Shown: positions 1-60,197 of the stretch, one piece after another
Layout: each line of letters starts with the position of its first letter
Position numbering within the stretch: position 1 is the first letter of the stretch
IMG/VR virus record: IMGVR_UViG_3300025137_000038
Location: 1 to 60,197 of that record
Source of the DNA: a virus
DNA: 60,197 nt
Strand: one strand, 5' to 3'
The notes under the pieces: model-generated
What the model was told of the DNA's origin: nothing
Databases searched by the model: none
Seen by the model: the letters and a program-made list of their open reading frames with translations, nothing else
Made by a program: the position numbers and the translations under genes

Positions 1-147
1 AAAGACTAACCCCAAATAGGGGTCAGCCATAAAATATGCTCCCATACTAAAGACAGTTATCAGGGCGGTAGTTACACCTGCAATAGGTATAATACCAACC
101 AGCATTCCATACATGGTGCCGATTAAAGCCCAGATAACATAATCCAT
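1..147 (-). CDS. tctA: TctA-family transporter subunit, N-terminal 49 residues (cut by window edge)
   Basis: The reading frame starts at an ATG at 147 and runs off the left edge without a stop. The 49 visible residues are strongly hydrophobic and match the TctA N-terminal signature: a glycine-rich GTMYGMLVGIIPIAGV stretch, then a hydrophobic run and a DPYLGL segment, like the G-x3-G-x2-PG-x-G...DP-x-x-AL pattern of TctA. TctA is the large inner-membrane permease of tripartite tricarboxylate transporters. The gene starts 10 nt downstream of the tctC stop, so the two form one operon. The second proline-glycine of the classical signature reads PIAG here, a small deviation. The rest of the gene, and any tctB, lie outside the window. 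The family call comes from pattern recognition on a short stretch. Confidence 0.75.
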   Translation of the reverse strand, partial: MDYVIWALIGTMYGMLVGIIPIAGVTTALITVFSMGAYFMADPYLGLVF

Positions 148-157
148 ACTATAAACC

Positions 158-1213
158 TTACTTTAAAAGTTCTGGTTTATAGATTGAAGGGAAACCGTAT
201 GCTTCTTGATTCCACTTAACCGCATCTTTAAGAGCTTTTTCTGTAATCAAAGATTTCAGTGCCGCTAATAGACTTGGTCCATCTTGGATCCAAGGATAAA
301 CACCTGTTTTAGCATAAATTTCTGCACTTGCAACCGGATCATTAATCATCTCAGTTACAGCCGCTTTAACTTTTGCCGCATTAGGGTTACCTTTGTTCAT
401 CCAAAGTGATTTTTGAATTGCATCACGCCAGTTACGAGTAAGTTTATATGCTTGATATAAATCACCCTTTGGTGCTTCGCCCCATAACTCTTCATACAAG
501 TCTTCAAACTGTGTATTTGGAAAGTTTGGGTCTGCAATTTGTACGTTGTTTTCTAAATCTAGAATACCGTGTGTGAACCAAAGTTCATTACCTTCGATAC
601 CTTCGTAGAAACGTTTCCACGCCGCTGGACTTTCACGTGCTACATCAAATTCGCCGTTTTTAAATCCAAGACGTTTTTCTCCGCCTGATACACCGTTAAC
701 CCAGATAACACGTTCTCTCCAACATTTTAAATAGTCGTCGATTGTGTTGTTACCTTGTGGTCCACATAGTAACATAGCAACTGCCGCCGCATCTGGTTCG
801 AAACCTGATCCGCCTGCAATAGTCCATGTGCCTGATTTTTCATCTGCTCCTGCGTGTTTACCTAAAACGATATCATTATTCATTGAACCAATTAGCTCAT
901 AATCAAAGTAATCGTAATCTACTTTATCTAGTAGATATGATACACCATTACCACCGTGTGCTACCATAATCGTTTTGTCATCAAAACGTAGGTCATTGTG
1001 GAACTTATTGAATCCAGGGATATCTCTAGCACCTGGAATATGGCGTACCACTACTGGTTCACCAATAAACTTTTCTAAGTTTTTTGCAATAATTTCGCCC
1101 CATACTGAAGTACCTTTACCAGGTGCTTGAGGAACGATTAGTGTATAATCAGCGAATGCTGAAGAAACAATACCTAAGGATAGGATTGCTGAAAGTAGTA
1201 GTCTTTTAAACAT
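158..1213 (-). CDS. tctC: TctC/Bug-family periplasmic substrate-binding protein
   Basis: This is a 351-residue protein with a Sec signal peptide (MFKR, hydrophobic core, cleavage after AFA at about residue 21), so it should be exported. The mature protein begins with the Bug/TctC pattern: DYTLIVPQAPGKGTSVWG followed by IIAKNLEKFIGEPVVVRHIPGA, the loop that cradles carboxylates in this family. The length is close to the 320-330 residues usual for TctC. A strong ribosome site (AGGAG, 8 nt) fixes the start. It is co-transcribed with tctA downstream. TctC proteins capture di- or tricarboxylates or related small acids for TctAB. A phage copy would presumably supplement uptake by the infected host (inference). 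The ligand cannot be read from the sequence. Confidence 0.85.
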   Translation of the reverse strand: MFKRLLLSAILSLGIVSSAFADYTLIVPQAPGKGTSVWGEIIAKNLEKFIGEPVVVRHIPGARDIPGFNKFHNDLRFDDKTIMVAHGGNGVSYLLDKVDYDYFDYELIGSMNNDIVLGKHAGADEKSGTWTIAGGSGFEPDAAAVAMLLCGPQGNNTIDDYLKCWRERVIWVNGVSGGEKRLGFKNGEFDVARESPAAWKRFYEGIEGNELWFTHGILDLENNVQIADPNFPNTQFEDLYEELWGEAPKGDLYQAYKLTRNWRDAIQKSLWMNKGNPNAAKVKAAVTEMINDPVASAEIYAKTGVYPWIQDGPSLLAALKSLITEKALKDAVKWNQEAYGFPSIYKPELLK

Positions 1214-1275
1214 AAATGTTCTCCTTTGTTTTACTACATTAATGTTGGGTCTTTTACAACCCGTTAGCCCATACT

Positions 1276-1299
1276 AAAAACTCTGTGCAATTACACAGA
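1276..1299 (-). terminator. Rho-independent terminator-like hairpin upstream of tctC
   Basis: On the minus strand a 6-bp perfect stem (TCTGTG/CACAGA, 6-nt loop) is followed after one base by TTTTT. It could end transcripts coming from the 836-residue gene, or attenuate transcription into tctCA. Confidence 0.5.
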
Positions 1300-1410
1300 A
1301 TAAGAGTAGATAATATTGTCTGGAGAGTTTTTATATAAAAAAGCCAGAATTGAGTATATCATTTTCAGTCTCTTGTTTTGTCGTTTGGAATTTTTTTATC
1401 AAAATTTGCT

Positions 1411-1431
1411 TTTTAAGTATTGCACTTAAAA
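1411..1431. repeat. Perfect 8-bp hairpin in the tctC upstream region
   Basis: TTTTAAGT, a 5-nt loop and ACTTAAAA form a perfect inverted repeat. It lies between the long inverted repeat at 1443-1497 and the terminator at 1276-1299. Its function is unknown. The T-rich minus-strand sequence after it is not a clean terminator tail. Confidence 0.5.
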
Positions 1432-1442
1432 TTATTGATTAG

Positions 1443-1497
1443 TTAACGTTTTGTTGCTAACAGTTTTATTTATCTAAACTGTTAACAACTACGTTAA
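1443..1497. repeat. Long imperfect inverted repeat (55 nt) enclosing a late-promoter motif
   Basis: Outer arms TTAACGT (1443-1449) and ACGTTAA (1491-1497) enclose inner arms at 1453-1466 and 1476-1489 that pair over 13 of 14 positions. The 9-nt apex contains most of GATAAATA read on the minus strand. It directly follows the stop of the 836-residue gene. The 292-nt spacer 1214-1505 otherwise shows no gene. Confidence 0.7.
1467..1474 (-). promoter_or_regulatory. Candidate late promoter for tctC-tctA (GATAAATA)
   Basis: GATAAATA on the minus strand, the same motif found ahead of several structural genes here. It sits at the tip of the 1443-1497 inverted repeat, about 250 nt upstream of tctC. 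Confidence 0.4.
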
Positions 1498-1505
1498 AAT
1501 GTGTT

Positions 1506-4016
1506 TTATTTTAATCCTGCTAGGAATAAAATTTCGTCTACTAAATGCTGGTCAGCCGGTGTTTCAACTATATCTGTTGATTCTGTTGATTCAGTTGACT
1601 CATTTTTCTTCTTGTCTTCTGCTTCTTTTTCGGCTTTTTCTTTTGCTTTTAGTTTTTTAACTTCTTCAGGAGTTCCGTCATAAGCGTCTTCTTCTTTGAC
1701 ATCTTCTTTTTCTTCTTCCTTACTATCGTCTTTTTTCTTACCTTTTTTAGCGTCAAGCATTTTTTGGAAAGCGGCTTTTTGTGCCGGACTTTGTGCTTCC
1801 TCAACTGTTTCGCCTTTGAAAGTGTATTCTTCTTTCATACCTAATTGTTGCATTACTTGTTTAACCATAGCACTAATATCACTTGAACCAAGTTCTTCCA
1901 TTGGTGCATGGAATTCAGCAACATCTTCAATAGTTGCTAATAAAGTTTGCATATCTGTATGTTTAAGTATGTTATCTAATGTAACTGGACTTGCAGTAAC
2001 ACGCCATTTAATTGCGTCTGCAATTTCGTCAACTTCATCTTGTGAATGTTCATTAGCGCCTGCCATTGCGTAACCTTCTGATTGTTTTTTCTCATCTGAT
2101 GTATCACCAGTAACTTTATATTTTTTACCGTCTACTTCAAATTCGTCTTTACCGTCATCGATTGCTTTTTTTCTAGCGTCTGTAAATTCATTTCCTTCTG
2201 GAACGTCTGCTTCATCTACACCATTATAGTTGTCGTAGAATTCAGATGCGCCTTCATCGTCTGCGTTTGGTCCACCATGCTTTTTCATAAACTGTTCTTT
2301 GCTCATGCTTTCAGCATCATCTTCCATTGCTCTTTTGACTGCACCTTCATTAGTGGCTCCTGTAACTTTTTGACAAATTGCATGAACTTTACCTTTTAAA
2401 TCTTCTGGTATATCATATCCGTCTAAATTTTCTTTTACCCATGCACAGATAATTGGACGAGCATCACCTTCTGGATTCTTGTCGCCTGCATCACCTAAAG
2501 CATCAAATAATTCGTCGTCACCTATAATACCGTAAATTGAACTTGTTGCATTATCGCCTTCTGCACCGAGGGGTAGTACATCTGCCATTAAGCCTTCTAG
2601 TTCACCTACTGCTTCTTCAGTATCTGGGATTGCCCAAGTACCTTCTGAAAGGTTTTCCATATAATCTTCATACTGGTCTTCCATCGATTTTGCTTTTAAA
2701 TCTCTTTTAGTTGGAATTTCAGTTACGTTTCCTTTTAAGTATTTAGATGCTAGTTGGTAAGCCGCTTTTTTATCTGCTGGATTATCCATAGAACCTAAGT
2801 CACTTATCTGTAAAGAAAGTGCATCGTCAACTGTACGTTTTGCTAACGACATAATAATTTTTCTAACAATACCATCTTGTGGATTCTCAGAAGTTTTTTG
2901 ATTTCTAATAACCATTTGTTTAATATGGTCAATATAATTTTTAATGTCTGCATCTTCTTCTGGATGCGGACGTAATTCTATTTTAGCACTTGGATCTTTT
3001 GCCAAATTGTGTGCCAATTCTTTATTACTCTCTTGTACTTTCATTTTATTAATCCCTCTAGCCAAATTCGGCAGTATTGTATCTACAATGTTATCTTTTT
3101 GAATACGGACTAACTTACTTCTAATGTCTTCTAAATCTGCTTGTTCAACATTATCTTCAGTTGGTCTATATTGTTCTACATAACTCTGATATCCTTTGGG
3201 TCTAGAGATAGTTTTTAATGTTTCTCTAATACCTTTATATCTTTCACGTGCTTGTTCAATAATTTTTGTTGCTTCTTCTATATTTGCAAAATTATCTGCA
3301 CGTTTAAATGCCTTAACAAATCTTTGTAAGTCGTAGGCTTCCTGAGTTAACTCATGTATATGTTGTCCGATTTCATCGTCATATGCACCTTCGCTTGTCA
3401 TATGTTGTGCGATAGCTCTACCGGCAATTAAACTTTTGAAAGGTAATTTAAATCTACCGTGTTCTCCGTTTTCAATAAACAAAGAATGTATTTGTCTACT
3501 ACGAGCACCACGAATAGTTTCATCAACAGGGTTTTTATGCTTAATTATTAAACGAACATTCTCACCAAAACTTTGATAAGATGTTTTTAATGTACCTGTT
3601 AGTTTGCTTTCAAACGTTACTTCTGAACTGTCGTAACTGTTATCATTTGCTTTGATATATGCATAATCAGTTTTATCTAATTGTTGCTTACCAATGTTAC
3701 GAACGTCAAAACTCATTAAATTTCTTTTTGCAAAAAATCTTAATTCTTTTAAGAATGAATACCAATCTTTTTTATCATCATAACGCATATCTTCTGTAAT
3801 ATTGTTATTATAATATATTACTAAAGAACTAGGATCTACGATATTTACAGTAACACTACCATAACTTTTAGCACTTCCACCGTATTCTAGTGTAAAAATT
3901 CTACCTTCACTAGACTCAACAGTGGTTACTGCCTGGCTATCTGCAATAGTCAGTTTATTAAATTTTTTGGCTAATACGCCATATAAGTCATTTGCTACTT
4001 TATTATGTATTTGCAT
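1506..4016 (-). CDS. Large unknown protein, probable virion/internal head protein
   Basis: This is an 836-residue protein I cannot assign to a named family. The N-terminal half (about 1-330) is a folded mixed region. The middle is helical (KIIEQARERYKGIRETLK and similar). From about residue 420 it becomes very acidic with D/E/K-rich low-complexity linkers, ending in a Lys/Glu run and a Ser-Thr-Glu repeat. The last residues, DEILFLAGLK, share a short LAG motif with the scaffold protein and two other proteins in this window. It lies downstream of the large terminase in the late minus-strand unit, so a virion or capsid-associated role is plausible but unproven. An AAAGGT-like ribosome site lies ahead of the start. 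The charged tail suggests a DNA- or core-interacting protein (inference). Confidence 0.6.
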   Translation of the reverse strand: MQIHNKVANDLYGVLAKKFNKLTIADSQAVTTVESSEGRIFTLEYGGSAKSYGSVTVNIVDPSSLVIYYNNNITEDMRYDDKKDWYSFLKELRFFAKRNLMSFDVRNIGKQQLDKTDYAYIKANDNSYDSSEVTFESKLTGTLKTSYQSFGENVRLIIKHKNPVDETIRGARSRQIHSLFIENGEHGRFKLPFKSLIAGRAIAQHMTSEGAYDDEIGQHIHELTQEAYDLQRFVKAFKRADNFANIEEATKIIEQARERYKGIRETLKTISRPKGYQSYVEQYRPTEDNVEQADLEDIRSKLVRIQKDNIVDTILPNLARGINKMKVQESNKELAHNLAKDPSAKIELRPHPEEDADIKNYIDHIKQMVIRNQKTSENPQDGIVRKIIMSLAKRTVDDALSLQISDLGSMDNPADKKAAYQLASKYLKGNVTEIPTKRDLKAKSMEDQYEDYMENLSEGTWAIPDTEEAVGELEGLMADVLPLGAEGDNATSSIYGIIGDDELFDALGDAGDKNPEGDARPIICAWVKENLDGYDIPEDLKGKVHAICQKVTGATNEGAVKRAMEDDAESMSKEQFMKKHGGPNADDEGASEFYDNYNGVDEADVPEGNEFTDARKKAIDDGKDEFEVDGKKYKVTGDTSDEKKQSEGYAMAGANEHSQDEVDEIADAIKWRVTASPVTLDNILKHTDMQTLLATIEDVAEFHAPMEELGSSDISAMVKQVMQQLGMKEEYTFKGETVEEAQSPAQKAAFQKMLDAKKGKKKDDSKEEEKEDVKEEDAYDGTPEEVKKLKAKEKAEKEAEDKKKNESTESTESTDIVETPADQHLVDEILFLAGLK

Positions 4017-4033
4017 ATTACTATTTACCTTTT

Positions 4034-5608
4034 TTATATTAATAATGTAGGCATCGGCTCTACTATATCGTCAAAATTATCGCTTAAAAGCTCGTCTATT
4101 CCTGCATCATACTTCTTTAACACCATACTCATGCGGATTGCTAATACCATAGACATAACTAAATCGTCTGTTTCACCCGGTCTTGCTTGGAAACTGCTAC
4201 CTACTGCAACAAAGGATTTAAGTTCTGATATTAAATTTCTGCTATTAATCTTTAATCTTTTAGACTCAATTAAACTTTTTAACTTAGAACAGGCTGAAAT
4301 TTTAGATTTATGTGTAGTATTAAACCCCCTTCTAAATCTTTTTGAATTACCATGTCCTTTAGGTTCACTAATAAAATATCCAGGTATATTCTCTTCTCCA
4401 ATTTCTTGTATTGTAACTAGTGCGGCTTCACCTAATGTATTATTCTCCACACTGTAGTAAACGTCATTGGGCTCGTCTATTTGTTGCACTAGATATTCAC
4501 CTATCTCTTTCATAATTTTTATTTGTTGTACAATAGGTGTTTTGTTGTGCATAAATTCTGCTACTTGTTCTAATGAAGGCATCTCAATAACTTGTATTGC
4601 GGCATTGTCGCCCCCAGTTCCTAAACTAGGATCTAAACTTATTAAGTATATGTTTCCTTTTTTAGGTTTTTTAAACCAACGTACTTGTCCTTGTCTTTCA
4701 ATTGGGTCTTTGCCTTCCATCTCTGCTAAACGTATTGCGTTGATTAATGTTTCATCAAATATAATTGGTTCACAATCCATCTCACGTTTAAAACGTTCTT
4801 CCCCAATACGCCCTAATTCTTCTTTAGCCCATTCTTCATCTCTGTCTGGATGTTCTTGCCATAGTGCTTTAAATCCATGGAATCCGTTAATACCTATTCC
4901 GCCTTTTAACGGATGACCATATTCATCTATAGTCCTATTTGCTTCTGTCCATAGTAACCAAAATTGATCTTCGTCACTGTTAGGTGTACTTGTAATAATT
5001 GCTTTACCACCAGTTGCTAGTGTAGGTGATATACTTGTCCAAAACTCTCTGGCAATAGTTGGTCGCACAAATGCAAACTCATCACAATATAGTAACGTAA
5101 TACTCATACCACGTCCTGTATTTTCTGTAGTTGCTTGGGCTACAATTCTACTTCCGTTTTCGAATTCAATACTGCCTTTGTTGTAACTTGTAACTCCTGC
5201 TCTTATATGGTCTGGCATAAGTTCGTATGCATATCTAACTTTTTGCATAATTTCCTGAGCACCTGCATACTTGTGAGCCGCAATTAAAATTGTACTATCC
5301 GGTACAAACATACCATACCATAACAAGTATCCAGCCGCAGTAGTAGTTTTACCCATTTGTCTACTTAATAAATTAATACTAAATCTATTAGTATGGTAAC
5401 TGTTAACTAACGTTTCTTGATACTTGTATGGCTTGTAAATAATTTTGCCATCGACAGGATGCTGAATATGAAAATACTTGTTTAAAAAATACGCAGGTCC
5501 TGTATCAGGGTCAGCACATTCTTTAAAATCTAGTAATTCTTCTTCAGTCCATCTTAACTTTTGGTGTGGCTTTTTAATTAAGACACCGTCTAGGCTCTTG
5601 CTTACCAT
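4034..5608 (-). CDS. gp17: Large terminase subunit, T4 gp17-like
   Basis: This is the ATP-driven DNA-packaging motor and headful nuclease. The 524 residues show a Walker A SRQMGKTT at 82-89, a Walker B ITLLYCDEF with D176/E177, a coupling STPN at about 207-210, and the C-terminal RNase H-like nuclease beginning YLISLDPSLG (D326) with a later D-rich DDLVMSM segment. Length matches gp17 of marine T4-like phages (T4: 610). It docks on the portal (gp20 at 45.4-47.1 kb) and works with the small subunit at 7845-8348. It is preceded by a 72-residue helix-extension-helix protein and probably shares its late promoter at 5886. Confidence 0.95.
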   Translation of the reverse strand: MVSKSLDGVLIKKPHQKLRWTEEELLDFKECADPDTGPAYFLNKYFHIQHPVDGKIIYKPYKYQETLVNSYHTNRFSINLLSRQMGKTTTAAGYLLWYGMFVPDSTILIAAHKYAGAQEIMQKVRYAYELMPDHIRAGVTSYNKGSIEFENGSRIVAQATTENTGRGMSITLLYCDEFAFVRPTIAREFWTSISPTLATGGKAIITSTPNSDEDQFWLLWTEANRTIDEYGHPLKGGIGINGFHGFKALWQEHPDRDEEWAKEELGRIGEERFKREMDCEPIIFDETLINAIRLAEMEGKDPIERQGQVRWFKKPKKGNIYLISLDPSLGTGGDNAAIQVIEMPSLEQVAEFMHNKTPIVQQIKIMKEIGEYLVQQIDEPNDVYYSVENNTLGEAALVTIQEIGEENIPGYFISEPKGHGNSKRFRRGFNTTHKSKISACSKLKSLIESKRLKINSRNLISELKSFVAVGSSFQARPGETDDLVMSMVLAIRMSMVLKKYDAGIDELLSDNFDDIVEPMPTLLI

Positions 5609-5618
5609 TTTTTATCTC

Positions 5619-5837
5619 TTAATTGTTTAGACTTTTTATGTGTTTATGTAGTGCATTAACAAGTTTATCTTTTGTTAATCGTCTGTCTAACTCTATTTTG
5701 TGTCTTCTACCTAATGCTTCTAAGTCTTTCTTAGTCATCTTTGATAGATCTTTTTTGCTAGGTACTAACACTAAAGGTTTTTGTTTTACTTCAACTTTAG
5801 GTTTCACTGCAAAAATTTTGTTTAACCATTTAAACAT
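5619..5837 (-). CDS. Small HeH/SAP-like protein upstream of terminase
   Basis: This is a 72-residue basic protein. Residues about 30-70 (LSKMTKKDLEALGRRHKIEL then a second helix with KDKLVNALHKHI) fit a helix-extension-helix/SAP or Rho-N-like nucleic-acid-binding fold, where the xTKxxLxxLxxxxxIxxxxxxxKxxLIxxL spacing is typical. The N-terminus is a short hydrophobic/basic segment (MFKWLNKIF). The stop lies 10 nt before the terminase start, so the two are probably translated together. A role in DNA handling at packaging is inference. The ribosome site GGAGAAATCAAT precedes the ATG. Confidence 0.65.
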   Translation of the reverse strand: MFKWLNKIFAVKPKVEVKQKPLVLVPSKKDLSKMTKKDLEALGRRHKIELDRRLTKDKLVNALHKHIKSLNN

Positions 5838-5885
5838 ATTGATTTCTCCTATTCTAATATGTATTATATATACATATTACTATTG

Positions 5886-5893
5886 TATTTATC
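5886..5893 (-). promoter_or_regulatory. Late promoter (GATAAATA) for the HeH protein-terminase pair
   Basis: GATAAATACAATAG on the minus strand, 49 nt before the ATG at 5837, inside a 147-nt spacer. Confidence 0.6.
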
Positions 5894-5984
5894 GGTAAAC
5901 TAATTGGGGATTGTTTAATTACACTGTACGGCCCTTAAATACGTCGTATAAGCCCGTTTATTACAACTCGGCTACATTTATGTA

Positions 5985-6215
5985 TTAATTATCGTAGGGC
6001 TTCTCGCCAGTCAACCATGGCTTACTGAACCATAGTCTAAACCATGCTTCTGTGCCTGGCTTTATTTTCTTTTCTTTTTGCTTTTTAGATAATTTATCAG
6101 CAAGACTGCCAAAGTTTTCATTTGTAGATGAGTAAGGGGTCAACCCAGAATATGAATCAACCCCTGCTAATTTTTTTAATTCTAATAATTCGTTTTCAAA
6201 TGCCTTATCAGCCAT
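5985..6215 (-). CDS. Small unknown protein with LAG motif
   Basis: This 76-residue protein matches no family I recognise. It opens with ADKAFENELLELKKLAGV, which carries the same (I/L/V)-x-x-L-A-G-(L/V) motif as the scaffold, the 836-residue protein and the 345-residue neighbour. The C-terminal half has basic residues followed by an aromatic PGTEAWFRLWFSKPW segment. It lies 8 nt from its upstream neighbour, in an operon with other small unknown head-type proteins. A capsid-internal role is possible but only inferred from the motif. Confidence 0.55.
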   Translation of the reverse strand: MADKAFENELLELKKLAGVDSYSGLTPYSSTNENFGSLADKLSKKQKEKKIKPGTEAWFRLWFSKPWLTGEKPYDN

Positions 6216-6223
6216 GATAAGAA

Positions 6224-7261
6224 TTACATATCAGATAACATCTTAGCCAGTTTATCTTGTAGATCTACTGCTAAAGGATTATCACCTGGATATTCTTTTT
6301 TAAATTGTTTCTTAGGACCGTTTAGTCCACCTGACATCTTGTTTAGTTGTGTGTCTGCATCGAAGTAATCTTCGTCTGGAGAGTTACTATACTCGTCAAG
6401 TTCAACTTCGCTAGTTGCCTCTACTGGTGCTTCTACTTGTGCCTCTTCAGCCTGTGCTTCTGCACTAATAACTTCCTTGCCTAATCCAGCGAGTTCCAAT
6501 ACTCTCGCCAAATCTTCAACAGCCACTTCTACTGTGTCTTTTTGGGTTGTTTCCATATTTTGCTCCTCGCTTTTCATTTCTAAATTTTCTTCAACTGATT
6601 CTTCAGTTGGTTGTGCTTCTCCGGTACCTTTACAAACTTTACAGTCTTCATCACCGTCTTTGCCATCGCCATCACAGGTAGCACAATCCATATCACGTCC
6701 GCCGCCTTCGTTAACTGATTCTTCAGTTTTCGGAGTACCATCGTAATTTTTTAATGGATCAGGTACAATACTGTTTGCTCTTTCAACGACATCTTGCAAC
6801 ATTTGTATTGCATCATTCATTGTAGTAAGTTGATCTGTTAAGTCACCAGCGCCTGTGGCACCTGGCATTGAATCTGTTTTGCCTAGTAATCTAATATCTT
6901 TAGCAACATCGTCAACTTTTTTCTGTAACTCACCTAAACGGTGAATTTTGTATCCGTCAAATTTATCTTCTGAAAATGATCCTGTATCACCTTCAAGTTT
7001 AGCCTTAAATTCTGCTAGGTGTCCAACAAGATCTTCTACGTTCTCATCAGTTTCTTCATTGTGAAAATCAACTAGTTCATTGTAAAGTTCATTTGTAAGT
7101 TGAAGAATTTTATCTACATCATTTACGCCTTCTTCTACGTCTGCATCTTCAAGAGATAATGCTTTCATAACTGCTGGCTTTTTGTTTAATTCTTTTGCCA
7201 TATTTAAAGGCTTCTTTTTGTTAGTATGAATGCCTTCTAATGCGTCTAATATATCTCTCAT
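6224..7261 (-). CDS. Acidic protein with DnaJ-like zinc knuckle and LAG motif
   Basis: A 345-residue acidic protein. Residues 1-170 are helical. Residues 193-214 contain two CxxCxGxG-type repeats (C193, C196, C207, C210), the pattern of a DnaJ cysteine-rich zinc site, but only two of the usual four repeats and no J domain. Residues 250-261 carry LARVLELAGLG, the shared LAG motif. The C-terminus has an SNSPDEDYFDADTQLNKMSG stretch of a type I associate with marine T4-like phage proteins (memory, not verified). It sits 6 nt downstream of the 182-residue gene. The function is unknown; a structural or chaperone role is possible. Confidence 0.6.
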   Translation of the reverse strand: MRDILDALEGIHTNKKKPLNMAKELNKKPAVMKALSLEDADVEEGVNDVDKILQLTNELYNELVDFHNEETDENVEDLVGHLAEFKAKLEGDTGSFSEDKFDGYKIHRLGELQKKVDDVAKDIRLLGKTDSMPGATGAGDLTDQLTTMNDAIQMLQDVVERANSIVPDPLKNYDGTPKTEESVNEGGGRDMDCATCDGDGKDGDEDCKVCKGTGEAQPTEESVEENLEMKSEEQNMETTQKDTVEVAVEDLARVLELAGLGKEVISAEAQAEEAQVEAPVEATSEVELDEYSNSPDEDYFDADTQLNKMSGGLNGPKKQFKKEYPGDNPLAVDLQDKLAKMLSDM

Positions 7262-7267
7262 AGTATA

Positions 7268-7816
7268 CTAATCCTTTTTCTTTGTTTCTTTTGCAACTTC
7301 GTCTGCGTATGCTTTTGCTAAAGATACTTCAGGAGTTTCTTTATTTTTTGCTAGGTCTTTTAAAAAGTTTTCGTTATACTTGTCGCCAAAATGCTCTTCT
7401 GCTTTGATCTCCATATCGTCTTTGATCTCACTTCCAAGTTTTGTTTCGTAATCTTTATCTTGTTCTTCTAGATTCTTTTCTCTAGATACTTCGTTAGGAT
7501 CATTTGGATTCATTACAATTAAATGAGAACCAGGTATACCTGCGTACTCTTGTAATTCGTTTCTTAACATATCAACAGTAGTTGGGTATGTAAGTGATAT
7601 ATCCATAATGCTAACTTCTGAATTCTTCATTGTTTGGAAATCCATAGGATGTTCCTGTATTGGTGTAACTTTTGGTTTAGACATATCGTTTAGATTGTAC
7701 TTTCCAAGTGCCATTTCAACTCTATTCAATTGTGCATCTGTTAAAGTACCTGCGTACTTCACACGAAATTTGTATTCTTTAGTGGATTCCATTAAATATT
7801 GCTTAAATGTTTTCAT
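7268..7816 (-). CDS. Conserved unknown protein of the packaging cluster
   Basis: A 182-residue protein of unknown function. It starts MKTFKQYLMES, a type of N-terminus common among virion and internal proteins of marine T4-like phages. The middle (VEMALGKYNLNDMSKPKVTP...VSIMDISLTYPTT) looks like an alpha/beta ferredoxin-like fold, and the tail is highly charged. It lies between the small terminase and the zinc-knuckle protein and has its own late-promoter motif at 7846. No catalytic motif is visible. Confidence 0.55.
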   Translation of the reverse strand: MKTFKQYLMESTKEYKFRVKYAGTLTDAQLNRVEMALGKYNLNDMSKPKVTPIQEHPMDFQTMKNSEVSIMDISLTYPTTVDMLRNELQEYAGIPGSHLIVMNPNDPNEVSREKNLEEQDKDYETKLGSEIKDDMEIKAEEHFGDKYNENFLKDLAKNKETPEVSLAKAYADEVAKETKKKD

Positions 7817-7844
7817 AGTTGTATTACACCTTCTTTATATTATA

Positions 7845-8348
7845 TTATTTATCCTTTGAAAGCAGTTTTTCCAACAGTGCATTACGGTCTAATATGACTG
7901 CATCACCCTCTTCTTGTACACCATTATCTTTATCGTGTTTAGATTGTACTTGGTCTAACCTTGCTTTTTGGAGTTGTAATTGTATCATTTTTAATTTACG
8001 ATCAACTTTAGCACCTTTGGCATTTAATGCCGTATCTAATAAACGTGCCGCAGTATTAAATATCTCACCAGCATATCTGGCTTCTACGTTCATACCTAAA
8101 TCCATTAAATCCTGGAATGTATCTTTAGCCGTTACGGCTATTTCATCCATTTCTTTATCATTTAGCGATAAATCTTTTACCATTGGCAATGCTTCGTCAA
8201 TTTTATCTGCTTTTGCTATTGCTCGTTGTATATCTTCTGGTGTATGTTGTGGCTTTTCTTCCGGAGTAGGGATTACTTCACTACTAGTAGTTTCTTCTAC
8301 TTCTCTAGCCGGAGCCATATCTAATAATTCTTCTAACTTTTTTGTCAT
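7845..8348 (-). CDS. gp16: Small terminase subunit, T4 gp16-like
   Basis: A 167-residue protein, close to T4 gp16 (164). It has an acidic, disordered N-terminus and a central coiled-coil (about 75-135, with EIFNTAARLLDTALNAKG followed by a long helix ending in DQVQSKH) that resembles the central oligomerisation helices of gp16. The C-terminal helix (RNALLEKLLSKD) could contact the large subunit. Position, size and fold prediction support the call; sequence identity with T4 is low. gp16 rings recognise DNA and stimulate the gp17 ATPase. The gene is preceded by gp4, as in several marine T4-like genomes. Confidence 0.65.
   Translation of the reverse strand: MTKKLEELLDMAPAREVEETTSSEVIPTPEEKPQHTPEDIQRAIAKADKIDEALPMVKDLSLNDKEMDEIAVTAKDTFQDLMDLGMNVEARYAGEIFNTAARLLDTALNAKGAKVDRKLKMIQLQLQKARLDQVQSKHDKDNGVQEEGDAVILDRNALLEKLLSKDK
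7846..7853 (-). promoter_or_regulatory. Late promoter (GATAAATA) ahead of the 182-residue gene
   Basis: GATAAATAATATAA on the minus strand, 30 nt before the ATG at 7816. It overlaps the stop codon of the small terminase gene. Confidence 0.5.
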
Positions 8349-8380
8349 GTTACTTCCAATAAATTATATGCTACTATAAT

Positions 8381-8388
8381 TATTTATC
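8381..8388 (-). promoter_or_regulatory. Late promoter (GATAAATA) for the small terminase gene
   Basis: GATAAATAATTATA on the minus strand, 33 nt upstream of the start at 8348, overlapping the end of gp4. Confidence 0.5.
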
Positions 8389-8821
8389 TTTTCTTTGGTC
8401 TATGGAATATGTCTTCTTCGGTTACTATTCTAAATATCAGTGAATTTTGTTTACACCACCTGTTAGCCGCTTCCCATTTAGCAGAATTAAGTATAACTTT
8501 TGCCTGTGCTTGTCTACTTCTACCTGCATTTTCCATTGTTGTTTCTTTTTTAGGCTTTACTTCAATAACTTCAGCACGTTTTTTACCTTGTTTATCTTGG
8601 TAAACAACAAGAAAGTCTGGAACATATATAGTATTTTTACCTGTTAAAGGATTTTTGTAAGGAATTTTTATTGCTTCACTGGCCCATTGTATTATACCAG
8701 GATGATTATCACAGAAGTTCATAAATGCCCACTCCCAACTACTTCTATAATTAGGTGTGCGATTACCTGAATACTTCTCTGGATTCTTGACTACATATTT
8801 CCCTTGAGCATATTTTGCCAT
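8384..8821 (-). CDS. gp4: Head completion protein gp4 (TnsA-like nuclease fold)
   Basis: A 145-residue protein matching T4 gp4 (about 150), which closes the filled head. Signature features are the N-terminal GKYVVKNPEKYSGN, then YRSSWEWAFMNFCD, the strand YVPDFLV and the EVIEVKPKKE strand. Together these give the E...D...ExK layout of a PD-(D/E)XK/TnsA-type nuclease (E at the SWEW position, D in PDF, E-x-K in EVKPK). It acts in head maturation after packaging, just before the tail joins. It starts 5 nt after the stop of its upstream neighbour, in one late unit. Confidence 0.85.
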   Translation of the reverse strand: MAKYAQGKYVVKNPEKYSGNRTPNYRSSWEWAFMNFCDNHPGIIQWASEAIKIPYKNPLTGKNTIYVPDFLVVYQDKQGKKRAEVIEVKPKKETTMENAGRSRQAQAKVILNSAKWEAANRWCKQNSLIFRIVTEEDIFHRPKKR

Positions 8822-8826
8822 GGCGA

Positions 8827-9195
8827 TTAAACCAAAATGTTACGGGCGATAGTCTGACTTGGTGTCTTGTTTCTATTAAAACCTAAAATACTTGTATTAG
8901 CTCTTGTTTGATTTATTAATGAAACTAATGCCTGTTGAATATCTGTTAATGCATAATCTGTAAAGTCGTCAATTAAATCCATTGGCGATACATTGTGCAA
9001 GTTGGAAAGTGACATGACTGTACCTGTTAAACCGTCAGCGACAGTTTCGTTATCGTTTGTTTTTCTTAGAAAGAAACCTCTAACTGCATCATATTCGTTA
9101 GCATTAACAACTGATGAGTCAGTTGGTGCATCATACTGATTAAAAAATTCAGTAGTAGCATTTGGTTTATTGCTTTTTGGTAAGTTAGTTGCCAT
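8827..9195 (-). CDS. Conserved structural-type protein, unknown role
   Basis: A 122-residue protein lying between gp4 and the large tube-fold protein. The segment NEYDAVRGFFLRKT is of a kind I associate with conserved marine T4-like structural proteins. The remainder is helical with FTDYALTDIQQALVSLINQ. No catalytic residues or membrane segments are visible. Tight spacing (1 nt from the upstream stop at 9197) implies co-translation. It is probably a tail or neck component (inference). Confidence 0.55.
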   Translation of the reverse strand: MATNLPKSNKPNATTEFFNQYDAPTDSSVVNANEYDAVRGFFLRKTNDNETVADGLTGTVMSLSNLHNVSPMDLIDDFTDYALTDIQQALVSLINQTRANTSILGFNRNKTPSQTIARNILV

Positions 9196-9196
9196 T

Positions 9197-10630
9197 TTAT
9201 GTTATTTCCGATCCACCTTTTTTATAGTAACTAGAACTATTACTAATATTACTATAACTTGGTTTTGGCGGATCCATATGTGGATTAGTTGTTAAGTTAG
9301 CGCCAACACCTGTAGGTTTTAATTGACTAAAGTCAATGTTTGCCATTTCTTTTTGAGCTTGAGCTAAATCAGAGTTAAACTGATTTTGAAATTCTGCTGA
9401 GTTTACATGAGTACTTATGTTATTTAAACCAGGACCAAATAAACTTTGTAAACTTGCTGGAACATTCTTTGAAATTCCACCTGTCATTGCTCCAACTCCA
9501 CTTACAAGACTTTGTAAGTTTGCACCAGCACCGCCTGCCATTGCGGCTAGTTTGGAACTAATAGGTGCCATACCAACAGTTGATCCATTACTTGTAACAG
9601 ATCTGTTAGATGCTCCAGTTGAAATTGCATTTACTTTAGGCACTTGTGGTAAAGGATTGCCTTGTGAAGATTTACTATTTGGAAAACTAAAGTCTCCAAT
9701 TGGATTTTGTCCTCTTAAGGCATTCATCGCCGCACCTGTAAGTTCTGATTTTAACATACTTTTTAAGTTAGCACCTTTTAAGTTTCCTGCTCCACGTAAT
9801 CCTGTAACAACTGCACCTGCAATATTACCACCGGCTAAATCGGCTCCAATACTACCTACTGCATCTACTAAACCGCCTGGGCCTAATATACTTGTTGTTC
9901 CGCCACCTTGTGGTGTTAATGGGCTAGGTGCTTTATCATAATGTGTTGTACCAAATCCTTGTGGACCATCTCCATCGATAAGTCCTGATTTGTATTTCAC
10001 TGTTTCAAATCTTACTGACATTCTATGTTCTAGTATACCAGTACTATCTGAATAATCGTGATTGTCATGATCAAAAGTTTCAATTATTGGATTAACTAAC
10101 CAATACTCTGTATACTTCTTTTGATATAAACTATAAATTTTTATTGCGTTAAAAAAGGGTTGTGTGTTTCTGTCTAAACCCCATTGACGAGCATTATCCA
10201 TCATTGGTAGATAAGTGTCTTTATAATTGTATGTGCCACTTGATTCGTATTGTGGATCATTGTTGTAGTAGGCATAGTAGGCATACCACATATTTCTTAT
10301 TACATCACTGTTGTCGTCATGAAAGACAATGTTGCAAGGACCATAATTAATTCTATTGTGATGGTATCTTTTTCTATTGTATTGGTTGTGTTCAACCACA
10401 TCGAAGTTATACTTAGGCAAGTCAACATTTTTAACTAAAAAACTTGCTTCTAAGTTCTCACTTCCACTAAATGAAAATCCAAGTCCAGGGTTGACTTGAA
10501 AGACCACGTGAAAGAGGAATTTATGTTTGGGTGAAAGTCTGTAATTCCCGTCGACGAACGTTCGCGATGCGTGTCTAAAATCGCGAACATTATCACCGGT
10601 TGCAAGAGCTTTTAAAAAAGAATTAATCAC
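9197..10630 (-). CDS. Tail-tube-fold structural protein (gp54/gp19-like) with Gly/Ala-rich C-terminus
   Basis: A 477-residue protein. Residues 1-220 resemble the tail-tube fold: FLVKNVDLPKYNFDVVEHNQYNRKR, then INYGPCNIVFHDDNSDVIRNMWYAYYAYY and a late ETVKYKSG strand. This matches the VxLPxxxxDxxxxNxYNR...ITFHDDxxxxIRxxW pattern of gp19 relatives and tube initiators. Residues about 225-477 are Gly/Ala/Ser/Asn-rich and probably flexible. It lies immediately downstream of the tail tube gene. It could be a tube initiator or terminator (T4 gp54-like) or another tube component; the sequence does not decide. Confidence 0.65.
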   Translation of the reverse strand: MINSFLKALATGDNVRDFRHASRTFVDGNYRLSPKHKFLFHVVFQVNPGLGFSFSGSENLEASFLVKNVDLPKYNFDVVEHNQYNRKRYHHNRINYGPCNIVFHDDNSDVIRNMWYAYYAYYNNDPQYESSGTYNYKDTYLPMMDNARQWGLDRNTQPFFNAIKIYSLYQKKYTEYWLVNPIIETFDHDNHDYSDSTGILEHRMSVRFETVKYKSGLIDGDGPQGFGTTHYDKAPSPLTPQGGGTTSILGPGGLVDAVGSIGADLAGGNIAGAVVTGLRGAGNLKGANLKSMLKSELTGAAMNALRGQNPIGDFSFPNSKSSQGNPLPQVPKVNAISTGASNRSVTSNGSTVGMAPISSKLAAMAGGAGANLQSLVSGVGAMTGGISKNVPASLQSLFGPGLNNISTHVNSAEFQNQFNSDLAQAQKEMANIDFSQLKPTGVGANLTTNPHMDPPKPSYSNISNSSSYYKKGGSEIT

Positions 10631-10657
10631 AGGGTTGTAACTCCTATTTGGATATTA

Positions 10658-11275
10658 TTAGCCTGTCACTACCTCACCAATAGTTCTAGCCACTGTAGTT
10701 CCTACGCCTGCTCCTAATGGAGTTTGAACTGCGTTATCAAAACGTATAGCCATTGTAACTGTTGCTGGTTCTGAAGTTGCATAGTTCAAGTCGTTGTAGT
10801 TAACGTTAGTAATCATACAACCGTATAATTCCCAAGTTTCTAGTGTATTTGGTGTACTTGCTCCGTTACCACCATCTAATACTTCACATCTAGTAATGAA
10901 TTTGTAATCAATACCTGATGCCGCAGATGATTGTTCCATCATATCGAATTGTTTCTGTAGTTGTTCTCCAACTAGTTTAGAAACTTGACCTGATGCATCA
11001 TCACGCATATTAACTGTGGCTTGCTCCCAAGTGTGTTTTCCTTGGATATAAACTTTACTGTTGTAAATATCAATCGGCACTTCTTCAAAGTTAACTGAAG
11101 GGCGAGTGAAATCCACAACTTGTTTTGTTAGTTCACTTCTAGGAGTTGAAACACCGAAGTTTTCGAAACTCACTCTGAAGCGATACTTTAATTTTGGCAT
11201 TAACAGCCCTTGAGCTGATGCGGATTGATCCGACGCTAAAGGTACTGTAAATTTGCTTAATGAACTTACTGACAT
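10658..11275 (-). CDS. gp19: Tail tube protein gp19
   Basis: A 205-residue protein (T4: 163) forming the inner tail tube. Diagnostic segments are LLMPKLKYRFRVSFENFGV, TKQVVDFTRPSVNFEEVPIDIYNSKVYI, HTWEQATVNMRDD and the C-terminal CMITNVNYNDLNYATSEPAT. It follows the sheath gene gp18 in the same order as T4. A late promoter (ACTAAATA) precedes it at 11301 and a GGAG ribosome site fixes the start. Confidence 0.9.
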   Translation of the reverse strand: MSVSSLSKFTVPLASDQSASAQGLLMPKLKYRFRVSFENFGVSTPRSELTKQVVDFTRPSVNFEEVPIDIYNSKVYIQGKHTWEQATVNMRDDASGQVSKLVGEQLQKQFDMMEQSSAASGIDYKFITRCEVLDGGNGASTPNTLETWELYGCMITNVNYNDLNYATSEPATVTMAIRFDNAVQTPLGAGVGTTVARTIGEVVTG

Positions 11276-11300
11276 AATTTTTTGCTCCTGCTCTTATTAA

Positions 11301-11308
11301 TATTTAGT
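11301..11308 (-). promoter_or_regulatory. Late promoter (ACTAAATA) for tail tube gene
   Basis: ACTAAATATTAATA on the minus strand, 25 nt before the gp19 start. Confidence 0.55.
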
Positions 11309-11342
11309 CGCTTATTTTACCCTGTTCCTAATAAGGCTCTAC

Positions 11343-14300
11343 TTAAATAGAGCCTGTATTTTGGATACGAACTGGAATATAAATGTATTCAACCGCTTTA
11401 ACTGGTTCAATAGCAATATCTATATACAATTCATTACGGTCAATTCTATCATTAGTGTTATTTGTTTCATCACAAACAACCGCATAATCATATAGACCAC
11501 GTTTCGCAACTAAATCATTCATTAATGATTCAACTACTTGCTTAACTTCATCACGTGTTAGTTTATCGTTAGGTTCAAACACAAATGGTTTTGTTATAAC
11601 TGCTAAACGTTCACGAATGTAAGCCGTAAGTCTTGAAACGTTAATACGATCTAAAGCACTTGCAGTAGCCGTTCTAGTTTTGTTACCGTAGTTTAGTACT
11701 CCGTTACCTGGTAAGAATGTAATTGGGTTAATACTGTTTTCGTATAAAGTATCTCTTAAAGATTCTCTAACTCCAACACTAGTAAATTCACCAGTTGCAC
11801 TATCTAGGTAACCTAATCCTGTTGCATTGTCAACAACACCACGTCTTGTACCTGCTGGTGCAAACCATGGATAACTAGCATCATCTGAACGAATTAATGT
11901 TCTTAGCATCATATGACTTGATGGTACCATAATACTTGATCCACCTAAGTCTGTTGTAATACCACTTGGGTAAAATACACCTAAGTAAGTATCAGCAGTT
12001 ACTAATCCATCGTCATTGTTGTCTGTTGCTAGTTTAGTGTTAGTAGCCCAGTTCTGAATATCAGTACTGTTTGCCGCTAATCTAAATGGCGTCTCACCAA
12101 TTACAAAACCGGTGTTACGTCTGTCGTTGTTAAGTGCAACCATGTTAGCCATTAATTCTGGGTAACCTGGTGTTGCCATTACGTTAAAGTTTCTTTGCTC
12201 TTCACGTAACTCTGCACTTGTATCTATTGCACTCTTCATCGCCGCTACAACTACTTGACGTACTGCGTGTCTACCCATGAATGGAGAACCATCATTTTGT
12301 AAACCTGCTTTACTTACCCATGCATCTTTTTCCGTTGGTAATGTTTTACCTGGGAAGTTTGTTGAGTTAAAGTAATCTCTCTTAAACTCTTTTACATTGT
12401 AAGAACTACGTCTTGTGTTGAATAATAACATACCACGTGGGTAGTTAGATGCTAGTGGTACGTCTAAATCAACTACATCATTTGTTAATAATGATTTAAC
12501 TGTTTTAACTGTTCCTGTAATTACATCGGTAGTTGTATCACCCATGTAACGTGCATCAGCGAATAAAACGCCATCTTCACTTGTTTGGTCTGTGTTATCT
12601 ATTGTAACCCACACATCTTCACTTGATACTTGTTCCCATCTTTTAATAATTGGGAAGTTTTCTAAATCACTTGTATCAATCCAAAGGTCTCCATAAACTA
12701 GTGCAGACGCATCTGACTGTTGAGTTGGTGCAGTTGCACTAACTATTGGACCATTTGGACTTGTGTTTGATAGGTTAAACCCTCTAGCATCAGTTGTTAC
12801 ATTTTGGTAACCTTTCCAAGTAGTACCATTATGGATCATAATGTCAATTTCGTCTGTAACATTGTGGAACCATAATCTACCTTCTGCTGGGTTAGTTGAA
12901 GGTTCTATGTTGCCAGCAGTATAAACTAACTGTTGCCAGTTACTTGCTACTAGGTTTCCAGCAGTTGAGCCTTCTCTAATGTATGTGTTTGCAGTTGTAA
13001 ATCCTGCAGTTGCTAAAGGTGTACCACTTGTATTTGCAAGTGACATTGTTCCACCTAATGAGTGTGTTATAGTAAGTGTTCCTGTACTATCATGTGTAGC
13101 AGAAACGTAAGGTATTGCCGCAGTATTGATGTCATTAACTAGTGATGCATTTGTTGTTCCTGTTGCAGTAATCGTGTATACTGTTACAGTGTTTGCACCT
13201 TTAGTTGTAGCACCTATTGTAAATGCGTTACCAACTGAGTAAGTTGGGCTTGTTGCCGTTCCTGTAACTACAGTTGCACCTTTTACTTTTCTTTCATATA
13301 CTTTATATAATGTGAATCCGCTTGAATTTGTAAATGCGTGTGCATAAACTGTACCCGCTTCAATATTCAAACCACCACCTACTGAATCTAAACCATATAA
13401 TGCATATCTGTCTCCTCGATATACATTAACTGTTTTAGCAACAAACTTGGCTAAAGTTGTACTGTAAGAACTTACATCAAACTTTGCTCCGTTATTAGGT
13501 GAAGTTGTTTTAATCCAAACACTGCCGCTTGGCGCCGCGTCAGCATCTGCTGTTTTAAACTCCGGTACTTCAGTGTGAGGTGCCTGAACTACTTTAATAA
13601 CGTTTGTTGTTGCGGCTGTTAAGCCTACATCAGTTAATAATGAACCACTTGCGTTTGCAATAACAATTTGATTGCTTGCCGCAGTACTGGCTCCATAAAT
13701 TTCAATTTTACCGTTTACTAATGCCGCAGTTACACCTGTAATTGAAGCACCATTAATGTCTGCCGCAAATTGTGTAAATGTTGTACCAGTTGAAGAAACT
13801 GCAACACCGTTAATTGTGATGCTATCTCCGTTTGAAACAGTTCCGTTTGATACTGTACCTGTTACTGAAGGAATTGACGTATGCCAATTAGTTGTTCCTA
13901 ATGCTTTCCAACCTGATGCAGTTCTTACTGCTACAGTATTACTTGTTGTAGTAGCGTCAACTGAGTAGTCACCTGCTTTACCAATTGAAGCAATTGGTAC
14001 ACCGGCTGATACTTTAGTAGAATCAGTAATAACTGTTGGTACTTTATTAGTAAATGTTTGTGTACTTGCATTCCATTCAAAAATACCCCATTTAGTTTTA
14101 CTAGTGTCTAACCAGTGAGTACCGTTAACTGGTCTAGCAGTTGGTCTTCCTGATTGTCCTACTAGTTCTCCTAAATCAACATCTGCTCTTACAACGTATG
14201 TTCTGTTACTTGCACCTAAAAGTGAGTAACCTGCCATTAAGCCATATTCGTTTAATTCATAGCCGTGTAGTGCAGTACCTGATGTACTTTTGTAGAATGT

Positions 14301-14519
14301 AGGTTCGCCAAAAGTAGAAACAAGTTCTCTTTGGGAGCCGATTAAATAAGTTTTTTCTGCATTTATTTTTGCAGATCCACTGGCTGTTCCGCCTGTTGTG
14401 GGATCTTTCTTGTCTTGAGCCGTAGCAATAACTAACATAGGGACAGTACCGACTGCGGTACTGGCGTACTGTGATTCGTCTACTACTTTAACCTCAATAC
14501 CTGGTGAGACTAGCGCCAT
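11343..14519 (-). CDS. gp18: Contractile tail sheath protein gp18 with large insertion
   Basis: A 1058-residue protein, far longer than T4 gp18 (659). The N-terminus (MALVSPGIEVKVVDESQY, YLIGSQREL, about 1-130) and C-terminal third (about 700-1058, with the end domain RINVSRLTAYIRERL, FEPNDKLTRDEV and VEYIYIPVRIQNT) are conserved sheath segments. Between them lie some 500 residues of Thr/Ser/Ala-rich beta modules, with at least four GxxW(I/L/F)xTT/NT-type units (near GTHWLDTSKTKW, GSVWIKTTSP, GRLWFHNVTD and GDLWIDTSD). The insert is probably surface-exposed on the sheath. A late promoter precedes the gene at 14577. Contraction against the gp19 tube drives DNA delivery. Confidence 0.93.
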   Translation of the reverse strand: MALVSPGIEVKVVDESQYASTAVGTVPMLVIATAQDKKDPTTGGTASGSAKINAEKTYLIGSQRELVSTFGEPTFYKSTSGTALHGYELNEYGLMAGYSLLGASNRTYVVRADVDLGELVGQSGRPTARPVNGTHWLDTSKTKWGIFEWNASTQTFTNKVPTVITDSTKVSAGVPIASIGKAGDYSVDATTTSNTVAVRTASGWKALGTTNWHTSIPSVTGTVSNGTVSNGDSITINGVAVSSTGTTFTQFAADINGASITGVTAALVNGKIEIYGASTAASNQIVIANASGSLLTDVGLTAATTNVIKVVQAPHTEVPEFKTADADAAPSGSVWIKTTSPNNGAKFDVSSYSTTLAKFVAKTVNVYRGDRYALYGLDSVGGGLNIEAGTVYAHAFTNSSGFTLYKVYERKVKGATVVTGTATSPTYSVGNAFTIGATTKGANTVTVYTITATGTTNASLVNDINTAAIPYVSATHDSTGTLTITHSLGGTMSLANTSGTPLATAGFTTANTYIREGSTAGNLVASNWQQLVYTAGNIEPSTNPAEGRLWFHNVTDEIDIMIHNGTTWKGYQNVTTDARGFNLSNTSPNGPIVSATAPTQQSDASALVYGDLWIDTSDLENFPIIKRWEQVSSEDVWVTIDNTDQTSEDGVLFADARYMGDTTTDVITGTVKTVKSLLTNDVVDLDVPLASNYPRGMLLFNTRRSSYNVKEFKRDYFNSTNFPGKTLPTEKDAWVSKAGLQNDGSPFMGRHAVRQVVVAAMKSAIDTSAELREEQRNFNVMATPGYPELMANMVALNNDRRNTGFVIGETPFRLAANSTDIQNWATNTKLATDNNDDGLVTADTYLGVFYPSGITTDLGGSSIMVPSSHMMLRTLIRSDDASYPWFAPAGTRRGVVDNATGLGYLDSATGEFTSVGVRESLRDTLYENSINPITFLPGNGVLNYGNKTRTATASALDRINVSRLTAYIRERLAVITKPFVFEPNDKLTRDEVKQVVESLMNDLVAKRGLYDYAVVCDETNNTNDRIDRNELYIDIAIEPVKAVEYIYIPVRIQNTGSI

Positions 14520-14576
14520 AATTTTTTACCTCGCATAATTATAATTCGTGTAATTCATATTACAAGTTTGTTATAG

Positions 14577-14584
14577 TATTTAGT
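14577..14584 (-). promoter_or_regulatory. Late promoter (ACTAAATA) for tail sheath gene
   Basis: ACTAAATACTATAAC on the minus strand, 57 nt upstream of the gp18 start. Confidence 0.6.
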
Positions 14585-14612
14585 AAAAAACTTGGAAAAG
14601 GGCCTTTTTGCC

Positions 14613-15000
14613 ACCAGGAATCACATCACCTTTAAAGAGCGGTCATAAATATTATTATGAAAACTAGACCCATTTGTGCTAAATGTAAGAAGAAACCTAG
14701 TGCTATAAATTATAGAAAAGGTGAAAAGGTATACTACCGTCGTATGTGTGATAGTTGCAACCGCAACTTTGTACGAAAACCTAAACTAACAGTATGGGCG
14801 AAAGCAGGATATAAAAAGAAAACTCAATGTGAAAATTGTGGTTTTAACGCAAAGTACTATGACCAGATAGAGGTGTATTTTATTGATGGTAACTTAATTA
14901 ACATCAAACATAGTAATCTTAAATCTGTGTGTTTAAATTGTTTATCTGAGTTAGGACACTCAGGTTGGAACTCTAAGAAAGGTGATCTAATACCTGACGT
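14613..15000. repeat. Imperfect inverted repeats flanking the small zinc-protein gene
   Basis: The left arm 14613-14633 (read on the minus strand) and right arm 14978-14998 match at 16 of 21 positions. The right arm encodes KGDLIP near the C-terminus of the plus-strand gene. The left arm encodes KGDVIPGG on the minus strand in an 18-20-codon fragment ending at a stop. The left arm may be a leftover gene end from an insertion or duplication. Confidence 0.4.
14644..14651 (+). promoter_or_regulatory. Candidate late promoter (CATAAATA) just before the small zinc-protein gene
   Basis: CATAAATATTATT on the plus strand ends only 5 nt before the ATG at 14657. If used like a T4 late promoter it would give a nearly leaderless message, so it is tentative. 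Confidence 0.35.
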
Positions 15001-15004
15001 TTAA
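14657..15004 (+). CDS. Small four-CxxC zinc protein resembling a degenerate HNH nuclease
   Basis: A 115-residue basic protein with four CxxC knuckles (CAKC, CDSC, CENC, CLNC), implying two zinc sites. The second half, with EVYFIDGNLINIKHSNLKSVCLNC, follows the spacing of HNH endonucleases (HHxDGNxxNN...NLxxLCxxCH). The first catalytic histidine position is Y/F and the final one is replaced, so nuclease activity is doubtful. It is a plus-strand gene inserted between minus-strand gp18 and gp1 and overlaps the gp1 3' end by 32 nt. It may be a homing-nuclease relative or a DNA/RNA-binding protein. No ribosome site is visible. Confidence 0.65.
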   Translation: MKTRPICAKCKKKPSAINYRKGEKVYYRRMCDSCNRNFVRKPKLTVWAKAGYKKKTQCENCGFNAKYYDQIEVYFIDGNLINIKHSNLKSVCLNCLSELGHSGWNSKKGDLIPDV

Positions 15005-15608
15005 GGTCTTCTAAGGTTGCATCATTTTCAATAATAGTATCAAATTTTCTATCTTCATCAACCCAACGCCATTCACTTTCGTGTACATCAGGAAATACTA
15101 CACTCATCGAATGTACATTATTTTGTATACTGTCATAATTCTGATTAACACCTATAGCCGTTGCCCACCACAAAGGTTTTTCACCTCTTCGTACTTGCCA
15201 TACTTTTCCACCTAACTCACTTATAGTTGAAACTTCGTTTGGAAAACGTACATCTGGTACTACCCAATTTTTATCAGGATTTGCAAGTATTTTTTGTTTA
15301 ACAAGGCTTACCCAAATACCGTCAAAGAATCCTTGACGCATACATTCTGTACCAAATAATTGTAAAACTAACCTAGGTGTTATTTCTTTACCAGTTTCAT
15401 TAGACCAGAAATCATCTTGTTTTTCTCTCCAATCTCTACTCTCTTTAGTGTCACCTTCAAGCATTTTACGATCCCAGTTGAATATAGTTGATACACCGTC
15501 TTTTAACGAGTCAGCAAAACTTATCTTTTTAAAGCCATGCTCTTTCGTTAGTATGTCGGCAACTGTACCTTTTCCAGACCCGATGAGTCCGCATATTCCT
15601 ATTATCAT
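14973..15608 (-). CDS. gp1: Deoxynucleoside monophosphate kinase gp1
   Basis: A 211-residue kinase (T4 gp1: 241) that phosphorylates dNMPs for phage DNA synthesis in the cytoplasm. The P-loop GICGLIGSGKGTVAD is at residues 3-17, followed by the KISFADSLKDGV segment and a VVPDVRFPNEV motif (DxRxxxE) characteristic of the gp1/dNMP-kinase family. It is embedded among tail and neck genes rather than with replication genes, a placement seen in other marine T4-like phages (from memory). Its 3' end overlaps the convergent zinc-protein gene. Confidence 0.9.
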   Translation of the reverse strand: MIIGICGLIGSGKGTVADILTKEHGFKKISFADSLKDGVSTIFNWDRKMLEGDTKESRDWREKQDDFWSNETGKEITPRLVLQLFGTECMRQGFFDGIWVSLVKQKILANPDKNWVVPDVRFPNEVSTISELGGKVWQVRRGEKPLWWATAIGVNQNYDSIQNNVHSMSVVFPDVHESEWRWVDEDRKFDTIIENDATLEDLKRQVLDHLS

Positions 15609-15632
15609 AATTTACCTATTAGTGGTTAGTGT

Positions 15633-16382
15633 TTAGCCAATTACCCAAGTCATCGGCATTTGGCTGTCTGTTAAATTATACAGGTCTTGCTCGAGTTTGT
15701 CAAGCTCTGTTTGTGCCTCTGCCTTTAGGGCATCACCGTTAAGTGATGTACCGCCTTGTGGACCAGCGATAGTGGCGAATTTTGATCTTGCTTCACCTAG
15801 CATATATTTACAACGTGCAAGTGTGTAGTCATATAGCCAACTTTTACAACGATTATCTGTTAATAATGTTACGTCTGGCTTTTCGTTGTATAACCAAAGA
15901 AGTACATTTTCACCTGTATTACGAACTTTTCTAACAATCGTTAGTTTTTTACTTACAGGTTCAAATGTAAAATTAATGTAACCACCAAACATTCTAGCCG
16001 TTAATTCTTGGTATTGAGAAAACATTTCGTAAGAAGCAAGTCCGCCAATTCTACCTGCTTGTAGTAGATAAGTGTTAACGTATCCTGCTTCGAATGGTTC
16101 AAATAATGAACCACTTGCAGTTCCGCCTGTACTTCTACGAAAAACTTCTCTGACTGTTTGTACTTGGTCAGGTAGGATATATTCTTGTTGTTCTTTAACT
16201 AATTCTAAAATTCCGTAACTTTCCTCGACAGCATTACTACTCTTTTGACGATAAACGTCAAACGATTTTTGTAATGATATCTCGTAATGATTAGGGTCAA
16301 GTTCAACATCCACCATGCCTCCGCCTAAACTAGCCTTGACATAATCGAATACTTTATTTTTTTCTGTTGCTAAATCCGCCAT
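15633..16382 (-). CDS. gp13: Neck protein gp13
   Basis: A 249-residue head-tail connector (T4 gp13: 309). The N-terminal pattern VKASLGGGMVDVELDP matches gp13-type LGxxxxxVEL, followed by HYEISLQKSFDVYRQ, a central beta domain with FEPVSKKLTIVRK, and a conserved C-terminus with GEARSKFATIAGPQGGTSLNG and a final PMTWVIG. gp13 and gp14 form the neck that seals the filled head. It has its own late promoter at 16404. Confidence 0.85.
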   Translation of the reverse strand: MADLATEKNKVFDYVKASLGGGMVDVELDPNHYEISLQKSFDVYRQKSSNAVEESYGILELVKEQQEYILPDQVQTVREVFRRSTGGTASGSLFEPFEAGYVNTYLLQAGRIGGLASYEMFSQYQELTARMFGGYINFTFEPVSKKLTIVRKVRNTGENVLLWLYNEKPDVTLLTDNRCKSWLYDYTLARCKYMLGEARSKFATIAGPQGGTSLNGDALKAEAQTELDKLEQDLYNLTDSQMPMTWVIG

Positions 16383-16402
16383 TGAATACTTCCTTATTAC
16401 TA

Positions 16403-17692
16403 CTATTTAGCAACTTTCAGTAGGATTGTCTGTTCATTAATTCTACCGTTCATTTTAATGTCTACTGCTTTAATCTCTTCTAGATACTTGCGTAATTGTA
16501 TCTTTCCAGCACTTTTAAACGTCGCTAGTTGCTCTTTAGGCTTACGTAGGGTCTTTTGTACACTCTCATCACTAAAGCCCGTTATAGTAGTTCCTTTAAT
16601 ACTTAAACCACTACCTTCACGTTCTTGTCCTGATGGGTCTATATTGTTTGCTATATACCTTCCTAGTTTACGAGTCTTTGTATTATAAATCCAAAGTTCA
16701 CTAGAGCCAATAATATCAATAGGAGGAATACTAACTAGTCCATAGTCTGCAAATTCTTTTTGATACTTAATTTTAGTAACTAGTTTTTCTTTTACTACTG
16801 GTTTCTTTTTACGTGGCTTACGTTCTGCTTTACCATGCTCAATTAACATTTGACAAGCCATGTCAATTGCTTTATAAATTTCATGCATCTTAGTTTTATC
16901 TTTTGGAGTTAAATTACTATATGCTTCTATAAGTTGATCATACCATTCGTCGTCTTCTTTTTTAGGGCCAATTAACTCTTCCATCTCTGATAAGTTATCT
17001 TTGTATTGGTCTCTAATAATTTTTGCATGGGCAGGTTTACATCCTTGTTTACGGAGTATACTTAAAGGACTAAACTTTTTTAAATCAAATTTTTGTAGGT
17101 CAGCAATAGCATCATCTATTCCTTCTTCTATTTCATCTGTTAAATTTAGTGCCGCAATTCTCAACCTATCTTGAATTGTTAAAACTGGTCCACCTGTTAG
17201 TTTAACTTTTTGTTCTACTTCAAATCCTCGTTTTTTCAAAACTACTTTTCCTAAAACAATATTCTCGTCAATAATCTTTCGAACAAATTCATCTGCTGAA
17301 CTTTGTCCTCCCATAACACCTGGCAGTGTTTCTAAATATGCATCATAGTTTGGATGGGTGTCTGGCATACCTCTTAAAAATGCACAACATAATCCACAAA
17401 CTGTAATACTAGTTCTCCATACTTCAATAGCATTAATGGCTTTTATATCTTCTGCTTTATATCCATTTGCTTTCATCCATTCACGAACTTTTGGAATTAA
17501 GTCCTTTGATGTGTAAAAATGATTGTAATATGTGCTTACTCTAGTTCGTTCTTTATGAAACTTCTCAATAGTCCATGACTGCCAGTCTTCCCATACGGGC
17601 TCTGGTCCAGTGTATTGTTCATCAGCAAAACGTGGTGACCTGACTTTTGCTGGCTTTCTGCGTGGTAATTTCATAGACATTCCTTTAGCCAA
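16403..17692 (-). CDS. Conserved unknown protein (429 residues)
   Basis: I do not recognise a named family. The N-terminus is basic (MSMKLPRRKPAKVRSPRF). Residues about 30-120 form a compact region with WEDWQSWTIEKFHKER and WRTSITVCGLCCAF (a CxxCC cluster). A helical middle follows, then a Lys/Arg-rich linker (ERKPRKKKPVVKEK, about 290-305) and a beta-rich C-terminal domain ending LRKYLEEIKAVDIKMNG. The size, basic character and place between neck genes suggest a DNA-associated or head-tail function, but nothing proves it. It is transcribed leftward from the bidirectional promoter at 17789-17802. Confidence 0.6.
   Translation of the reverse strand: MAKGMSMKLPRRKPAKVRSPRFADEQYTGPEPVWEDWQSWTIEKFHKERTRVSTYYNHFYTSKDLIPKVREWMKANGYKAEDIKAINAIEVWRTSITVCGLCCAFLRGMPDTHPNYDAYLETLPGVMGGQSSADEFVRKIIDENIVLGKVVLKKRGFEVEQKVKLTGGPVLTIQDRLRIAALNLTDEIEEGIDDAIADLQKFDLKKFSPLSILRKQGCKPAHAKIIRDQYKDNLSEMEELIGPKKEDDEWYDQLIEAYSNLTPKDKTKMHEIYKAIDMACQMLIEHGKAERKPRKKKPVVKEKLVTKIKYQKEFADYGLVSIPPIDIIGSSELWIYNTKTRKLGRYIANNIDPSGQEREGSGLSIKGTTITGFSDESVQKTLRKPKEQLATFKSAGKIQLRKYLEEIKAVDIKMNGRINEQTILLKVAK
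16404..16411 (-). promoter_or_regulatory. Late promoter (GCTAAATA) for neck gene gp13
   Basis: GCTAAATAGTAGTAA on the minus strand, 21 nt before the gp13 start. It overlaps the last codons of the upstream gene. Confidence 0.55.
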
Positions 17693-17788
17693 TTTACTCT
17701 CCTGTATGCCTTTATATATGCGAATATAATTAAATATACAGTGTTTTAGTAATTTGTCAACCTTTTTTGGTATATTAGTAAGGAAAAT

Positions 17789-17802
17789 TATTTATATAAA
17801 TA
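17789..17802. promoter_or_regulatory. Overlapping back-to-back T4-type late promoters
   Basis: Two perfect TATAAATA motifs overlap by 2 nt: minus strand at 17789-17796 and plus strand at 17795-17802. They lie between the divergent 429-residue gene (start 17692) and gp14 (start 17823) and can serve both directions. Confidence 0.7.
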
Positions 17803-17822
17803 CTACAAAGAGGTTATAACTA

Positions 17823-19019
17823 ATGCCAAGATTATCCATGTGGAAGCCCGAGAAAGGGCAAGACTACAACTTTTTCGACAACAGGATTCGTGAAATGTTT
17901 ACTGTCGGTGGTACCGGTGTCAACATTCATAAATTCCTAGGTGCCGATACGGCTAATAACGACGGCACGGATAAATCACAACCTAGTTATGCTACACAAT
18001 CAGAACAAAATATACAAGATTTACTGTTTTTAGAGAACAGAGACCGTAAGTATGATACGTCAGTTTACGAGTTAAGAGGTATCTATAATGTTGCAGATAT
18101 AGACTTTGATCTAACACAATTTGGTTTATTTTTGCAAAATGATACACTTTTTATTACGTTCCATATGAACGATATGTTAGAAGGATTAGGTAGAAAACTT
18201 ATTAATGGTGACGTATTAGAACTACCTCATATGAGAGATTTTTACCCGCTAGACTCGGCACTGCCGGCGGCACTAAGACGTTATTATGTTGTACAAGATG
18301 GTAACAGAGCCGCTGAAGGATTTAGTCCAACATGGTATCCGCACTTGTGGAGAGTTAAGTGTACACCACTTGTTGACTCACAAGAATACAGATCAATATT
18401 TGACCAAACTGCCAAAAAACAAGATGGTTCAGATGTTTCTGGAAGTGATAATAAGTTAAGAGATTTATTAAGTACATACAAACAAGAAATTGAAATTAAC
18501 ACTGCAATAATTGAACAAGCAGAAAAAGATGTTCCAAAAAGTGGTTACGATACAAGTTCATTTTTTGTTGTACCTACAAACCCAGACGGTACTCCGGCTG
18601 ACAATGAAGAAGATAGTGCAGATACAACAACTGTAGGAGCAAGTAGTACACTTGTTACTGCTGACGAAATTCCTATAACTCCTAGTCAAGAAGGTTACAC
18701 TGGAACTGGAAGTATGACAGGTGACGGCGTGGCTCCAAATGGCTATCCTGTTACACCTGCAACTGCTTTCCCAAGTGGTGCAAGTATAGGAGACTTTGTA
18801 TTGAGATTAGATTATAAACCAAATCGTTTATTTAGATATGACGGCAAACGTTGGGTTAAAGTTGAAGATGCAGTTCGTACAAGTACAACAGGCGGAAGTG
18901 GAACTACACAAAAAGATAGATTTATTAATAATACTAGTACATACGTCGACGAAGACGGCACAACTAAAAAAGTTAGGCAGACACTTAAAGATGCATTAAC
19001 ACCAGAGGCAGATGACTAA
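17823..19019 (+). CDS. gp14: Neck protein gp14-like
   Basis: A 398-residue protein. The N-terminal 200 residues, with MPRLSMWKPEKGQDY, IREMFTVGGTGVNIHKFLG, DLLFLENRDRKYD, FGLFLQNDTLFITFHMNDM and DVLELPHMRDF, fit the gp14 form of marine T4-like phages. The last pair parallels the T4 gp14 region around its GDLIYFP motif. The C-terminal 180 residues are acidic and linker-rich and end in a GDFVLRLDYKPNRLFRYDGK module of the kind seen in the fibres. It overlaps gp15 by one base (TAATG), giving the T4 order 14-15. An AGAGG ribosome site lies 8 nt upstream. Confidence 0.75.
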   Translation: MPRLSMWKPEKGQDYNFFDNRIREMFTVGGTGVNIHKFLGADTANNDGTDKSQPSYATQSEQNIQDLLFLENRDRKYDTSVYELRGIYNVADIDFDLTQFGLFLQNDTLFITFHMNDMLEGLGRKLINGDVLELPHMRDFYPLDSALPAALRRYYVVQDGNRAAEGFSPTWYPHLWRVKCTPLVDSQEYRSIFDQTAKKQDGSDVSGSDNKLRDLLSTYKQEIEINTAIIEQAEKDVPKSGYDTSSFFVVPTNPDGTPADNEEDSADTTTVGASSTLVTADEIPITPSQEGYTGTGSMTGDGVAPNGYPVTPATAFPSGASIGDFVLRLDYKPNRLFRYDGKRWVKVEDAVRTSTTGGSGTTQKDRFINNTSTYVDEDGTTKKVRQTLKDALTPEADD

Positions 19020-20410
19020 TGGCTAGACAATTTTTTTACGATAATCAGATTAGAAGATTCTTACTACAATTTGTAAGACTATTCAGTAACTTCCAAGTAG
19101 AAGTTGGTTCTCCAGATGCTAGTGGCAATAGAGACTTAATTAAAATTCCAGTAACATACGGCGACATGAGTCGTAATGTTGCTCAAGTAATGAGAGACGC
19201 ATCTGAAAATAAAGTTTTAAGTGCTCCAAGAATGACCACGTATATTAACAGTATGACTTACAGTAGAGAACGTGTACAAGAGCCAAACTTTGTTGACAAA
19301 CTTCATGTAAGACAAAGAAAATATAATGAAAGTACAAAAACATATAGTCGTACTCAAGGTAACGCAGTTACAGTTGAAAGACATATGCCTGTTCCTTATG
19401 ATTTAAGATTAAACTTAGATATATGGACAACTAATACTGAAATGAAATTACAGATACTAGAACAAATATTATGTTTGTTCAATCCTGCTTTAGAAATACA
19501 AAGTACAGACAACTACGTTGATTGGGCAAGTTTAAGTTTTGTGCAATTAGAAAACGTAAACTTTAGCAGTAGAAGTATTCCTGTTGGTACCGAAGACCAA
19601 ATAGATATTGCAACACTAGAATTTAGTATGCCAATTTGGTTAAGTATGCCTGCTAATGTTAAAAAGATGGGTGTCATACATAAAATTATTAATAGTGTAT
19701 ATGACGGAAGTGGAGACCTAGTAACTTCAATATCAGATGATAACTTAATTATGGGAACAAGATTAGGTGTTACTCCAGGTAACTACGGTGCTATACTTTT
19801 AAACGGACAGGCTGAACTTGTTGATAAGAGTAAAGAAAGTATAAGTGATACTTTAGATACAACTAAAATTACTTCAGAAAATTTAAAAAAGCCAAGTTGG
19901 AGAGCAGTATTAGAGCAGTACGGTCCTATAAATCCAGGTATTACACAAATACGTTTTATACAAGACAATGATTCTGAAGTTGTAGGAACCGTTGCATATC
20001 ACCCAGCAGACCCTCATATCCTTCTTGTAACGGTAGATAGTGACACTATACCCACTAACACCTTACCGGCAATAAATGCCATTATACGACCCTCAAAAGC
20101 AACATCGACATCTGTTGTAAAAACTACAGGAAATCGTTACTTAATATTAGAAGACATAGGTGCGGCTGGTAATACAGATGGTCCAGATTTTTGGAAAGCA
20201 AATAACGGCGACGACTTTACTGCTAAAACTAATGATATTATTCAGTGGGACGGAAGTAAATGGATTATATCTTTTCAAGCAACTGGTACCGCGGATTTAA
20301 GTTACGTTACAAATGCTACTACTAGTATCCAATACAAATGGACTGGTACGCAATGGCTTAAAAGTTTCGAGGGAGAGTATCTTCCAAAAAATTGGAGAAT
20401 TGTAGTTTAA
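19019..20410 (+). CDS. gp15: Tail sheath stabiliser/completion protein gp15, C-terminally extended
   Basis: A 463-residue protein, while T4 gp15 has 272. Residues 1-235 match gp15: the opening RQFFYDNQIRRFLLQFVRLF parallels T4 gp15 (FYNSSFRRYATLMGDLFSN), followed by IKIPVTYGD, EQILCLFNPALE and an IATLEFSMPIWLS strand. Residues about 240-463 form an extra beta-rich tail with repeated W-x-G/DGSKW units, related to modules in the sheath and fibres. gp15 caps the tail and binds the neck. The gene meets the convergent minus-strand gene at 20411 with no spacer at all. Confidence 0.88.
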   Translation: MARQFFYDNQIRRFLLQFVRLFSNFQVEVGSPDASGNRDLIKIPVTYGDMSRNVAQVMRDASENKVLSAPRMTTYINSMTYSRERVQEPNFVDKLHVRQRKYNESTKTYSRTQGNAVTVERHMPVPYDLRLNLDIWTTNTEMKLQILEQILCLFNPALEIQSTDNYVDWASLSFVQLENVNFSSRSIPVGTEDQIDIATLEFSMPIWLSMPANVKKMGVIHKIINSVYDGSGDLVTSISDDNLIMGTRLGVTPGNYGAILLNGQAELVDKSKESISDTLDTTKITSENLKKPSWRAVLEQYGPINPGITQIRFIQDNDSEVVGTVAYHPADPHILLVTVDSDTIPTNTLPAINAIIRPSKATSTSVVKTTGNRYLILEDIGAAGNTDGPDFWKANNGDDFTAKTNDIIQWDGSKWIISFQATGTADLSYVTNATTSIQYKWTGTQWLKSFEGEYLPKNWRIVV

Positions 20411-21178
20411 CTACTTCCAGTTATATCTTAAATTGACACCTATATCAATGTCACTAATAAACTGTCTATAATCTAAATATTTTACATTTTTACACCACTT
20501 CCAATCATCTGGAAAAGTGTAAGCAGGATTATCATTTACCCAATGAAAGTTTACATTTTGATAATTATCAAACATTACTTTCATATGAGCTATTTGCTTT
20601 TCTTGGTGAGATTTATCTGTTGCTGATGGATAACAAGATGTATCAGCATAAACATTATTTGTCATAGAAGCATCAGGTTGATTATCGAATCCAATTAAGT
20701 AAATTTCTTTGTGCTTATCAAAACAAGCCAAATATGTTGCCACTGTTCCTGCATTGTAGTAACTAAGATTCTGTGGTATTAAGTGAAACTTGCCTGGATA
20801 CTTTACAACATTTTTAGCAGTTGTATAAACAATGTTAGTTTCTGAAAATTTACTTTCTGCTATCTCATCTGTTATTTCTTCAGTAATAGAAACTAGAAAA
20901 TCTGTTTTCATATCTCTATACAAAGCATTACAACCATAAGTTTGAATTCTTTTGTTTGCTAGTAAACCGCCACTGTGATTTTCTAACATAGATAAATTAA
21001 ATTGTTTTCTAACTCTACTAGTTCCATTTCCAACAATAACTGCATAACCTCTATGATCATCATTCATCACTGTTCTAGGAATCCATTCACGATCTTCAGT
21101 TTTTACACCGTCGGTCCAATCAACATTATGTATGACGAATTCGCCTTCGTAATCGTCTGAAAAGTATGGAAGTTTCAT
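20411..21178 (-). CDS. DUF115/MptE-like putative glycosyltransferase
   Basis: A 255-residue soluble protein. A Rossmann-type VIVGNGTSR (47-55) resembles the GxGPS/NGxS nucleotide-sugar loop of the DUF115/MptE-like superfamily. A later YNAGTVATYLACFDKHKEIYLIGFDN (141-166) matches the xSGxxALxLAxxxGxxxIxLxGFD pattern of that superfamily. Members include glycosyltransferase-like and sugar-modifying proteins. In a phage it could modify the host surface or a virion component (inference). It is the last gene of the accessory operon and has its own TATAAATA promoter at 21203. Confidence 0.55.
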   Translation of the reverse strand: MKLPYFSDDYEGEFVIHNVDWTDGVKTEDREWIPRTVMNDDHRGYAVIVGNGTSRVRKQFNLSMLENHSGGLLANKRIQTYGCNALYRDMKTDFLVSITEEITDEIAESKFSETNIVYTTAKNVVKYPGKFHLIPQNLSYYNAGTVATYLACFDKHKEIYLIGFDNQPDASMTNNVYADTSCYPSATDKSHQEKQIAHMKVMFDNYQNVNFHWVNDNPAYTFPDDWKWCKNVKYLDYRQFISDIDIGVNLRYNWK

Positions 21179-21202
21179 ATTATATTACCTTTGCTATAGT
21201 AA

Positions 21203-21210
21203 TATTTATA
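21203..21210 (-). promoter_or_regulatory. Late promoter (TATAAATA) ahead of the DUF115-like gene
   Basis: Perfect TATAAATATTACTATAG on the minus strand, 25 nt before the ATG at 21178. It overlaps the stop of the permease gene. Confidence 0.6.
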
Positions 21211-22246
21211 TGTTTAATAATAATAATGATCCAGCAGTTGTTACAACTAAACCGGCCCAAATACCTAATATCGATATATAATAACGCAATTTAGTTCCAA
21301 AATACATCTTTCCTATTGCTACGCATTTATGCATAGGACTTAACATATAACCTGCAAAGTCTACTGCAAAGAACCAAGGTAAGTACTGAACTCCATATAT
21401 TGACGCCATAATAACTGTTAATGCACCAAACCTAGAACTAGATCCTAATGCAAATGCACCACCAAAACTTGCTAAGGATAAAATAACAAACCCCGATAAT
21501 GTTGTAATATCAATTCCGCTTGTTTCTAAAAACTGTTTGATCTCATTTGTATACTGTCTTGTGAAGTTTGCCGCAACAATGATGCCTGCCACCCATGCAA
21601 GTAATTTCCAATCAACATACCCTAATAACTTTTTAAAGTCAAATGTTTGTGTTACTACCATGTAATATAATGTTAATGCACCAAATACCCAAAGAAAGTT
21701 AACACCTGCAATTACAGATCCAACACCTATAATATAAGGCATTACATACCTAGTGATTCTACTGACTTTTACTACACCGTCTGTAACGTTTATGTCTACG
21801 TCACTTTCTTTTACACCCCAGATTAAGTAAGACAAAATGAATATAACTGTAATTGCCAACAAGGGCCAAAGCATTCCGATAAATTGCCCATATGTTAAAC
21901 CAAGTGCCGCCATTGGTAGTATTACTGTTTTTTCTATAGGTGACCAAAAATAATAATGATGTGTTGACACATAATCTATAGGTCCAAACTTTTCTCTCCC
22001 AGGAGATCCTTTTGGAGGTGCTATAGTATCTAAAATACCAGCACTCACTGTTACCCGTCCTTTGATCGGTAATAGTCCTGTAATAGCACTAACTACTGCC
22101 ACTACTGCTTTTTTACTTTTTAAATTTTTTGCAAAGAATGTAAAAACATCTGAAAATAATTTATTATCTTTAACCATACCTGCAATCATCATTACAAATA
22201 TAATTAAAAACAAATACACTTGACCTTTTAATAACAGATCAATCAT
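21206..22246 (-). CDS. Polytopic membrane protein, DUF401-like permease
   Basis: A 346-residue inner-membrane protein with about 9-10 hydrophobic segments. The segment AITGLLPIKGRVTVSAGILDT (about 54-74) resembles the DUF401 signature (GLLPxPGGAxxSAPxxD), followed by FGPIDYVSTHHYYFWSPIEKTVILP, like the re-entrant region of that ion-transporter-superfamily group. The substrate is unknown. It overlaps the upstream gene by 8 nt, so the two are translationally coupled. A transporter made late in infection would be an auxiliary metabolic function. An alternative is a host-membrane modifying protein. Confidence 0.6.
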   Translation of the reverse strand: MIDLLLKGQVYLFLIIFVMMIAGMVKDNKLFSDVFTFFAKNLKSKKAVVAVVSAITGLLPIKGRVTVSAGILDTIAPPKGSPGREKFGPIDYVSTHHYYFWSPIEKTVILPMAALGLTYGQFIGMLWPLLAITVIFILSYLIWGVKESDVDINVTDGVVKVSRITRYVMPYIIGVGSVIAGVNFLWVFGALTLYYMVVTQTFDFKKLLGYVDWKLLAWVAGIIVAANFTRQYTNEIKQFLETSGIDITTLSGFVILSLASFGGAFALGSSSRFGALTVIMASIYGVQYLPWFFAVDFAGYMLSPMHKCVAIGKMYFGTKLRYYISILGIWAGLVVTTAGSLLLLNI

Positions 22247-23027
22247 TTTTCTTTTCCTTTTGTACTGAAATTTTTAACTGTTCCGTTAGTTCTGAAGCAT
22301 TACCTAATTGTGCTTGTTGATTGCTTTTGTGAACTATTTGTTGTAGTCTACGTTCATTATGAACAAATACATCACTTGCAAGTTCTATGGCTTTTTGTTG
22401 GTCTTCGTAAGATAACATTGTTAAACTATCCATGTTTCCAACTCCTACTTTTCCGTATGCAATCATATCCATAGCAGATTGTTTACCTAAACGTTTAATC
22501 CAGTATTCTCTTTCTGCTTGTTCTTGCTTTTCAGGATTGTCAAATATATCAATTAACTTTGTTCCATCTTCTAATGTACCGTATTCACTATTAGACAATT
22601 CGTCAATTAATTTTAAATACATTAAACGTTCTTCACGTTGCCCTCTTAAATTTCTTACAAAGCCATCACGTCTTGCTTCTGCATAATCTATTTCAATTTG
22701 TGCTCTACGTTTATCAAACTCATCCGTTGAGTTATCTCTTTTATCTGCAAACTCATCTATCGCTAGTTCAATTTTTGCAAGTTCATATTCTTGTGATTTA
22801 ATTCCGGATTCTCTACTTTGTATTTCCATTAAATACTGTTTCATTGCACCGTACGGAGTAATATTTGCGTGTCCAACAAAGTGCTTTGCTTTAAACTCTG
22901 GCATAATAAAGTTACTGCTAATAGCATAACCTACTATATCTTTTTGATCTTCTGTTAATTCATCGGTATCAGTTGTTATGTCTTTACCTGTAACTTTCAT
23001 TGAATCTTTTAAACTATCAAACTTCAT
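22239..23027 (-). CDS. Coiled-coil unknown protein in accessory operon
   Basis: A 262-residue protein with a long helical/coiled-coil region (about 60-150, heptad-like with many E/K/R: RESGIKSQEYELAKIELAID and on) followed by an EKQEQAEREYWIKRLGKQSA helix and a charged tail. No enzyme motif or membrane span is visible. It lies between the 2OG oxygenase (3-nt gap) and the permease (8-nt overlap), so it is co-expressed with both. It could be a virion component or a partner protein. I do not recognise the family. Confidence 0.55.
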   Translation of the reverse strand: MKFDSLKDSMKVTGKDITTDTDELTEDQKDIVGYAISSNFIMPEFKAKHFVGHANITPYGAMKQYLMEIQSRESGIKSQEYELAKIELAIDEFADKRDNSTDEFDKRRAQIEIDYAEARRDGFVRNLRGQREERLMYLKLIDELSNSEYGTLEDGTKLIDIFDNPEKQEQAEREYWIKRLGKQSAMDMIAYGKVGVGNMDSLTMLSYEDQQKAIELASDVFVHNERRLQQIVHKSNQQAQLGNASELTEQLKISVQKEKKND

Positions 23028-23030
23028 ATC

Positions 23031-23639
23031 TTATTTTCCTCCAATATATCTAGGTGTTTGAAACCTAATATTAAAAGCAACATTGATTCGTTGCATATTA
23101 CTTTTGTTTGTTTCTGTTTCATGTGGCATCCAAGCGGGCCATAATATTAATTGTCCGTCTTCAGGAGACATACTGTATCTACTAGTAAACGGTGCGTGTG
23201 GGTGACAACTTTCTGTTAAGTTCATTGGATTATGCCAAACAATATCACCTGTATCTTTTCCTTGTAAGTAATAAACTGCTACATAGTGATGAAGTCGATG
23301 ATCGTGTAAGGCATTTTTACTATCTAATTCATTTATGTTTGTCCAGTAACTAACTTCTGGTGGTCCATAATGTTTAAGTTTTTCACCATATAACGGATCG
23401 TCTACTGCATAAGTTTCTATTGCACTATTACATAATAAGCGAAGTTCTTCTACTAACCATTGTATATCAGGATAGTCAAACTCGTGTCGCCAACAACCTC
23501 TATTACTAAAGTTTAACTGTTTTTCGTCTGTTTGTCTTTTTATGTCTTGTGCATATTCAATCATTGAAGTACGTTGTTCTTTTGTACCGATATTATCTTT
23601 TACAAAAACATCTGCTTGTAATATTTTAAATTTTTTCAT
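23031..23639 (-). CDS. 2-oxoglutarate/Fe(II)-dependent oxygenase
   Basis: A 202-residue protein with the double-stranded beta-helix iron site: H112-x-H114 in LHDHRLHHYVAVYYL, a distal H173 in WPAWMPHETE, and R184 in MQRINVAFN for 2-oxoglutarate binding. Small phage oxygenases of this group hydroxylate unknown protein or small-molecule targets using O2, 2OG and Fe(II). Its start overlaps the end of the U32-methyltransferase gene by 14 nt. Tight coupling to that iron-sulfur protein suggests a joint modification pathway (inference). A second oxygenase lies at 44847-45398. Confidence 0.85.
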   Translation of the reverse strand: MKKFKILQADVFVKDNIGTKEQRTSMIEYAQDIKRQTDEKQLNFSNRGCWRHEFDYPDIQWLVEELRLLCNSAIETYAVDDPLYGEKLKHYGPPEVSYWTNINELDSKNALHDHRLHHYVAVYYLQGKDTGDIVWHNPMNLTESCHPHAPFTSRYSMSPEDGQLILWPAWMPHETETNKSNMQRINVAFNIRFQTPRYIGGK

Positions 23640-25248
23640 TTTTTTTAACTGCCATTACATATAATCCATTCCACCATTTAGTCTTATCTTCTATATTGTT
23701 AAGGATCATTTTTTCAAATTCTATCTTATAGTTTGTGTTTAGTACACCTTGTTTACTTCCTTCAATTACCCCTTGCCAATTAGCATCATCAAATATTAAT
23801 ATGGCTTCATCAGCCCAATACTTACTAAAATGTTCAACTGCTTTTGCAGTTAACAGTTTATCATGTGGCCCATCATAAAAGAATAAATCGTATCCTTTTT
23901 CTTTTAATTCAACATTAAGCATATCATCATTATAAACTTTTAAATTTTTATAACTACTTGTATTAGTGTCAAATTGTTTTTTATTGTTAGTTGGTAGTGT
24001 AAAATCACCGCTCTCAGGATTGATATTTTCGTTCCAATTATCTACGCAAGTTACAGGAATATTTGTATCTAAAACACTAATAGCAGTAGAACCCATAGCA
24101 CTACCTACTTCTAAATACATTGTACTATCTTTTCCTAATTCATGCAAGAGTTTTTTTACTCTAGTACTAGTTAATCCTTGTATTTCGTTTAAATAATCGT
24201 TATTTTCGTGTGATACTAATGCTTCTACTAGTGTAATTGCCTTGCTATTATTAAGTTTTCCGGATCTACTTTCATATACTTTGTCACAAAAATTACAATC
24301 CCAACAATCAAATTTACAAGTTTTTATTATTTTTCGCCAAGCATTTATTGGTCTATCTTTTAAATTAGTATCCTCTAAATAAACATTAAAGTCGTCATAT
24401 AGTATTTCTTCGTCATTATGATAACGTTCTATAATACGCATAGTTTCATAAAAACGTGCAATATTTTCTCTTCCATGCATTTTAAATACATCAACATACT
24501 TTGCTAGTTCTAACCAGTCTTCTTTCCATGGTGGAAAGTTTGCACGTTTAAGTGGACTACTAGGATCTTCTACATTCCATTTCTGACAACTAGTACGGCT
24601 TATTGGATCATTAAAATATTGTGGTCCAGTTGTTCTACTATTATTAAATTGAAAATGTTCTGGCATCATAGCACAGCCGCCATGGCAACCTTCATTTGCT
24701 AATAAAGAAATTTTCATATTATATCTATCAGCGGCTTTTCGTATACGAGCAAGACTTTCGTGATCTCGCATTAAATCTCTGTGCAAGTTTACATAACGGA
24801 ATCCGTGTTTACCTAATTCAGCAACATCTTTAGCAGTTTGTACTTGTCTAAGAATTGTATTTTTTATTAAAAGTTCAGGAAACTTTTTTTGTATTTGTCC
24901 TGTTGCTACCCAATGCGTATGAGGTATAGTAACACTTCTTACTCCAGCATCATATAACTGGTCAAAATTGTTTATCCAAATATCTAAATTTTCTTGCGAA
25001 GGTCTAACTTCTATATTATTAAATGTTGCACTTACTGATATATCTGTTGCTTCTTGTACTTTAAGAGCTACATTTATTAATTCATTTGTGTCAGAAGCAA
25101 ACACATCACCCATTGCATCTTGCTCAAACGGAGGCATTCTGCAAGTAAAGTAAATGTCATAAATTACTTCTCGATGATTAATACAAAAATCTACAAAGTG
25201 TTGTATTTGATGATTGTTTAATTTAGGGTTTAGTGGTATACTGAACAT
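23626..25248 (-). CDS. Fusion: U32-like iron-sulfur TIM-barrel protein + SAM methyltransferase
   Basis: A 540-residue protein. Residues 1-325 look like a peptidase-U32-type barrel (the UbiU/UbiV/RlhA group). It has repeating beta/alpha strands (SVTIPHTHW, YVNLHRD), then LLANEGCHGGC with C188 and C192, H198 and C221, similar to the U32 NEGCxxxCPxxxxH pattern, and a further C311-x3-C315-x2-C318-x2-C321 cluster that could hold Fe-S. Residues 375-540 are a class I methyltransferase: YLEVGSAMGST (378-388), VDNW (402-405), an FFYDGPHD motif and ILIFDDANW. U32 homologues hydroxylate RNA bases or ubiquinone precursors without O2. I know of no standard architecture with this fusion. It sits beside a 2OG oxygenase. 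Confidence 0.65.
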   Translation of the reverse strand: MFSIPLNPKLNNHQIQHFVDFCINHREVIYDIYFTCRMPPFEQDAMGDVFASDTNELINVALKVQEATDISVSATFNNIEVRPSQENLDIWINNFDQLYDAGVRSVTIPHTHWVATGQIQKKFPELLIKNTILRQVQTAKDVAELGKHGFRYVNLHRDLMRDHESLARIRKAADRYNMKISLLANEGCHGGCAMMPEHFQFNNSRTTGPQYFNDPISRTSCQKWNVEDPSSPLKRANFPPWKEDWLELAKYVDVFKMHGRENIARFYETMRIIERYHNDEEILYDDFNVYLEDTNLKDRPINAWRKIIKTCKFDCWDCNFCDKVYESRSGKLNNSKAITLVEALVSHENNDYLNEIQGLTSTRVKKLLHELGKDSTMYLEVGSAMGSTAISVLDTNIPVTCVDNWNENINPESGDFTLPTNNKKQFDTNTSSYKNLKVYNDDMLNVELKEKGYDLFFYDGPHDKLLTAKAVEHFSKYWADEAILIFDDANWQGVIEGSKQGVLNTNYKIEFEKMILNNIEDKTKWWNGLYVMAVKKNEKI

Positions 25249-25253
25249 TTAGC

Positions 25254-25979
25254 CTACACATTAAATTGTGCGGCAGTCGTCGTCCCTGTACTTGTTTGTA
25301 ATGCTACTGGCATTGTCATTTCGAATCTCTGGTGCATTAAAACAAAACAGGCGCTGATGTCTGCACAATTTTTGATTTCTGTTTCTACGACTTGTTTACT
25401 TGCTAGTAAAGTTCTAACTTTCTCATCGTAATTATTGATTGCTTGTCTTATTAGTACTGCCATGTCTGCTTTTTCAATTCCTCTACTTGTTGCTAGTGCG
25501 TCAAGTAATGGAACATTGGCTGAATTGTTATTAGTATATTTGATATAATCTGATTTCTGTTTTTCCCAAGTACTTTCTTCTAATTTACTAACATTAATGT
25601 TTAGTGCTTGTAATCTATGGTCATAAATTTCATCTAATTGTTTACGCATAACTGCTTTCATAAAAGCAGTACAATTTGTAACGTCATCAGTTGTTAGTGT
25701 GTACTTTTCTTTTTCGCCTGTGGGTTCTGAACTTTCATGTAACCCCATTTGCTCATCTTCAAGTGTACCTGGTCTAATGCTTACATGACCCTTCCAGCCT
25801 TGTGTTAGTAACCATGCTTTTGCAACGGTGTCTGTCAATATCGTTGGCTCTAAATGTAAATAGGGTATAATATCAACGTGTGTATCTGGAATGTAGCCGA
25901 CGCAGTACGATTGGAATCTGCCATATATTTGTATAGGTCCTAATTCTTTTTGTGCTTTCATTTTAAATAAAATATACAT
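25254..25979 (-). CDS. Unknown conserved protein downstream of fibre gene
   Basis: A 241-residue protein. I place the start at the ATG at 25979 rather than the upstream in-frame ATG at 25994, because GGAGAG lies 7 nt before it and it follows the fibre stop by 2 nt. The N-terminus has IQIYGRFQSYCVGYIPDTHVDIIPYLHLEPT. The middle is helical with conserved-looking charged residues (MRKQLDEIYDHRLQALN) and the C-terminus is Thr/Ala-rich. A tail-fibre assembly or structural role is likely from position only. Confidence 0.5.
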   Translation of the reverse strand: MYILFKMKAQKELGPIQIYGRFQSYCVGYIPDTHVDIIPYLHLEPTILTDTVAKAWLLTQGWKGHVSIRPGTLEDEQMGLHESSEPTGEKEKYTLTTDDVTNCTAFMKAVMRKQLDEIYDHRLQALNINVSKLEESTWEKQKSDYIKYTNNNSANVPLLDALATSRGIEKADMAVLIRQAINNYDEKVRTLLASKQVVETEIKNCADISACFVLMHQRFEMTMPVALQTSTGTTTAAQFNV

Positions 25980-25981
25980 AA

Positions 25982-27850
25982 TTAAGCTCTCCAAACACAG
26001 TGCCCTGAGCTTCCGCCTGGTACGCCTGTTCTTATTGAACCACTTCCTAGTTCACTTCCTGAGTTAGTTGCATATGTCCACTTCCAACCTCTATTATTTT
26101 GGGCTCCATCATAATTACCCATACTATACTGATGTGCTTGTCCCATATCTAAATTTTCTTCTCCGCAGTTTGTAATTGGTTTGGTAACTGTTGTTGTAAC
26201 TGCTTCTGTAGTATAACTCCAAACTCTTACATTATTACCGCCATTATATGTTCCTTCGTTGCCAGCATAACCATACCCTAGTTTGTCTGCCCAGCCTTTT
26301 TGCTGACTGTTAATACCTGGTTTGTTTGAAGGTGTTGTCATTGTAACTTGTGTCGATGTTGACCAAACAAATTTTCTACAATCATCTGTGGCTTGCCAAA
26401 CATAACCATAATTTTCACCACTGTGACTTGCACAGCCGGCTTGCATATTATCACCACTTAATGAATCCTGTCCTTGGTCGGTATACATAGTTGCGTTTGA
26501 TAGATTCATAACATCTATATTTGCACTACCGCCGCCAACAATCCAACATTTTTCGTGTTCTTTAAATAGTGTGGCACAATCGTTTCTTCCCCAATTCATA
26601 TTTGGTCCATTACTGCCACTGTAGGTTGACATATGGAAATTTGATGTTGACGCACTAGTCCCTGGCCAAGTGTCATCTGCACTCCAAAGGTACCCATGTG
26701 TTAATGTACATACACCAGAAGTATATGCCGCGGCATAGGTCATTACATCACCATTATTAGTCATAACGTCAGTTGCATGAACCATTGTGTTTACGTTTTT
26801 CCATGGACTCGAACTTTGGTAACCGCCCATAACAAATCCATGTGTGATAACTTGTCTTGTTAAGAAAGGTTGTGAACTAGCACTTCCCGAAACTTCTACC
26901 CAGTTACTGCCATCATATAACATTAATTTTTTTGTACCACTGTTATAGTAAACTTGTCCTGCCGCTAAACCGCTTGACGGATTACTTGACAATGATTTAA
27001 AGTCTATCGGTCCACCTAGTTGTGGTGTTGTATCTTCAATAAGATTAGATATACCTGCTGACTGAATAGAACTAATAGAAGTAAATCCAAAGTTACCACT
27101 TCCATCTGTTTTTAAAACCATGTTACTAGATCCATCACTAATACTTAAATCAGTTAATGAAGTTGGTATAGTAGGTTTGTTAGATAGGTTGTTATAATCT
27201 ATTGTGAAACCTGTTAAGTTTCTTGTATTCATTTGTATTGCGTTACCCATGTATGCATGGTTTTCACATTGATAATGAAGTACAGTTGGTGTATCATCTG
27301 TAACTGTAATTTCTGTATATGCTCCGGCTTGACCGGCTGTTCCATTTTGTGTTACATTTGTTGTATATGCAGTTGTTTTATCTGCTTTTAAAAAAAATCT
27401 AATTGCGTGAGTATTATTACTACTATCAGAAGTATCAAAACGATAAGTTCTTCCTGGAGTAAAAATAAGATACGGTGACATAATTCCATCTACAAGGTAT
27501 CCCTTTGACGAGCCTGAACCGTTGTATCTGTGTGCTGATGTTTTATCAACACTTTTAACTATTATTTGTGTAGTACTTCCATGAGGTCTTGCATGGGCTC
27601 CTGCATCAATATATGCTTTAATAGATTGTTGTGTTGCAAGATGATCATTTGAATCAGATGCCATATCATCTTCATCTTTAACTGCACTACCACTAACACC
27701 TGTGTCTAGTTGTGCGTTAGTTAATGTTGGAGATGTATTTGCCGTGTTTAACTGATTCCATACTGACTCAGTTGAGTTGTATACAAAACTTACTCCGCCT
27801 ACTACTACCACTGTTCCATCTGATGGACTACCTGGAAAAACTGCCGCCAT
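25982..27850 (-). CDS. Tail fibre/adhesin with cupredoxin-like domain and W-rich propeller-like C-terminus
   Basis: A 622-residue fibre protein. Residues 1-90 hold a virion-type attachment module. Residues about 92-208 form a cupredoxin-like domain, with the type-1 copper ligand set H148 (in NTHAIRF), C195, H198 and M201 (YQCENHAYMG). Residues 210-335 are fibre linkers with a GQVYYNSGTKKLMLYDGSNW module. Residues 340-622 are rich in G, W, N and T and show about 50-residue repeats of the type GYVW...W, which could be a beta-propeller host-binding head. It is probably a receptor-binding protein. The start is preceded by AGGAG. Confidence 0.7.
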   Translation of the reverse strand: MAAVFPGSPSDGTVVVVGGVSFVYNSTESVWNQLNTANTSPTLTNAQLDTGVSGSAVKDEDDMASDSNDHLATQQSIKAYIDAGAHARPHGSTTQIIVKSVDKTSAHRYNGSGSSKGYLVDGIMSPYLIFTPGRTYRFDTSDSSNNTHAIRFFLKADKTTAYTTNVTQNGTAGQAGAYTEITVTDDTPTVLHYQCENHAYMGNAIQMNTRNLTGFTIDYNNLSNKPTIPTSLTDLSISDGSSNMVLKTDGSGNFGFTSISSIQSAGISNLIEDTTPQLGGPIDFKSLSSNPSSGLAAGQVYYNSGTKKLMLYDGSNWVEVSGSASSQPFLTRQVITHGFVMGGYQSSSPWKNVNTMVHATDVMTNNGDVMTYAAAYTSGVCTLTHGYLWSADDTWPGTSASTSNFHMSTYSGSNGPNMNWGRNDCATLFKEHEKCWIVGGGSANIDVMNLSNATMYTDQGQDSLSGDNMQAGCASHSGENYGYVWQATDDCRKFVWSTSTQVTMTTPSNKPGINSQQKGWADKLGYGYAGNEGTYNGGNNVRVWSYTTEAVTTTVTKPITNCGEENLDMGQAHQYSMGNYDGAQNNRGWKWTYATNSGSELGSGSIRTGVPGGSSGHCVWRA

Positions 27851-27852
27851 AA

Positions 27853-29208
27853 TTAACTCCTTTTAAGTAATACTTCTATTACTCCTTCACCTTCTTTATT
27901 ACTATTTAATGCCAAACCAATAATACACCCTGGATTATAGTTTCCACTATATTTTGTTGCTTTGCCTGAAATTTCACTTGTAGTTAATAAGTCACCTTTT
28001 TCAATGTGTCCTACAACTTTAACTGGAACTCTTCCTACAAAACCTACACAAACTGGGTGTTCTGCATCTATATCTTTATTCATTAAGTAAGCCGGTTTAT
28101 CAGAAACTACACCTGCTAATTGTGAACTAGCATATTTGTTACACTCTGTAACTTCGTGTGTTCCTCCAACTGATACTACTGTACCTACTTCGTAATTTTT
28201 ATCTCCTGCATACATCTCAGCCAAGTCAGCATATTGAGCCGATGATGCTTTTCCTGAGAATGATGTAGCATGAACTGTCGCATATAATTTTGACGACGAT
28301 CCTAAATCTCTTGTATTACTTGCATCTGGTAGTATGTTACCTGTTACTGCAACTGTACCGTCTAACATTGGTCCACTTTGTCCCGGTGACCACTCTACCC
28401 ACTGTTTAGTAGTGCCGTCATTAATATATTTGTAAAAATTACCATTATCAGTATCATACCATTCGTCACCATCTGATGGACTGCTCGGTGCACCAGCACT
28501 TGCAGTATAAGTTGTTGCACTTCCGCCGACGCCGTTTACCCAAGCACTTCCGTTATATTTTATAACGTGCCCTGTTTGTGGATTTGATATTGTCAAATCT
28601 GCTAGTTCATTTAATTCATTTACTTCAGCACTATTAACCCAAGCACTGCCGTTGTATTTTAAAATTTGTCCAGTACTTGCACTACTAATTGTTACGTCTG
28701 TTAGTTCACTAATTTCATTTGATCCGCCAATAAGATCATCTACATAACCTTTAGTTGCCGCATCAGATGAAGCAGATGGTGTACCAACTTCTGTTAACTT
28801 AATACCATTAAAGTCTGCCGTACAATTGGCATCTAGATGTAAATGGTTATTTGTAAATCTTACTAAACTATTTTTAAATCTTACTTTTTTATCAAATACA
28901 TTATCAAAAGTATCGTCTTCAGAATCGTAGTCTGATATAGAACTTGCAACCATAGTTTTAGTTGCTAGTACAGAAATATTTCTTTCAATATCTTCTAATC
29001 TTCTTAAATCTGATTTTGCTCCGCCAAATATAATATCGTCATCGCCTTCAGCACCTTCACTAAAGAATTCAATATCGCCATTCTTTTTATAACGCCATCT
29101 TTTTGATTCTATCGATGCTCCACCTAATTCTGAAGATTTTAATGAGACTAGATCCTCCATTGGACGCATCACGCCATTAATTTTAATTTTTCTTCTACGT
29201 CTAGCCAT
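27853..29208 (-). CDS. Tail fibre with C-terminal YADLAEMY (G2-protease-like) domain
   Basis: A 451-residue fibre protein. The basic N-terminus is MARRRRKIKINGVMRPMEDL, then a helical collar, two repeated DVTISSASTGQILKYNGSAW units, and a GDEWYDTDNGNFYKY module. The last about 135 residues (QYADLAEMYAGD to the C-terminus) are nearly the same domain as the end of the 993-residue fibre. The pattern YA(D/E)xxEMY...GTVVxxGG...GVVSxxPAYLMN resembles fibre-end domains of the peptidase-G2/intramolecular-chaperone type (from memory). It overlaps the neighbouring gene by one base (TAATG). Confidence 0.7.
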   Translation of the reverse strand: MARRRRKIKINGVMRPMEDLVSLKSSELGGASIESKRWRYKKNGDIEFFSEGAEGDDDIIFGGAKSDLRRLEDIERNISVLATKTMVASSISDYDSEDDTFDNVFDKKVRFKNSLVRFTNNHLHLDANCTADFNGIKLTEVGTPSASSDAATKGYVDDLIGGSNEISELTDVTISSASTGQILKYNGSAWVNSAEVNELNELADLTISNPQTGHVIKYNGSAWVNGVGGSATTYTASAGAPSSPSDGDEWYDTDNGNFYKYINDGTTKQWVEWSPGQSGPMLDGTVAVTGNILPDASNTRDLGSSSKLYATVHATSFSGKASSAQYADLAEMYAGDKNYEVGTVVSVGGTHEVTECNKYASSQLAGVVSDKPAYLMNKDIDAEHPVCVGFVGRVPVKVVGHIEKGDLLTTSEISGKATKYSGNYNPGCIIGLALNSNKEGEGVIEVLLKRS

Positions 29209-30176
29209 TATACTTTAAATCCTGTAACTTCTAATTGGTCATCTGTATCTATTATACCAATATTTATCGTTAATGTTGATCCTGACACACTGAATTCAGC
29301 GGGCCTTAAAAGCATTCTATTTAAATAGATGTTAAAATGAATTGAATCGGATAAATCACTGAATGTGTAATTAACACTAGTTGTAACATTTGTTGATGCT
29401 TCACTTGTTGTTACTGTTTGTACTGCACTGTGAAATCTTGTAAAACTGTTTGTAAGAGCAACTGTGCCTGTTGCATCAGGTAATGTAATTGTTCTATCTG
29501 CTGTCGGATCTGTTACTGTAACTGTTGTTTCGTTAGAGTTACCATTTGTACCTTCAAATTTTAAATCTCCGCCTGCATTAATGTATAATCCGTTTTCGTT
29601 AATTCTTACAATGTTGTCTTGCGACCCATTGTTCATTACTGTAAATTCTAAAGTACCATCTTCTGAACCATCTGTAACATCACTGCCTTTTGCAGAAATT
29701 TTACCATATATTACAGTTTGGTCAGTGGAATTTCTTCCTTTAAATTTTAATTGTCCTAAGTAATCTGCGTTAAATGGAGAAGCACTGTTTCTATCTAATT
29801 CTATAATTGGTCCAGCGCCACTGCCGGTTTCTGTAGAAGTTAACTTTCCACCATCTGTAATTGCAGTAAATAATCCTGAAGTAATTCCTGTTAAGTTAGA
29901 ACCGTCACCATGAAATGCGTTTGCTTGTATATCTGCATAACCGCCAATAGTAACATCACCATTAGTTGTTCCATCTTCGCTAGTAGTAATTGCAACAAAC
30001 CTATCCGCAGATTCGTCCCACATTAATGCAACGTTGGTATCACTACCTCGTTCTAAAACTATACCCGCATCTTTATCATTTGATCCACTTTGTCCACTAT
30101 TTAGGCGTATTAATGGATCTGATAGACTTGTAACATCAAAGTTAACCTGAGCGGATTTAGGTCTTGTTAATGGCAT
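29208..30176 (-). CDS. Tail fibre protein (322 residues)
   Basis: A fibre protein sharing the marine-phage fibre module GIVLERGSDTNVALMWDESA-DRF with the 993- and 266-residue proteins. Thr/Ser/Gly-rich beta repeats follow, with LEFTVMNNGSQDNIVRINENG and TVTDPTADRTITLPDATGTV, a common shaft repeat. A C-terminal strand-rich module ends IDTDDQLEVTGFKV. Its own late promoter lies at 30207 and a strong terminator at 30243 isolates it from upstream genes. Confidence 0.7.
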   Translation of the reverse strand: MPLTRPKSAQVNFDVTSLSDPLIRLNSGQSGSNDKDAGIVLERGSDTNVALMWDESADRFVAITTSEDGTTNGDVTIGGYADIQANAFHGDGSNLTGITSGLFTAITDGGKLTSTETGSGAGPIIELDRNSASPFNADYLGQLKFKGRNSTDQTVIYGKISAKGSDVTDGSEDGTLEFTVMNNGSQDNIVRINENGLYINAGGDLKFEGTNGNSNETTVTVTDPTADRTITLPDATGTVALTNSFTRFHSAVQTVTTSEASTNVTTSVNYTFSDLSDSIHFNIYLNRMLLRPAEFSVSGSTLTINIGIIDTDDQLEVTGFKV

Positions 30177-30206
30177 TTAATCACTTCCTACTTGCTTATT
30201 CTATAG

Positions 30207-30214
30207 TATTTATG
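30207..30214 (-). promoter_or_regulatory. Late promoter (CATAAATA) for the 322-residue fibre gene
   Basis: CATAAATACTATAG on the minus strand, 30 nt before the start at 30176 and just downstream of a terminator. Confidence 0.6.
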
Positions 30215-30242
30215 CAGAAGTTATTCGACTTACTACTCAAAA

Positions 30243-30266
30243 AGAAAGGCCCCGTAGGGCCTTTCT
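30243..30266 (-). terminator. Rho-independent terminator after the 993-residue fibre gene (UACG loop)
   Basis: A 10-bp perfect stem (AGAAAGGCCC/GGGCCTTTCT) has a C(TACG)G tetraloop on the minus strand and is followed by TTTTT. The stem is identical to that of the gp23 terminator. Confidence 0.9.
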
Positions 30267-30293
30267 CCGTATAAGTTTAAGTTCTAGTATGGA

Positions 30294-33275
30294 TTACATA
30301 CGTCCAACAACAACTTCAATTACGCCTTCGCCTTCTGCGTGATTTTCAAGTGCTTTACCAATAACAGAACCCATTGCAGGATTTTCTTCTGCACGAGCCA
30401 TTCCGTTACCAGCCGCTACAAGCATATCACCTTTAGCAACTGCACCAGTTACTTTACATGGAACTCTTCCTTGTAATGCAACCGCTACACCGTCAGCGTC
30501 ACTGTTCATCAAGTAAGCAGGATTAGTTGAAACAACACCAGCAACTTTCTTGTCAGCATCTGCCATACAAGTTGTTACTTCTTTGTTTCCACCAAAACAT
30601 ACTACTGTTCCTGGTTCGATGTCTGCATCTGCAGAGTACATCTCAGCCAAGTCAGCGTATTGAGCCGATGTTGCAGTACCACTAAACACACCAGTTGCAA
30701 GTGTAATACCTGAACTGTTAAATGTAGTGTGTGCCGCGTTATCAAGTGTGACAACCGCAGTACCTGTACCAGCATCTACTACTTCAATCTTACTGTCGCC
30801 TTCAGAAATACTGTCTTGTGATAAGCCAGCCAATCCTGCGTCAACGTAAGCCTTAGTAGCCGCATCTTGTGCCGATGTTGGATCTGCAACTGAGTTTAAC
30901 TGTTTAGAGTTGGCATTCATTGCCCCACCTAATGTCATACTGTAGTTACCTTTGATCTCAACGCCTGATGATGTAATACAAGCAACGTAGGCACCCGCCG
31001 CATCAAATCTAATTGTGTCGTCGTCTGCAGTTTCTTCTACTTGTATTTGTGTATCACCGTCTTGGTCAGCAATAGCGATTATAGTTGATGTAGTTGTAAG
31101 TACTCTTGCGTCAATAACATCACCAGTTGCCGGAGCCTCTGTAAATGTTAATGTTGTTCCACTTACTGCATAAGCAGTTGTTGGAATCTGTACAACACCG
31201 TTTAAAGAAACGATTGTTGTTGCAGTTGTACCTGTTACTGTTAGTGTAAATGCAACTGTACTGTCATCACCGTTGAAAGAATCAGCAGTAATTGTAGTAA
31301 AGTCAGCACCTGCGTTCCATTCAGCGCCTGTGTATACTTCGATTTGACCTGTTGTAGTGTTAAATCTAAACATACCTGCTACACCAGTACTTGGTCTTTG
31401 ACCAGTTGTACCTTTTGGTAGCATCATTGAGTCTGTTGAGTCAACAACAAAACTTGCATCAGTTACTGTACCAGTACCACCAGCAGTTAAAGTTCCTGCT
31501 ATTGTGGCATTACTGTTTCCAGTTAATGTTGTTACTGTTGCCGCCGCTGGTGTATTACCACCAATTACGCCATCAGATGGACCAACAAATCCTGTGTTTG
31601 CAGTAATTGTTGTACCTGTAACAGCCGCTGGTGTTGAACCACCAATTATGCCGTCTAAAGCACCAACAAATCCTGTGTTTGCAGTAATTGTTGTACCAGT
31701 AACAGCCGCTGGAGTTACAGAACCGATTGTACCATCGATTGTTGTACCTGCGATTGCCGCCGGAGTTGTACCACCAATAGTAACGCCGTCCATGTTTCCT
31801 GAACTTGCGTCAATATCAACAACACCGTCAACATCTAATGTTTGACCGGAGCCGATTGTAGTAGTTGTACCTGCCGCCGCAGTAAACGTTCCAACAAAAC
31901 TAGTTGCCGATAAGGCACCTGTTCCACTGTTGAAAGTCATACTTGCTGAATCGGAAAGTTCACCGTTTGCACCTGCGAATAGTACTCTTGTGTTAGTTAA
32001 GTCAGTTACACGCATACTTCCGAATGCCGCACTTCCCAAAGATCCAGTGAATACACTTGATGTATCCGTTGCATCAGGGATGAATACGAATTCAGACGCA
32101 CTTTCGTCTAAACCAAAGTAACCATTTTTAGCACTTCCGTCGTTGTGTAAGTATTTGATACCTCTATCTAAACTATCATTTGAATCAGCACCAATTTGGA
32201 ATACTGGGTCAGCAATAGTTACAACTGTTGAATCAACAGTAGTAGTTGTACCAGTTACAGTTAAACTACCTTGGATAGTAACAGTACCACCTGATCCACC
32301 TGGATTAGGGTCAATAGTTAAATCACCTGAAGTAGTTTTGATTGTGTTAGCATCAATATTAATGTTTCCTATAGTTAAACCGTTACTATCGATTTGACCT
32401 TCTGAAGCACCATCAACGTTAAATGTAATTAAGCCATTAGAACCAGTGTCTGTTACTTCAACATTAGAATTCAATTGGAATACTTTGTTGTCAGAACCTG
32501 AAACCTGTGCATCAACATAGGCTTTTGTCGCGGCGTCTTGAGCATTACTTGGATCACTAACGTTAGTAATTGAATTACTACTCATTGTGATTGTTCCATC
32601 AGCAGTTAAGTTTGTAAAAGTACCTGCCGCTGGTGTGTTACCACCAATAATACCATCAAGTGGACCACTGAAGCCAGTGTTTGCTGTAATGGTTGTACCA
32701 GTAACAGCCGCCGGTGTATTACCACCAACTACACCATCCTGTGTACCAGTTACGTTACCAGTTAAATTACCAGCAAAGTTTGTGTTTGCAGTAATTACTG
32801 TACCTGTTACTGCCGCAGGTGTGTTACCACCAATTACGCCATCAACAGTACCTGTTACGTTACCTGTTAAGTTACCTGTTGCGTCTTTGAAATGGATGTC
32901 TCCGTAAGATGCGATTGTTACGTTACCAGCAGTTGTGCCAGCGTCAGTAGTAAGCATCATTGCGAACTCATCAGCACTTTCGTCCCAAATCATTGCCGCA
33001 TTGTTTCCAGTGCCGCCTCTGTTAATGATGATACCACCATCAACGTTTCCAGCGCCGCCTGAACCCAATAGCATGAATGGATCAGCAACAGATGTGTTTG
33101 TTGTGTCAACAGTAGTGGTTGTACCATTTACTGTTAAATTACCTGAGACAGTCAGATTACTGCCATAGGTTAAATTGTTAGCCAATTTACCGGCTGTTAC
33201 GTTGGCGTCTGCTATTTTGGCAGTCGTTACCGCTGAGTCGGTTATCTGATTGGTTTTAATACGAGTTACGGCCAT
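30294..33275 (-). CDS. Long tail fibre (993 residues) with internal repeats and YADLAEMY C-terminal domain
   Basis: The N-terminus MAVTRIKTNQITDSAVTTAKIADANVT is a typical marine phage fibre start. Two copies of a GNLTVNGTTTTVDTTNTSVADP module follow (about residues 44 and 340), then tandem GGNTPAAVTGTTITANTGF repeats in two blocks. Further on are an IEVYTGAEW module and a C-terminal about 130-residue QYADLAEMYSADADIEPGTV domain shared with the 451-residue fibre. It is probably a trimeric fibre shaft with an auto-processing or stabilising tip (inference). The gene has its own promoter (33328) and terminator (30243). Confidence 0.75.
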   Translation of the reverse strand: MAVTRIKTNQITDSAVTTAKIADANVTAGKLANNLTYGSNLTVSGNLTVNGTTTTVDTTNTSVADPFMLLGSGGAGNVDGGIIINRGGTGNNAAMIWDESADEFAMMLTTDAGTTAGNVTIASYGDIHFKDATGNLTGNVTGTVDGVIGGNTPAAVTGTVITANTNFAGNLTGNVTGTQDGVVGGNTPAAVTGTTITANTGFSGPLDGIIGGNTPAAGTFTNLTADGTITMSSNSITNVSDPSNAQDAATKAYVDAQVSGSDNKVFQLNSNVEVTDTGSNGLITFNVDGASEGQIDSNGLTIGNINIDANTIKTTSGDLTIDPNPGGSGGTVTIQGSLTVTGTTTTVDSTVVTIADPVFQIGADSNDSLDRGIKYLHNDGSAKNGYFGLDESASEFVFIPDATDTSSVFTGSLGSAAFGSMRVTDLTNTRVLFAGANGELSDSASMTFNSGTGALSATSFVGTFTAAAGTTTTIGSGQTLDVDGVVDIDASSGNMDGVTIGGTTPAAIAGTTIDGTIGSVTPAAVTGTTITANTGFVGALDGIIGGSTPAAVTGTTITANTGFVGPSDGVIGGNTPAAATVTTLTGNSNATIAGTLTAGGTGTVTDASFVVDSTDSMMLPKGTTGQRPSTGVAGMFRFNTTTGQIEVYTGAEWNAGADFTTITADSFNGDDSTVAFTLTVTGTTATTIVSLNGVVQIPTTAYAVSGTTLTFTEAPATGDVIDARVLTTTSTIIAIADQDGDTQIQVEETADDDTIRFDAAGAYVACITSSGVEIKGNYSMTLGGAMNANSKQLNSVADPTSAQDAATKAYVDAGLAGLSQDSISEGDSKIEVVDAGTGTAVVTLDNAAHTTFNSSGITLATGVFSGTATSAQYADLAEMYSADADIEPGTVVCFGGNKEVTTCMADADKKVAGVVSTNPAYLMNSDADGVAVALQGRVPCKVTGAVAKGDMLVAAGNGMARAEENPAMGSVIGKALENHAEGEGVIEVVVGRM
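31541..31760. repeat. Tandem near-identical 81-bp repeats inside fibre gene
   Basis: Units beginning ACCAACAAATCCTGTGTTTG occur at 31581 and 31662, 81 bp apart, with degenerate flanking copies. A second block of the same family lies at about 32620-32870. They encode the GGNTPAAVTGTTITANTGF shaft repeat. Confidence 0.75.
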
Positions 33276-33327
33276 AAGTGAATCACTCCTCTATTTTTAT
33301 GTCGTTTGTGTCTGGTCGGACCAATAG

Positions 33328-33335
33328 TATTTATT
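33328..33335 (-). promoter_or_regulatory. Late promoter (AATAAATA) for the 993-residue fibre gene
   Basis: AATAAATACTATTGG on the minus strand, 52 nt before the start at 33275. Confidence 0.55.
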
Positions 33336-33409
33336 GGAAACTCGCATTTTTTATATGCTATGTATTGGTTTTAGGAGGATTAAAAAAATATTAATCTTAA
33401 TAGTAGTAC

Positions 33410-34678
33410 TTAATGAAAGTCTACCCAAGCACTATTTGTATAGCCTTGAAACTTGTTTGTTGTAGTATTATATATTATCATACCTGTACTAGCCGATAAG
33501 GCGTTACGTTGTGTTGTTGTCATACTTGCTAGTTGTACTGCATTATTAAATGCACTTCTACTTGTTTGTATATTAACAACTTCGGTACCAGCAGTATCAA
33601 TTCTAACTGTGTCATCGTCTGCACCTTCTTCTACTTGAATACTAGTATCACTATCAGAGTCTACAACAGATCTAATAGTAGTTACAAGTCCTAATTTTCT
33701 TACTTCAATTCTATCACTTGAAACTGGCGCCTGCGTAAATGTTAATGTTGTTCCACTAACACTATATGCCTGTGTTGGTTCTTGTACTACACCATTAAGT
33801 GTTACCATTACTGTGGCACTATCAGCCGAACTGTTTAGTGTAAAGTTTACGTCAGATCCATTTCCAGTAAATGCTTGAGTTGATATTGCTCCTGCACTAC
33901 TTCCAACTGCTACCCAATCAGTACCATCATAAACTTCTATTTTATCGCTATCATCATTAAAGCGAATCATTCCTTTTACAGGACTTCCAGGACGTTGTGC
34001 ATTTGTTCCAACTGGAACTACAAGAGCAGTATCTGTATCAATTATTACAGTTCCTGTTCCATCTACATCTAATGTTAAATCATCACCTGAGCTACTAGGA
34101 GAAATAGTATTACCTGAGAAGCCTAGTGTTCCTGTGCCTCCACCTGTACCATAAGTACCTGTGTATCTAGCACCTTCAATATAAACACTTTTACCACTAA
34201 AGTTTACACCATTAGGATAGTTGCTACCAATAAAATTTAATACGCCTGATTCGTAATCAAAGAACCATTCGTCGTTATTACCACTACCAGTAACAAAAAC
34301 TTTATTACTAATACTAGCGGCGTTGGAGGCATCACCTGCCGTATGTATATAAACATTAACAATATATGTACTTCCAAACTGTGGCGGTATCCAACCTGTT
34401 TGTCCTGTTTTCCAAGTTCTGTTTGCAGTTGCAGTATTGTCTTCTGTACACTCAATTACGTTTGCACCTTTATATACTGTAACAACACCTGAACTACTTG
34501 ACGGACTTACACCTGGAATACTAGACGAATCTCTCCAAACTCTGTCACCTCTAATTAATAGCGGTGATGGAATGGCTTCATTAGCCGCCAACTTGTTAGC
34601 ATTGGTATCTGTTTTAGTTGCACCATAACCTAACTTTTTAAATAGGTAGTCAATTTTTTGATTATCGGATATTGCCAT
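33410..34678 (-). CDS. Tail fibre protein (422 residues)
   Basis: The N-terminus (MAISDNQKIDYLFKKLGYGATKTDTN) is a helical attachment segment. The middle carries a galactose-binding-like beta domain (about 110-200, with WFFDYESGVLNFIGSNYPNG). Then come a GMIRFNDDSDKIEVYDGTDWV module and the NGVVQEPTQAYSVSGTTLTF module, also seen in the 993- and 141-residue proteins. The end repeats the module with MIIYNTTTNKFQGYTNSAWV. It overlaps the 1140-residue gene by one base (TAATG), so the two are coupled. Confidence 0.7.
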   Translation of the reverse strand: MAISDNQKIDYLFKKLGYGATKTDTNANKLAANEAIPSPLLIRGDRVWRDSSSIPGVSPSSSSGVVTVYKGANVIECTEDNTATANRTWKTGQTGWIPPQFGSTYIVNVYIHTAGDASNAASISNKVFVTGSGNNDEWFFDYESGVLNFIGSNYPNGVNFSGKSVYIEGARYTGTYGTGGGTGTLGFSGNTISPSSSGDDLTLDVDGTGTVIIDTDTALVVPVGTNAQRPGSPVKGMIRFNDDSDKIEVYDGTDWVAVGSSAGAISTQAFTGNGSDVNFTLNSSADSATVMVTLNGVVQEPTQAYSVSGTTLTFTQAPVSSDRIEVRKLGLVTTIRSVVDSDSDTSIQVEEGADDDTVRIDTAGTEVVNIQTSRSAFNNAVQLASMTTTQRNALSASTGMIIYNTTTNKFQGYTNSAWVDFH

Positions 34679-37600
34679 TAACTTGCCACTCCAATACTTA
34701 GACTAGATATACTTTGTCCACTTGTTAATGCTATTCTAACTAGTGAAACATAACCAGTTGCATTTGCCATATTTTCTGTTCCAAGTGTCATTGTATATCC
34801 GCCACTTAAACTACTACCAGTTGGAATAACGTCTGCACCTGTATAGGCACAACCGTCTGATCCGTTACCACCGTTACCAGTGTCACTACCAGGTAAACCT
34901 ACTCCACTATATTGTGTTGTACAATCTAACCAACCATTAAGTCCACTTGAACTATCAATGTTAGTGCCAGGTAGTGCAATCCATACACCTGCTACTCCTG
35001 AAGAACTTGTAATCTGTATATCATAGTTTGCAACAATATTTCTTCTAAAAGCAAAAGTAAAATATTGTGTTCCTGTATCACTACTTCTATTTGGACCTAC
35101 TGGTAAATATCCTGTACTATAATTAGAAACATCATATTTTAATGTTCCCCAACGAACTGTTGCTTCTTTTGTTCCTGCAACTGTTTTGTTTCCAGTAAAT
35201 AAATTATTTGTATAAAAATTTGTTGATCCTGAAAATGTAGGATTATTTGTTGTTGCTGATGAAAAGTCAAAAATTCTTTTTCCGTTGTCTACATAAGTTC
35301 CATCACCTAAACTATTTGAAACATCTATATCTTCTTCTTTAACCCCCGATGGAGATTCAGTATGTACTGCAACTAATGGACTAGAAACTTCAGCATAACT
35401 TCCGTTACCGTTCATATTTGTTGCTCTCAATTTGATAGTTTCTAAAGATTGAACATTACTAGAAGTTACATTAATTGTTTGTGTTCCTATTGCATAAGGT
35501 GTTCCTACACCTGTATTTGCTATAGGTATACCACCTGATAAAAATGTACTAGCGCCATCAATATTTGCATAAGTTTTATATTGTGTAGATATAGAACTAT
35601 CACTAGTTCCTTCTGAATTTGTTCCATTAGTAATAGTCAGTACTGAACTTGTATCTCTATATGCTTGTCCCACTAAATTTTCTATTGTTACACCTGTTAA
35701 TGATAATGTTGGACTTCCACTATTGTAATAAGGAATACCAGAAATGTATCTATAAGTTCCTGCTGACGCTTCTGTTAATGAAGCACTTGCAGTACTAACA
35801 GTTGGTGCACTAGTCATGTCATCTCTAACAACTGCAACGTAATTTGTATTACCAGTTGCACTATGTTCTAAACGTTGATCATTAACACCTACTGTATAAC
35901 TAGATAATGATTGAGTAATTTTAGCATCAAACGTTTGGAAAAAACCTGTTGGGTATGTACTAGAACTAATAGTATCATGTGCATCTGCTTGGTTGCTAAC
36001 AACTAAAGAAGTAAATGTTCCATTCTCATTTAATGCAGTACTAAAGGATTTGTTACCTCCATCAGCACCGTTAATTCTAGCAGTAATGGTGCCTGAGAGC
36101 CCGTTATACGCATTATCTACAACACTGGTGTCAATAGTACCACTTGTATATCTTCTAGCAGTTGTAGTAGTTAAACTATCTCCTGCACTTAAAGGATTTG
36201 ATGAACTACTATCTGTAAAGTTTGCCGCTAGTTTAGGACTTGTTCCTTGGTAACTATCTGAAAGTGTTATACTTTTACTACTTAAATTTGCTGGTGCACT
36301 AGGAATTGATCTAACTTCAAAAGTTAATCCAGTGTCTGTATCTGTTTGTGCAGTTATGTCCGGAGTTCCGTTTGCAGTAAAACTTAAATTTTTATTACCT
36401 GCACTAACACCAGTAAAGTCATGGTCTAGTGTTCCTCCAATAGAACCTGGACTTGATCCGTCTTCAGTTACAGTGTCGTTAGAACTACCATCGTTCCAAT
36501 TATAAACATAATCGTCTGCGTTTTGTGAAGTATTTGTTACTCTTACCAACGCACGGTTTATACCATTGTAATCTGTTCCGTCATAAACATCATATTGATT
36601 GTCACCACTTCTGTCACTTGTCGTAATTGCAGTTCCCGAAATATTTGCTCTAACATCTGGTTCAACGTGTACTGAAAATGTACTACTAATAAACGGACTA
36701 CTAGTATGACTACTTAATACTCTAACGTTACCTGTATAGTCTCTGGCTGTTCCGTTTGCTTGTTCACTGTTACTTAATGTGTATGTGTGATTTAATGCTA
36801 CGTTTCTATCTCCTGCAGATCCTGATCCTGCATTAACAGTAACGTTACTTGTTCCATCTCCAAATTGATATTGGTATTGGTTCCCATATGTTGCATAACT
36901 TCCTACTCCTGCTTCAGAAGTATTTGTAAGTTGAACAACGTGTCCGCTTGACGATTCTTCATTAACACCACTAACATCATCTAATGTTACAGTTGGTGTA
37001 TGTGTGTCATAAATTTTATATACATTACTTGTTGGTCCAACTGGTATAACACTTGGATCAGCAGTACTCATTGTGTTTAATGTTAACTGCACTGTAAAAC
37101 TTTGTTCTGTTTCTGTAGCAGTTGGAAAAGTGTGTGCTAGTCTGGCTCCTGATTGAGATCCTGCATCAGTGTCGTTGCTTATAACATCGTTACTGCTACC
37201 GTCTCCCCAATTCCAAGTCCATTGAACTGTTGCTCCACTTATATCTGTATTAGTTGCAGTGTTATCAAAATAAACTGTTGCCCCATCGTCCCAAGTTGTT
37301 ATTGGACTTCCACCTGATGATGCCGCATAAACATTAAATGATACTGTTGGGTTTGGACTATAAACTGTTATGTAATCTGTTCTTGTAAAACTTGCTTGGC
37401 TACCAGAACCTGCTCCACTTGTATTACTGGCTGTTACTGTAATACTATGTGGGCTATCTAAAAAATTTGAATATGTATGACTCGGACTTGTACTAGAAGT
37501 TGTTGTGTTACTTGTACTGTCTCCCCAATCAATTACATATTGGTTTGCATTTCCTGTTGCTGAAATAGATAATGTTGCAGTGTATCCTGCTCCACCTGAT

Positions 37601-38100
37601 GTAACATTTGAAGTAAATGTAACATCTTTAACAAACGTATTATTACGAATATTTTCAGTTACTTCATTTAAATCATCAATAGCATTTGTAACTTTTGTTG
37701 TACTAGTCCAGCCTAAGTATGCGCCGTCTGTTGTTAAACTTGAATCTGTCGGTGTTGCTAATTCTGTTGTCATTCCTGTAACACTGCCAGAAACTGCTGA
37801 CACATCTACCCAACTTAAAGTACCTGCACCGTCTGTTTTTAAAACATAATTATTAGTTCCTCCAGAGATAGTAATATCCGCTGGTGCTCCTAAGTCTAGT
37901 GCCCCGACTGTACTTCTAATTTGTGATGCGTTGATTGTTACGTTGTCTACTTGTAGACTTTGTGTTGGAGAGGCTGTATTGATACCTATTCTGTCGTTCG
38001 TGACATCGACATATAATAAGTTTGTATCTATACTTAAATCCGTGCCTAATCGCTCAAGATTACTCTTAAGCATAGCACCGGAAATTCTTCCAATTGCCAT
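34678..38100 (-). CDS. Giant fibre/adhesin with PKD-like repeats
   Basis: 1140 residues. The N-terminal about 150 residues form a fibre base (ISGAMLKSNLERLGTDLSID, then VDVTNDRIGINTASPTQSLQV). From about 155 onward there are at least four PKD/Ig-like domains with the (W/F)GDG-type motif (IDWGDSTSN, WNWGDGSSND, YQFGDGTSN, YNWNDGSSND), each preceding an SHTYS/AHTF/NHTYT-like strand. The C-terminal 400 residues are further beta domains rich in S/T/N, ending in a Gly-rich region. PKD modules mediate protein or glycan contacts, so a receptor- or particle-binding role is likely. Transcribed from 38154. Confidence 0.75.
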   Translation of the reverse strand: MAIGRISGAMLKSNLERLGTDLSIDTNLLYVDVTNDRIGINTASPTQSLQVDNVTINASQIRSTVGALDLGAPADITISGGTNNYVLKTDGAGTLSWVDVSAVSGSVTGMTTELATPTDSSLTTDGAYLGWTSTTKVTNAIDDLNEVTENIRNNTFVKDVTFTSNVTSGGAGYTATLSISATGNANQYVIDWGDSTSNTTTSSTSPSHTYSNFLDSPHSITVTASNTSGAGSGSQASFTRTDYITVYSPNPTVSFNVYAASSGGSPITTWDDGATVYFDNTATNTDISGATVQWTWNWGDGSSNDVISNDTDAGSQSGARLAHTFPTATETEQSFTVQLTLNTMSTADPSVIPVGPTSNVYKIYDTHTPTVTLDDVSGVNEESSSGHVVQLTNTSEAGVGSYATYGNQYQYQFGDGTSNVTVNAGSGSAGDRNVALNHTYTLSNSEQANGTARDYTGNVRVLSSHTSSPFISSTFSVHVEPDVRANISGTAITTSDRSGDNQYDVYDGTDYNGINRALVRVTNTSQNADDYVYNWNDGSSNDTVTEDGSSPGSIGGTLDHDFTGVSAGNKNLSFTANGTPDITAQTDTDTGLTFEVRSIPSAPANLSSKSITLSDSYQGTSPKLAANFTDSSSSNPLSAGDSLTTTTARRYTSGTIDTSVVDNAYNGLSGTITARINGADGGNKSFSTALNENGTFTSLVVSNQADAHDTISSSTYPTGFFQTFDAKITQSLSSYTVGVNDQRLEHSATGNTNYVAVVRDDMTSAPTVSTASASLTEASAGTYRYISGIPYYNSGSPTLSLTGVTIENLVGQAYRDTSSVLTITNGTNSEGTSDSSISTQYKTYANIDGASTFLSGGIPIANTGVGTPYAIGTQTINVTSSNVQSLETIKLRATNMNGNGSYAEVSSPLVAVHTESPSGVKEEDIDVSNSLGDGTYVDNGKRIFDFSSATTNNPTFSGSTNFYTNNLFTGNKTVAGTKEATVRWGTLKYDVSNYSTGYLPVGPNRSSDTGTQYFTFAFRRNIVANYDIQITSSSGVAGVWIALPGTNIDSSSGLNGWLDCTTQYSGVGLPGSDTGNGGNGSDGCAYTGADVIPTGSSLSGGYTMTLGTENMANATGYVSLVRIALTSGQSISSLSIGVAS

Positions 38101-38153
38101 GTTATATTTCTCCTACACCACTGTTCATTCCCGGGTGTGCCTGGGTATATAAC

Positions 38154-38161
38154 TATTTATG
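38154..38161 (-). promoter_or_regulatory. Late promoter (CATAAATA) for the PKD fibre gene
   Basis: CATAAATAGTTATATAC on the minus strand, 54 nt upstream of the start at 38100. Confidence 0.55.
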
Positions 38162-38181
38162 CTAGAGATTAAGAAAGGATA

Positions 38182-38607
38182 TTATGCAATATCTGTAGCG
38201 TCTAAGCCTTCGATTGCATAAATTCTATGTGTGTTTGGTGGTGCACTTGTGAATGTAATATCTCTGCCACTTACAGTATAAGCCGCATCTGGTTCTTGTA
38301 TTACATTACCTACAGTAACGATTACATTATTTTCATCGCTAGGTGCAGTTGTAAAGAAGTTAGAAAAAGTAGTAGTTGTACCGTCGCCAGTTACAACTGA
38401 TGTTTTTGTAATTGCGGCATTACCTGAACGTGATAAGTTTTGCCAAGCCGCACTATCATAGTACTCAACTTTACTAGTATCTGAATTAAAACGAAACTCT
38501 CCAGCAATGGGAGTTCCAGGTCTAGATGCCGTTGGGCCAGTTGCAGGTTTTGTAACCTGTGTTACTCTTTTAATGAAATTCGCTGAAGAAGAAATAAAGC
38601 CAGCCAT
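38182..38607 (-). CDS. Small fibre-module protein (141 residues)
   Basis: It consists almost wholly of two modules found in larger fibres: GEFRFNSDTSKVEYYDSAAW (about 35-54) and NVIQEPDAAYTVSGRDITFTSAPP (about 100-123). It may be a short fibre subunit or a connector, or the cast-off end of a larger fibre. It starts 2 nt after the stop of the upstream 102-residue gene. Confidence 0.6.
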   Translation of the reverse strand: MAGFISSSANFIKRVTQVTKPATGPTASRPGTPIAGEFRFNSDTSKVEYYDSAAWQNLSRSGNAAITKTSVVTGDGTTTTFSNFFTTAPSDENNVIVTVGNVIQEPDAAYTVSGRDITFTSAPPNTHRIYAIEGLDATDIA

Positions 38608-38609
38608 TA

Positions 38610-38918
38610 TTAAATACTCACGTAACTAATAGAGGCAGTAATCGCATTACTTGTTCCTGAAATTGCTTGTATAGTATCAGCATTTCCTAATACCATTTTT
38701 TCAGCATTCATAATGTAAGTATCGCCACCTGGTATTGTTAAGTCTTTAATTATTTGATTCGTTGCTCCAGCAGATCCACCACTCTGTACTACGTTAACAG
38801 ATAAAGTTGCATCTGATCCAGTTGTATTACAAAAGAATATTACTGTAATTGCAGTATTATTTGTACTTGTATACAATGTAGTTGATGTTGTTCCTACTTG
38901 TCCTTGTCCTATTGCCAT
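38610..38918 (-). CDS. Small beta-rich structural protein (102 residues)
   Basis: A 102-residue protein made of beta strands (TTLYTSTNNTAITVIFFCNTT, then SVNVVQSGG and GGDTYIMNAEKMVLGNADTI). The pattern resembles small virion decoration or fibre-head proteins found in many phages, but I cannot name a family. It is in an operon with fibre genes on both sides (2- and 9-nt gaps). Confidence 0.55.
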   Translation of the reverse strand: MAIGQGQVGTTSTTLYTSTNNTAITVIFFCNTTGSDATLSVNVVQSGGSAGATNQIIKDLTIPGGDTYIMNAEKMVLGNADTIQAISGTSNAITASISYVSI

Positions 38919-38927
38919 CTTGTTACC

Positions 38928-39728
38928 TTAAAATATTAATCCAAAAACTATTGCTTTTGATTTTGTTACTAACTCGTCAGTAGTATTTATGTTAGATACA
39001 TACACTCCAGAACCGCCCGAAGCAGGGGTTTTTGCATATACTTTTGTAAAGCCTGCAACACCCGTTGGGTCTGAACTTTGTTCTGTTACTTTAGTAACGT
39101 CTACTATGTTTATTTCGCCTGTGCCTGTTGTACTTAATATTAAATTCTCATCAGTAGCCTTATTGCTAACTGTATTGCCACTTATTTGTACATTTCCGTA
39201 TGATAAGTTAGTTGCCGTTGCTTCTAGTACATCAGCACCGTCAATATTAACAAAGAACTTACTAGTTCCTACACCGTCATCAAATATTTCTGCTTTAGAG
39301 TTTCCTTCGTTAATTTTATCAACTACTGCTCCTCCGCCTGATACTTGGTTGTCAACATAAGTTTTTGTTGCTAAATCATCACCGCCTACTGGAGTTGCTC
39401 CTCTAATTTTAGAAAAACTTGATCCAATTTTTACTTCAAATACGTCGGCTGTTTCATTATATGTTAGTGTAGCATTGTCTACTGTACCTCTGTCAATTTC
39501 AATACCTGAGGTTCCAGACGTTACGCCTGCTCCACTTTCGCCACTGTTTAAAACAATAACGTTATCTGCCACTGATGTATTAGTTGAAGATACAGTTGTT
39601 GTAGCACCCTGGACATTTAAGTTTCCAGTTATTGTTACTGTTTGTGTATCTAATTCAATAGAGCCCGTACTACCAGAATCTGTCGTTATCTTATAGTCAC
39701 CTAGTACTCTTTTTTCTGTATTTGCCAT
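38928..39728 (-). CDS. Tail fibre protein (266 residues)
   Basis: The N-terminal half carries ITGNLNVQGATTTVSSTNTS, VADNVIVLNSGESG and GIEIDRGTVDNATLTYNETADVFEV. This is the same fibre module as in the 993- and 322-residue proteins. The C-terminal part has two more shaft repeats (INEGNSKAEIFDDGVG, DENLILSTTGTGEINI). It begins a fibre operon at its own late promoter (39751) directly after a terminator (39777-39800). Confidence 0.68.
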   Translation of the reverse strand: MANTEKRVLGDYKITTDSGSTGSIELDTQTVTITGNLNVQGATTTVSSTNTSVADNVIVLNSGESGAGVTSGTSGIEIDRGTVDNATLTYNETADVFEVKIGSSFSKIRGATPVGGDDLATKTYVDNQVSGGGAVVDKINEGNSKAEIFDDGVGTSKFFVNIDGADVLEATATNLSYGNVQISGNTVSNKATDENLILSTTGTGEINIVDVTKVTEQSSDPTGVAGFTKVYAKTPASGGSGVYVSNINTTDELVTKSKAIVFGLIF

Positions 39729-39750
39729 GCGATTTAAACCTTATATAGTG

Positions 39751-39758
39751 TATTTAGC
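39751..39758 (-). promoter_or_regulatory. Late promoter (GCTAAATA) for the first fibre operon
   Basis: GCTAAATACACTATAT on the minus strand, 22 nt before the ATG at 39728. Confidence 0.55.
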
Positions 39759-39776
39759 CTTTATAAACTATTAAGA

Positions 39777-39800
39777 AAAGTTGCCCCGAAGGGCAACTTT
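39777..39800 (-). terminator. Rho-independent terminator after the 150-residue gene (UUCG loop)
   Basis: A 10-bp stem (AAAGTTGCCC/GGGCAACTTT) has a C(TTCG)G tetraloop on the minus strand and is followed by a T-rich tail (the four T/A-pairing bases at the stem foot and TCTTAAT). Confidence 0.85.
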
Positions 39801-39817
39801 AATACATTTGCCTAAGA

Positions 39818-40270
39818 TTAAGCGTCTTCTGTGAAGTCTGTATCGTCTGTACCTGATGCAGTATCGTCGTCACCTGCTTCTTCAAACTGTACTGCTCCAT
39901 CTGAACCTGAAACTGTGAAGTTCCATGGCTTAGATAAACCGTCTAATGCGTTAGATCCAGTAGCACTTGGTTTTGCTAGTGTTACTTTACGTCCTGCAAT
40001 TTTAGATACACCATAAGTTTCACCATCATCACCTTTTACAGAAATTGTCATTTCTGTACCAGTAACTGCGGCTGGTAGTTTACCAGTTACAAGTGTACGA
40101 GTGTATGCAGTACCAGGTGTTCCAGTTGCTTTAACTGAAAACTTTTTACTACCTAGTTGCTTTGCGATATATCCTTCAACAACGGCTGAACCGTTATGAA
40201 AGTTTACTTTAATTTCATTGCCACCTGCAGTAGGTACGCCGAAAAATCTTTTGTTTATTGGTCTTCCCAT
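39818..40270 (-). CDS. Small virion-type protein with acidic tail, next to major capsid gene
   Basis: A 150-residue protein. The N-terminus, with INKRFFGVPTAGGNEIKVNF and then VEGYIAKQLGSKKFSVKATG, is a two-strand repeat common in small virion proteins encoded near gp23 in marine T4-like phages (memory). The last 20 residues are D/E/T-rich. It is isolated as a single-gene unit: TATAAATA promoter at 40345 and strong terminator at 39777. That implies high expression, as for a capsid decoration or cement protein (inference). Confidence 0.6.
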   Translation of the reverse strand: MGRPINKRFFGVPTAGGNEIKVNFHNGSAVVEGYIAKQLGSKKFSVKATGTPGTAYTRTLVTGKLPAAVTGTEMTISVKGDDGETYGVSKIAGRKVTLAKPSATGSNALDGLSKPWNFTVSGSDGAVQFEEAGDDDTASGTDDTDFTEDA

Positions 40271-40344
40271 TTTATTTCTCCTTTGTTACGTTCTATGTAA
40301 TACGAGGATGGCTCCCCATAAACTTATCTTATGATAAGCACTAC

Positions 40345-40352
40345 TATTTATA
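40345..40352 (-). promoter_or_regulatory. Late promoter (perfect TATAAATA) for the 150-residue virion gene
   Basis: TATAAATAGTAGTG on the minus strand, 75 nt before the start at 40270 and just after the stop of the 51-residue gene. Confidence 0.65.
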
Positions 40353-40508
40353 CTATATACCTTGAAGTTTTGGATTGTTTGGTGCTAGTATATTCTTTTC
40401 AGCTCGGGGTCTTGACAGTGGTCTCTCCATTTGCTTTTTATGGATAGCCTTGTGTGCCAATTTTGTTTGTATTTTTTTACGAGCCGCTTCGAAGTCTCTA
40501 TGATTCAT
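40353..40508 (-). CDS. Small basic protein (51 residues)
   Basis: This short gene starts with ATG at 40508 behind an AGGAGAAGTGTT ribosome site and encodes 51 residues, strongly basic (MNHRDFEAARKKIQTKLAHK, then AIHKKQMERPLSRPRAEKN and a hydrophobic tail) and ending at 40353. It has its own late promoter motif (40587) and lies between the gp23 terminator and the TATAAATA of the next gene. I recognise no family. Basic charge suggests nucleic-acid or capsid-interior binding (inference). Confidence 0.6.
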   Translation of the reverse strand: MNHRDFEAARKKIQTKLAHKAIHKKQMERPLSRPRAEKNILAPNNPKLQGI

Positions 40509-40586
40509 AACACTTCTCCTTTTTACAGTTAAAGTGCGTTCCTTCGCTTATGCTACTTCCGTCCTATAATAGGATGAACGTATTAA

Positions 40587-40594
40587 TATTTAGT
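40587..40594 (-). promoter_or_regulatory. Late promoter (ACTAAATA) for the 51-residue gene
   Basis: ACTAAATATTAATACG on the minus strand, 79 nt before the ATG at 40508 and just downstream of the gp23 terminator. Confidence 0.5.
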
Positions 40595-40610
40595 CCAAAT
40601 TTAGTCAAAA

Positions 40611-40634
40611 AGAAAGGCCCCGGAGGGCCTTTCT
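40611..40634 (-). terminator. Rho-independent terminator of the major capsid transcript (UCCG loop)
   Basis: A 10-bp perfect stem (AGAAAGGCCC/GGGCCTTTCT) has a C(TCCG)G tetraloop on the minus strand, followed by TTTTTGAC. It lies about 50 nt after the gp23 stop. Confidence 0.92.
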
Positions 40635-40682
40635 AATATTGTCATGTTAGTTAACAATAATATCCAAAAAGGATAATATCTA

Positions 40683-41930
40683 TTAACTGAATGATGGGTT
40701 AGCGATTGTTACTCTACCAACATAATCAGCCGCGTTACCTAGTGAACTTGCAGTTTGTGAAAGTTCAGCATAACCGTAACGTGTCATGAAGCCAACTAGT
40801 GGCTCTAATGTTGCTGGATCAAGTACTACACCTGAGCTCATTAGTGGAACGTATGGGCAGTAAAAAGCCGCCGCATCAGATTCACTTGAACCTTTGTAAC
40901 CAACAAGAACTGCTTCGCTGTCAGCCGCATAACTGTCAACATAGATTCTCATAGCACTGTTTAAAGTACCTACAAATTTAGTATTTGTTGGTGCTTCAAA
41001 AGTACCTTCAGTTGTTCTTGCGAACGCTGAAGTTGATGCACTTTGTAACATTGTTAATGCAGTTGGAGAAACAACAGCCCAGTTACCTGCGCCACGTCTT
41101 GTTCTCTGTGCGATTTTGTTACTTACTCTGTTGATTGCTACAGCCAAAGCCGCGTGTTCATCACCTACGTAAGTAGCAGTTCCGCTAACAGCCGCTTGGT
41201 CATATGCTTCAGTGTTTGCACCAAAGGCAGTTGAACCAGCCGCCGCTAAAGTTCTTAAAGAACCTAGAACTTCTTGATCGATTTCTGCAGTAATCTCTTG
41301 AGCTAATGCCGCCATGATTTCTGCTTCAACATCAATACCTTGTTGGCTTTGAGCGTCTTGAGCCGCTTCAAAAGTCCAACGAGCTGATAATCTACGTGTT
41401 TTCGCTTCTACAGTTTGACGTAGAATTTCGATTGACATAGTGTTACCAGGTACACCTTCTAAGTATCCTGATGCAGTAGTACCACCGGCTTTTAAGCCTG
41501 CCGCACTTTCTGTACCTGAATAACCAGCGGCTATATCTTTTGGAGATAGAGCTTCGTCGCCAGCACCTAGGTTTGTACCGTCATTTGTTGTTGCCTGGAT
41601 GGCATTACCATCTGCAGGGTTAATTGTATTTGCTGAGTTATATTTCACTCTCAACGTGTGGATTTGAGCAATCGGACCTTGCATAGGCTGTACACCAACA
41701 ATTTCGTTTGCGATAACTGTAGGCATTACACGTCTAATTACGGGTAAAATTACTTTGTTTAATTGTGCTACACCACCTGCCGCTGTTGCGCCACTAGTTG
41801 CCGCCTCTGTTAAGTGGCGTTTAGTGTTTTCAAGTATGGTAGCCATTGTCTTGCGACGAGTACCTTGAAGACCCTCTAAAAGAGCATCTTTAGTATTGTC
41901 CCAACGACCTTCTGCTAAAATATCAGACAT
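40683..41930 (-). CDS. gp23: Major capsid protein gp23
   Basis: A 415-residue HK97-fold capsid protein (T4: 521). Diagnostic segments are LPVIRRVMPTVIANEIVGVQPMQGP, IHTLRVKYN, ARWTFEAAQDAQSQQGIDVE and the C-terminal LEPLVGFMTRYGYAELSQ. The first about 42 residues form a helical prodomain ending KRHLTE, which fits the gp21 cleavage rule (L/I)-x-E, so mature protein would begin at A43. It is the last gene of the head operon and has a strong terminator. It assembles around gp22 scaffold. Confidence 0.96.
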   Translation of the reverse strand: MSDILAEGRWDNTKDALLEGLQGTRRKTMATILENTKRHLTEAATSGATAAGGVAQLNKVILPVIRRVMPTVIANEIVGVQPMQGPIAQIHTLRVKYNSANTINPADGNAIQATTNDGTNLGAGDEALSPKDIAAGYSGTESAAGLKAGGTTASGYLEGVPGNTMSIEILRQTVEAKTRRLSARWTFEAAQDAQSQQGIDVEAEIMAALAQEITAEIDQEVLGSLRTLAAAGSTAFGANTEAYDQAAVSGTATYVGDEHAALAVAINRVSNKIAQRTRRGAGNWAVVSPTALTMLQSASTSAFARTTEGTFEAPTNTKFVGTLNSAMRIYVDSYAADSEAVLVGYKGSSESDAAAFYCPYVPLMSSGVVLDPATLEPLVGFMTRYGYAELSQTASSLGNAADYVGRVTIANPSFS

Positions 41931-41954
41931 TTTTTTAGTCTCCTAATTATTTTT

Positions 41955-43052
41955 TTAGTTTAGTCCCGCTAGACGCTTAATTTCAATGATATTGCCCTCA
42001 TCTTGTGCGTTAGTGGTTGTTGTTTTATTCCCCGTTACTTCTTTGGATTCAGATAAAACTTCTTTATCAGATGCTTTAACCTGGTTCTTCAAAACCGCCG
42101 GTAAATATTTGTTAAAAGTTCCATCAAGTTTATCAGTAATTACGTTTTCAAGTAAATCTTGCATAACTGTTTTCTGATCTTTGCTTAATGGAGCCATCAT
42201 TTCGTTTAACTTTTGATCACGGACAATGCGATCGTTGATTTTACGAATTTCTGCTTCTTTGCTTTCAACTAAAGTTGATTTCGTTTCAGCGTCTTTTTTC
42301 GATTCATCTAATTGTTTTTTAACTTCTGTTACTTCGTCTTGCATTTTTTTAATATCAGCATTTTCATTCAAATGTGATGTTGCAAACTCAGAAGCAAAAG
42401 TTTCAAACAACTTGCGTCCGAAATTATTTTGACGTGCTTGTTCGATATCTTCTTTAAGTTGAGTCAACTCGTTGTTAAGATTCTTAACGACTGAATCCTT
42501 CACTAATTTGCTTGAACGTTCTACAAATTTCTCTTTTAAGTTAGTTAATTGTTTCTTGCCTTCTGCAACAAGTTTAACTCTAGTTTCGACAACCGCTTCC
42601 TTATCTTTGTGGAATTCTGCGATTTCTTCTGCTAGTGCTTTAACAACAAACTTTTGTAACTTATCAAGTGTTTCTGCTTGAACCTTACGATCCTCATTTA
42701 GTTCGCTTAATTCAGCACTTAATTTAGATATCATAAAGTTTTTAACTTTATCAGTTTGTTCATTCATTTTTACATTGAATTTCACTCTATCTTCTTCTAG
42801 TGCCTTGCGTTCTTCTGCAATCTTTTCAAGTTCTTTAGTTAAGTTTTCATTCACCATTTTGTCAAGACTCTCAACCATAGTATTTTTGTCATGCTCATAA
42901 CGACGTGAAAATTCATCACGTAACTCACCGCGGATCTCTTCCCTAGTTTCATTTAACTTGGTTTCCCAAGCCTCCTGAATTTCAGTCTTAGTTTCCTCGT
43001 TGACTATACCGCTATCTAGCAATGGTTTGAGTGCGTCAAACATTTTGGTCAA
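41955..43052 (-). CDS. gp22: Prohead scaffold protein gp22
   Basis: A 365-residue, almost wholly coiled-coil protein (long E/K/L heptads from about residue 25 to 290). It lies between protease gp21 and capsid gp23 as in T4 (gp22: 269). It contains several possible gp21 cleavage points ((L/I)-x-E). It ends IIEIKRLAGLN, the LAG motif shared with three other proteins here. Its start overlaps the gp21 stop by 4 nt. It forms the inner core for capsid assembly and is degraded by gp21. Confidence 0.88.
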   Translation of the reverse strand: MTKMFDALKPLLDSGIVNEETKTEIQEAWETKLNETREEIRGELRDEFSRRYEHDKNTMVESLDKMVNENLTKELEKIAEERKALEEDRVKFNVKMNEQTDKVKNFMISKLSAELSELNEDRKVQAETLDKLQKFVVKALAEEIAEFHKDKEAVVETRVKLVAEGKKQLTNLKEKFVERSSKLVKDSVVKNLNNELTQLKEDIEQARQNNFGRKLFETFASEFATSHLNENADIKKMQDEVTEVKKQLDESKKDAETKSTLVESKEAEIRKINDRIVRDQKLNEMMAPLSKDQKTVMQDLLENVITDKLDGTFNKYLPAVLKNQVKASDKEVLSESKEVTGNKTTTTNAQDEGNIIEIKRLAGLN

Positions 43053-43684
43053 CTCCTTAATTTAAGTTCATTGATAAGGTTTACAACCTCATCTTTTAAA
43101 AATTTTTGCACACGAGCATCTTCTTTGGCCTCTGCCGCAACACCTAAAATTTTATGTCCATTTTTCATGTTCATTAAACCTTCGTATATTGCAGTTGGGT
43201 AGGCATTTGGTGCACTCGGTTGTGCAACTACGTCTACTGTGACGATTTCGAAACCGGAAACCTCTCCGGTGTTATCATTGACTTCGCCGCTTCCGCGACT
43301 TGATACTCCCAATTTGACACCGCTTTCTAGCATTGTTCGTACTAGTTGACCCATCGGTGTTGGGAGAATTTTTAATTTACCATAACCATTTGGACCATCC
43401 ATCCACATTTCTGAAATCATGTGGCAAACTCGATCCAAGTTTATTTTTAAATCGTCGGGATGGTCTACTTCTCCTAATACTGAGTTACCTTCTGTAATCT
43501 GTTCGTTAAGAGCCGTAACCGCCGTCGCTATTTGGTCAACTGGGTACATTCTTTGGTTGTGATTCTTTACACCACCTTGAATACAAATGCCTTTAAGGAA
43601 TAAATCCTTTCCATCATTCGCACTTTCTGTAACCATTTTTGCCTGGTCGTAAGTTAAGTTCTCTTTTAGATACATTGAGCTCAT
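43049..43684 (-). CDS. gp21: Prohead core protease gp21
   Basis: A 211-residue serine protease (T4 gp21: 212). The catalytic histidine is H75 in VLGEVDHPDD and the serine lies in GVSSRGSG (S128 or S129), followed by FEIVTVDVVAQPSAPNA, all hallmarks of the T4 gp21/S80 family. It cleaves scaffold, core proteins and the gp23 prodomain at (L/I)-x-E before packaging. It overlaps gp22 by 4 nt. Confidence 0.95.
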   Translation of the reverse strand: MSSMYLKENLTYDQAKMVTESANDGKDLFLKGICIQGGVKNHNQRMYPVDQIATAVTALNEQITEGNSVLGEVDHPDDLKINLDRVCHMISEMWMDGPNGYGKLKILPTPMGQLVRTMLESGVKLGVSSRGSGEVNDNTGEVSGFEIVTVDVVAQPSAPNAYPTAIYEGLMNMKNGHKILGVAAEAKEDARVQKFLKDEVVNLINELKLRS

Positions 43685-43708
43685 CGGTATTAATCCTTTA
43701 TTAAGTTA

Positions 43709-44482
43709 TTATACTTTCTTAACGTCGGGTTTAGTAGTCATTCCCATATCTACTGGCTTTGGTGCAGGTTTACTTGCATCAGTGCCTTTAGATACTTTCA
43801 TTCCACCTTTTTGTTGCTTTGCAACGGATGAAACTTTATTATCTGCGTGATCTGCCGTGTCCGGTTTTGGAGCCGCTTCAAGTTTACTTTCGTCAACTTT
43901 TTCTTCGTCTTCCGCAACGTCTTCACTTGCTTCTTCAGTTACACCTTCATCAGATGCTTCTTTAGTTGCTTCTTCTACTGCTTCGTCAGTGTCTTCTGCT
44001 TTCGCTTCTTCTACTGCTTCTCCAGTTTCTGCTACTGCTTCTTCCATTTCTGGCTCTTCTGCAGGTGCTTCGTCATCAGCAGAGTCATCTTTGTTTAATA
44101 ACTCTTCAAATTCTTTTTGAAGTTCAGCAATATTGTCTTCTAAATCAACAACACGATCTTCTAGTTCTTCATCTTCTGCTTCCGGAGATTCAGCGCCTGC
44201 TTCTGGCTCCATACCCATTTCCGCTTCTAATTCATCACCAGCGTCTTCCATGTCACCATCTTCTGGTTCCATTTCAGAAATGCCTTCTTCATCTGCTTTA
44301 ATGTCCTGTTCGAAGTCTTTCACTTCGTCTTGTGATACTTTTTCTTCTAAATCTTCTTGAGATATAAGATTTTCATAAATCTCACGTGAGTTCTCAATAA
44401 CGATTTCATGAAACAAGTCACTTGCTTTTGTTTCTTCTTCGTTGACAATATAGTCAACTAGTTGTTTCCATTTGTCGCTCAT
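43709..44482 (-). CDS. Acidic prohead core protein (gp68/gp67 position)
   Basis: A 257-residue protein. I use the ATG at 44482 (MSDKWKQLVDY) because AGGAG lies 8 nt upstream; an earlier in-frame ATG at 44584 runs through a structured spacer and has no ribosome site. Residues 1-55 form a helical domain (ASDLFHEIVIENSREIYENLI) like the core-protein start of T4 relatives. Residues 60-215 are extremely acidic (E/D/A repeats) with one coiled coil, and the C-terminus is Lys-rich. T4 has small acidic gp67 and gp68 here (order 20-67-68-21), so it is a probable internal core component. The exact T4 counterpart is uncertain. Confidence 0.65.
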   Translation of the reverse strand: MSDKWKQLVDYIVNEEETKASDLFHEIVIENSREIYENLISQEDLEEKVSQDEVKDFEQDIKADEEGISEMEPEDGDMEDAGDELEAEMGMEPEAGAESPEAEDEELEDRVVDLEDNIAELQKEFEELLNKDDSADDEAPAEEPEMEEAVAETGEAVEEAKAEDTDEAVEEATKEASDEGVTEEASEDVAEDEEKVDESKLEAAPKPDTADHADNKVSSVAKQQKGGMKVSKGTDASKPAPKPVDMGMTTKPDVKKV

Positions 44483-44543
44483 TCTTATACTCCTATTAGG
44501 ATAGTTATCGGTAATATTATTTAAGGTAAATGTGTAGAAAAGG

Positions 44544-44607
44544 GGTCGAAAAGGTGAAATATTAGTAGTTTTTCGATATCTCAATTAGATATACCGAAAA
44601 TTCGACC
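44544..44607. repeat. Nested inverted repeat in the spacer before the acidic core gene
   Basis: The outer arms are GGTCGAA (44544-44550) and TTCGACC (44601-44607). Inside, TTTTCG-ATATCT (44570-44581) pairs with AGATAT-(AC)-CGAAAA (44587-44600), giving 12 bp with a 2-nt bulge and a 5-nt loop. No T-run follows on either strand, so it is not a simple terminator. It may regulate processing or translation. Confidence 0.55.
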
Positions 44608-44617
44608 TTGTTAACGG

Positions 44618-44836
44618 TTATAAACCGCCTGCATCGGAGTTATCACCTGCTCCGTATTGGGCTTTTACTTTTTGTAATTTAGCAAATGCCTCAAATTTTT
44701 TGGCTTCTTTAATACGTCTAAGTTTATTGATCTGCTCTAAAGTCAACTTGACTTTACGAGTATCACCAATAATTAGTGTACTTTGATCGTCTTCAACCGA
44801 GTAACGGTTCTTTGTAAATAAATCGTTTAAGTCCAT
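44618..44836 (-). CDS. Small head-cluster protein (gp67 position)
   Basis: A 72-residue protein (MDLNDLFTKNRYSVEDDQ then TLIIGDTRKVKLTLEQINKLRRIKEAKKFEAFAKLQ) with a basic helical centre and Gly-rich end. T4 encodes gp67 at this place, but that protein is acidic and this one is not, so orthology is doubtful. It sits 10 nt after the 2OG oxygenase gene. A capsid-core or assembly role is inferred from position alone. Confidence 0.55.
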   Translation of the reverse strand: MDLNDLFTKNRYSVEDDQSTLIIGDTRKVKLTLEQINKLRRIKEAKKFEAFAKLQKVKAQYGAGDNSDAGGL

Positions 44837-44846
44837 GATATAGTAT

Positions 44847-45398
44847 TTACCTTTTATTAAAAAATATATTAAAAGACAAACTAATTCGTGTGTCTTGTGT
44901 AGTGTTTCTATTTACCCCGTGTTTCAGATATCCAGGAAATAATAATAATTTGCCTATATGTGAAGGGTGTTTCCATGTTTGTCCAGAAAACAATGTTGAC
45001 GAATCTGCTTGTACAGTTGGGTTATAAAACACTATATCGCCGTCTTTGTTGTTTGTTTGAAAATAATAAACACCAGAAAGGTCTGCATTTCCGTGACAAT
45101 GTATATGTCCATAGTCATCAGGTTTGTATACTGATACCCAAGATTCAATCTCATAGGGCATTTCAGTTCCTAAGAATTCTTTTATGTTATGATTTAAAAA
45201 CGTTTTAAAGGACGTTAGAGAATACTGCTCTATAATATTATTAGACAGTTTTGATACTTGGTGAGTTTTGCCCCATTGCTCTTTGTACTCAATGGGAATT
45301 TCGTCTACTACTCTTCGTAATTCATATTGTATATCTGCTAAATCAGAACCTTCTGCAATAGCAATATAAAGAGGAGATGGAAAGATATTTTCAATCAT
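44847..45398 (-). CDS. 2OG-Fe(II) oxygenase inside the head operon
   Basis: A 183-residue oxygenase of the putative phage/bacterial 2OG-Fe(II) type. It contains HIHCHGNADLSGVYYFQ with metal-ligand histidines among H98, H100 and H102, then FPGYLKHGV (H160) and TRISLSFN (R171, 2OG binding). The N-terminus, with IFPSPLYIA, is typical for the family. It lies between the portal gene (11-nt gap) and the small head gene, so it is expressed with capsid proteins. It may hydroxylate a head protein or a host metabolite; neither is proven. Confidence 0.88.
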   Translation of the reverse strand: MIENIFPSPLYIAIAEGSDLADIQYELRRVVDEIPIEYKEQWGKTHQVSKLSNNIIEQYSLTSFKTFLNHNIKEFLGTEMPYEIESWVSVYKPDDYGHIHCHGNADLSGVYYFQTNNKDGDIVFYNPTVQADSSTLFSGQTWKHPSHIGKLLLFPGYLKHGVNRNTTQDTRISLSFNIFFNKR

Positions 45399-45409
45399 TC
45401 CTTTTTACC

Positions 45410-47101
45410 TTATAAGTTGATGTCTTCGCCGCCTGCGTCACCTGTGTCGTCTGCAACATCTAAGTCGTCAGCACCGCCTTCGCCGCCTTCTGGCTCTGCA
45501 AGATCAGTTCCTAAACCGCCTGGTGTAACTCCAACACTTCGTAAATCTTCACCTACTGTTTGTTGTGCATCAGTTGTTCCGTTTTCTTCTGCCCACAGTT
45601 TATCATTTTCTGCTAGTTCTTCTTCACTAATTCCTAAGAAACGTTTAAGCATAAATCGTTTGCTCAAATAAGGTGTCTGTGATAAACTAGAGAATAAAGT
45701 TGCACGTTGGTTATCAAGTTCTGCTTGTCTGTATGCCGCAAAGTTTTGAGGTTCATTCATACGCAACTCAAACATACTGCTATCGATATTATAACCTTTC
45801 CAGTTTAAGTACATTTTAAATTCATGGTCAAATGTAGTTGACACTGTAGATTGTAAACGTTTACAGTATTGATTAAATCTGTATTCTTGAATTAACGCAG
45901 TTCCTACTCTACCATCACTTGCAACTGAACTTCCGTCCTCTGCTCCTGTTGGCAAATAAGAACTTGGTATTCTTAATCCTCTAAACAACTTATTAGTAAA
46001 GTATTTTAAGTCATCAATCTCACCTAAGTTTGTTCCACCTGGTAATGTTTCAACTTTACTTCCTCTACCTTCAGCAGTTTGTGGGAAGAAATAATCTTCG
46101 TTAATTGATAATGGATTATATGTAGCATCCATCATACTTCCTGATCCACCACCTTGAGTTGGAATTCTACGTTGGTGAATTTCGTTTTTAACTCTGTTTA
46201 CATATCCCATTGCCATATGTGCTGGCATATTACCTACGTCAATATAAAACACTCTACGTTCAGGTGCTCTTTGTACTCTGTAAATAATAATTGCGTCTTC
46301 TAATAATTCTTTTTGTTTGTATACTTTAAATACACTTTCTAAAACACTAATACCAAATGGCCAATTAGGATCTAAACCTTCTGTTAAACTAATGTGTACA
46401 ATGTGACTGGCATCGATTGCCATTTCATTTTGTGTTGTACTAAATCTTGTTCCACCAGATGTTGCTGAATTTAAGTTATAGATATTATCTTGACCAGCAA
46501 CTGCACCATCTCCACCTGACTGTCTTCCAGATTTTAAATCACTATGTTGAGGTTGCGTTACTGTTAAAGTTTCAAAGTTAGGATTAGCATTTTTAATTAC
46601 ATACTGCTCCGGCTTTTTACCTTTACTTTCGTTTACAATAACTTTAACAATGTCTGCATTGTCTACCCAGTTCCATTGAAACGTTTCTGGGTCTCTAACA
46701 AATACTTGATCTCCGTACTTTAATGTATTACGGAACATTTTAAAAATTCTTTTATCAAAATCGTTTAAACTTACCCAACTGTGAAGTGCTTCTTTAAGAA
46801 CACTTACTTCTGTATCACTTGGTGCATCTTTAAAAAACAAATCAAAAGGTGTACGATTTTCTACGTTTGCTTGAGTGCTAAACTCAGCAAGTATATCTAA
46901 TGCCGCATTAATTTCACTATCACTATCCATTGTTTCGTATTGATTATAACGTTCAACACGATTTGGATGTCCTGTGTATACTTCTGGTAGATGACTTTGA
47001 TAGTTTTTAAAACCTATATCAGCCTGAGAATCCCTAGGCATGGTTACAGATCCTGTCATACTATTAGTATCTACAACTTTAAAATATTTTTTCCAACTCA
47101 T
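45410..47101 (-). CDS. gp20: Portal vertex protein gp20
   Basis: A 563-residue portal (T4: 524). Characteristic segments are VERYNQYETMDSDSEINAALDILAE, FRNTLKYGDQVFVRDPETFQW, IIYRVQRAPERRVFYIDVGNMP, QGGGSGSMMDATYNPLSINEDYFFP and the wing/stem SKVETLPGGTNLGEIDDLKYFTNKLF. The C-terminus is acidic and Gly-rich. It forms the dodecameric entry ring for gp17. Its late promoter lies at 47142. It opens the head operon 20-(2OG)-72aa-core-21-22-23. Confidence 0.95.
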   Translation of the reverse strand: MSWKKYFKVVDTNSMTGSVTMPRDSQADIGFKNYQSHLPEVYTGHPNRVERYNQYETMDSDSEINAALDILAEFSTQANVENRTPFDLFFKDAPSDTEVSVLKEALHSWVSLNDFDKRIFKMFRNTLKYGDQVFVRDPETFQWNWVDNADIVKVIVNESKGKKPEQYVIKNANPNFETLTVTQPQHSDLKSGRQSGGDGAVAGQDNIYNLNSATSGGTRFSTTQNEMAIDASHIVHISLTEGLDPNWPFGISVLESVFKVYKQKELLEDAIIIYRVQRAPERRVFYIDVGNMPAHMAMGYVNRVKNEIHQRRIPTQGGGSGSMMDATYNPLSINEDYFFPQTAEGRGSKVETLPGGTNLGEIDDLKYFTNKLFRGLRIPSSYLPTGAEDGSSVASDGRVGTALIQEYRFNQYCKRLQSTVSTTFDHEFKMYLNWKGYNIDSSMFELRMNEPQNFAAYRQAELDNQRATLFSSLSQTPYLSKRFMLKRFLGISEEELAENDKLWAEENGTTDAQQTVGEDLRSVGVTPGGLGTDLAEPEGGEGGADDLDVADDTGDAGGEDINL

Positions 47102-47141
47102 ATTATGTTCCTATTTAATGCTTTATTATAACATCTAGTAG

Positions 47142-47149
47142 TATTTATT
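47142..47149 (-). promoter_or_regulatory. Late promoter (AATAAATA) of the head operon
   Basis: AATAAATACTACTAG on the minus strand, 40 nt upstream of the portal gene start. Confidence 0.6.
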
Positions 47150-47156
47150 GCAACCG

Positions 47157-49430
47157 TTAAGATGATAGTTTTATAATCTGCCCTGTTTGGCGGTTCATTT
47201 TCTTTAATTCTGCTACAACTTCAGTATTATCAGCACTTCCTGTTTGCATTTGTATTAGTTTTTCAACACTTTTCGTTAAGTCTGCTATTGGTTTTAAGTC
47301 AATATCAACTGGTACTTGACGCCCATTTGGTAGTGGAATAACTGCTTCATCACTAGCACCTTCACCAATCATACCCAACGTTGGTTGTCTAACAATACCG
47401 CCATCTTCAAATCCAAACTTATCTGCTAGCCATCCGCCTAATTTTTTACCACCTATGTCTCCACCAATACCACCTGCGATACCACCTATAATAGCACCAA
47501 TGGCTGTACCAACAAGAGGAACAACTGATCCTGCAATGGCTCCTGCCGCCGCACCAGCCGCCGCACCACTTAATGATCCAACACCTGCTCCAATACCTTC
47601 AGCCGCTACACCAACTCCGGTATCTTGGTCACTAGTCGCCGCCGCTATTCCACCTGATGCAAACGCACCAAGTATTGGAATCTTTTTAACTAAACTACCT
47701 GCAATTTTTGCCGCCGTACTGGCTCCACTAGCCGCAACACCTTTGGCTACGCCTGATGCCGCACTTGTGGCACCTGCTTTGGCTACATCATCTGCACTTT
47801 GTACGGCAATCTCACCTAATGTTTTTGCCGCCGTGTTTGCCGCTTTTGAGAATCCTAACGCGGCACCACCTGCCGCTGAAATATTTGTTTCTAATTTTTT
47901 TAATCCTTCTTTTGTCTCAGGTGACATATCTACACCGTCAACTAAATTTTTTAAATCTTGTACAATGGTTTTCATTGAACTAACTGCCGTTTGTGATACT
48001 GTGTTAATTCCTAGCCTTGTCATCTTACCAACGTCTTCAATCATCATTTGAGTTTGTTTAACAGTTTTAGTATCGTCAGCAACTTTAGGTACTAGTGACT
48101 TGCTATAAGCATCCATGTCGCCTTTAAATGTAGTACTAATAACTTTATACTGTTGATTAACTCCTTGTAGTGCTAACACACTGGCGTTCATTTGATCTGC
48201 TATTGGGCTAAATCCTTGTAAAGAACGCATTCCTTTAAATTGGCTATTTTGCGAATCATATATTGCACCCATTCTCTTAACAACATCTTCTGCTTTAACT
48301 GAACCATTTTGCATTTCCAGTCCAAGTTTGTTAAGTTCTTGTCCCATCGGACTCATCAATAACTGATTACCTTCAGCAGTTGCACCAACTGTAAGTCCTT
48401 GCATACCACGAAGTACAAGATCCATTGCACCTGGAACTTCGCCAAATTTGTTCTTCATTAATTCTAATGAAGCTCTTGTATCTGTGTTTCCTTTAACAGA
48501 CATTTCAGATAACATTAATTCAATGTTAGCCTCTTGTTTTTCTCTAGCCATTCTTTCTGCTAGAGCTTTTCTATCTTGTCCTGTTAATGTTGCAAGTTTT
48601 GTAATTTCTTCTGAGAAGTTTGCCGCCGCTAATGCCTGTTGATTTGCACTCATCGACGCAAATTGAGTATTACGTTGTTGCATTGTGATATATTCGCCTA
48701 ATAGTTCAGCACTTTCTTCAGCACTAATACCAAGCATTCTTAATTTATCACGTGATGTTTCATTCATTGCAACGTTAATTGCTACAAATCTTTTGGCACC
48801 AAGTGCCGCAGTACCACCAAAGACAGCCAAACTTGCTGAGTTTTCTCTGATAATTCCTGTAAACTGTTCTAAGCCTAGATAACTTTTTGCCGCGGCTGTT
48901 TCAATATCAAATAAACTGCCACTAAAGGTTGCACCACTTCTTGTTAATGCATCAAAACTATCTGCTAAATTTGCCGTGTGAGCAATAATGGCTCCACCTG
49001 CCGCCCCTAGGGCCGCTCCTGCGAATGGTATGGCATTACCTAATCTGTCAACTGCACTACCAACGTCTTTCATGTTTAAGCCGACGCCGGCTGTACTTGC
49101 TCCAAATTTTACAATATCTTCAGTAGCACCCATGACTTTATCAGCCATGTTTCCAAGTTTATTACCAAATCCACCGGCTTTATCAGCCGCATCATCTAAT
49201 TCTTCTGCTAAATCATCAGCACTTTTAGTAAGGCCTTTAAGTTCAACGTTGAGTTTTTTAGTGCTTTTTGCTTGTTTGTTAACTTGTGCTTGTGCATCTT
49301 TAAAGCCGACACCACCAGTGGATCCAGGAGATGAACTCTCCATTTTATCCACTAATCTCTTTAATGTGCCTTCTGTAGCAACATCATTTAGTGTGACTGT
49401 GTTATTGTCTATGTTTACTTCTACTGCCAT
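47157..49430 (-). CDS. Tail tape measure protein
   Basis: A 757-residue protein. The N-terminal 120 residues are helical (KLNVELKGLTKSADDLAEEL). The centre is a long helical region (about 130-560). Near the C-terminus there are two hydrophobic Gly/Ala stretches (PILGAFASGGIAAA; GAAAGAAAGAIAGSVVPLVG, about 580-690) and the tape-measure end motif GMIGEGASDEAVIPLPNG. Its length would predict a tail near 110 nm at 0.15 nm per residue, similar to T4 (inference). It lies head-to-head with the gp26-like frameshifted gene, recalling the chaperone/tape-measure neighbourhood of other tailed phages. No gp29 identity can be shown. Confidence 0.85.
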   Translation of the reverse strand: MAVEVNIDNNTVTLNDVATEGTLKRLVDKMESSSPGSTGGVGFKDAQAQVNKQAKSTKKLNVELKGLTKSADDLAEELDDAADKAGGFGNKLGNMADKVMGATEDIVKFGASTAGVGLNMKDVGSAVDRLGNAIPFAGAALGAAGGAIIAHTANLADSFDALTRSGATFSGSLFDIETAAAKSYLGLEQFTGIIRENSASLAVFGGTAALGAKRFVAINVAMNETSRDKLRMLGISAEESAELLGEYITMQQRNTQFASMSANQQALAAANFSEEITKLATLTGQDRKALAERMAREKQEANIELMLSEMSVKGNTDTRASLELMKNKFGEVPGAMDLVLRGMQGLTVGATAEGNQLLMSPMGQELNKLGLEMQNGSVKAEDVVKRMGAIYDSQNSQFKGMRSLQGFSPIADQMNASVLALQGVNQQYKVISTTFKGDMDAYSKSLVPKVADDTKTVKQTQMMIEDVGKMTRLGINTVSQTAVSSMKTIVQDLKNLVDGVDMSPETKEGLKKLETNISAAGGAALGFSKAANTAAKTLGEIAVQSADDVAKAGATSAASGVAKGVAASGASTAAKIAGSLVKKIPILGAFASGGIAAATSDQDTGVGVAAEGIGAGVGSLSGAAAGAAAGAIAGSVVPLVGTAIGAIIGGIAGGIGGDIGGKKLGGWLADKFGFEDGGIVRQPTLGMIGEGASDEAVIPLPNGRQVPVDIDLKPIADLTKSVEKLIQMQTGSADNTEVVAELKKMNRQTGQIIKLSS

Positions 49431-49440
49431 TATATACCCA

Positions 49441-49448
49441 GATAAATA
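49441..49448 (+). promoter_or_regulatory. Late promoter (GATAAATA) for the gp26-like gene
   Basis: GATAAATAACTATATATA on the plus strand, 56 nt before the ATG at 49505. It forms the left arm of a perfect inverted repeat. Confidence 0.6.
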
Positions 49449-49484
49449 ACTATATATACTTTATTTAAAAGTATGTTACATAGT

Positions 49485-49492
49485 TATTTATC
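49485..49492 (-). promoter_or_regulatory. Late promoter (GATAAATA) for the tape measure gene
   Basis: GATAAATAACTATG on the minus strand, 55 nt before the start at 49430. It forms the right arm of the inverted repeat. Confidence 0.6.
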
Positions 49493-49504
49493 GGAGTCAA
49501 AAAC

Positions 49505-50338
49505 ATGGAAAACAATCAAAACCCACTAGTAGGGTATTTTAGGAAACCAGAAGTTTATATTAGTCTTCCTTCAAAAGGCGACTTTTATGAACAGGGCGTT
49601 TTAGACTTGCCACCTAACAATGAAATTGGGATCTTCCCAATGACGGCTAGGGACGAGTTGGTACTTAAAACACCTGATGCATTACTTAATGGCGCTAGTA
49701 CCGTTGAAGTAATAAGAAGTTGTGTACCAGCAATCAGTGATCCTTGGAAAATACCAAGCCTGGATATGGATACTATATTAATAGGTATTCGTATTGCAAC
49801 ATACGGAGAAGAAATGGATATTACTATTACTTGTCCAAAGTGTGAAGAAAAAAATGAGTTTGCTATTAACCTAGGTGCTCTAATGGATCAAACAAAAAAA
49901 TGGAAGTTCGACGAAACCCTAGAAATAGGTGATATGAAAATTACATTTAGACCGTTAGAATATAAAGAAATGAATGCACAAAGTCTTCGTACATTTGAAG
50001 AAACAAAAATTATGAAAATAGTTAATGATGATCAAAGTGACGAAAATATGAAACGTGAAAAGTTTCAAGAAGCATTTCTAAAACTTACTGCACTAACAGT
50101 AGACCTTATTGGAAAAACAATTCACAAAATTGAAACTCCTGAAGGTATAGTTACTGATCGGAATCATATTTCCGAATTTGTACAAAACGTAGATAGAAAA
50201 ACATTCGCTGAAATTCAAAAGCATTTAGATTTACAAGGCGAAATTAATAAGTTTGAAAAGTTCGAAGGCAAATGTTCAAATTGTGAGAATCATTTAGAAA
50301 CTCCAATTATATTTGATAACGCAAGTTTTTTCGTATAA
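49505..50338 (+). CDS. gp26: gp26-like T4 baseplate/tail assembly protein, frame-0 product
   Basis: A 277-residue protein of the T4 baseplate (gp26) family: PEVYISLPSKGDFYEQG, IFPMTARDELVLKTPDALLNG, VIRSCVPAI, IGIRIATYGEEMDI and a CPKC knuckle, with a second CSNC knuckle near the end that probably completes a zinc site. T4 gp26 has 208 residues. The gene is divergent from the tape measure gene. Its 3' end carries a slippery heptamer three codons from the stop (50326-50332), with a stem-loop downstream, so a minority product should continue into the -1 frame to 50562. That behaviour is known for tail assembly chaperones (lambda G/GT), which suggests a chaperone role. Confidence 0.88.
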   Translation: MENNQNPLVGYFRKPEVYISLPSKGDFYEQGVLDLPPNNEIGIFPMTARDELVLKTPDALLNGASTVEVIRSCVPAISDPWKIPSLDMDTILIGIRIATYGEEMDITITCPKCEEKNEFAINLGALMDQTKKWKFDETLEIGDMKITFRPLEYKEMNAQSLRTFEETKIMKIVNDDQSDENMKREKFQEAFLKLTALTVDLIGKTIHKIETPEGIVTDRNHISEFVQNVDRKTFAEIQKHLDLQGEINKFEKFEGKCSNCENHLETPIIFDNASFFV

Positions 50339-50400
50339 GGCTTCTTAGTCTTAGCAATGAAGATATTGCGAAATTAGTCAGTGACTACGACAAAGAAGCC
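50326..50400 (+). promoter_or_regulatory. Programmed -1 ribosomal frameshift signal
   Basis: In frame 0 the heptamer T TTT TTC (50326-50332) fits the canonical X XXY YYZ rule. After a 6-nt spacer, GGCTTCTTAGTC (50339-50350) pairs with GACAAAGAAGCC (50389-50400): 11 of 12 bp with one A-A mismatch and a 38-nt loop. The frame-0 stop (50336-50338) lies in the spacer. All three elements are in the usual places. Confidence 0.85.
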
Positions 50401-50562
50401 CGAATTATAAAAAAAGAACTAGCAAGAATAGTATGGTATATGCGAGGTGGTATCACTTTGGATCAGGCATACAATTTGTCGAATAGTGACTCTAAACAAA
50501 TTTCAGAAATTATCGAAGAGAATATTAAGAACGTTAAAAAAACTGGACTACCGTTAATATAA
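50332..50562 (+). CDS. -1 frame extension of the gp26-like protein (gp26-x fusion C-terminus)
   Basis: This open frame has no usable start. In this frame a stop (TAA 50317-50319) lies just before the slippery site, and the first ATG is more than 100 nt inside. It encodes 76 residues after the shift: basic RIRLLSLSNEDIAKLVSD, then helical YDKEARIIKKELARIVWYM, RGGITLDQAYNLSNSD and a Lys/Glu-rich end. The coding quality and helical pattern argue for selection. Translation by -1 shift would give a 352-residue fusion. The helical add-on is comparable in placement to the T domain of lambda GT, which binds the tape measure (analogy, not homology). Confidence 0.8.
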   Translation, partial: RIRLLSLSNEDIAKLVSDYDKEARIIKKELARIVWYMRGGITLDQAYNLSNSDSKQISEIIEENIKNVKKTGLPLI

Positions 50563-50600
50563 TAAGATTCACATTCATAAGAGATATACTTCGTATATCT

Positions 50601-50631
50601 AACAACTTCACTATCGTTCGTTGTTATTTTT
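50601..50631 (+). terminator. Terminator after the gp26/-1 frame gene
   Basis: A 6-bp stem AACAAC/GTTGTT with a 13-nt loop is followed by ATTTTT on the plus strand, 39 nt after the -1 frame stop. Confidence 0.6.
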
Positions 50632-50828
50632 AATTAGAAATACATATAAGTTAAGAGCGAAGCGATAGTCATCATGTAGATTGTTTCAGTCAGACGGAAC
50701 CTGTTTTACGGTTCCGCCCTGTCTTCATGTGAGTTCGCCCCAGCCAGACATTATTGGAAATAGGTGTTTTATCGCAACTCCATGGGTTCTAGTCTTTCCC
50801 GTACCTATACTGATCCTGCGTTAACAGT

Positions 50829-50859
50829 CTGTAACCTCGTTCCGATTGTTACAGTTTTT
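50829..50859 (+). terminator. Second plus-strand terminator-like hairpin
   Basis: A perfect 7-bp stem CTGTAAC/GTTACAG with a 12-nt loop is followed directly by TTTTT. Confidence 0.65.
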
Positions 50860-50968
50860 AAGAGTTATGTGCGTTTGTCATACGTTAGCATTCGTACTAC
50901 ACCAATCCACGTCCCAATTCTTTTGATGGACATTCACGGTCTGCCGTGTTTCATAGTGTGTTGCGTGT

Positions 50969-50989
50969 CTTATATCTCTATAAGTTTTT
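50969..50989 (+). terminator. Third plus-strand terminator-like hairpin
   Basis: A 6-bp stem CTTATA/TATAAG with a TCTC loop is followed by TTTTT. Confidence 0.5.
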
Positions 50990-51041
50990 CCACAGTGGAA
51001 TATTAAACTGGCCCACTAACCTTAAGTGCTAATTGATTTGC

Positions 51042-51551
51042 CTATGCACACAGAGTCTTAACTCTGTCTGCGTTTCTTTGCCAAAATTCGTCGAAGCCTG
51101 TAATGAGCCATGTTTTGTGTTTGGGGGAATTATATGTGAATTGTCTTGTTGTGATTAATTGGTGTGTTGAGGGAGTTGCTATATATTTGCCTTTGTTATT
51201 AAACTTCATTATTAGTATATTGAAGTCACCATCATCTGCCGCGTCCATTAATTGGTCCAGCCAGTCATCCAGCATTCGAACCTGTGGGGAAGTTAACAGT
51301 TGATGAAAAGGAAAGTCTTTATACGATTTGCATTCTGCATTAAATTTTGGAAATGATTGCCCAGGAACAATGTCCCCTTTGAATCCACGTACTTGACCTT
51401 CGTGTAATACTTCTTTACGGACAGTATTAGATCCGCCTACATAGGCGCCAGAGCCTGGTGCTCTAATAAAAGATTCTTGATATAGATCAGATAAGAAACG
51501 TGCAACGTCTCTTTCCCAATTACTACCTTTTGCTTTTTGTTTGCTTGGCAT
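51042..51551 (-). CDS. PD-(D/E)XK nuclease, Holliday-junction-resolvase-like
   Basis: A 169-residue protein. The N-terminal KGSNWERDVARFLSDLYQ supplies the first acidic residue on a helix. FKGDIVPG supplies the PD-type aspartate and FNAECKSYKD the ExK strand, the order seen in archaeal-type resolvases and related phage nucleases. The basic N-terminus may bind DNA. It lies near gp46/gp47, so a recombination or genome-processing role is plausible. The start is supported by an AGGA site; it overlaps the small membrane protein gene by 29 nt. Confidence 0.7.
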   Translation of the reverse strand: MPSKQKAKGSNWERDVARFLSDLYQESFIRAPGSGAYVGGSNTVRKEVLHEGQVRGFKGDIVPGQSFPKFNAECKSYKDFPFHQLLTSPQVRMLDDWLDQLMDAADDGDFNILIMKFNNKGKYIATPSTHQLITTRQFTYNSPKHKTWLITGFDEFWQRNADRVKTLCA

Positions 51552-51765
51552 TCTTCTTCCTATGTTTGTTTAACAATAACACCTTCTGGTGGTACTCGTC
51601 AATCTTTTTTTCTGCATAGAAAGGAAATAATGTTGGAACAATTCCATGTATGATGCTTATAATACCCGTAAGTATCAAATCCAAACCTGCCACTATAGCA
51701 AACTTGGTGTGTGCAAAATACGATTTTCCGGCTGTTCTTAAATGTGCCCTAATTGCCCTTATCAT
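51523..51765 (-). CDS. Small membrane protein, DUF6356-like
   Basis: An 80-residue protein with a basic N-terminus (MIRAIRAHLRTAGKSYFAHTKF), one or two membrane segments (AIVAGLDLILTGIISIIHGIVPTLFPF) and a basic tail. The layout RxHxxxAGxSYFxHxxFA...HxxxPxLF recalls small bacterial proteins of the DUF6356 type (from memory, not certain). It starts inside the end of the ANL gene (17-nt overlap) with an AAAGGGA ribosome site, so the two are coupled. Confidence 0.5.
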   Translation of the reverse strand: MIRAIRAHLRTAGKSYFAHTKFAIVAGLDLILTGIISIIHGIVPTLFPFYAEKKIDEYHQKVLLLNKHRKKNAKQTKSKR

Positions 51766-53080
51766 AGATTCCCTTTAATTTATTGATGTTCGGTTTACCC
51801 AGAACGTTCAGCTCTATTGGTGTAACTAATTTATCGTGTGTTATACCATTATCATCGAGTTTCTGAATCAACTGCGGAACTTCGAAGTCTTTGTGATGTA
51901 AAACCACTACAACGTGTGTCTGCGAAGTGCTGAATATACAACAGTAACCATTTAACGAATATGGTACAAGTTGTTGTGGATTAATAAGACTATCATCAAT
52001 TCTTATTAAATCACTGTTTCTTTTTTCAAAGTAAAACGTATTTCCGTCTGCACTTACTACATCTTGAGTTACAAATAAATCCACAGGCTTGTCGTTTATT
52101 GTTTGACATAAATGACTGCTACCTTTGATTGTAAGTATGTCTTCATCATCAACCGTATATTCGCCTGATTCGTCAATAATGTAACCCATCTCACTTTCGT
52201 TATATTCACTAAGGTTTTCTATATTAACAACCTTATGTATAACAGGAGGTAAACATTCAGTTAATCCGTAAATGACTGCAACGTTTTTAACTCCTTCATT
52301 CTTTATTAATCTCCTAACAAAATGTATAGGAATAGTACTACCACCAGTAAGTACCCAATTTACACAACTTAAATCTAAATATTGTAAACCTGGATAAGAT
52401 TCAAAGTGTGAAGGAAATATTAACATTATAGTAGGTTTATATTTCTCTATAAGCTCTTTGTCGTAACAATTTGCTAATGGTGGTAAAATAATCTTTTTGC
52501 TAGAAAACAATGCAGGAAAAAAGTAAACACTGCTTACACCCAGGTGTACAATGTTATGAAAAAACCAACTAGTGTTTTCTCCTTGCCAGTATTGTTTAAT
52601 ACTTTCTTGAGTAGCACTCCATATACTTTCATGAGTATGAGAAATACATTTAGGTACTCCTGTACTACCACTTGTTAATGCTTCTACTAAAATTTCTGAA
52701 TGATTAATAGTATATTTTTCATTAGACTCAACAACTTCTGCTTCAATATGATTAACATTAGTTGCAGTAACTTTACATGGTTGAATACCACGTGTAATAA
52801 ATGTTTTTATATTTCGTCTAGAGATATATTCGTTAGTAATATTGTGTTCGCCACTTATAACAATTATAAGTCCAAAGTCAATAGCCGCGAATACAGCCGC
52901 CAAGTGATGTGAATCTTCTTGCATAGCAAGACCAATTCTATCTCCTTTTACTAAGGCGGCTTCTCGGAACAGTTGTTGATACCCAGAAGCAAGACTCATT
53001 AATTGAGATTTACTTATCTGGGTATCATTTATACAATCAACTATTTCAAAATTATTAGATAATTTTGTAATAGAAATCAT
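51749..53080 (-). CDS. ANL-superfamily adenylate-forming enzyme (acyl-/aryl-CoA synthetase or adenylation domain type)
   Basis: 443 residues from the ATG at 53080, chosen because the longer in-frame version would run through the neighbouring small gene, which stops 4 nt before this ATG. Core motifs are TSGSTGVPK (136-144, P-loop-like A3), YGLTE (271-275, A5), a TQD aspartate (D340) for ribose binding, FEKRNSDLIRIDD (352-363, hinge) and a C-terminal LGKPNINKL matching the catalytic-lysine loop. Such enzymes activate a carboxylate as acyl-AMP and pass it to CoA or a carrier. No carrier domain or membrane segment is seen. It is somewhat short (usual 500-550). The substrate cannot be told from the sequence. 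Confidence 0.82.
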   Translation of the reverse strand: MISITKLSNNFEIVDCINDTQISKSQLMSLASGYQQLFREAALVKGDRIGLAMQEDSHHLAAVFAAIDFGLIIVISGEHNITNEYISRRNIKTFITRGIQPCKVTATNVNHIEAEVVESNEKYTINHSEILVEALTSGSTGVPKCISHTHESIWSATQESIKQYWQGENTSWFFHNIVHLGVSSVYFFPALFSSKKIILPPLANCYDKELIEKYKPTIMLIFPSHFESYPGLQYLDLSCVNWVLTGGSTIPIHFVRRLIKNEGVKNVAVIYGLTECLPPVIHKVVNIENLSEYNESEMGYIIDESGEYTVDDEDILTIKGSSHLCQTINDKPVDLFVTQDVVSADGNTFYFEKRNSDLIRIDDSLINPQQLVPYSLNGYCCIFSTSQTHVVVVLHHKDFEVPQLIQKLDDNGITHDKLVTPIELNVLGKPNINKLKGIYDKGN

Positions 53081-53084
53081 AAAT

Positions 53085-53261
53085 TTACATACTGTTCTTT
53101 TTTTCTTGGATCTCGGCTCTTCTTGCTTTCGCAAGTTTACCCATTTCACCTAAAGCCTTACGAGCTCTTGCCGCCGCGGCTTTTACGCCTTTGGTTTCAA
53201 ATGCTTCGTTTTCTTTAAGGTAGTTGTCGTAGTGTGCTACGATATCATCATGTATTGCCAT
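53085..53261 (-). CDS. Small basic Ala/Lys-rich protein, histone H1-like
   Basis: 58 residues from the ATG at 53261 (AGGAGA site; an upstream ATG would overlap gp46). The sequence MAIHDDIVAHYDNYLKENEA has an acidic start, then KGVKAAAARARKALGEMGKLAKARRAEI, an A/K/R-rich helix like histone H1 tails and phage or bacterial DNA-compaction peptides. It lies between the ANL gene and gp46. It is probably a DNA-binding or packaging-associated protein (inference). Confidence 0.55.
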   Translation of the reverse strand: MAIHDDIVAHYDNYLKENEAFETKGVKAAAARARKALGEMGKLAKARRAEIQEKKNSM

Positions 53262-53274
53262 TGTTTTATTTCTC

Positions 53275-55044
53275 CTATACAACGTCGATGTCAGTGTTAT
53301 AACTTGTAAACCCGTTTTCTTTAATAACGGATAGTATGTTATTGACCCGACCAGCGAGTTCGTCTCTGTGAGATACTAACCAAACAGATTTTTTACGTTC
53401 CCGACTGATTTTTTTAAGTATAGCCAGACTGTTTTCAACACCCGAGCTATCCATACCAGAATCAACTAGTTCATCAATGAACAGTAAGTTAATTGGCTGA
53501 TATAAGTTCTCCCAAACATCTCTGAACGCCCAACTTAACGAAAGTATAAGTCTATTACGTTCACCTCTGCTTAGGTTGTCAAAATCTAACTCTCTACCTA
53601 ACTCTGTAATTATTACAGTTAAATCATTTTGAAAAACTACACTATGTGGTAATCCAATACGTTCTAAGTAAAATGCCAGCCTCTTGTTAAGGAATGCTAG
53701 ATTTTGGTCTATTATACGTTTACGAATAAACGAATCTTTACTAGTTAAAAGTTTCAACAAGAAGTCTTGATGTTCCTTTACCCTAGTTAATTCGTTTACT
53801 GTATCGTACTTAACCTCCTCAATTCCATGCTCTTCCATTTCTTGAATCTGCTCATGATATGGATCAACCTGGTTTTGTAGGGTAGTTAATTCGCTTTCTA
53901 ACTGTTCTAAACTAGACCTGTGGTTGTATGCATCGTCTAATTTCTCATAGAATACAACAGGTTTTTCACCTAGTTCACCTATATCTGCTAGTTTAGTTTG
54001 CAGTTCTTTTTCTGTAATAATGTTATTATTAACAGTTTCAACTGATTCAGTTAGTAATTCTTTTTTATCTTTTAATATTTCATCTTGTTTATTGTCATGT
54101 AAATCTTGTCCACAAGCATAACATTTATGTTCTTCTAAAGACTTAATCTCTTTCTCTAATTTTTCTTTAGATTTAACGTGTCTATTAGACTCGCTAGTAA
54201 GTCTGTCATATGCATCTTGTAAATCTGTAAATTCTCTTGCTTTATCGATATAATCTTTACGTTGCTTATGTGCTTCAAGTTCTTTAGTAATATCAACATT
54301 ACTTAAAGACTTCAGTGCTTCGTCGATTTTTACAGAGTCGCTTGTTTTCTTATCTGCCCACATTTTACTTCTGCGTTTTAAAGATTCAATTTGTTCTCTA
54401 ATCTTTTCATTTGCATCAGCAACACTTTTAATCTTATATTCTTCTTGTGTAATTAAATCTTTATTAATACGCAACTGTTCTTTTAGCATATCAGACTTTT
54501 CACTTAATAGTGTAATACCTAATAACTGTTCAATTATAACACGTTGCTCATTGTGTCTCAAACTTAAGAAAGGTTGTGTGTAAGTGTTTAACGCCACAAT
54601 GTGTTTAAACATTTCGTGACTCATACCAAGCAACTCTTCAATTGCTTTTTGTGTTATTCTAGAATCACCTTGTGCAGTATCTTCTGCTTCTTGTTCAGTA
54701 TTGTCGATATAAAACTTTAGTACGTTAGGTTTTCTTCCACGTTCTATTCTATACTTTCTACCACCGTATTCAAATTCAACAGTAACTAACATAGCCTTGC
54801 CGTTAGTTTTGTTTACTAGATTATCTCTACGAATATTAGTTAATGCTAAACCATATAGTGCATAACTTAAAGCATTAATAATAGTTGTTTTACCAGTACC
54901 ATTTCTTGCTCCGTGGTCACCGCCACCTGTATCTAAGTTTTCTCCTAAAACAAGTGTTAAGTCGTTTCTATTAAAGTCTAGTGCTTGGGTACTGTTACCC
55001 ACACTCATAAAATTCTTAACTGTTAAGTTGTTTAGTTTAAACAT
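53275..55044 (-). CDS. gp46: Recombination exonuclease subunit gp46 (SbcC/Rad50-like)
   Basis: A 589-residue SMC-like ATPase (T4 gp46: 560). The N-terminal Walker A lies in GARNGTGKTTIINALSYALYG (45-65). Two coiled coils flank a zinc hook CYACGQDL at about residues 308-315. The C-terminal ABC signature is LSRGERNRLILSLSWAF, with LLFIDELVDSGMD as Walker B/D-loop and SHRDE as the H-loop. With gp47 it makes the end-resecting nuclease for recombination-dependent replication and host DNA breakdown. It lies 3 nt after the gp47 stop. Confidence 0.95.
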   Translation of the reverse strand: MFKLNNLTVKNFMSVGNSTQALDFNRNDLTLVLGENLDTGGGDHGARNGTGKTTIINALSYALYGLALTNIRRDNLVNKTNGKAMLVTVEFEYGGRKYRIERGRKPNVLKFYIDNTEQEAEDTAQGDSRITQKAIEELLGMSHEMFKHIVALNTYTQPFLSLRHNEQRVIIEQLLGITLLSEKSDMLKEQLRINKDLITQEEYKIKSVADANEKIREQIESLKRRSKMWADKKTSDSVKIDEALKSLSNVDITKELEAHKQRKDYIDKAREFTDLQDAYDRLTSESNRHVKSKEKLEKEIKSLEEHKCYACGQDLHDNKQDEILKDKKELLTESVETVNNNIITEKELQTKLADIGELGEKPVVFYEKLDDAYNHRSSLEQLESELTTLQNQVDPYHEQIQEMEEHGIEEVKYDTVNELTRVKEHQDFLLKLLTSKDSFIRKRIIDQNLAFLNKRLAFYLERIGLPHSVVFQNDLTVIITELGRELDFDNLSRGERNRLILSLSWAFRDVWENLYQPINLLFIDELVDSGMDSSGVENSLAILKKISRERKKSVWLVSHRDELAGRVNNILSVIKENGFTSYNTDIDVV

Positions 55045-55047
55045 TAA

Positions 55048-56061
55048 TTATAGGTTCCTGTATATATCCATTAAAAGTTTTGGATCATATAAATCCGATT
55101 CTACAGATTGAAGTTGGCTCATAACAATGCTATCAACACTTTCAAAATTTACTTCGGCTGTTTCATCATAATTTGTATCTACTTCTTTTTGTGGTATAAG
55201 TGCAAGTTCTCTTACATCATATTGTCCATAAAAGTTTTCTTTTATAAAGTTTGCTTCTTCATAACTAATATCAATATCTAAATTAATCCTAGCATAAGTC
55301 TTTGGTAATAGTAATCCTTTTGGATCATCTAATAACTGACTTAACTTTAAAACTTTATATTTAGGTGCTAGATCCCACTTAATATATCTATGTGGTTCGC
55401 CCCATTCTAATATCATTGCTCCTCGGTCATCATCCCAAGCATCACTGTAGTTGTGTGGAAAAGCATTTCCGATGTATGTAATATTACCTACTTCTTGACG
55501 CTTGTGGAAGTGACCAGTAAACATACGTTCAACACCTCTGAAGTCCGTATGTTTAATCTCTCCGTGGTCCGGCATTTGGACCATAGCATTCATATAAAAA
55601 CTAGGAAGTTCAAAATGTCCTAGCATATACTTTGCTTCAATTTTTTTAATTTTTTTGTACTCATCGCCTACTAGCCATGGTACTATTGCAACATCACCTT
55701 CTGTTATTATCTCATTGATGATTCTTACATTTGGAATATGACTTGCCCAAGTAATACTATTAAAGTCTCTACGGTCTCTGTAGTACTCGTCGTGATTACC
55801 TGGTATAAAGATTACTTGATCAAATGCTTGGCTCAGTAAAGTAATTGCCTCTACACTATGATTTAGTGTGGCTACATTAATACTAGCTCGTTGGTGATGC
55901 CAGTCACCTAAAAACAAACACGTTTCGCATTGTTCTTCTTTGCCTCTTTCGATTACCCACTTAACAAAGTCAACACAATCTTCGTTGTGTGCTTGACTGT
56001 TAGACTTATTTCCAAAGTGAATGTCCGTAAAGGCAATGGCTTTCTTGAATAGATTGCTCAT
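55048..56061 (-). CDS. gp47: Recombination nuclease subunit gp47 (SbcD/Mre11-like)
   Basis: A 337-residue metallophosphoesterase (T4: 339). Catalytic motifs are FTDIHFG (D13, H15), LFLGDWHHQRA, FIPGNHDEYY and MFTGHFHKRQ. It is the nuclease partner of gp46 in DNA-end resection. The T4 gene pair 47-46 is kept. The upstream spacer (56062-56127) carries a weak inverted repeat (ACAACT/AGTTGT) and no TAAATA promoter, so this pair is probably read from an upstream or earlier promoter. Confidence 0.95.
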   Translation of the reverse strand: MSNLFKKAIAFTDIHFGNKSNSQAHNEDCVDFVKWVIERGKEEQCETCLFLGDWHHQRASINVATLNHSVEAITLLSQAFDQVIFIPGNHDEYYRDRRDFNSITWASHIPNVRIINEIITEGDVAIVPWLVGDEYKKIKKIEAKYMLGHFELPSFYMNAMVQMPDHGEIKHTDFRGVERMFTGHFHKRQEVGNITYIGNAFPHNYSDAWDDDRGAMILEWGEPHRYIKWDLAPKYKVLKLSQLLDDPKGLLLPKTYARINLDIDISYEEANFIKENFYGQYDVRELALIPQKEVDTNYDETAEVNFESVDSIVMSQLQSVESDLYDPKLLMDIYRNL

Positions 56062-56127
56062 GCTTTTTCCGAATTTAAATTACATACAACTATATAATAC
56101 TGTAAGTTGTACCAAATGTCAACCGGT

Positions 56128-56982
56128 TTATACCTTCTTTTTTACTTTAGTTTTTGTTTTAGTGATTGCGTTGAATTTATCGATCCTGGTTTGTTCAGCC
56201 GCGGTATCGTTGGCGTGTTGTCTAGTAAAACTAGGAGCCAAGTCATTCATCTCCAATATATCATCTCTAATATTCTGGTTACGTTTTTCTATATTCAATA
56301 CTCTAGTAAAACTATTTGTTATCGCCGCCGTGTAATACGCAAAAGGATTATCCGATTTACTTTCATCAAACTGTAAACCAATTTGTGCTAACTGTAATAA
56401 TGCTTGTCCTCGCATCTCGTCAACATAAGTGTATCCTCTCCAGTTATATCTGTGACTGTAACGTTCACAAAGCATCATATACATATTTGCTAACTTGTTT
56501 GTTACTTTGCCACCTTCTAATGTAAAGTTTCCATTATCCATACCACCAGTCCAGTGTGACTTGCCTACATTAACTAAATCATTTTCGTCATTAAAACGCC
56601 AATGTTGAAATGGAGGAAAGTTACATTTAACGTGATGATCTGCAACTGTCTTAGGATTCTTCTTACGTTCACTATCAGTAGGAATATGTTCGTGTGTCAT
56701 TACTCTAAAAATTAATTCACTTTTAGCAAATGATTTTGGGTCAACGGCAAAGTCTGCCATCTTTTTTCCTTTAATAGTATTTTCTTTATATCCGTTCTTT
56801 TGTATTCTGTCTGCTCTATTTTTACGAGCTTGATCGATTGTACTTTTTTTAATTTCTTTTGTCGAAGTTAAAATTATATCAAAAACCTTTGCTTCTTCAT
56901 CTATAAATGAGCCAAAACTGCTCTTAGATTTGTGAATTTCGATTAATAGGTCTCTGTTGTTGAGGTAATTTCTTACTGCCAT
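56128..56982 (-). CDS. gp55: Late-transcription sigma factor gp55, long N-terminal form
   Basis: A 284-residue protein. Residues about 160-284 resemble the core of gp55: NKLANMYMMLCERYSHRYNWRGYTYVDEMRGQALLQLAQIGLQFD, then NPFAYYTAAITNSFTRVLNIEKR, the region 2-like part that contacts core polymerase and the TATAAATA promoter. T4 gp55 has 185 residues. Here about 100 extra N-terminal residues contain basic and WxF-rich segments (HWRFNDEND, PFQHWR). It would recognise the TAAATA promoters across this window. The tail is Lys-rich. Confidence 0.82.
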   Translation of the reverse strand: MAVRNYLNNRDLLIEIHKSKSSFGSFIDEEAKVFDIILTSTKEIKKSTIDQARKNRADRIQKNGYKENTIKGKKMADFAVDPKSFAKSELIFRVMTHEHIPTDSERKKNPKTVADHHVKCNFPPFQHWRFNDENDLVNVGKSHWTGGMDNGNFTLEGGKVTNKLANMYMMLCERYSHRYNWRGYTYVDEMRGQALLQLAQIGLQFDESKSDNPFAYYTAAITNSFTRVLNIEKRNQNIRDDILEMNDLAPSFTRQHANDTAAEQTRIDKFNAITKTKTKVKKKV

Positions 56983-57022
56983 ATATTTGATTCCTTAAAT
57001 TATATACTCATATTATACACTC

Positions 57023-57030
57023 GATAAATA
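57023..57030 (+). promoter_or_regulatory. Late promoter (GATAAATA) for the baseplate operon
   Basis: GATAAATACTAATATC on the plus strand, 29 nt before the ATG at 57060; a GAGG ribosome site follows. Confidence 0.65.
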
Positions 57031-57059
57031 CTAATATCAAGAGGAAAGATTAAAAAATT

Positions 57060-58025
57060 ATGGCACCACCAAATAGACGATTTACATCCAACACTGAACC
57101 CGACTTATCCCCTTTTGGAGGTAGTGGTCCAGCAGTAGGTACCAGTTCCAGCCAACAATCCAACACCGGAAACTTTAGTATTAAAGGTGCCGCGGATGCT
57201 TTTGGCAAAGGAATAGAACAGTTTAGCAGTGATTTCACTGGTATGCTTGGACAAGCCAAAGGAGCCATTGACGGTATTGTTAACAGTGATCCTGTTATTT
57301 CTAGGTTAATGGGTGCTGGCATTGACAAAGGTGCTAATCCTAACGATAAATTGGCTCAAATTGCGGCATCAAGTAGTGCAGTAGGTAAAGATAAAGATGA
57401 TCATCGAGTAAGACTTTCGTTGCCACCTGCGGCTAAGATACATTATCAAAAAGCCACTGTCCCTTACTTATTGGCACCGTTGCTACAAACTAACGGTATA
57501 ATCTTTCCATATACTCCACAACTTATATTTCAGCACAATGCTGATTATAGTCGTGTTAGTCCTACACATAGTAATTATCCTTTGAATTATTACAGTGCAA
57601 GTAATGTGAGTGACATTTCGATGTTTGGAGAATTTGTTAGTGAAACAGGACCAGATGCAAAATATGTACTTGCAGTTATAACATTTTTAAGAGCAGTTAC
57701 TAAAATGTTTAGTAATTCAGATGCTTTAGCAGGTAATCCGCCACCAATCTTAAGATTAAGTGGACACGGACAATACTTACTACCAAATGTTCCAGTAGTA
57801 GTAAACACAGTTTCAATTACTATGCCTAATAACGTTGACTATATTTCAATACCAACAGGGTTTAATGCAACGTCAGGTAAAGCGGCAACAACAAGAGTAC
57901 CAAAAAGTTTAGATATTAACGTTGGTCTAACACCAGTATACAGTAGAGAACAGTTACGAAGTTTTGGTGTAGACAGAATGACAGCAGGACAATTAATTGA
58001 TCCTAGCACAGGAGGACACATTTAA
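57060..58025 (+). CDS. gp48: Baseplate tail tube cap, gp48-like
   Basis: A 321-residue protein (T4 gp48: 364). It has a disordered Ser/Gly-rich N-terminus, then a beta domain LSLPPAAKIHYQK...IIFPYTPQLIFQHNADY and FLRAVTKMF, ending in PNNVDYISIPTGFNATSGKA. This layout fits gp48/tube-fold baseplate proteins of marine T4-like phages, and the next gene is gp53, as expected. It caps the baseplate and starts the tail tube. It overlaps gp53 by one base (TAATG). Confidence 0.75.
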   Translation: MAPPNRRFTSNTEPDLSPFGGSGPAVGTSSSQQSNTGNFSIKGAADAFGKGIEQFSSDFTGMLGQAKGAIDGIVNSDPVISRLMGAGIDKGANPNDKLAQIAASSSAVGKDKDDHRVRLSLPPAAKIHYQKATVPYLLAPLLQTNGIIFPYTPQLIFQHNADYSRVSPTHSNYPLNYYSASNVSDISMFGEFVSETGPDAKYVLAVITFLRAVTKMFSNSDALAGNPPPILRLSGHGQYLLPNVPVVVNTVSITMPNNVDYISIPTGFNATSGKAATTRVPKSLDINVGLTPVYSREQLRSFGVDRMTAGQLIDPSTGGHI

Positions 58026-58324
58026 TGGCTGATTACAATGCTGACAGTCCTTACTTTAAAACACAAAAATTTGGAACTTATCTGGACGTTCTAGAACAAC
58101 GACCTATTAGTGCTAATCCATCAGATCAAAGATTAGTCATTAATGCAACTTATGAGTTTAGACCAGACTTGTTAGCAAATGACTTATATGACAATCCAAA
58201 ATTATGGTGGGTGTTTGCGGCAAGAAACCCAAACACAATTAAAGATCCAATCTGGGATATGAAAAAAGGAATGACAATTTTCTTGCCCAAGCAAGATAGA
58301 TTATTCAACGAATTAGGAATATAA
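58025..58324 (+). CDS. gp53: Baseplate wedge protein gp53, short form
   Basis: A 99-residue protein matching the LysM-like core of gp53: YEFRPDLLANDLYDNPKLWWVFAARNPN then IKDPIWDMKKGMTIFLPK. T4 gp53 has 196 residues; this matches the shorter forms of marine relatives. gp53 clamps adjacent baseplate wedges. It starts at the gp48 stop (TAATG). Confidence 0.82.
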   Translation: MADYNADSPYFKTQKFGTYLDVLEQRPISANPSDQRLVINATYEFRPDLLANDLYDNPKLWWVFAARNPNTIKDPIWDMKKGMTIFLPKQDRLFNELGI

Positions 58325-58325
58325 C

Positions 58326-60197
58326 ATGGCTGACTTTCCTCTCTATGACGAGTTCGGTGATCCAGTAAGAGATAAAAACGGTAAACCCGTTGTTGTCGGT
58401 GACAACGATCCTATTGTATCAACTGGAACAGGACAAGGCTTTCTAGACGAAGGCGGCAACTGGGTTCAGTACGGCATTGAAGGAGTAGCAGACGAATTAT
58501 CATTTGGAGATGGACTACCTCACGCAAGTGAGTTCGAAGGTTTAATAACTGAACCAAAAATATTTCCTATTGACGATACTACAAAGTCAATTGATGCAGT
58601 TGTACAAGGAATAGGATTAGACGAAAACGGATTTATTTCTGCAGAAGGTGGAGTTAACCTAGACGACTTAGATCCATTTGGTGGAGCAGGTCCAGAAGTA
58701 GAAGATATAAAAGCCACAGAGACAAGTACGTCTGCAAATAATACAAAACCCTTAACAATTACTATAGACAACGGCTGGTATGAAAGAAATAACCCATTAC
58801 ATTCGTTAGCCTCTTATACATATAATTTAGAATTGTATTTGTTAACTTATGAAGATTATAATAATTTTGTAAATGATCCAACATTTACTATTGAAAATAG
58901 TCCAGGACGTTTGTTAATTAAATCGGGTGGTGGAAACTATTCGATGAGAAACCCCCATTTTACAACAGATTTTTTCATTGATGATTTAGAAATTGATAGT
59001 GTTATAAGTCCAGGAGGCGGAAACAAAGGATCTGTTAACACAGGTGTAAGTTTTAAAATTACAGAACCTTATGGAATGACATTGTTAAACAGTTTAGTAC
59101 TAGCGGCAAATCATTTTGGTGCATACAATTATATTGAACAACCTTACTTGTTAAAAGTTAAAATTACTGGATACGATACAGAAGGTAAACCGGTAGGTAA
59201 TAAATGGTTAGGACAACGTGTAAGATATATCCCAATCAGACTTACAGATTTTAAATTTGGTGCAAGTGAACAAGGCACAACATATGATGTAACTGCAATT
59301 CCATATCACAGTATGGGCGTTCAAAGTACTGCATCAACTATTCCAGTTGACTTACAAATTGAAGCAAAAACAGTACATGACTTTTTTAATGTTGCATTAT
59401 CTGTTAACACAGGAGAGATGGAGCAACGAGGCGGCGGTCCACCTAATAGTCCATTAACACCAGTCAAACAATTAGAAAAAGGTTTAACAGGATACTTAAA
59501 TAAATTAGAAGATGATCACGTTAAAGCAAAGTTAAAAGGTGTTCCAGACATTTATGCTTTCGAAATTGATCCCGACATTTCAAAATCAAAGATTGTATTA
59601 CAAGAAGTTTTAGATTTATCTAAAACGAAAAATGATTCAGATCCTGCCAAAGTTGCACAACAAAGGTTTATGGAAAATTTAAACTTTGACGAATCAACTA
59701 AAACATATAGTATAAGAGCAGGAACAAGTATTATTAATACAGTACATAGTATATTACGTTCTTGCGAATATATGGTTAACCAAGTTGTTAGTGCAAACTT
59801 AAAAAATGTTGATAGTGCAACTGAAGGTTATGAAGAAGTAGAGGCTAAAGCAATTGACTTTTACAGAATTGTTCCTAAAATTACGTTAGGACCATATGAT
59901 AAGATTAGGAATGCTTATGCAAAATTAATTACATTTGTTATTAAGAAATATCAAATGACTGGTAAAGATTTTGAAAACTTAGGTCAAAAACGTGTTGAAT
60001 TAATATCAAAATACTATGATTATTTTTATACAGGAAAGAATAGAGATATAATAAGTTTTGATGTTGAATTTAATGCGGCTTACTTTCAGACATATACATA
60101 CAATATGTTAGAGAAAGCAGGATCATTTCCAACACCTTTAGCACAAACAAAATTAGACGAAGCATTACACGAAGGACAAACTGCGAAGACAGGTAAC
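58326..60197 (+). CDS. Large baseplate/virion structural protein, N-terminal part (cut by window edge)
   Basis: An open frame of 624 codons from the ATG at 58326, one base after the gp53 stop, running off the window. The N-terminus is acidic and Gly/Asp-rich (MADFPLYDEFGDPVRDKNG). From about 150 it has NPLHSLASYTYNLELYLLTYEDYNNF, a segment I associate with conserved marine T4-like baseplate proteins. Later segments (FKITEPYGMTLLNSLVLAANHFG, NTVHSILRSCEYMVNQV) suggest a virion structural protein. Some such genes are annotated as VrlC-like (memory, uncertain). No enzyme motif is seen. Confidence 0.7.
   Translation, partial: MADFPLYDEFGDPVRDKNGKPVVVGDNDPIVSTGTGQGFLDEGGNWVQYGIEGVADELSFGDGLPHASEFEGLITEPKIFPIDDTTKSIDAVVQGIGLDENGFISAEGGVNLDDLDPFGGAGPEVEDIKATETSTSANNTKPLTITIDNGWYERNNPLHSLASYTYNLELYLLTYEDYNNFVNDPTFTIENSPGRLLIKSGGGNYSMRNPHFTTDFFIDDLEIDSVISPGGGNKGSVNTGVSFKITEPYGMTLLNSLVLAANHFGAYNYIEQPYLLKVKITGYDTEGKPVGNKWLGQRVRYIPIRLTDFKFGASEQGTTYDVTAIPYHSMGVQSTASTIPVDLQIEAKTVHDFFNVALSVNTGEMEQRGGGPPNSPLTPVKQLEKGLTGYLNKLEDDHVKAKLKGVPDIYAFEIDPDISKSKIVLQEVLDLSKTKNDSDPAKVAQQRFMENLNFDESTKTYSIRAGTSIINTVHSILRSCEYMVNQVVSANLKNVDSATEGYEEVEAKAIDFYRIVPKITLGPYDKIRNAYAKLITFVIKKYQMTGKDFENLGQKRVELISKYYDYFYTGKNRDIISFDVEFNAAYFQTYTYNMLEKAGSFPTPLAQTKLDEALHEGQTAKTGN

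What the first reader, a model, noticed from the sequence alone, without database searches (positions are those of the whole stretch)
50326..50562. Probable programmed -1 frameshift extends the gp26-like protein by 76 residues
Three codons before the gp26-like stop lies T TTT TTC in the correct frame. Six bases later a stem begins (50339-50350 with 50389-50400, 11 of 12 bp). The -1 frame is closed just upstream (TAA 50317-50319) and open to 50560 with good coding character and no start codon for over 100 nt. So the extension can only be made by frameshifting. The gene sits head-to-head with the tape measure gene. Known tail assembly chaperones (lambda G/GT, P2 E/E') use exactly this device; I do not know of it being part of standard gp26 annotation in T4-type phages. 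It would link gp26 proteins to tail assembly chaperones.
Basis: partly seen in the sequence, partly recalled or inferred. Interest (0 to 1): 0.9.

Follow-up and report, generated by a model that had tools for sequence, protein, structure and literature searches.

The report
Frameshifted gp26-type tail assembly chaperone
A phage gene labelled "baseplate hub gp26" carries a conserved ribosome-slipping signal that adds a hidden 76-residue tail, making it almost certainly the short/long pair of tail-length chaperones that other tailed phages use; the principle was already published for T4-type phages in 2022.

Summary
T TTT TTC lies in frame at 50326-50332, just before the gp26-like stop. An 11/12-bp stem begins 6 nt later, and the -1 frame stays open to TAA 50560-50562, giving a 352-aa product.

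In 59 related junctions (57 distinct; gp26 identity down to about 28-35%) the heptamer is invariant, and the -1 extension is intact wherever the contig reaches far enough. A stem anchored 4-7 nt downstream beats synonymous shuffles (p<0.05) in 42/59, against 4-8/59 at control positions.

The same device joins gp26 to "gp51" in cyanophages, KVP40 and HTVC008M, where gene order is tube-gp26-gp51-tape measure. T4 gp51 is itself a gp26 paralogue carrying this extension in frame. Aeh1's reportedly missing gp51 is this -1 frame.

Best reading: TAC-N/TAC-NC tail assembly chaperones (lambda G/GT-like). Not new in kind: Vladimirov, Gautam & Davidson (Virology 2022) identified the T4-like chaperone genes; I could cite that paper only second-hand.

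Possibly new here: the jumbo-type clade with its own extension family, a mobile stimulatory stem, and a chaperone gene divergent from the tape measure gene. No expression data.

The parts
49505..50338 (+). gp26-like gene; zero-frame product, proposed short chaperone TAC-N (277 aa)
   Evidence: PF12322 E 5e-21; PHROG 150 E 4e-22; homologues
50326..50332 (+). Slippery heptamer T TTT TTC in zero-frame phase X XXY YYZ
   Evidence: Sequence; invariant in 59 jumbo-type and 82 cyano/KVP40-type junctions
50336..50338 (+). Zero-frame stop TAA, one codon after the heptamer
50332..50562 (+). -1 frame extension of 76 aa plus stop; proposed C-terminal domain of the long chaperone TAC-NC
   Evidence: Open frame; conserved extension in relatives
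50339..50350 (+). 5' arm of the proposed stimulatory stem, 6 nt after the heptamer
   Evidence: 11/12 pairs with 50389-50400; p=0.003 against synonymous shuffles
50389..50400 (+). 3' arm of the stem
47157..49430 (-). Divergent tape measure protein gene, proposed client of the chaperones
   Evidence: PHROG 794 E 4e-11 and other tape measure PHROGs; a long divergent ORF at this place in 44/44 related loci
49436..49497 (.). Inverted repeat between the two divergent genes, with an ATAAATA (T4-late-promoter-like) motif in each arm
   Evidence: promoter role is inference

Best explanation
The gene encodes the phage's pair of tail assembly (tape-measure) chaperones. Most ribosomes stop at 50336-50338 and make the short 277-aa form (TAC-N, like lambda gpG). 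A minority slip back one base at T TTT TTC, helped by the stem 6 nt downstream, and make the 352-aa form (TAC-NC, like lambda gpGT). Following lambda, the common domain would coat the tape measure protein made from the divergent gene, and the -1-encoded helical domain would recruit tail tube subunits. In T4 the pair is encoded by two separate genes, 26 (short) and 51 (long, extension fused in frame). Shown by comparative sequence: slippery site, frame, extension, stem, the T4 gp26/gp51 relationship, and gene order in relatives. Inferred: that the frameshift occurs, its rate, and the binding roles.
For: Heptamer and extension kept in every junction examined in this clade; XacN1 and RAS14 have T TTT TTT. 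Stem 4-7 nt downstream significant in 42/59 against 4-8/59 for control positions and in 47/49 cyano/KVP40-type junctions. S-PM2, P-SSM2 and KVP40 join gp26 to annotated gp51 by the same site. PF12322 matches both T4 gp26 (8e-65) and gp51 (2e-53). HMM of cyano-type -1 extensions matches T4 gp51 residues 200-248 at 1.6e-6 (up to 2.4e-9 in other T4-type phages). Gene order tube-gp26-extension-tape measure in HTVC008M and SP-15, the position of lambda G/T and P2 E/E'. T4 gp26 and gp51 are listed as hub assembly chaperones, gp51 absent from the particle (PMC3004832). Prior identification of T4-like TAC genes is cited in PMC12846349.
Against: No expression, mass spectrometry or reporter data. No sequence similarity to lambda G/T or P2 E and no significant PDB fold match for the gp26 model. 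The tape measure gene is divergent, not downstream, in this clade. In some relatives a start codon at the junction allows reinitiation. A few junctions (L031, L083, L087, SCTP-2, XaC1, PBECO4) show no significant stem by my test. Older work placed T4 gp26 in the hub (PMC3004832).
Confidence: 0.9

Rival explanations
1. The extension is a separate small gene translated by coupling or reinitiation at the gp26 stop, as GenBank annotates 'gp51' in cyanophages, and the T-run is incidental.
For: Cyanophages have ATG just after the stop, KVP40 and PBECO4 have TAATG, Phosso has ATGA; some records call the downstream ORF separately.
Against: In the window the junction codons are ATA AGG and the first ATG/GTG/TTG is 108 nt into the domain; the heptamer is invariant and conservation of the extension begins at the FFR junction; Aeh1 has no start near the junction either. 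T4 gp51 carries both parts as one chain.
Confidence: 0.05
2. The two frames are joined by transcriptional slippage on the T-run rather than by ribosomal frameshifting.
For: T runs can promote polymerase slippage; some relatives have seven T's.
Against: The run keeps the exact in-phase X XXY YYZ form with C at the last position in 59/59 and 82/82 junctions, and an RNA stem is selected 4-7 nt downstream, which fits the ribosome.
Confidence: 0.04
3. The protein is a structural baseplate hub subunit as annotated, and the extension merely makes a variant hub protein.
For: The family name, and reports that the T4 hub contains gp26 (PMC3004832).
Against: Position next to the tape measure gene in distant lineages, the short/long pair architecture, and listing of T4 gp26 and gp51 as assembly chaperones.
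Confidence: 0.07

Closest known systems
T4-like tail assembly chaperones gp26/gp51 (TAC-N/TAC-NC; Vladimirov, Gautam & Davidson 2022, known here only through PMC12846349 and its title)
   Same: Same Pfam family PF12322; short and long forms; poly-T slippery site reported in TAC-N genes of T4-like phages
   Different: T4 itself uses two genes and no frameshift; the window clade has its own extension family and a divergent tape measure gene
Lambda gpG/gpGT
   Same: -1 frameshift near the end of the upstream gene makes a minor extended form; next to the tape measure gene
   Different: No detectable sequence similarity; lambda genes are co-directional with the tape measure gene
P2 E/E+E'
   Same: Annotated -1 frameshift pair just upstream of the tape measure gene
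   Different: No detectable similarity of E to the gp26 family; E' not tested
TAC locus of Pseudomonas phage Adele and relatives (PMC12846349)
   Same: Poly-T -1 frameshift site inferred by the same kind of comparative evidence
   Different: Reported motif GTTTTT; lies directly upstream of the tape measure gene; not compared with PF12322 here

Membership tests
Programmed -1 ribosomal frameshift site | X XXY YYZ heptamer in zero-frame phase | tested here: met
   T TTT TTC 50326-50332; conserved in 59/59 junctions
Programmed -1 ribosomal frameshift site | Downstream stimulatory RNA structure at a 5-9 nt spacer | tested here: met
   Spacer 6 stem, p=0.003 in the window; 42/59 in relatives
Programmed -1 ribosomal frameshift site | Conserved coding -1 frame | tested here: met
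Programmed -1 ribosomal frameshift site | Measured frameshift product | not testable with these tools
   Needs reporter assay or mass spectrometry
PF12322 gp26/gp51 family (T4-like TAC) | Sequence match to the family above its cut-off | tested here: met
   75.8 bits against 24.5
Tail assembly chaperone pair (functional class) | Short and extended forms from one gene, or an equivalent gene pair | tested here: met
   Fusion frame in the window; T4 gene pair 26/51
Tail assembly chaperone pair (functional class) | Gene adjacent to the tape measure gene | tested here: met
   Adjacent but divergent here; co-directional in HTVC008M and SP-15
Tail assembly chaperone pair (functional class) | Binds the tape measure protein, extension binds tube protein, absent from mature virion | not testable with these tools
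   Inferred from lambda; T4 gp51 reported absent from the particle (PMC3004832)
Lambda G/GT sequence family | Sequence similarity to lambda G or T | tested here: not met
   HMM hits E 28 or worse; it works like G/GT but is not filed in that sequence family

The most novel reading that the evidence does not exclude
In the jumbo-type clade the chaperone pair and its client tape measure protein are transcribed divergently from crossed, inverted-repeat late promoters. Short:long:tape-measure stoichiometry would then be set by promoter balance plus frameshifting rather than by operon order, with an extension domain family not previously recognised as part of a chaperone.
Probability: 0.3. Interest if true: 0.55.

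Novelty: new member of a known kind. Interest (0 to 1): 0.42.

Why it matters
It corrects the annotation of a protein labelled "baseplate hub" in more than a thousand phage records. It accounts for why cyanophage "gp51" looks about 80% truncated and why Aeh1 seemed to lack it (both noted in PMC3037559): the missing part is reached by a -1 frameshift from gp26. It makes tail-length control testable in jumbo phages. The central idea has prior art for T4-like phages, which is why the interest score is moderate.

Tried and rejected
Direct sequence link to lambda G/T and P2 E: none found; my P2 E' translation in that script was in the wrong frame, so E' was not tested. PDB fold match for the gp26 model: none at E<=0.001. 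PDB sequence search with gp26 profiles: only chance-level hits. NCBIfam: no match above cut-off. Independent-gene reading of the extension: judged unlikely for the window because no ATG/GTG/TTG lies within 108 nt. In-register base-pair covariation in the closest 11 sequences: the 7 core pairs do not vary, so that alignment is uninformative; the evidence for the stem comes from its recurrence with different 3' arms across groups. A T4 gp26 frameshift: rejected, since T4 gene 26 has no heptamer at its end and runs into gene 25. The Virology 2022 paper could not be opened.

Full report
Observation. The gp26-like ORF 49505-50338 (277 aa) ends GCA AGT TTT TTC GTA TAA, so T TTT TTC (50326-50332) is in the phase needed for a -1 shift. 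The -1 frame is closed at 50317-50319 and open to TAA 50560-50562. Its first ATG/GTG/TTG is at 50440; the shifted product would be 276 + 76 = 352 aa. The stem 50339-50350/50389-50400 (11/12 bp, spacer 6, loop 38) is as described.

Conservation. Eight loci at 73-74% gp26 identity all keep the heptamer and extension. A profile search gave 80 IMG/VR loci at 38-74% identity with 50 distinct junctions; every one has T TTT TTC in phase and the same type of -1 extension, even where the zero-frame stop has moved downstream; one locus is cut off by the contig end. Named jumbo phages keep it too: Phosso, Atu_ph07, RaK2, K64-1, PBECO4, MIJ3, GAP32, CBB, SCTP-2 and XaC1. XacN1 and RAS14 have T TTT TTT. 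Among Phe-Phe pairs elsewhere in the fetched loci only 4 of 92 are written T TTT TTC. The 59 junctions are not independent, but fall into roughly 31 groups at 65% ungapped nucleotide identity.

Stem. For each junction the best stem starting 4-7 nt after the heptamer was compared with synonymous-codon shuffles of the -1 frame: 42 of 59 have p<0.05, against 7, 4 and 8 of 59 when the arm is anchored at three control positions. The 3' arm lies at different distances in different groups (loops from 8 to 78 nt) while the 5' arm stays put. I read this as selection for a stem rather than for one inherited sequence. In the cyano/KVP40-type set 47 of 49 have p<0.05, though many of those sequences are closely related.

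What it is. PF12322 matches T4 gp26 and also T4 gp51, so the two are paralogues, head-to-head in T4. In S-PM2, P-SSM2 and KVP40, gp26 ends with in-phase T TTT TTC and the -1 frame enters the ORF annotated 'gp51'. HTVC008M, Cr30 and phiM12 have T TTT TTT; Aeh1 and phiW-14 have T TTT TTC. An HMM of these extensions matches T4 gp51 residues 200-248, beginning where the shift would occur. So the T4 group has short and long forms as two genes, and relatives appear to make them from one gene by frameshifting. PMC3037559 noted that cyanophage gp51 is only about 20% of full length and that Aeh1 lacks gp51; both follow from this. Gene order tube-gp26-gp51-tape measure (HTVC008M; SP-15; similar orders) is the place of lambda G/GT and P2 E/E'.

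Prior art. Full-text searches for frameshifting together with gp26 or the hub assembly catalyst found nothing relevant. [quoted passage not shown] I could not open that paper. I therefore treat the chaperone identity and T4-like frameshifting as already known and the window as a new member. That T4 uses two genes is my own comparison here and agrees with the paper's title.

Particular to this clade. The extension (FFR..RLL...WYMRGG...ENLETTKKSGLPFF type) is only weakly similar to the cyano type. The tape measure gene is divergent in the window, and a long divergent ORF sits at that position in 44/44 related loci; I did not run each of those ORFs against tape-measure profiles. ATAAATA-bearing inverted repeats lie between the genes in several of them. 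None of the GenBank records inspected in this clade joins the two frames.

Structure. AlphaFold models of the gp26-like protein (pLDDT 86) and a T4-type gp51 (pLDDT 82) match gp26/gp51 family members in BFVD, but the gp26 model has no significant PDB match.

Limits. All evidence is comparative. Frameshift efficiency, binding partners and absence from the virion are inferred from lambda and T4.

Noticed in passing
window 49436-49497: A 21-nt inverted repeat (86% complementary) with an ATAAATA motif in each arm lies between the divergent tape measure and chaperone genes. The motifs are placed so that the two leaders would overlap. Similar repeats in L004 and L008.
   Followed up: partly
L100 (Bacillus phage SP-15) and L101 (Streptomyces phage Alone3): gp26-family gene between tail tube and tape measure, with an extension-like ORF in the +1 (or -2) frame rather than -1; SP-15 has a T6C run at the junction but in another phase.
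   Followed up: partly
L236 (Salmonella phage Vi01): Extension-like ORF in the -1 frame but no canonical heptamer at the junction, so this lineage may use another route.
   Followed up: no
L233 (Aeromonas phage Aeh1): The gp51 described as missing in PMC3037559 is present as a -1 frame extension of gp26 after T TTT TTC, without a start codon at the junction.
   Followed up: yes
window 51749-53149 (-): AMP-binding enzyme (PF00501, E 8.5e-25) next to phage recombination genes, an unusual cargo for a phage.
   Followed up: no
BFVD hits A0A191ZCG4, J7KJQ2, A0A0K2QR08 and similar: Larger proteins (about 500-690 aa) of other large phages (Erwinia Special G, phiEaH2, Ralstonia RSF1) match the gp26 model; possible chaperones there.
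   Followed up: no
BFVD A0A0A0YVM8 (Citrobacter phage Moon): A 545-aa protein already named 'Tape measure chaperone' matches the T4-type gp51 model.
   Followed up: no
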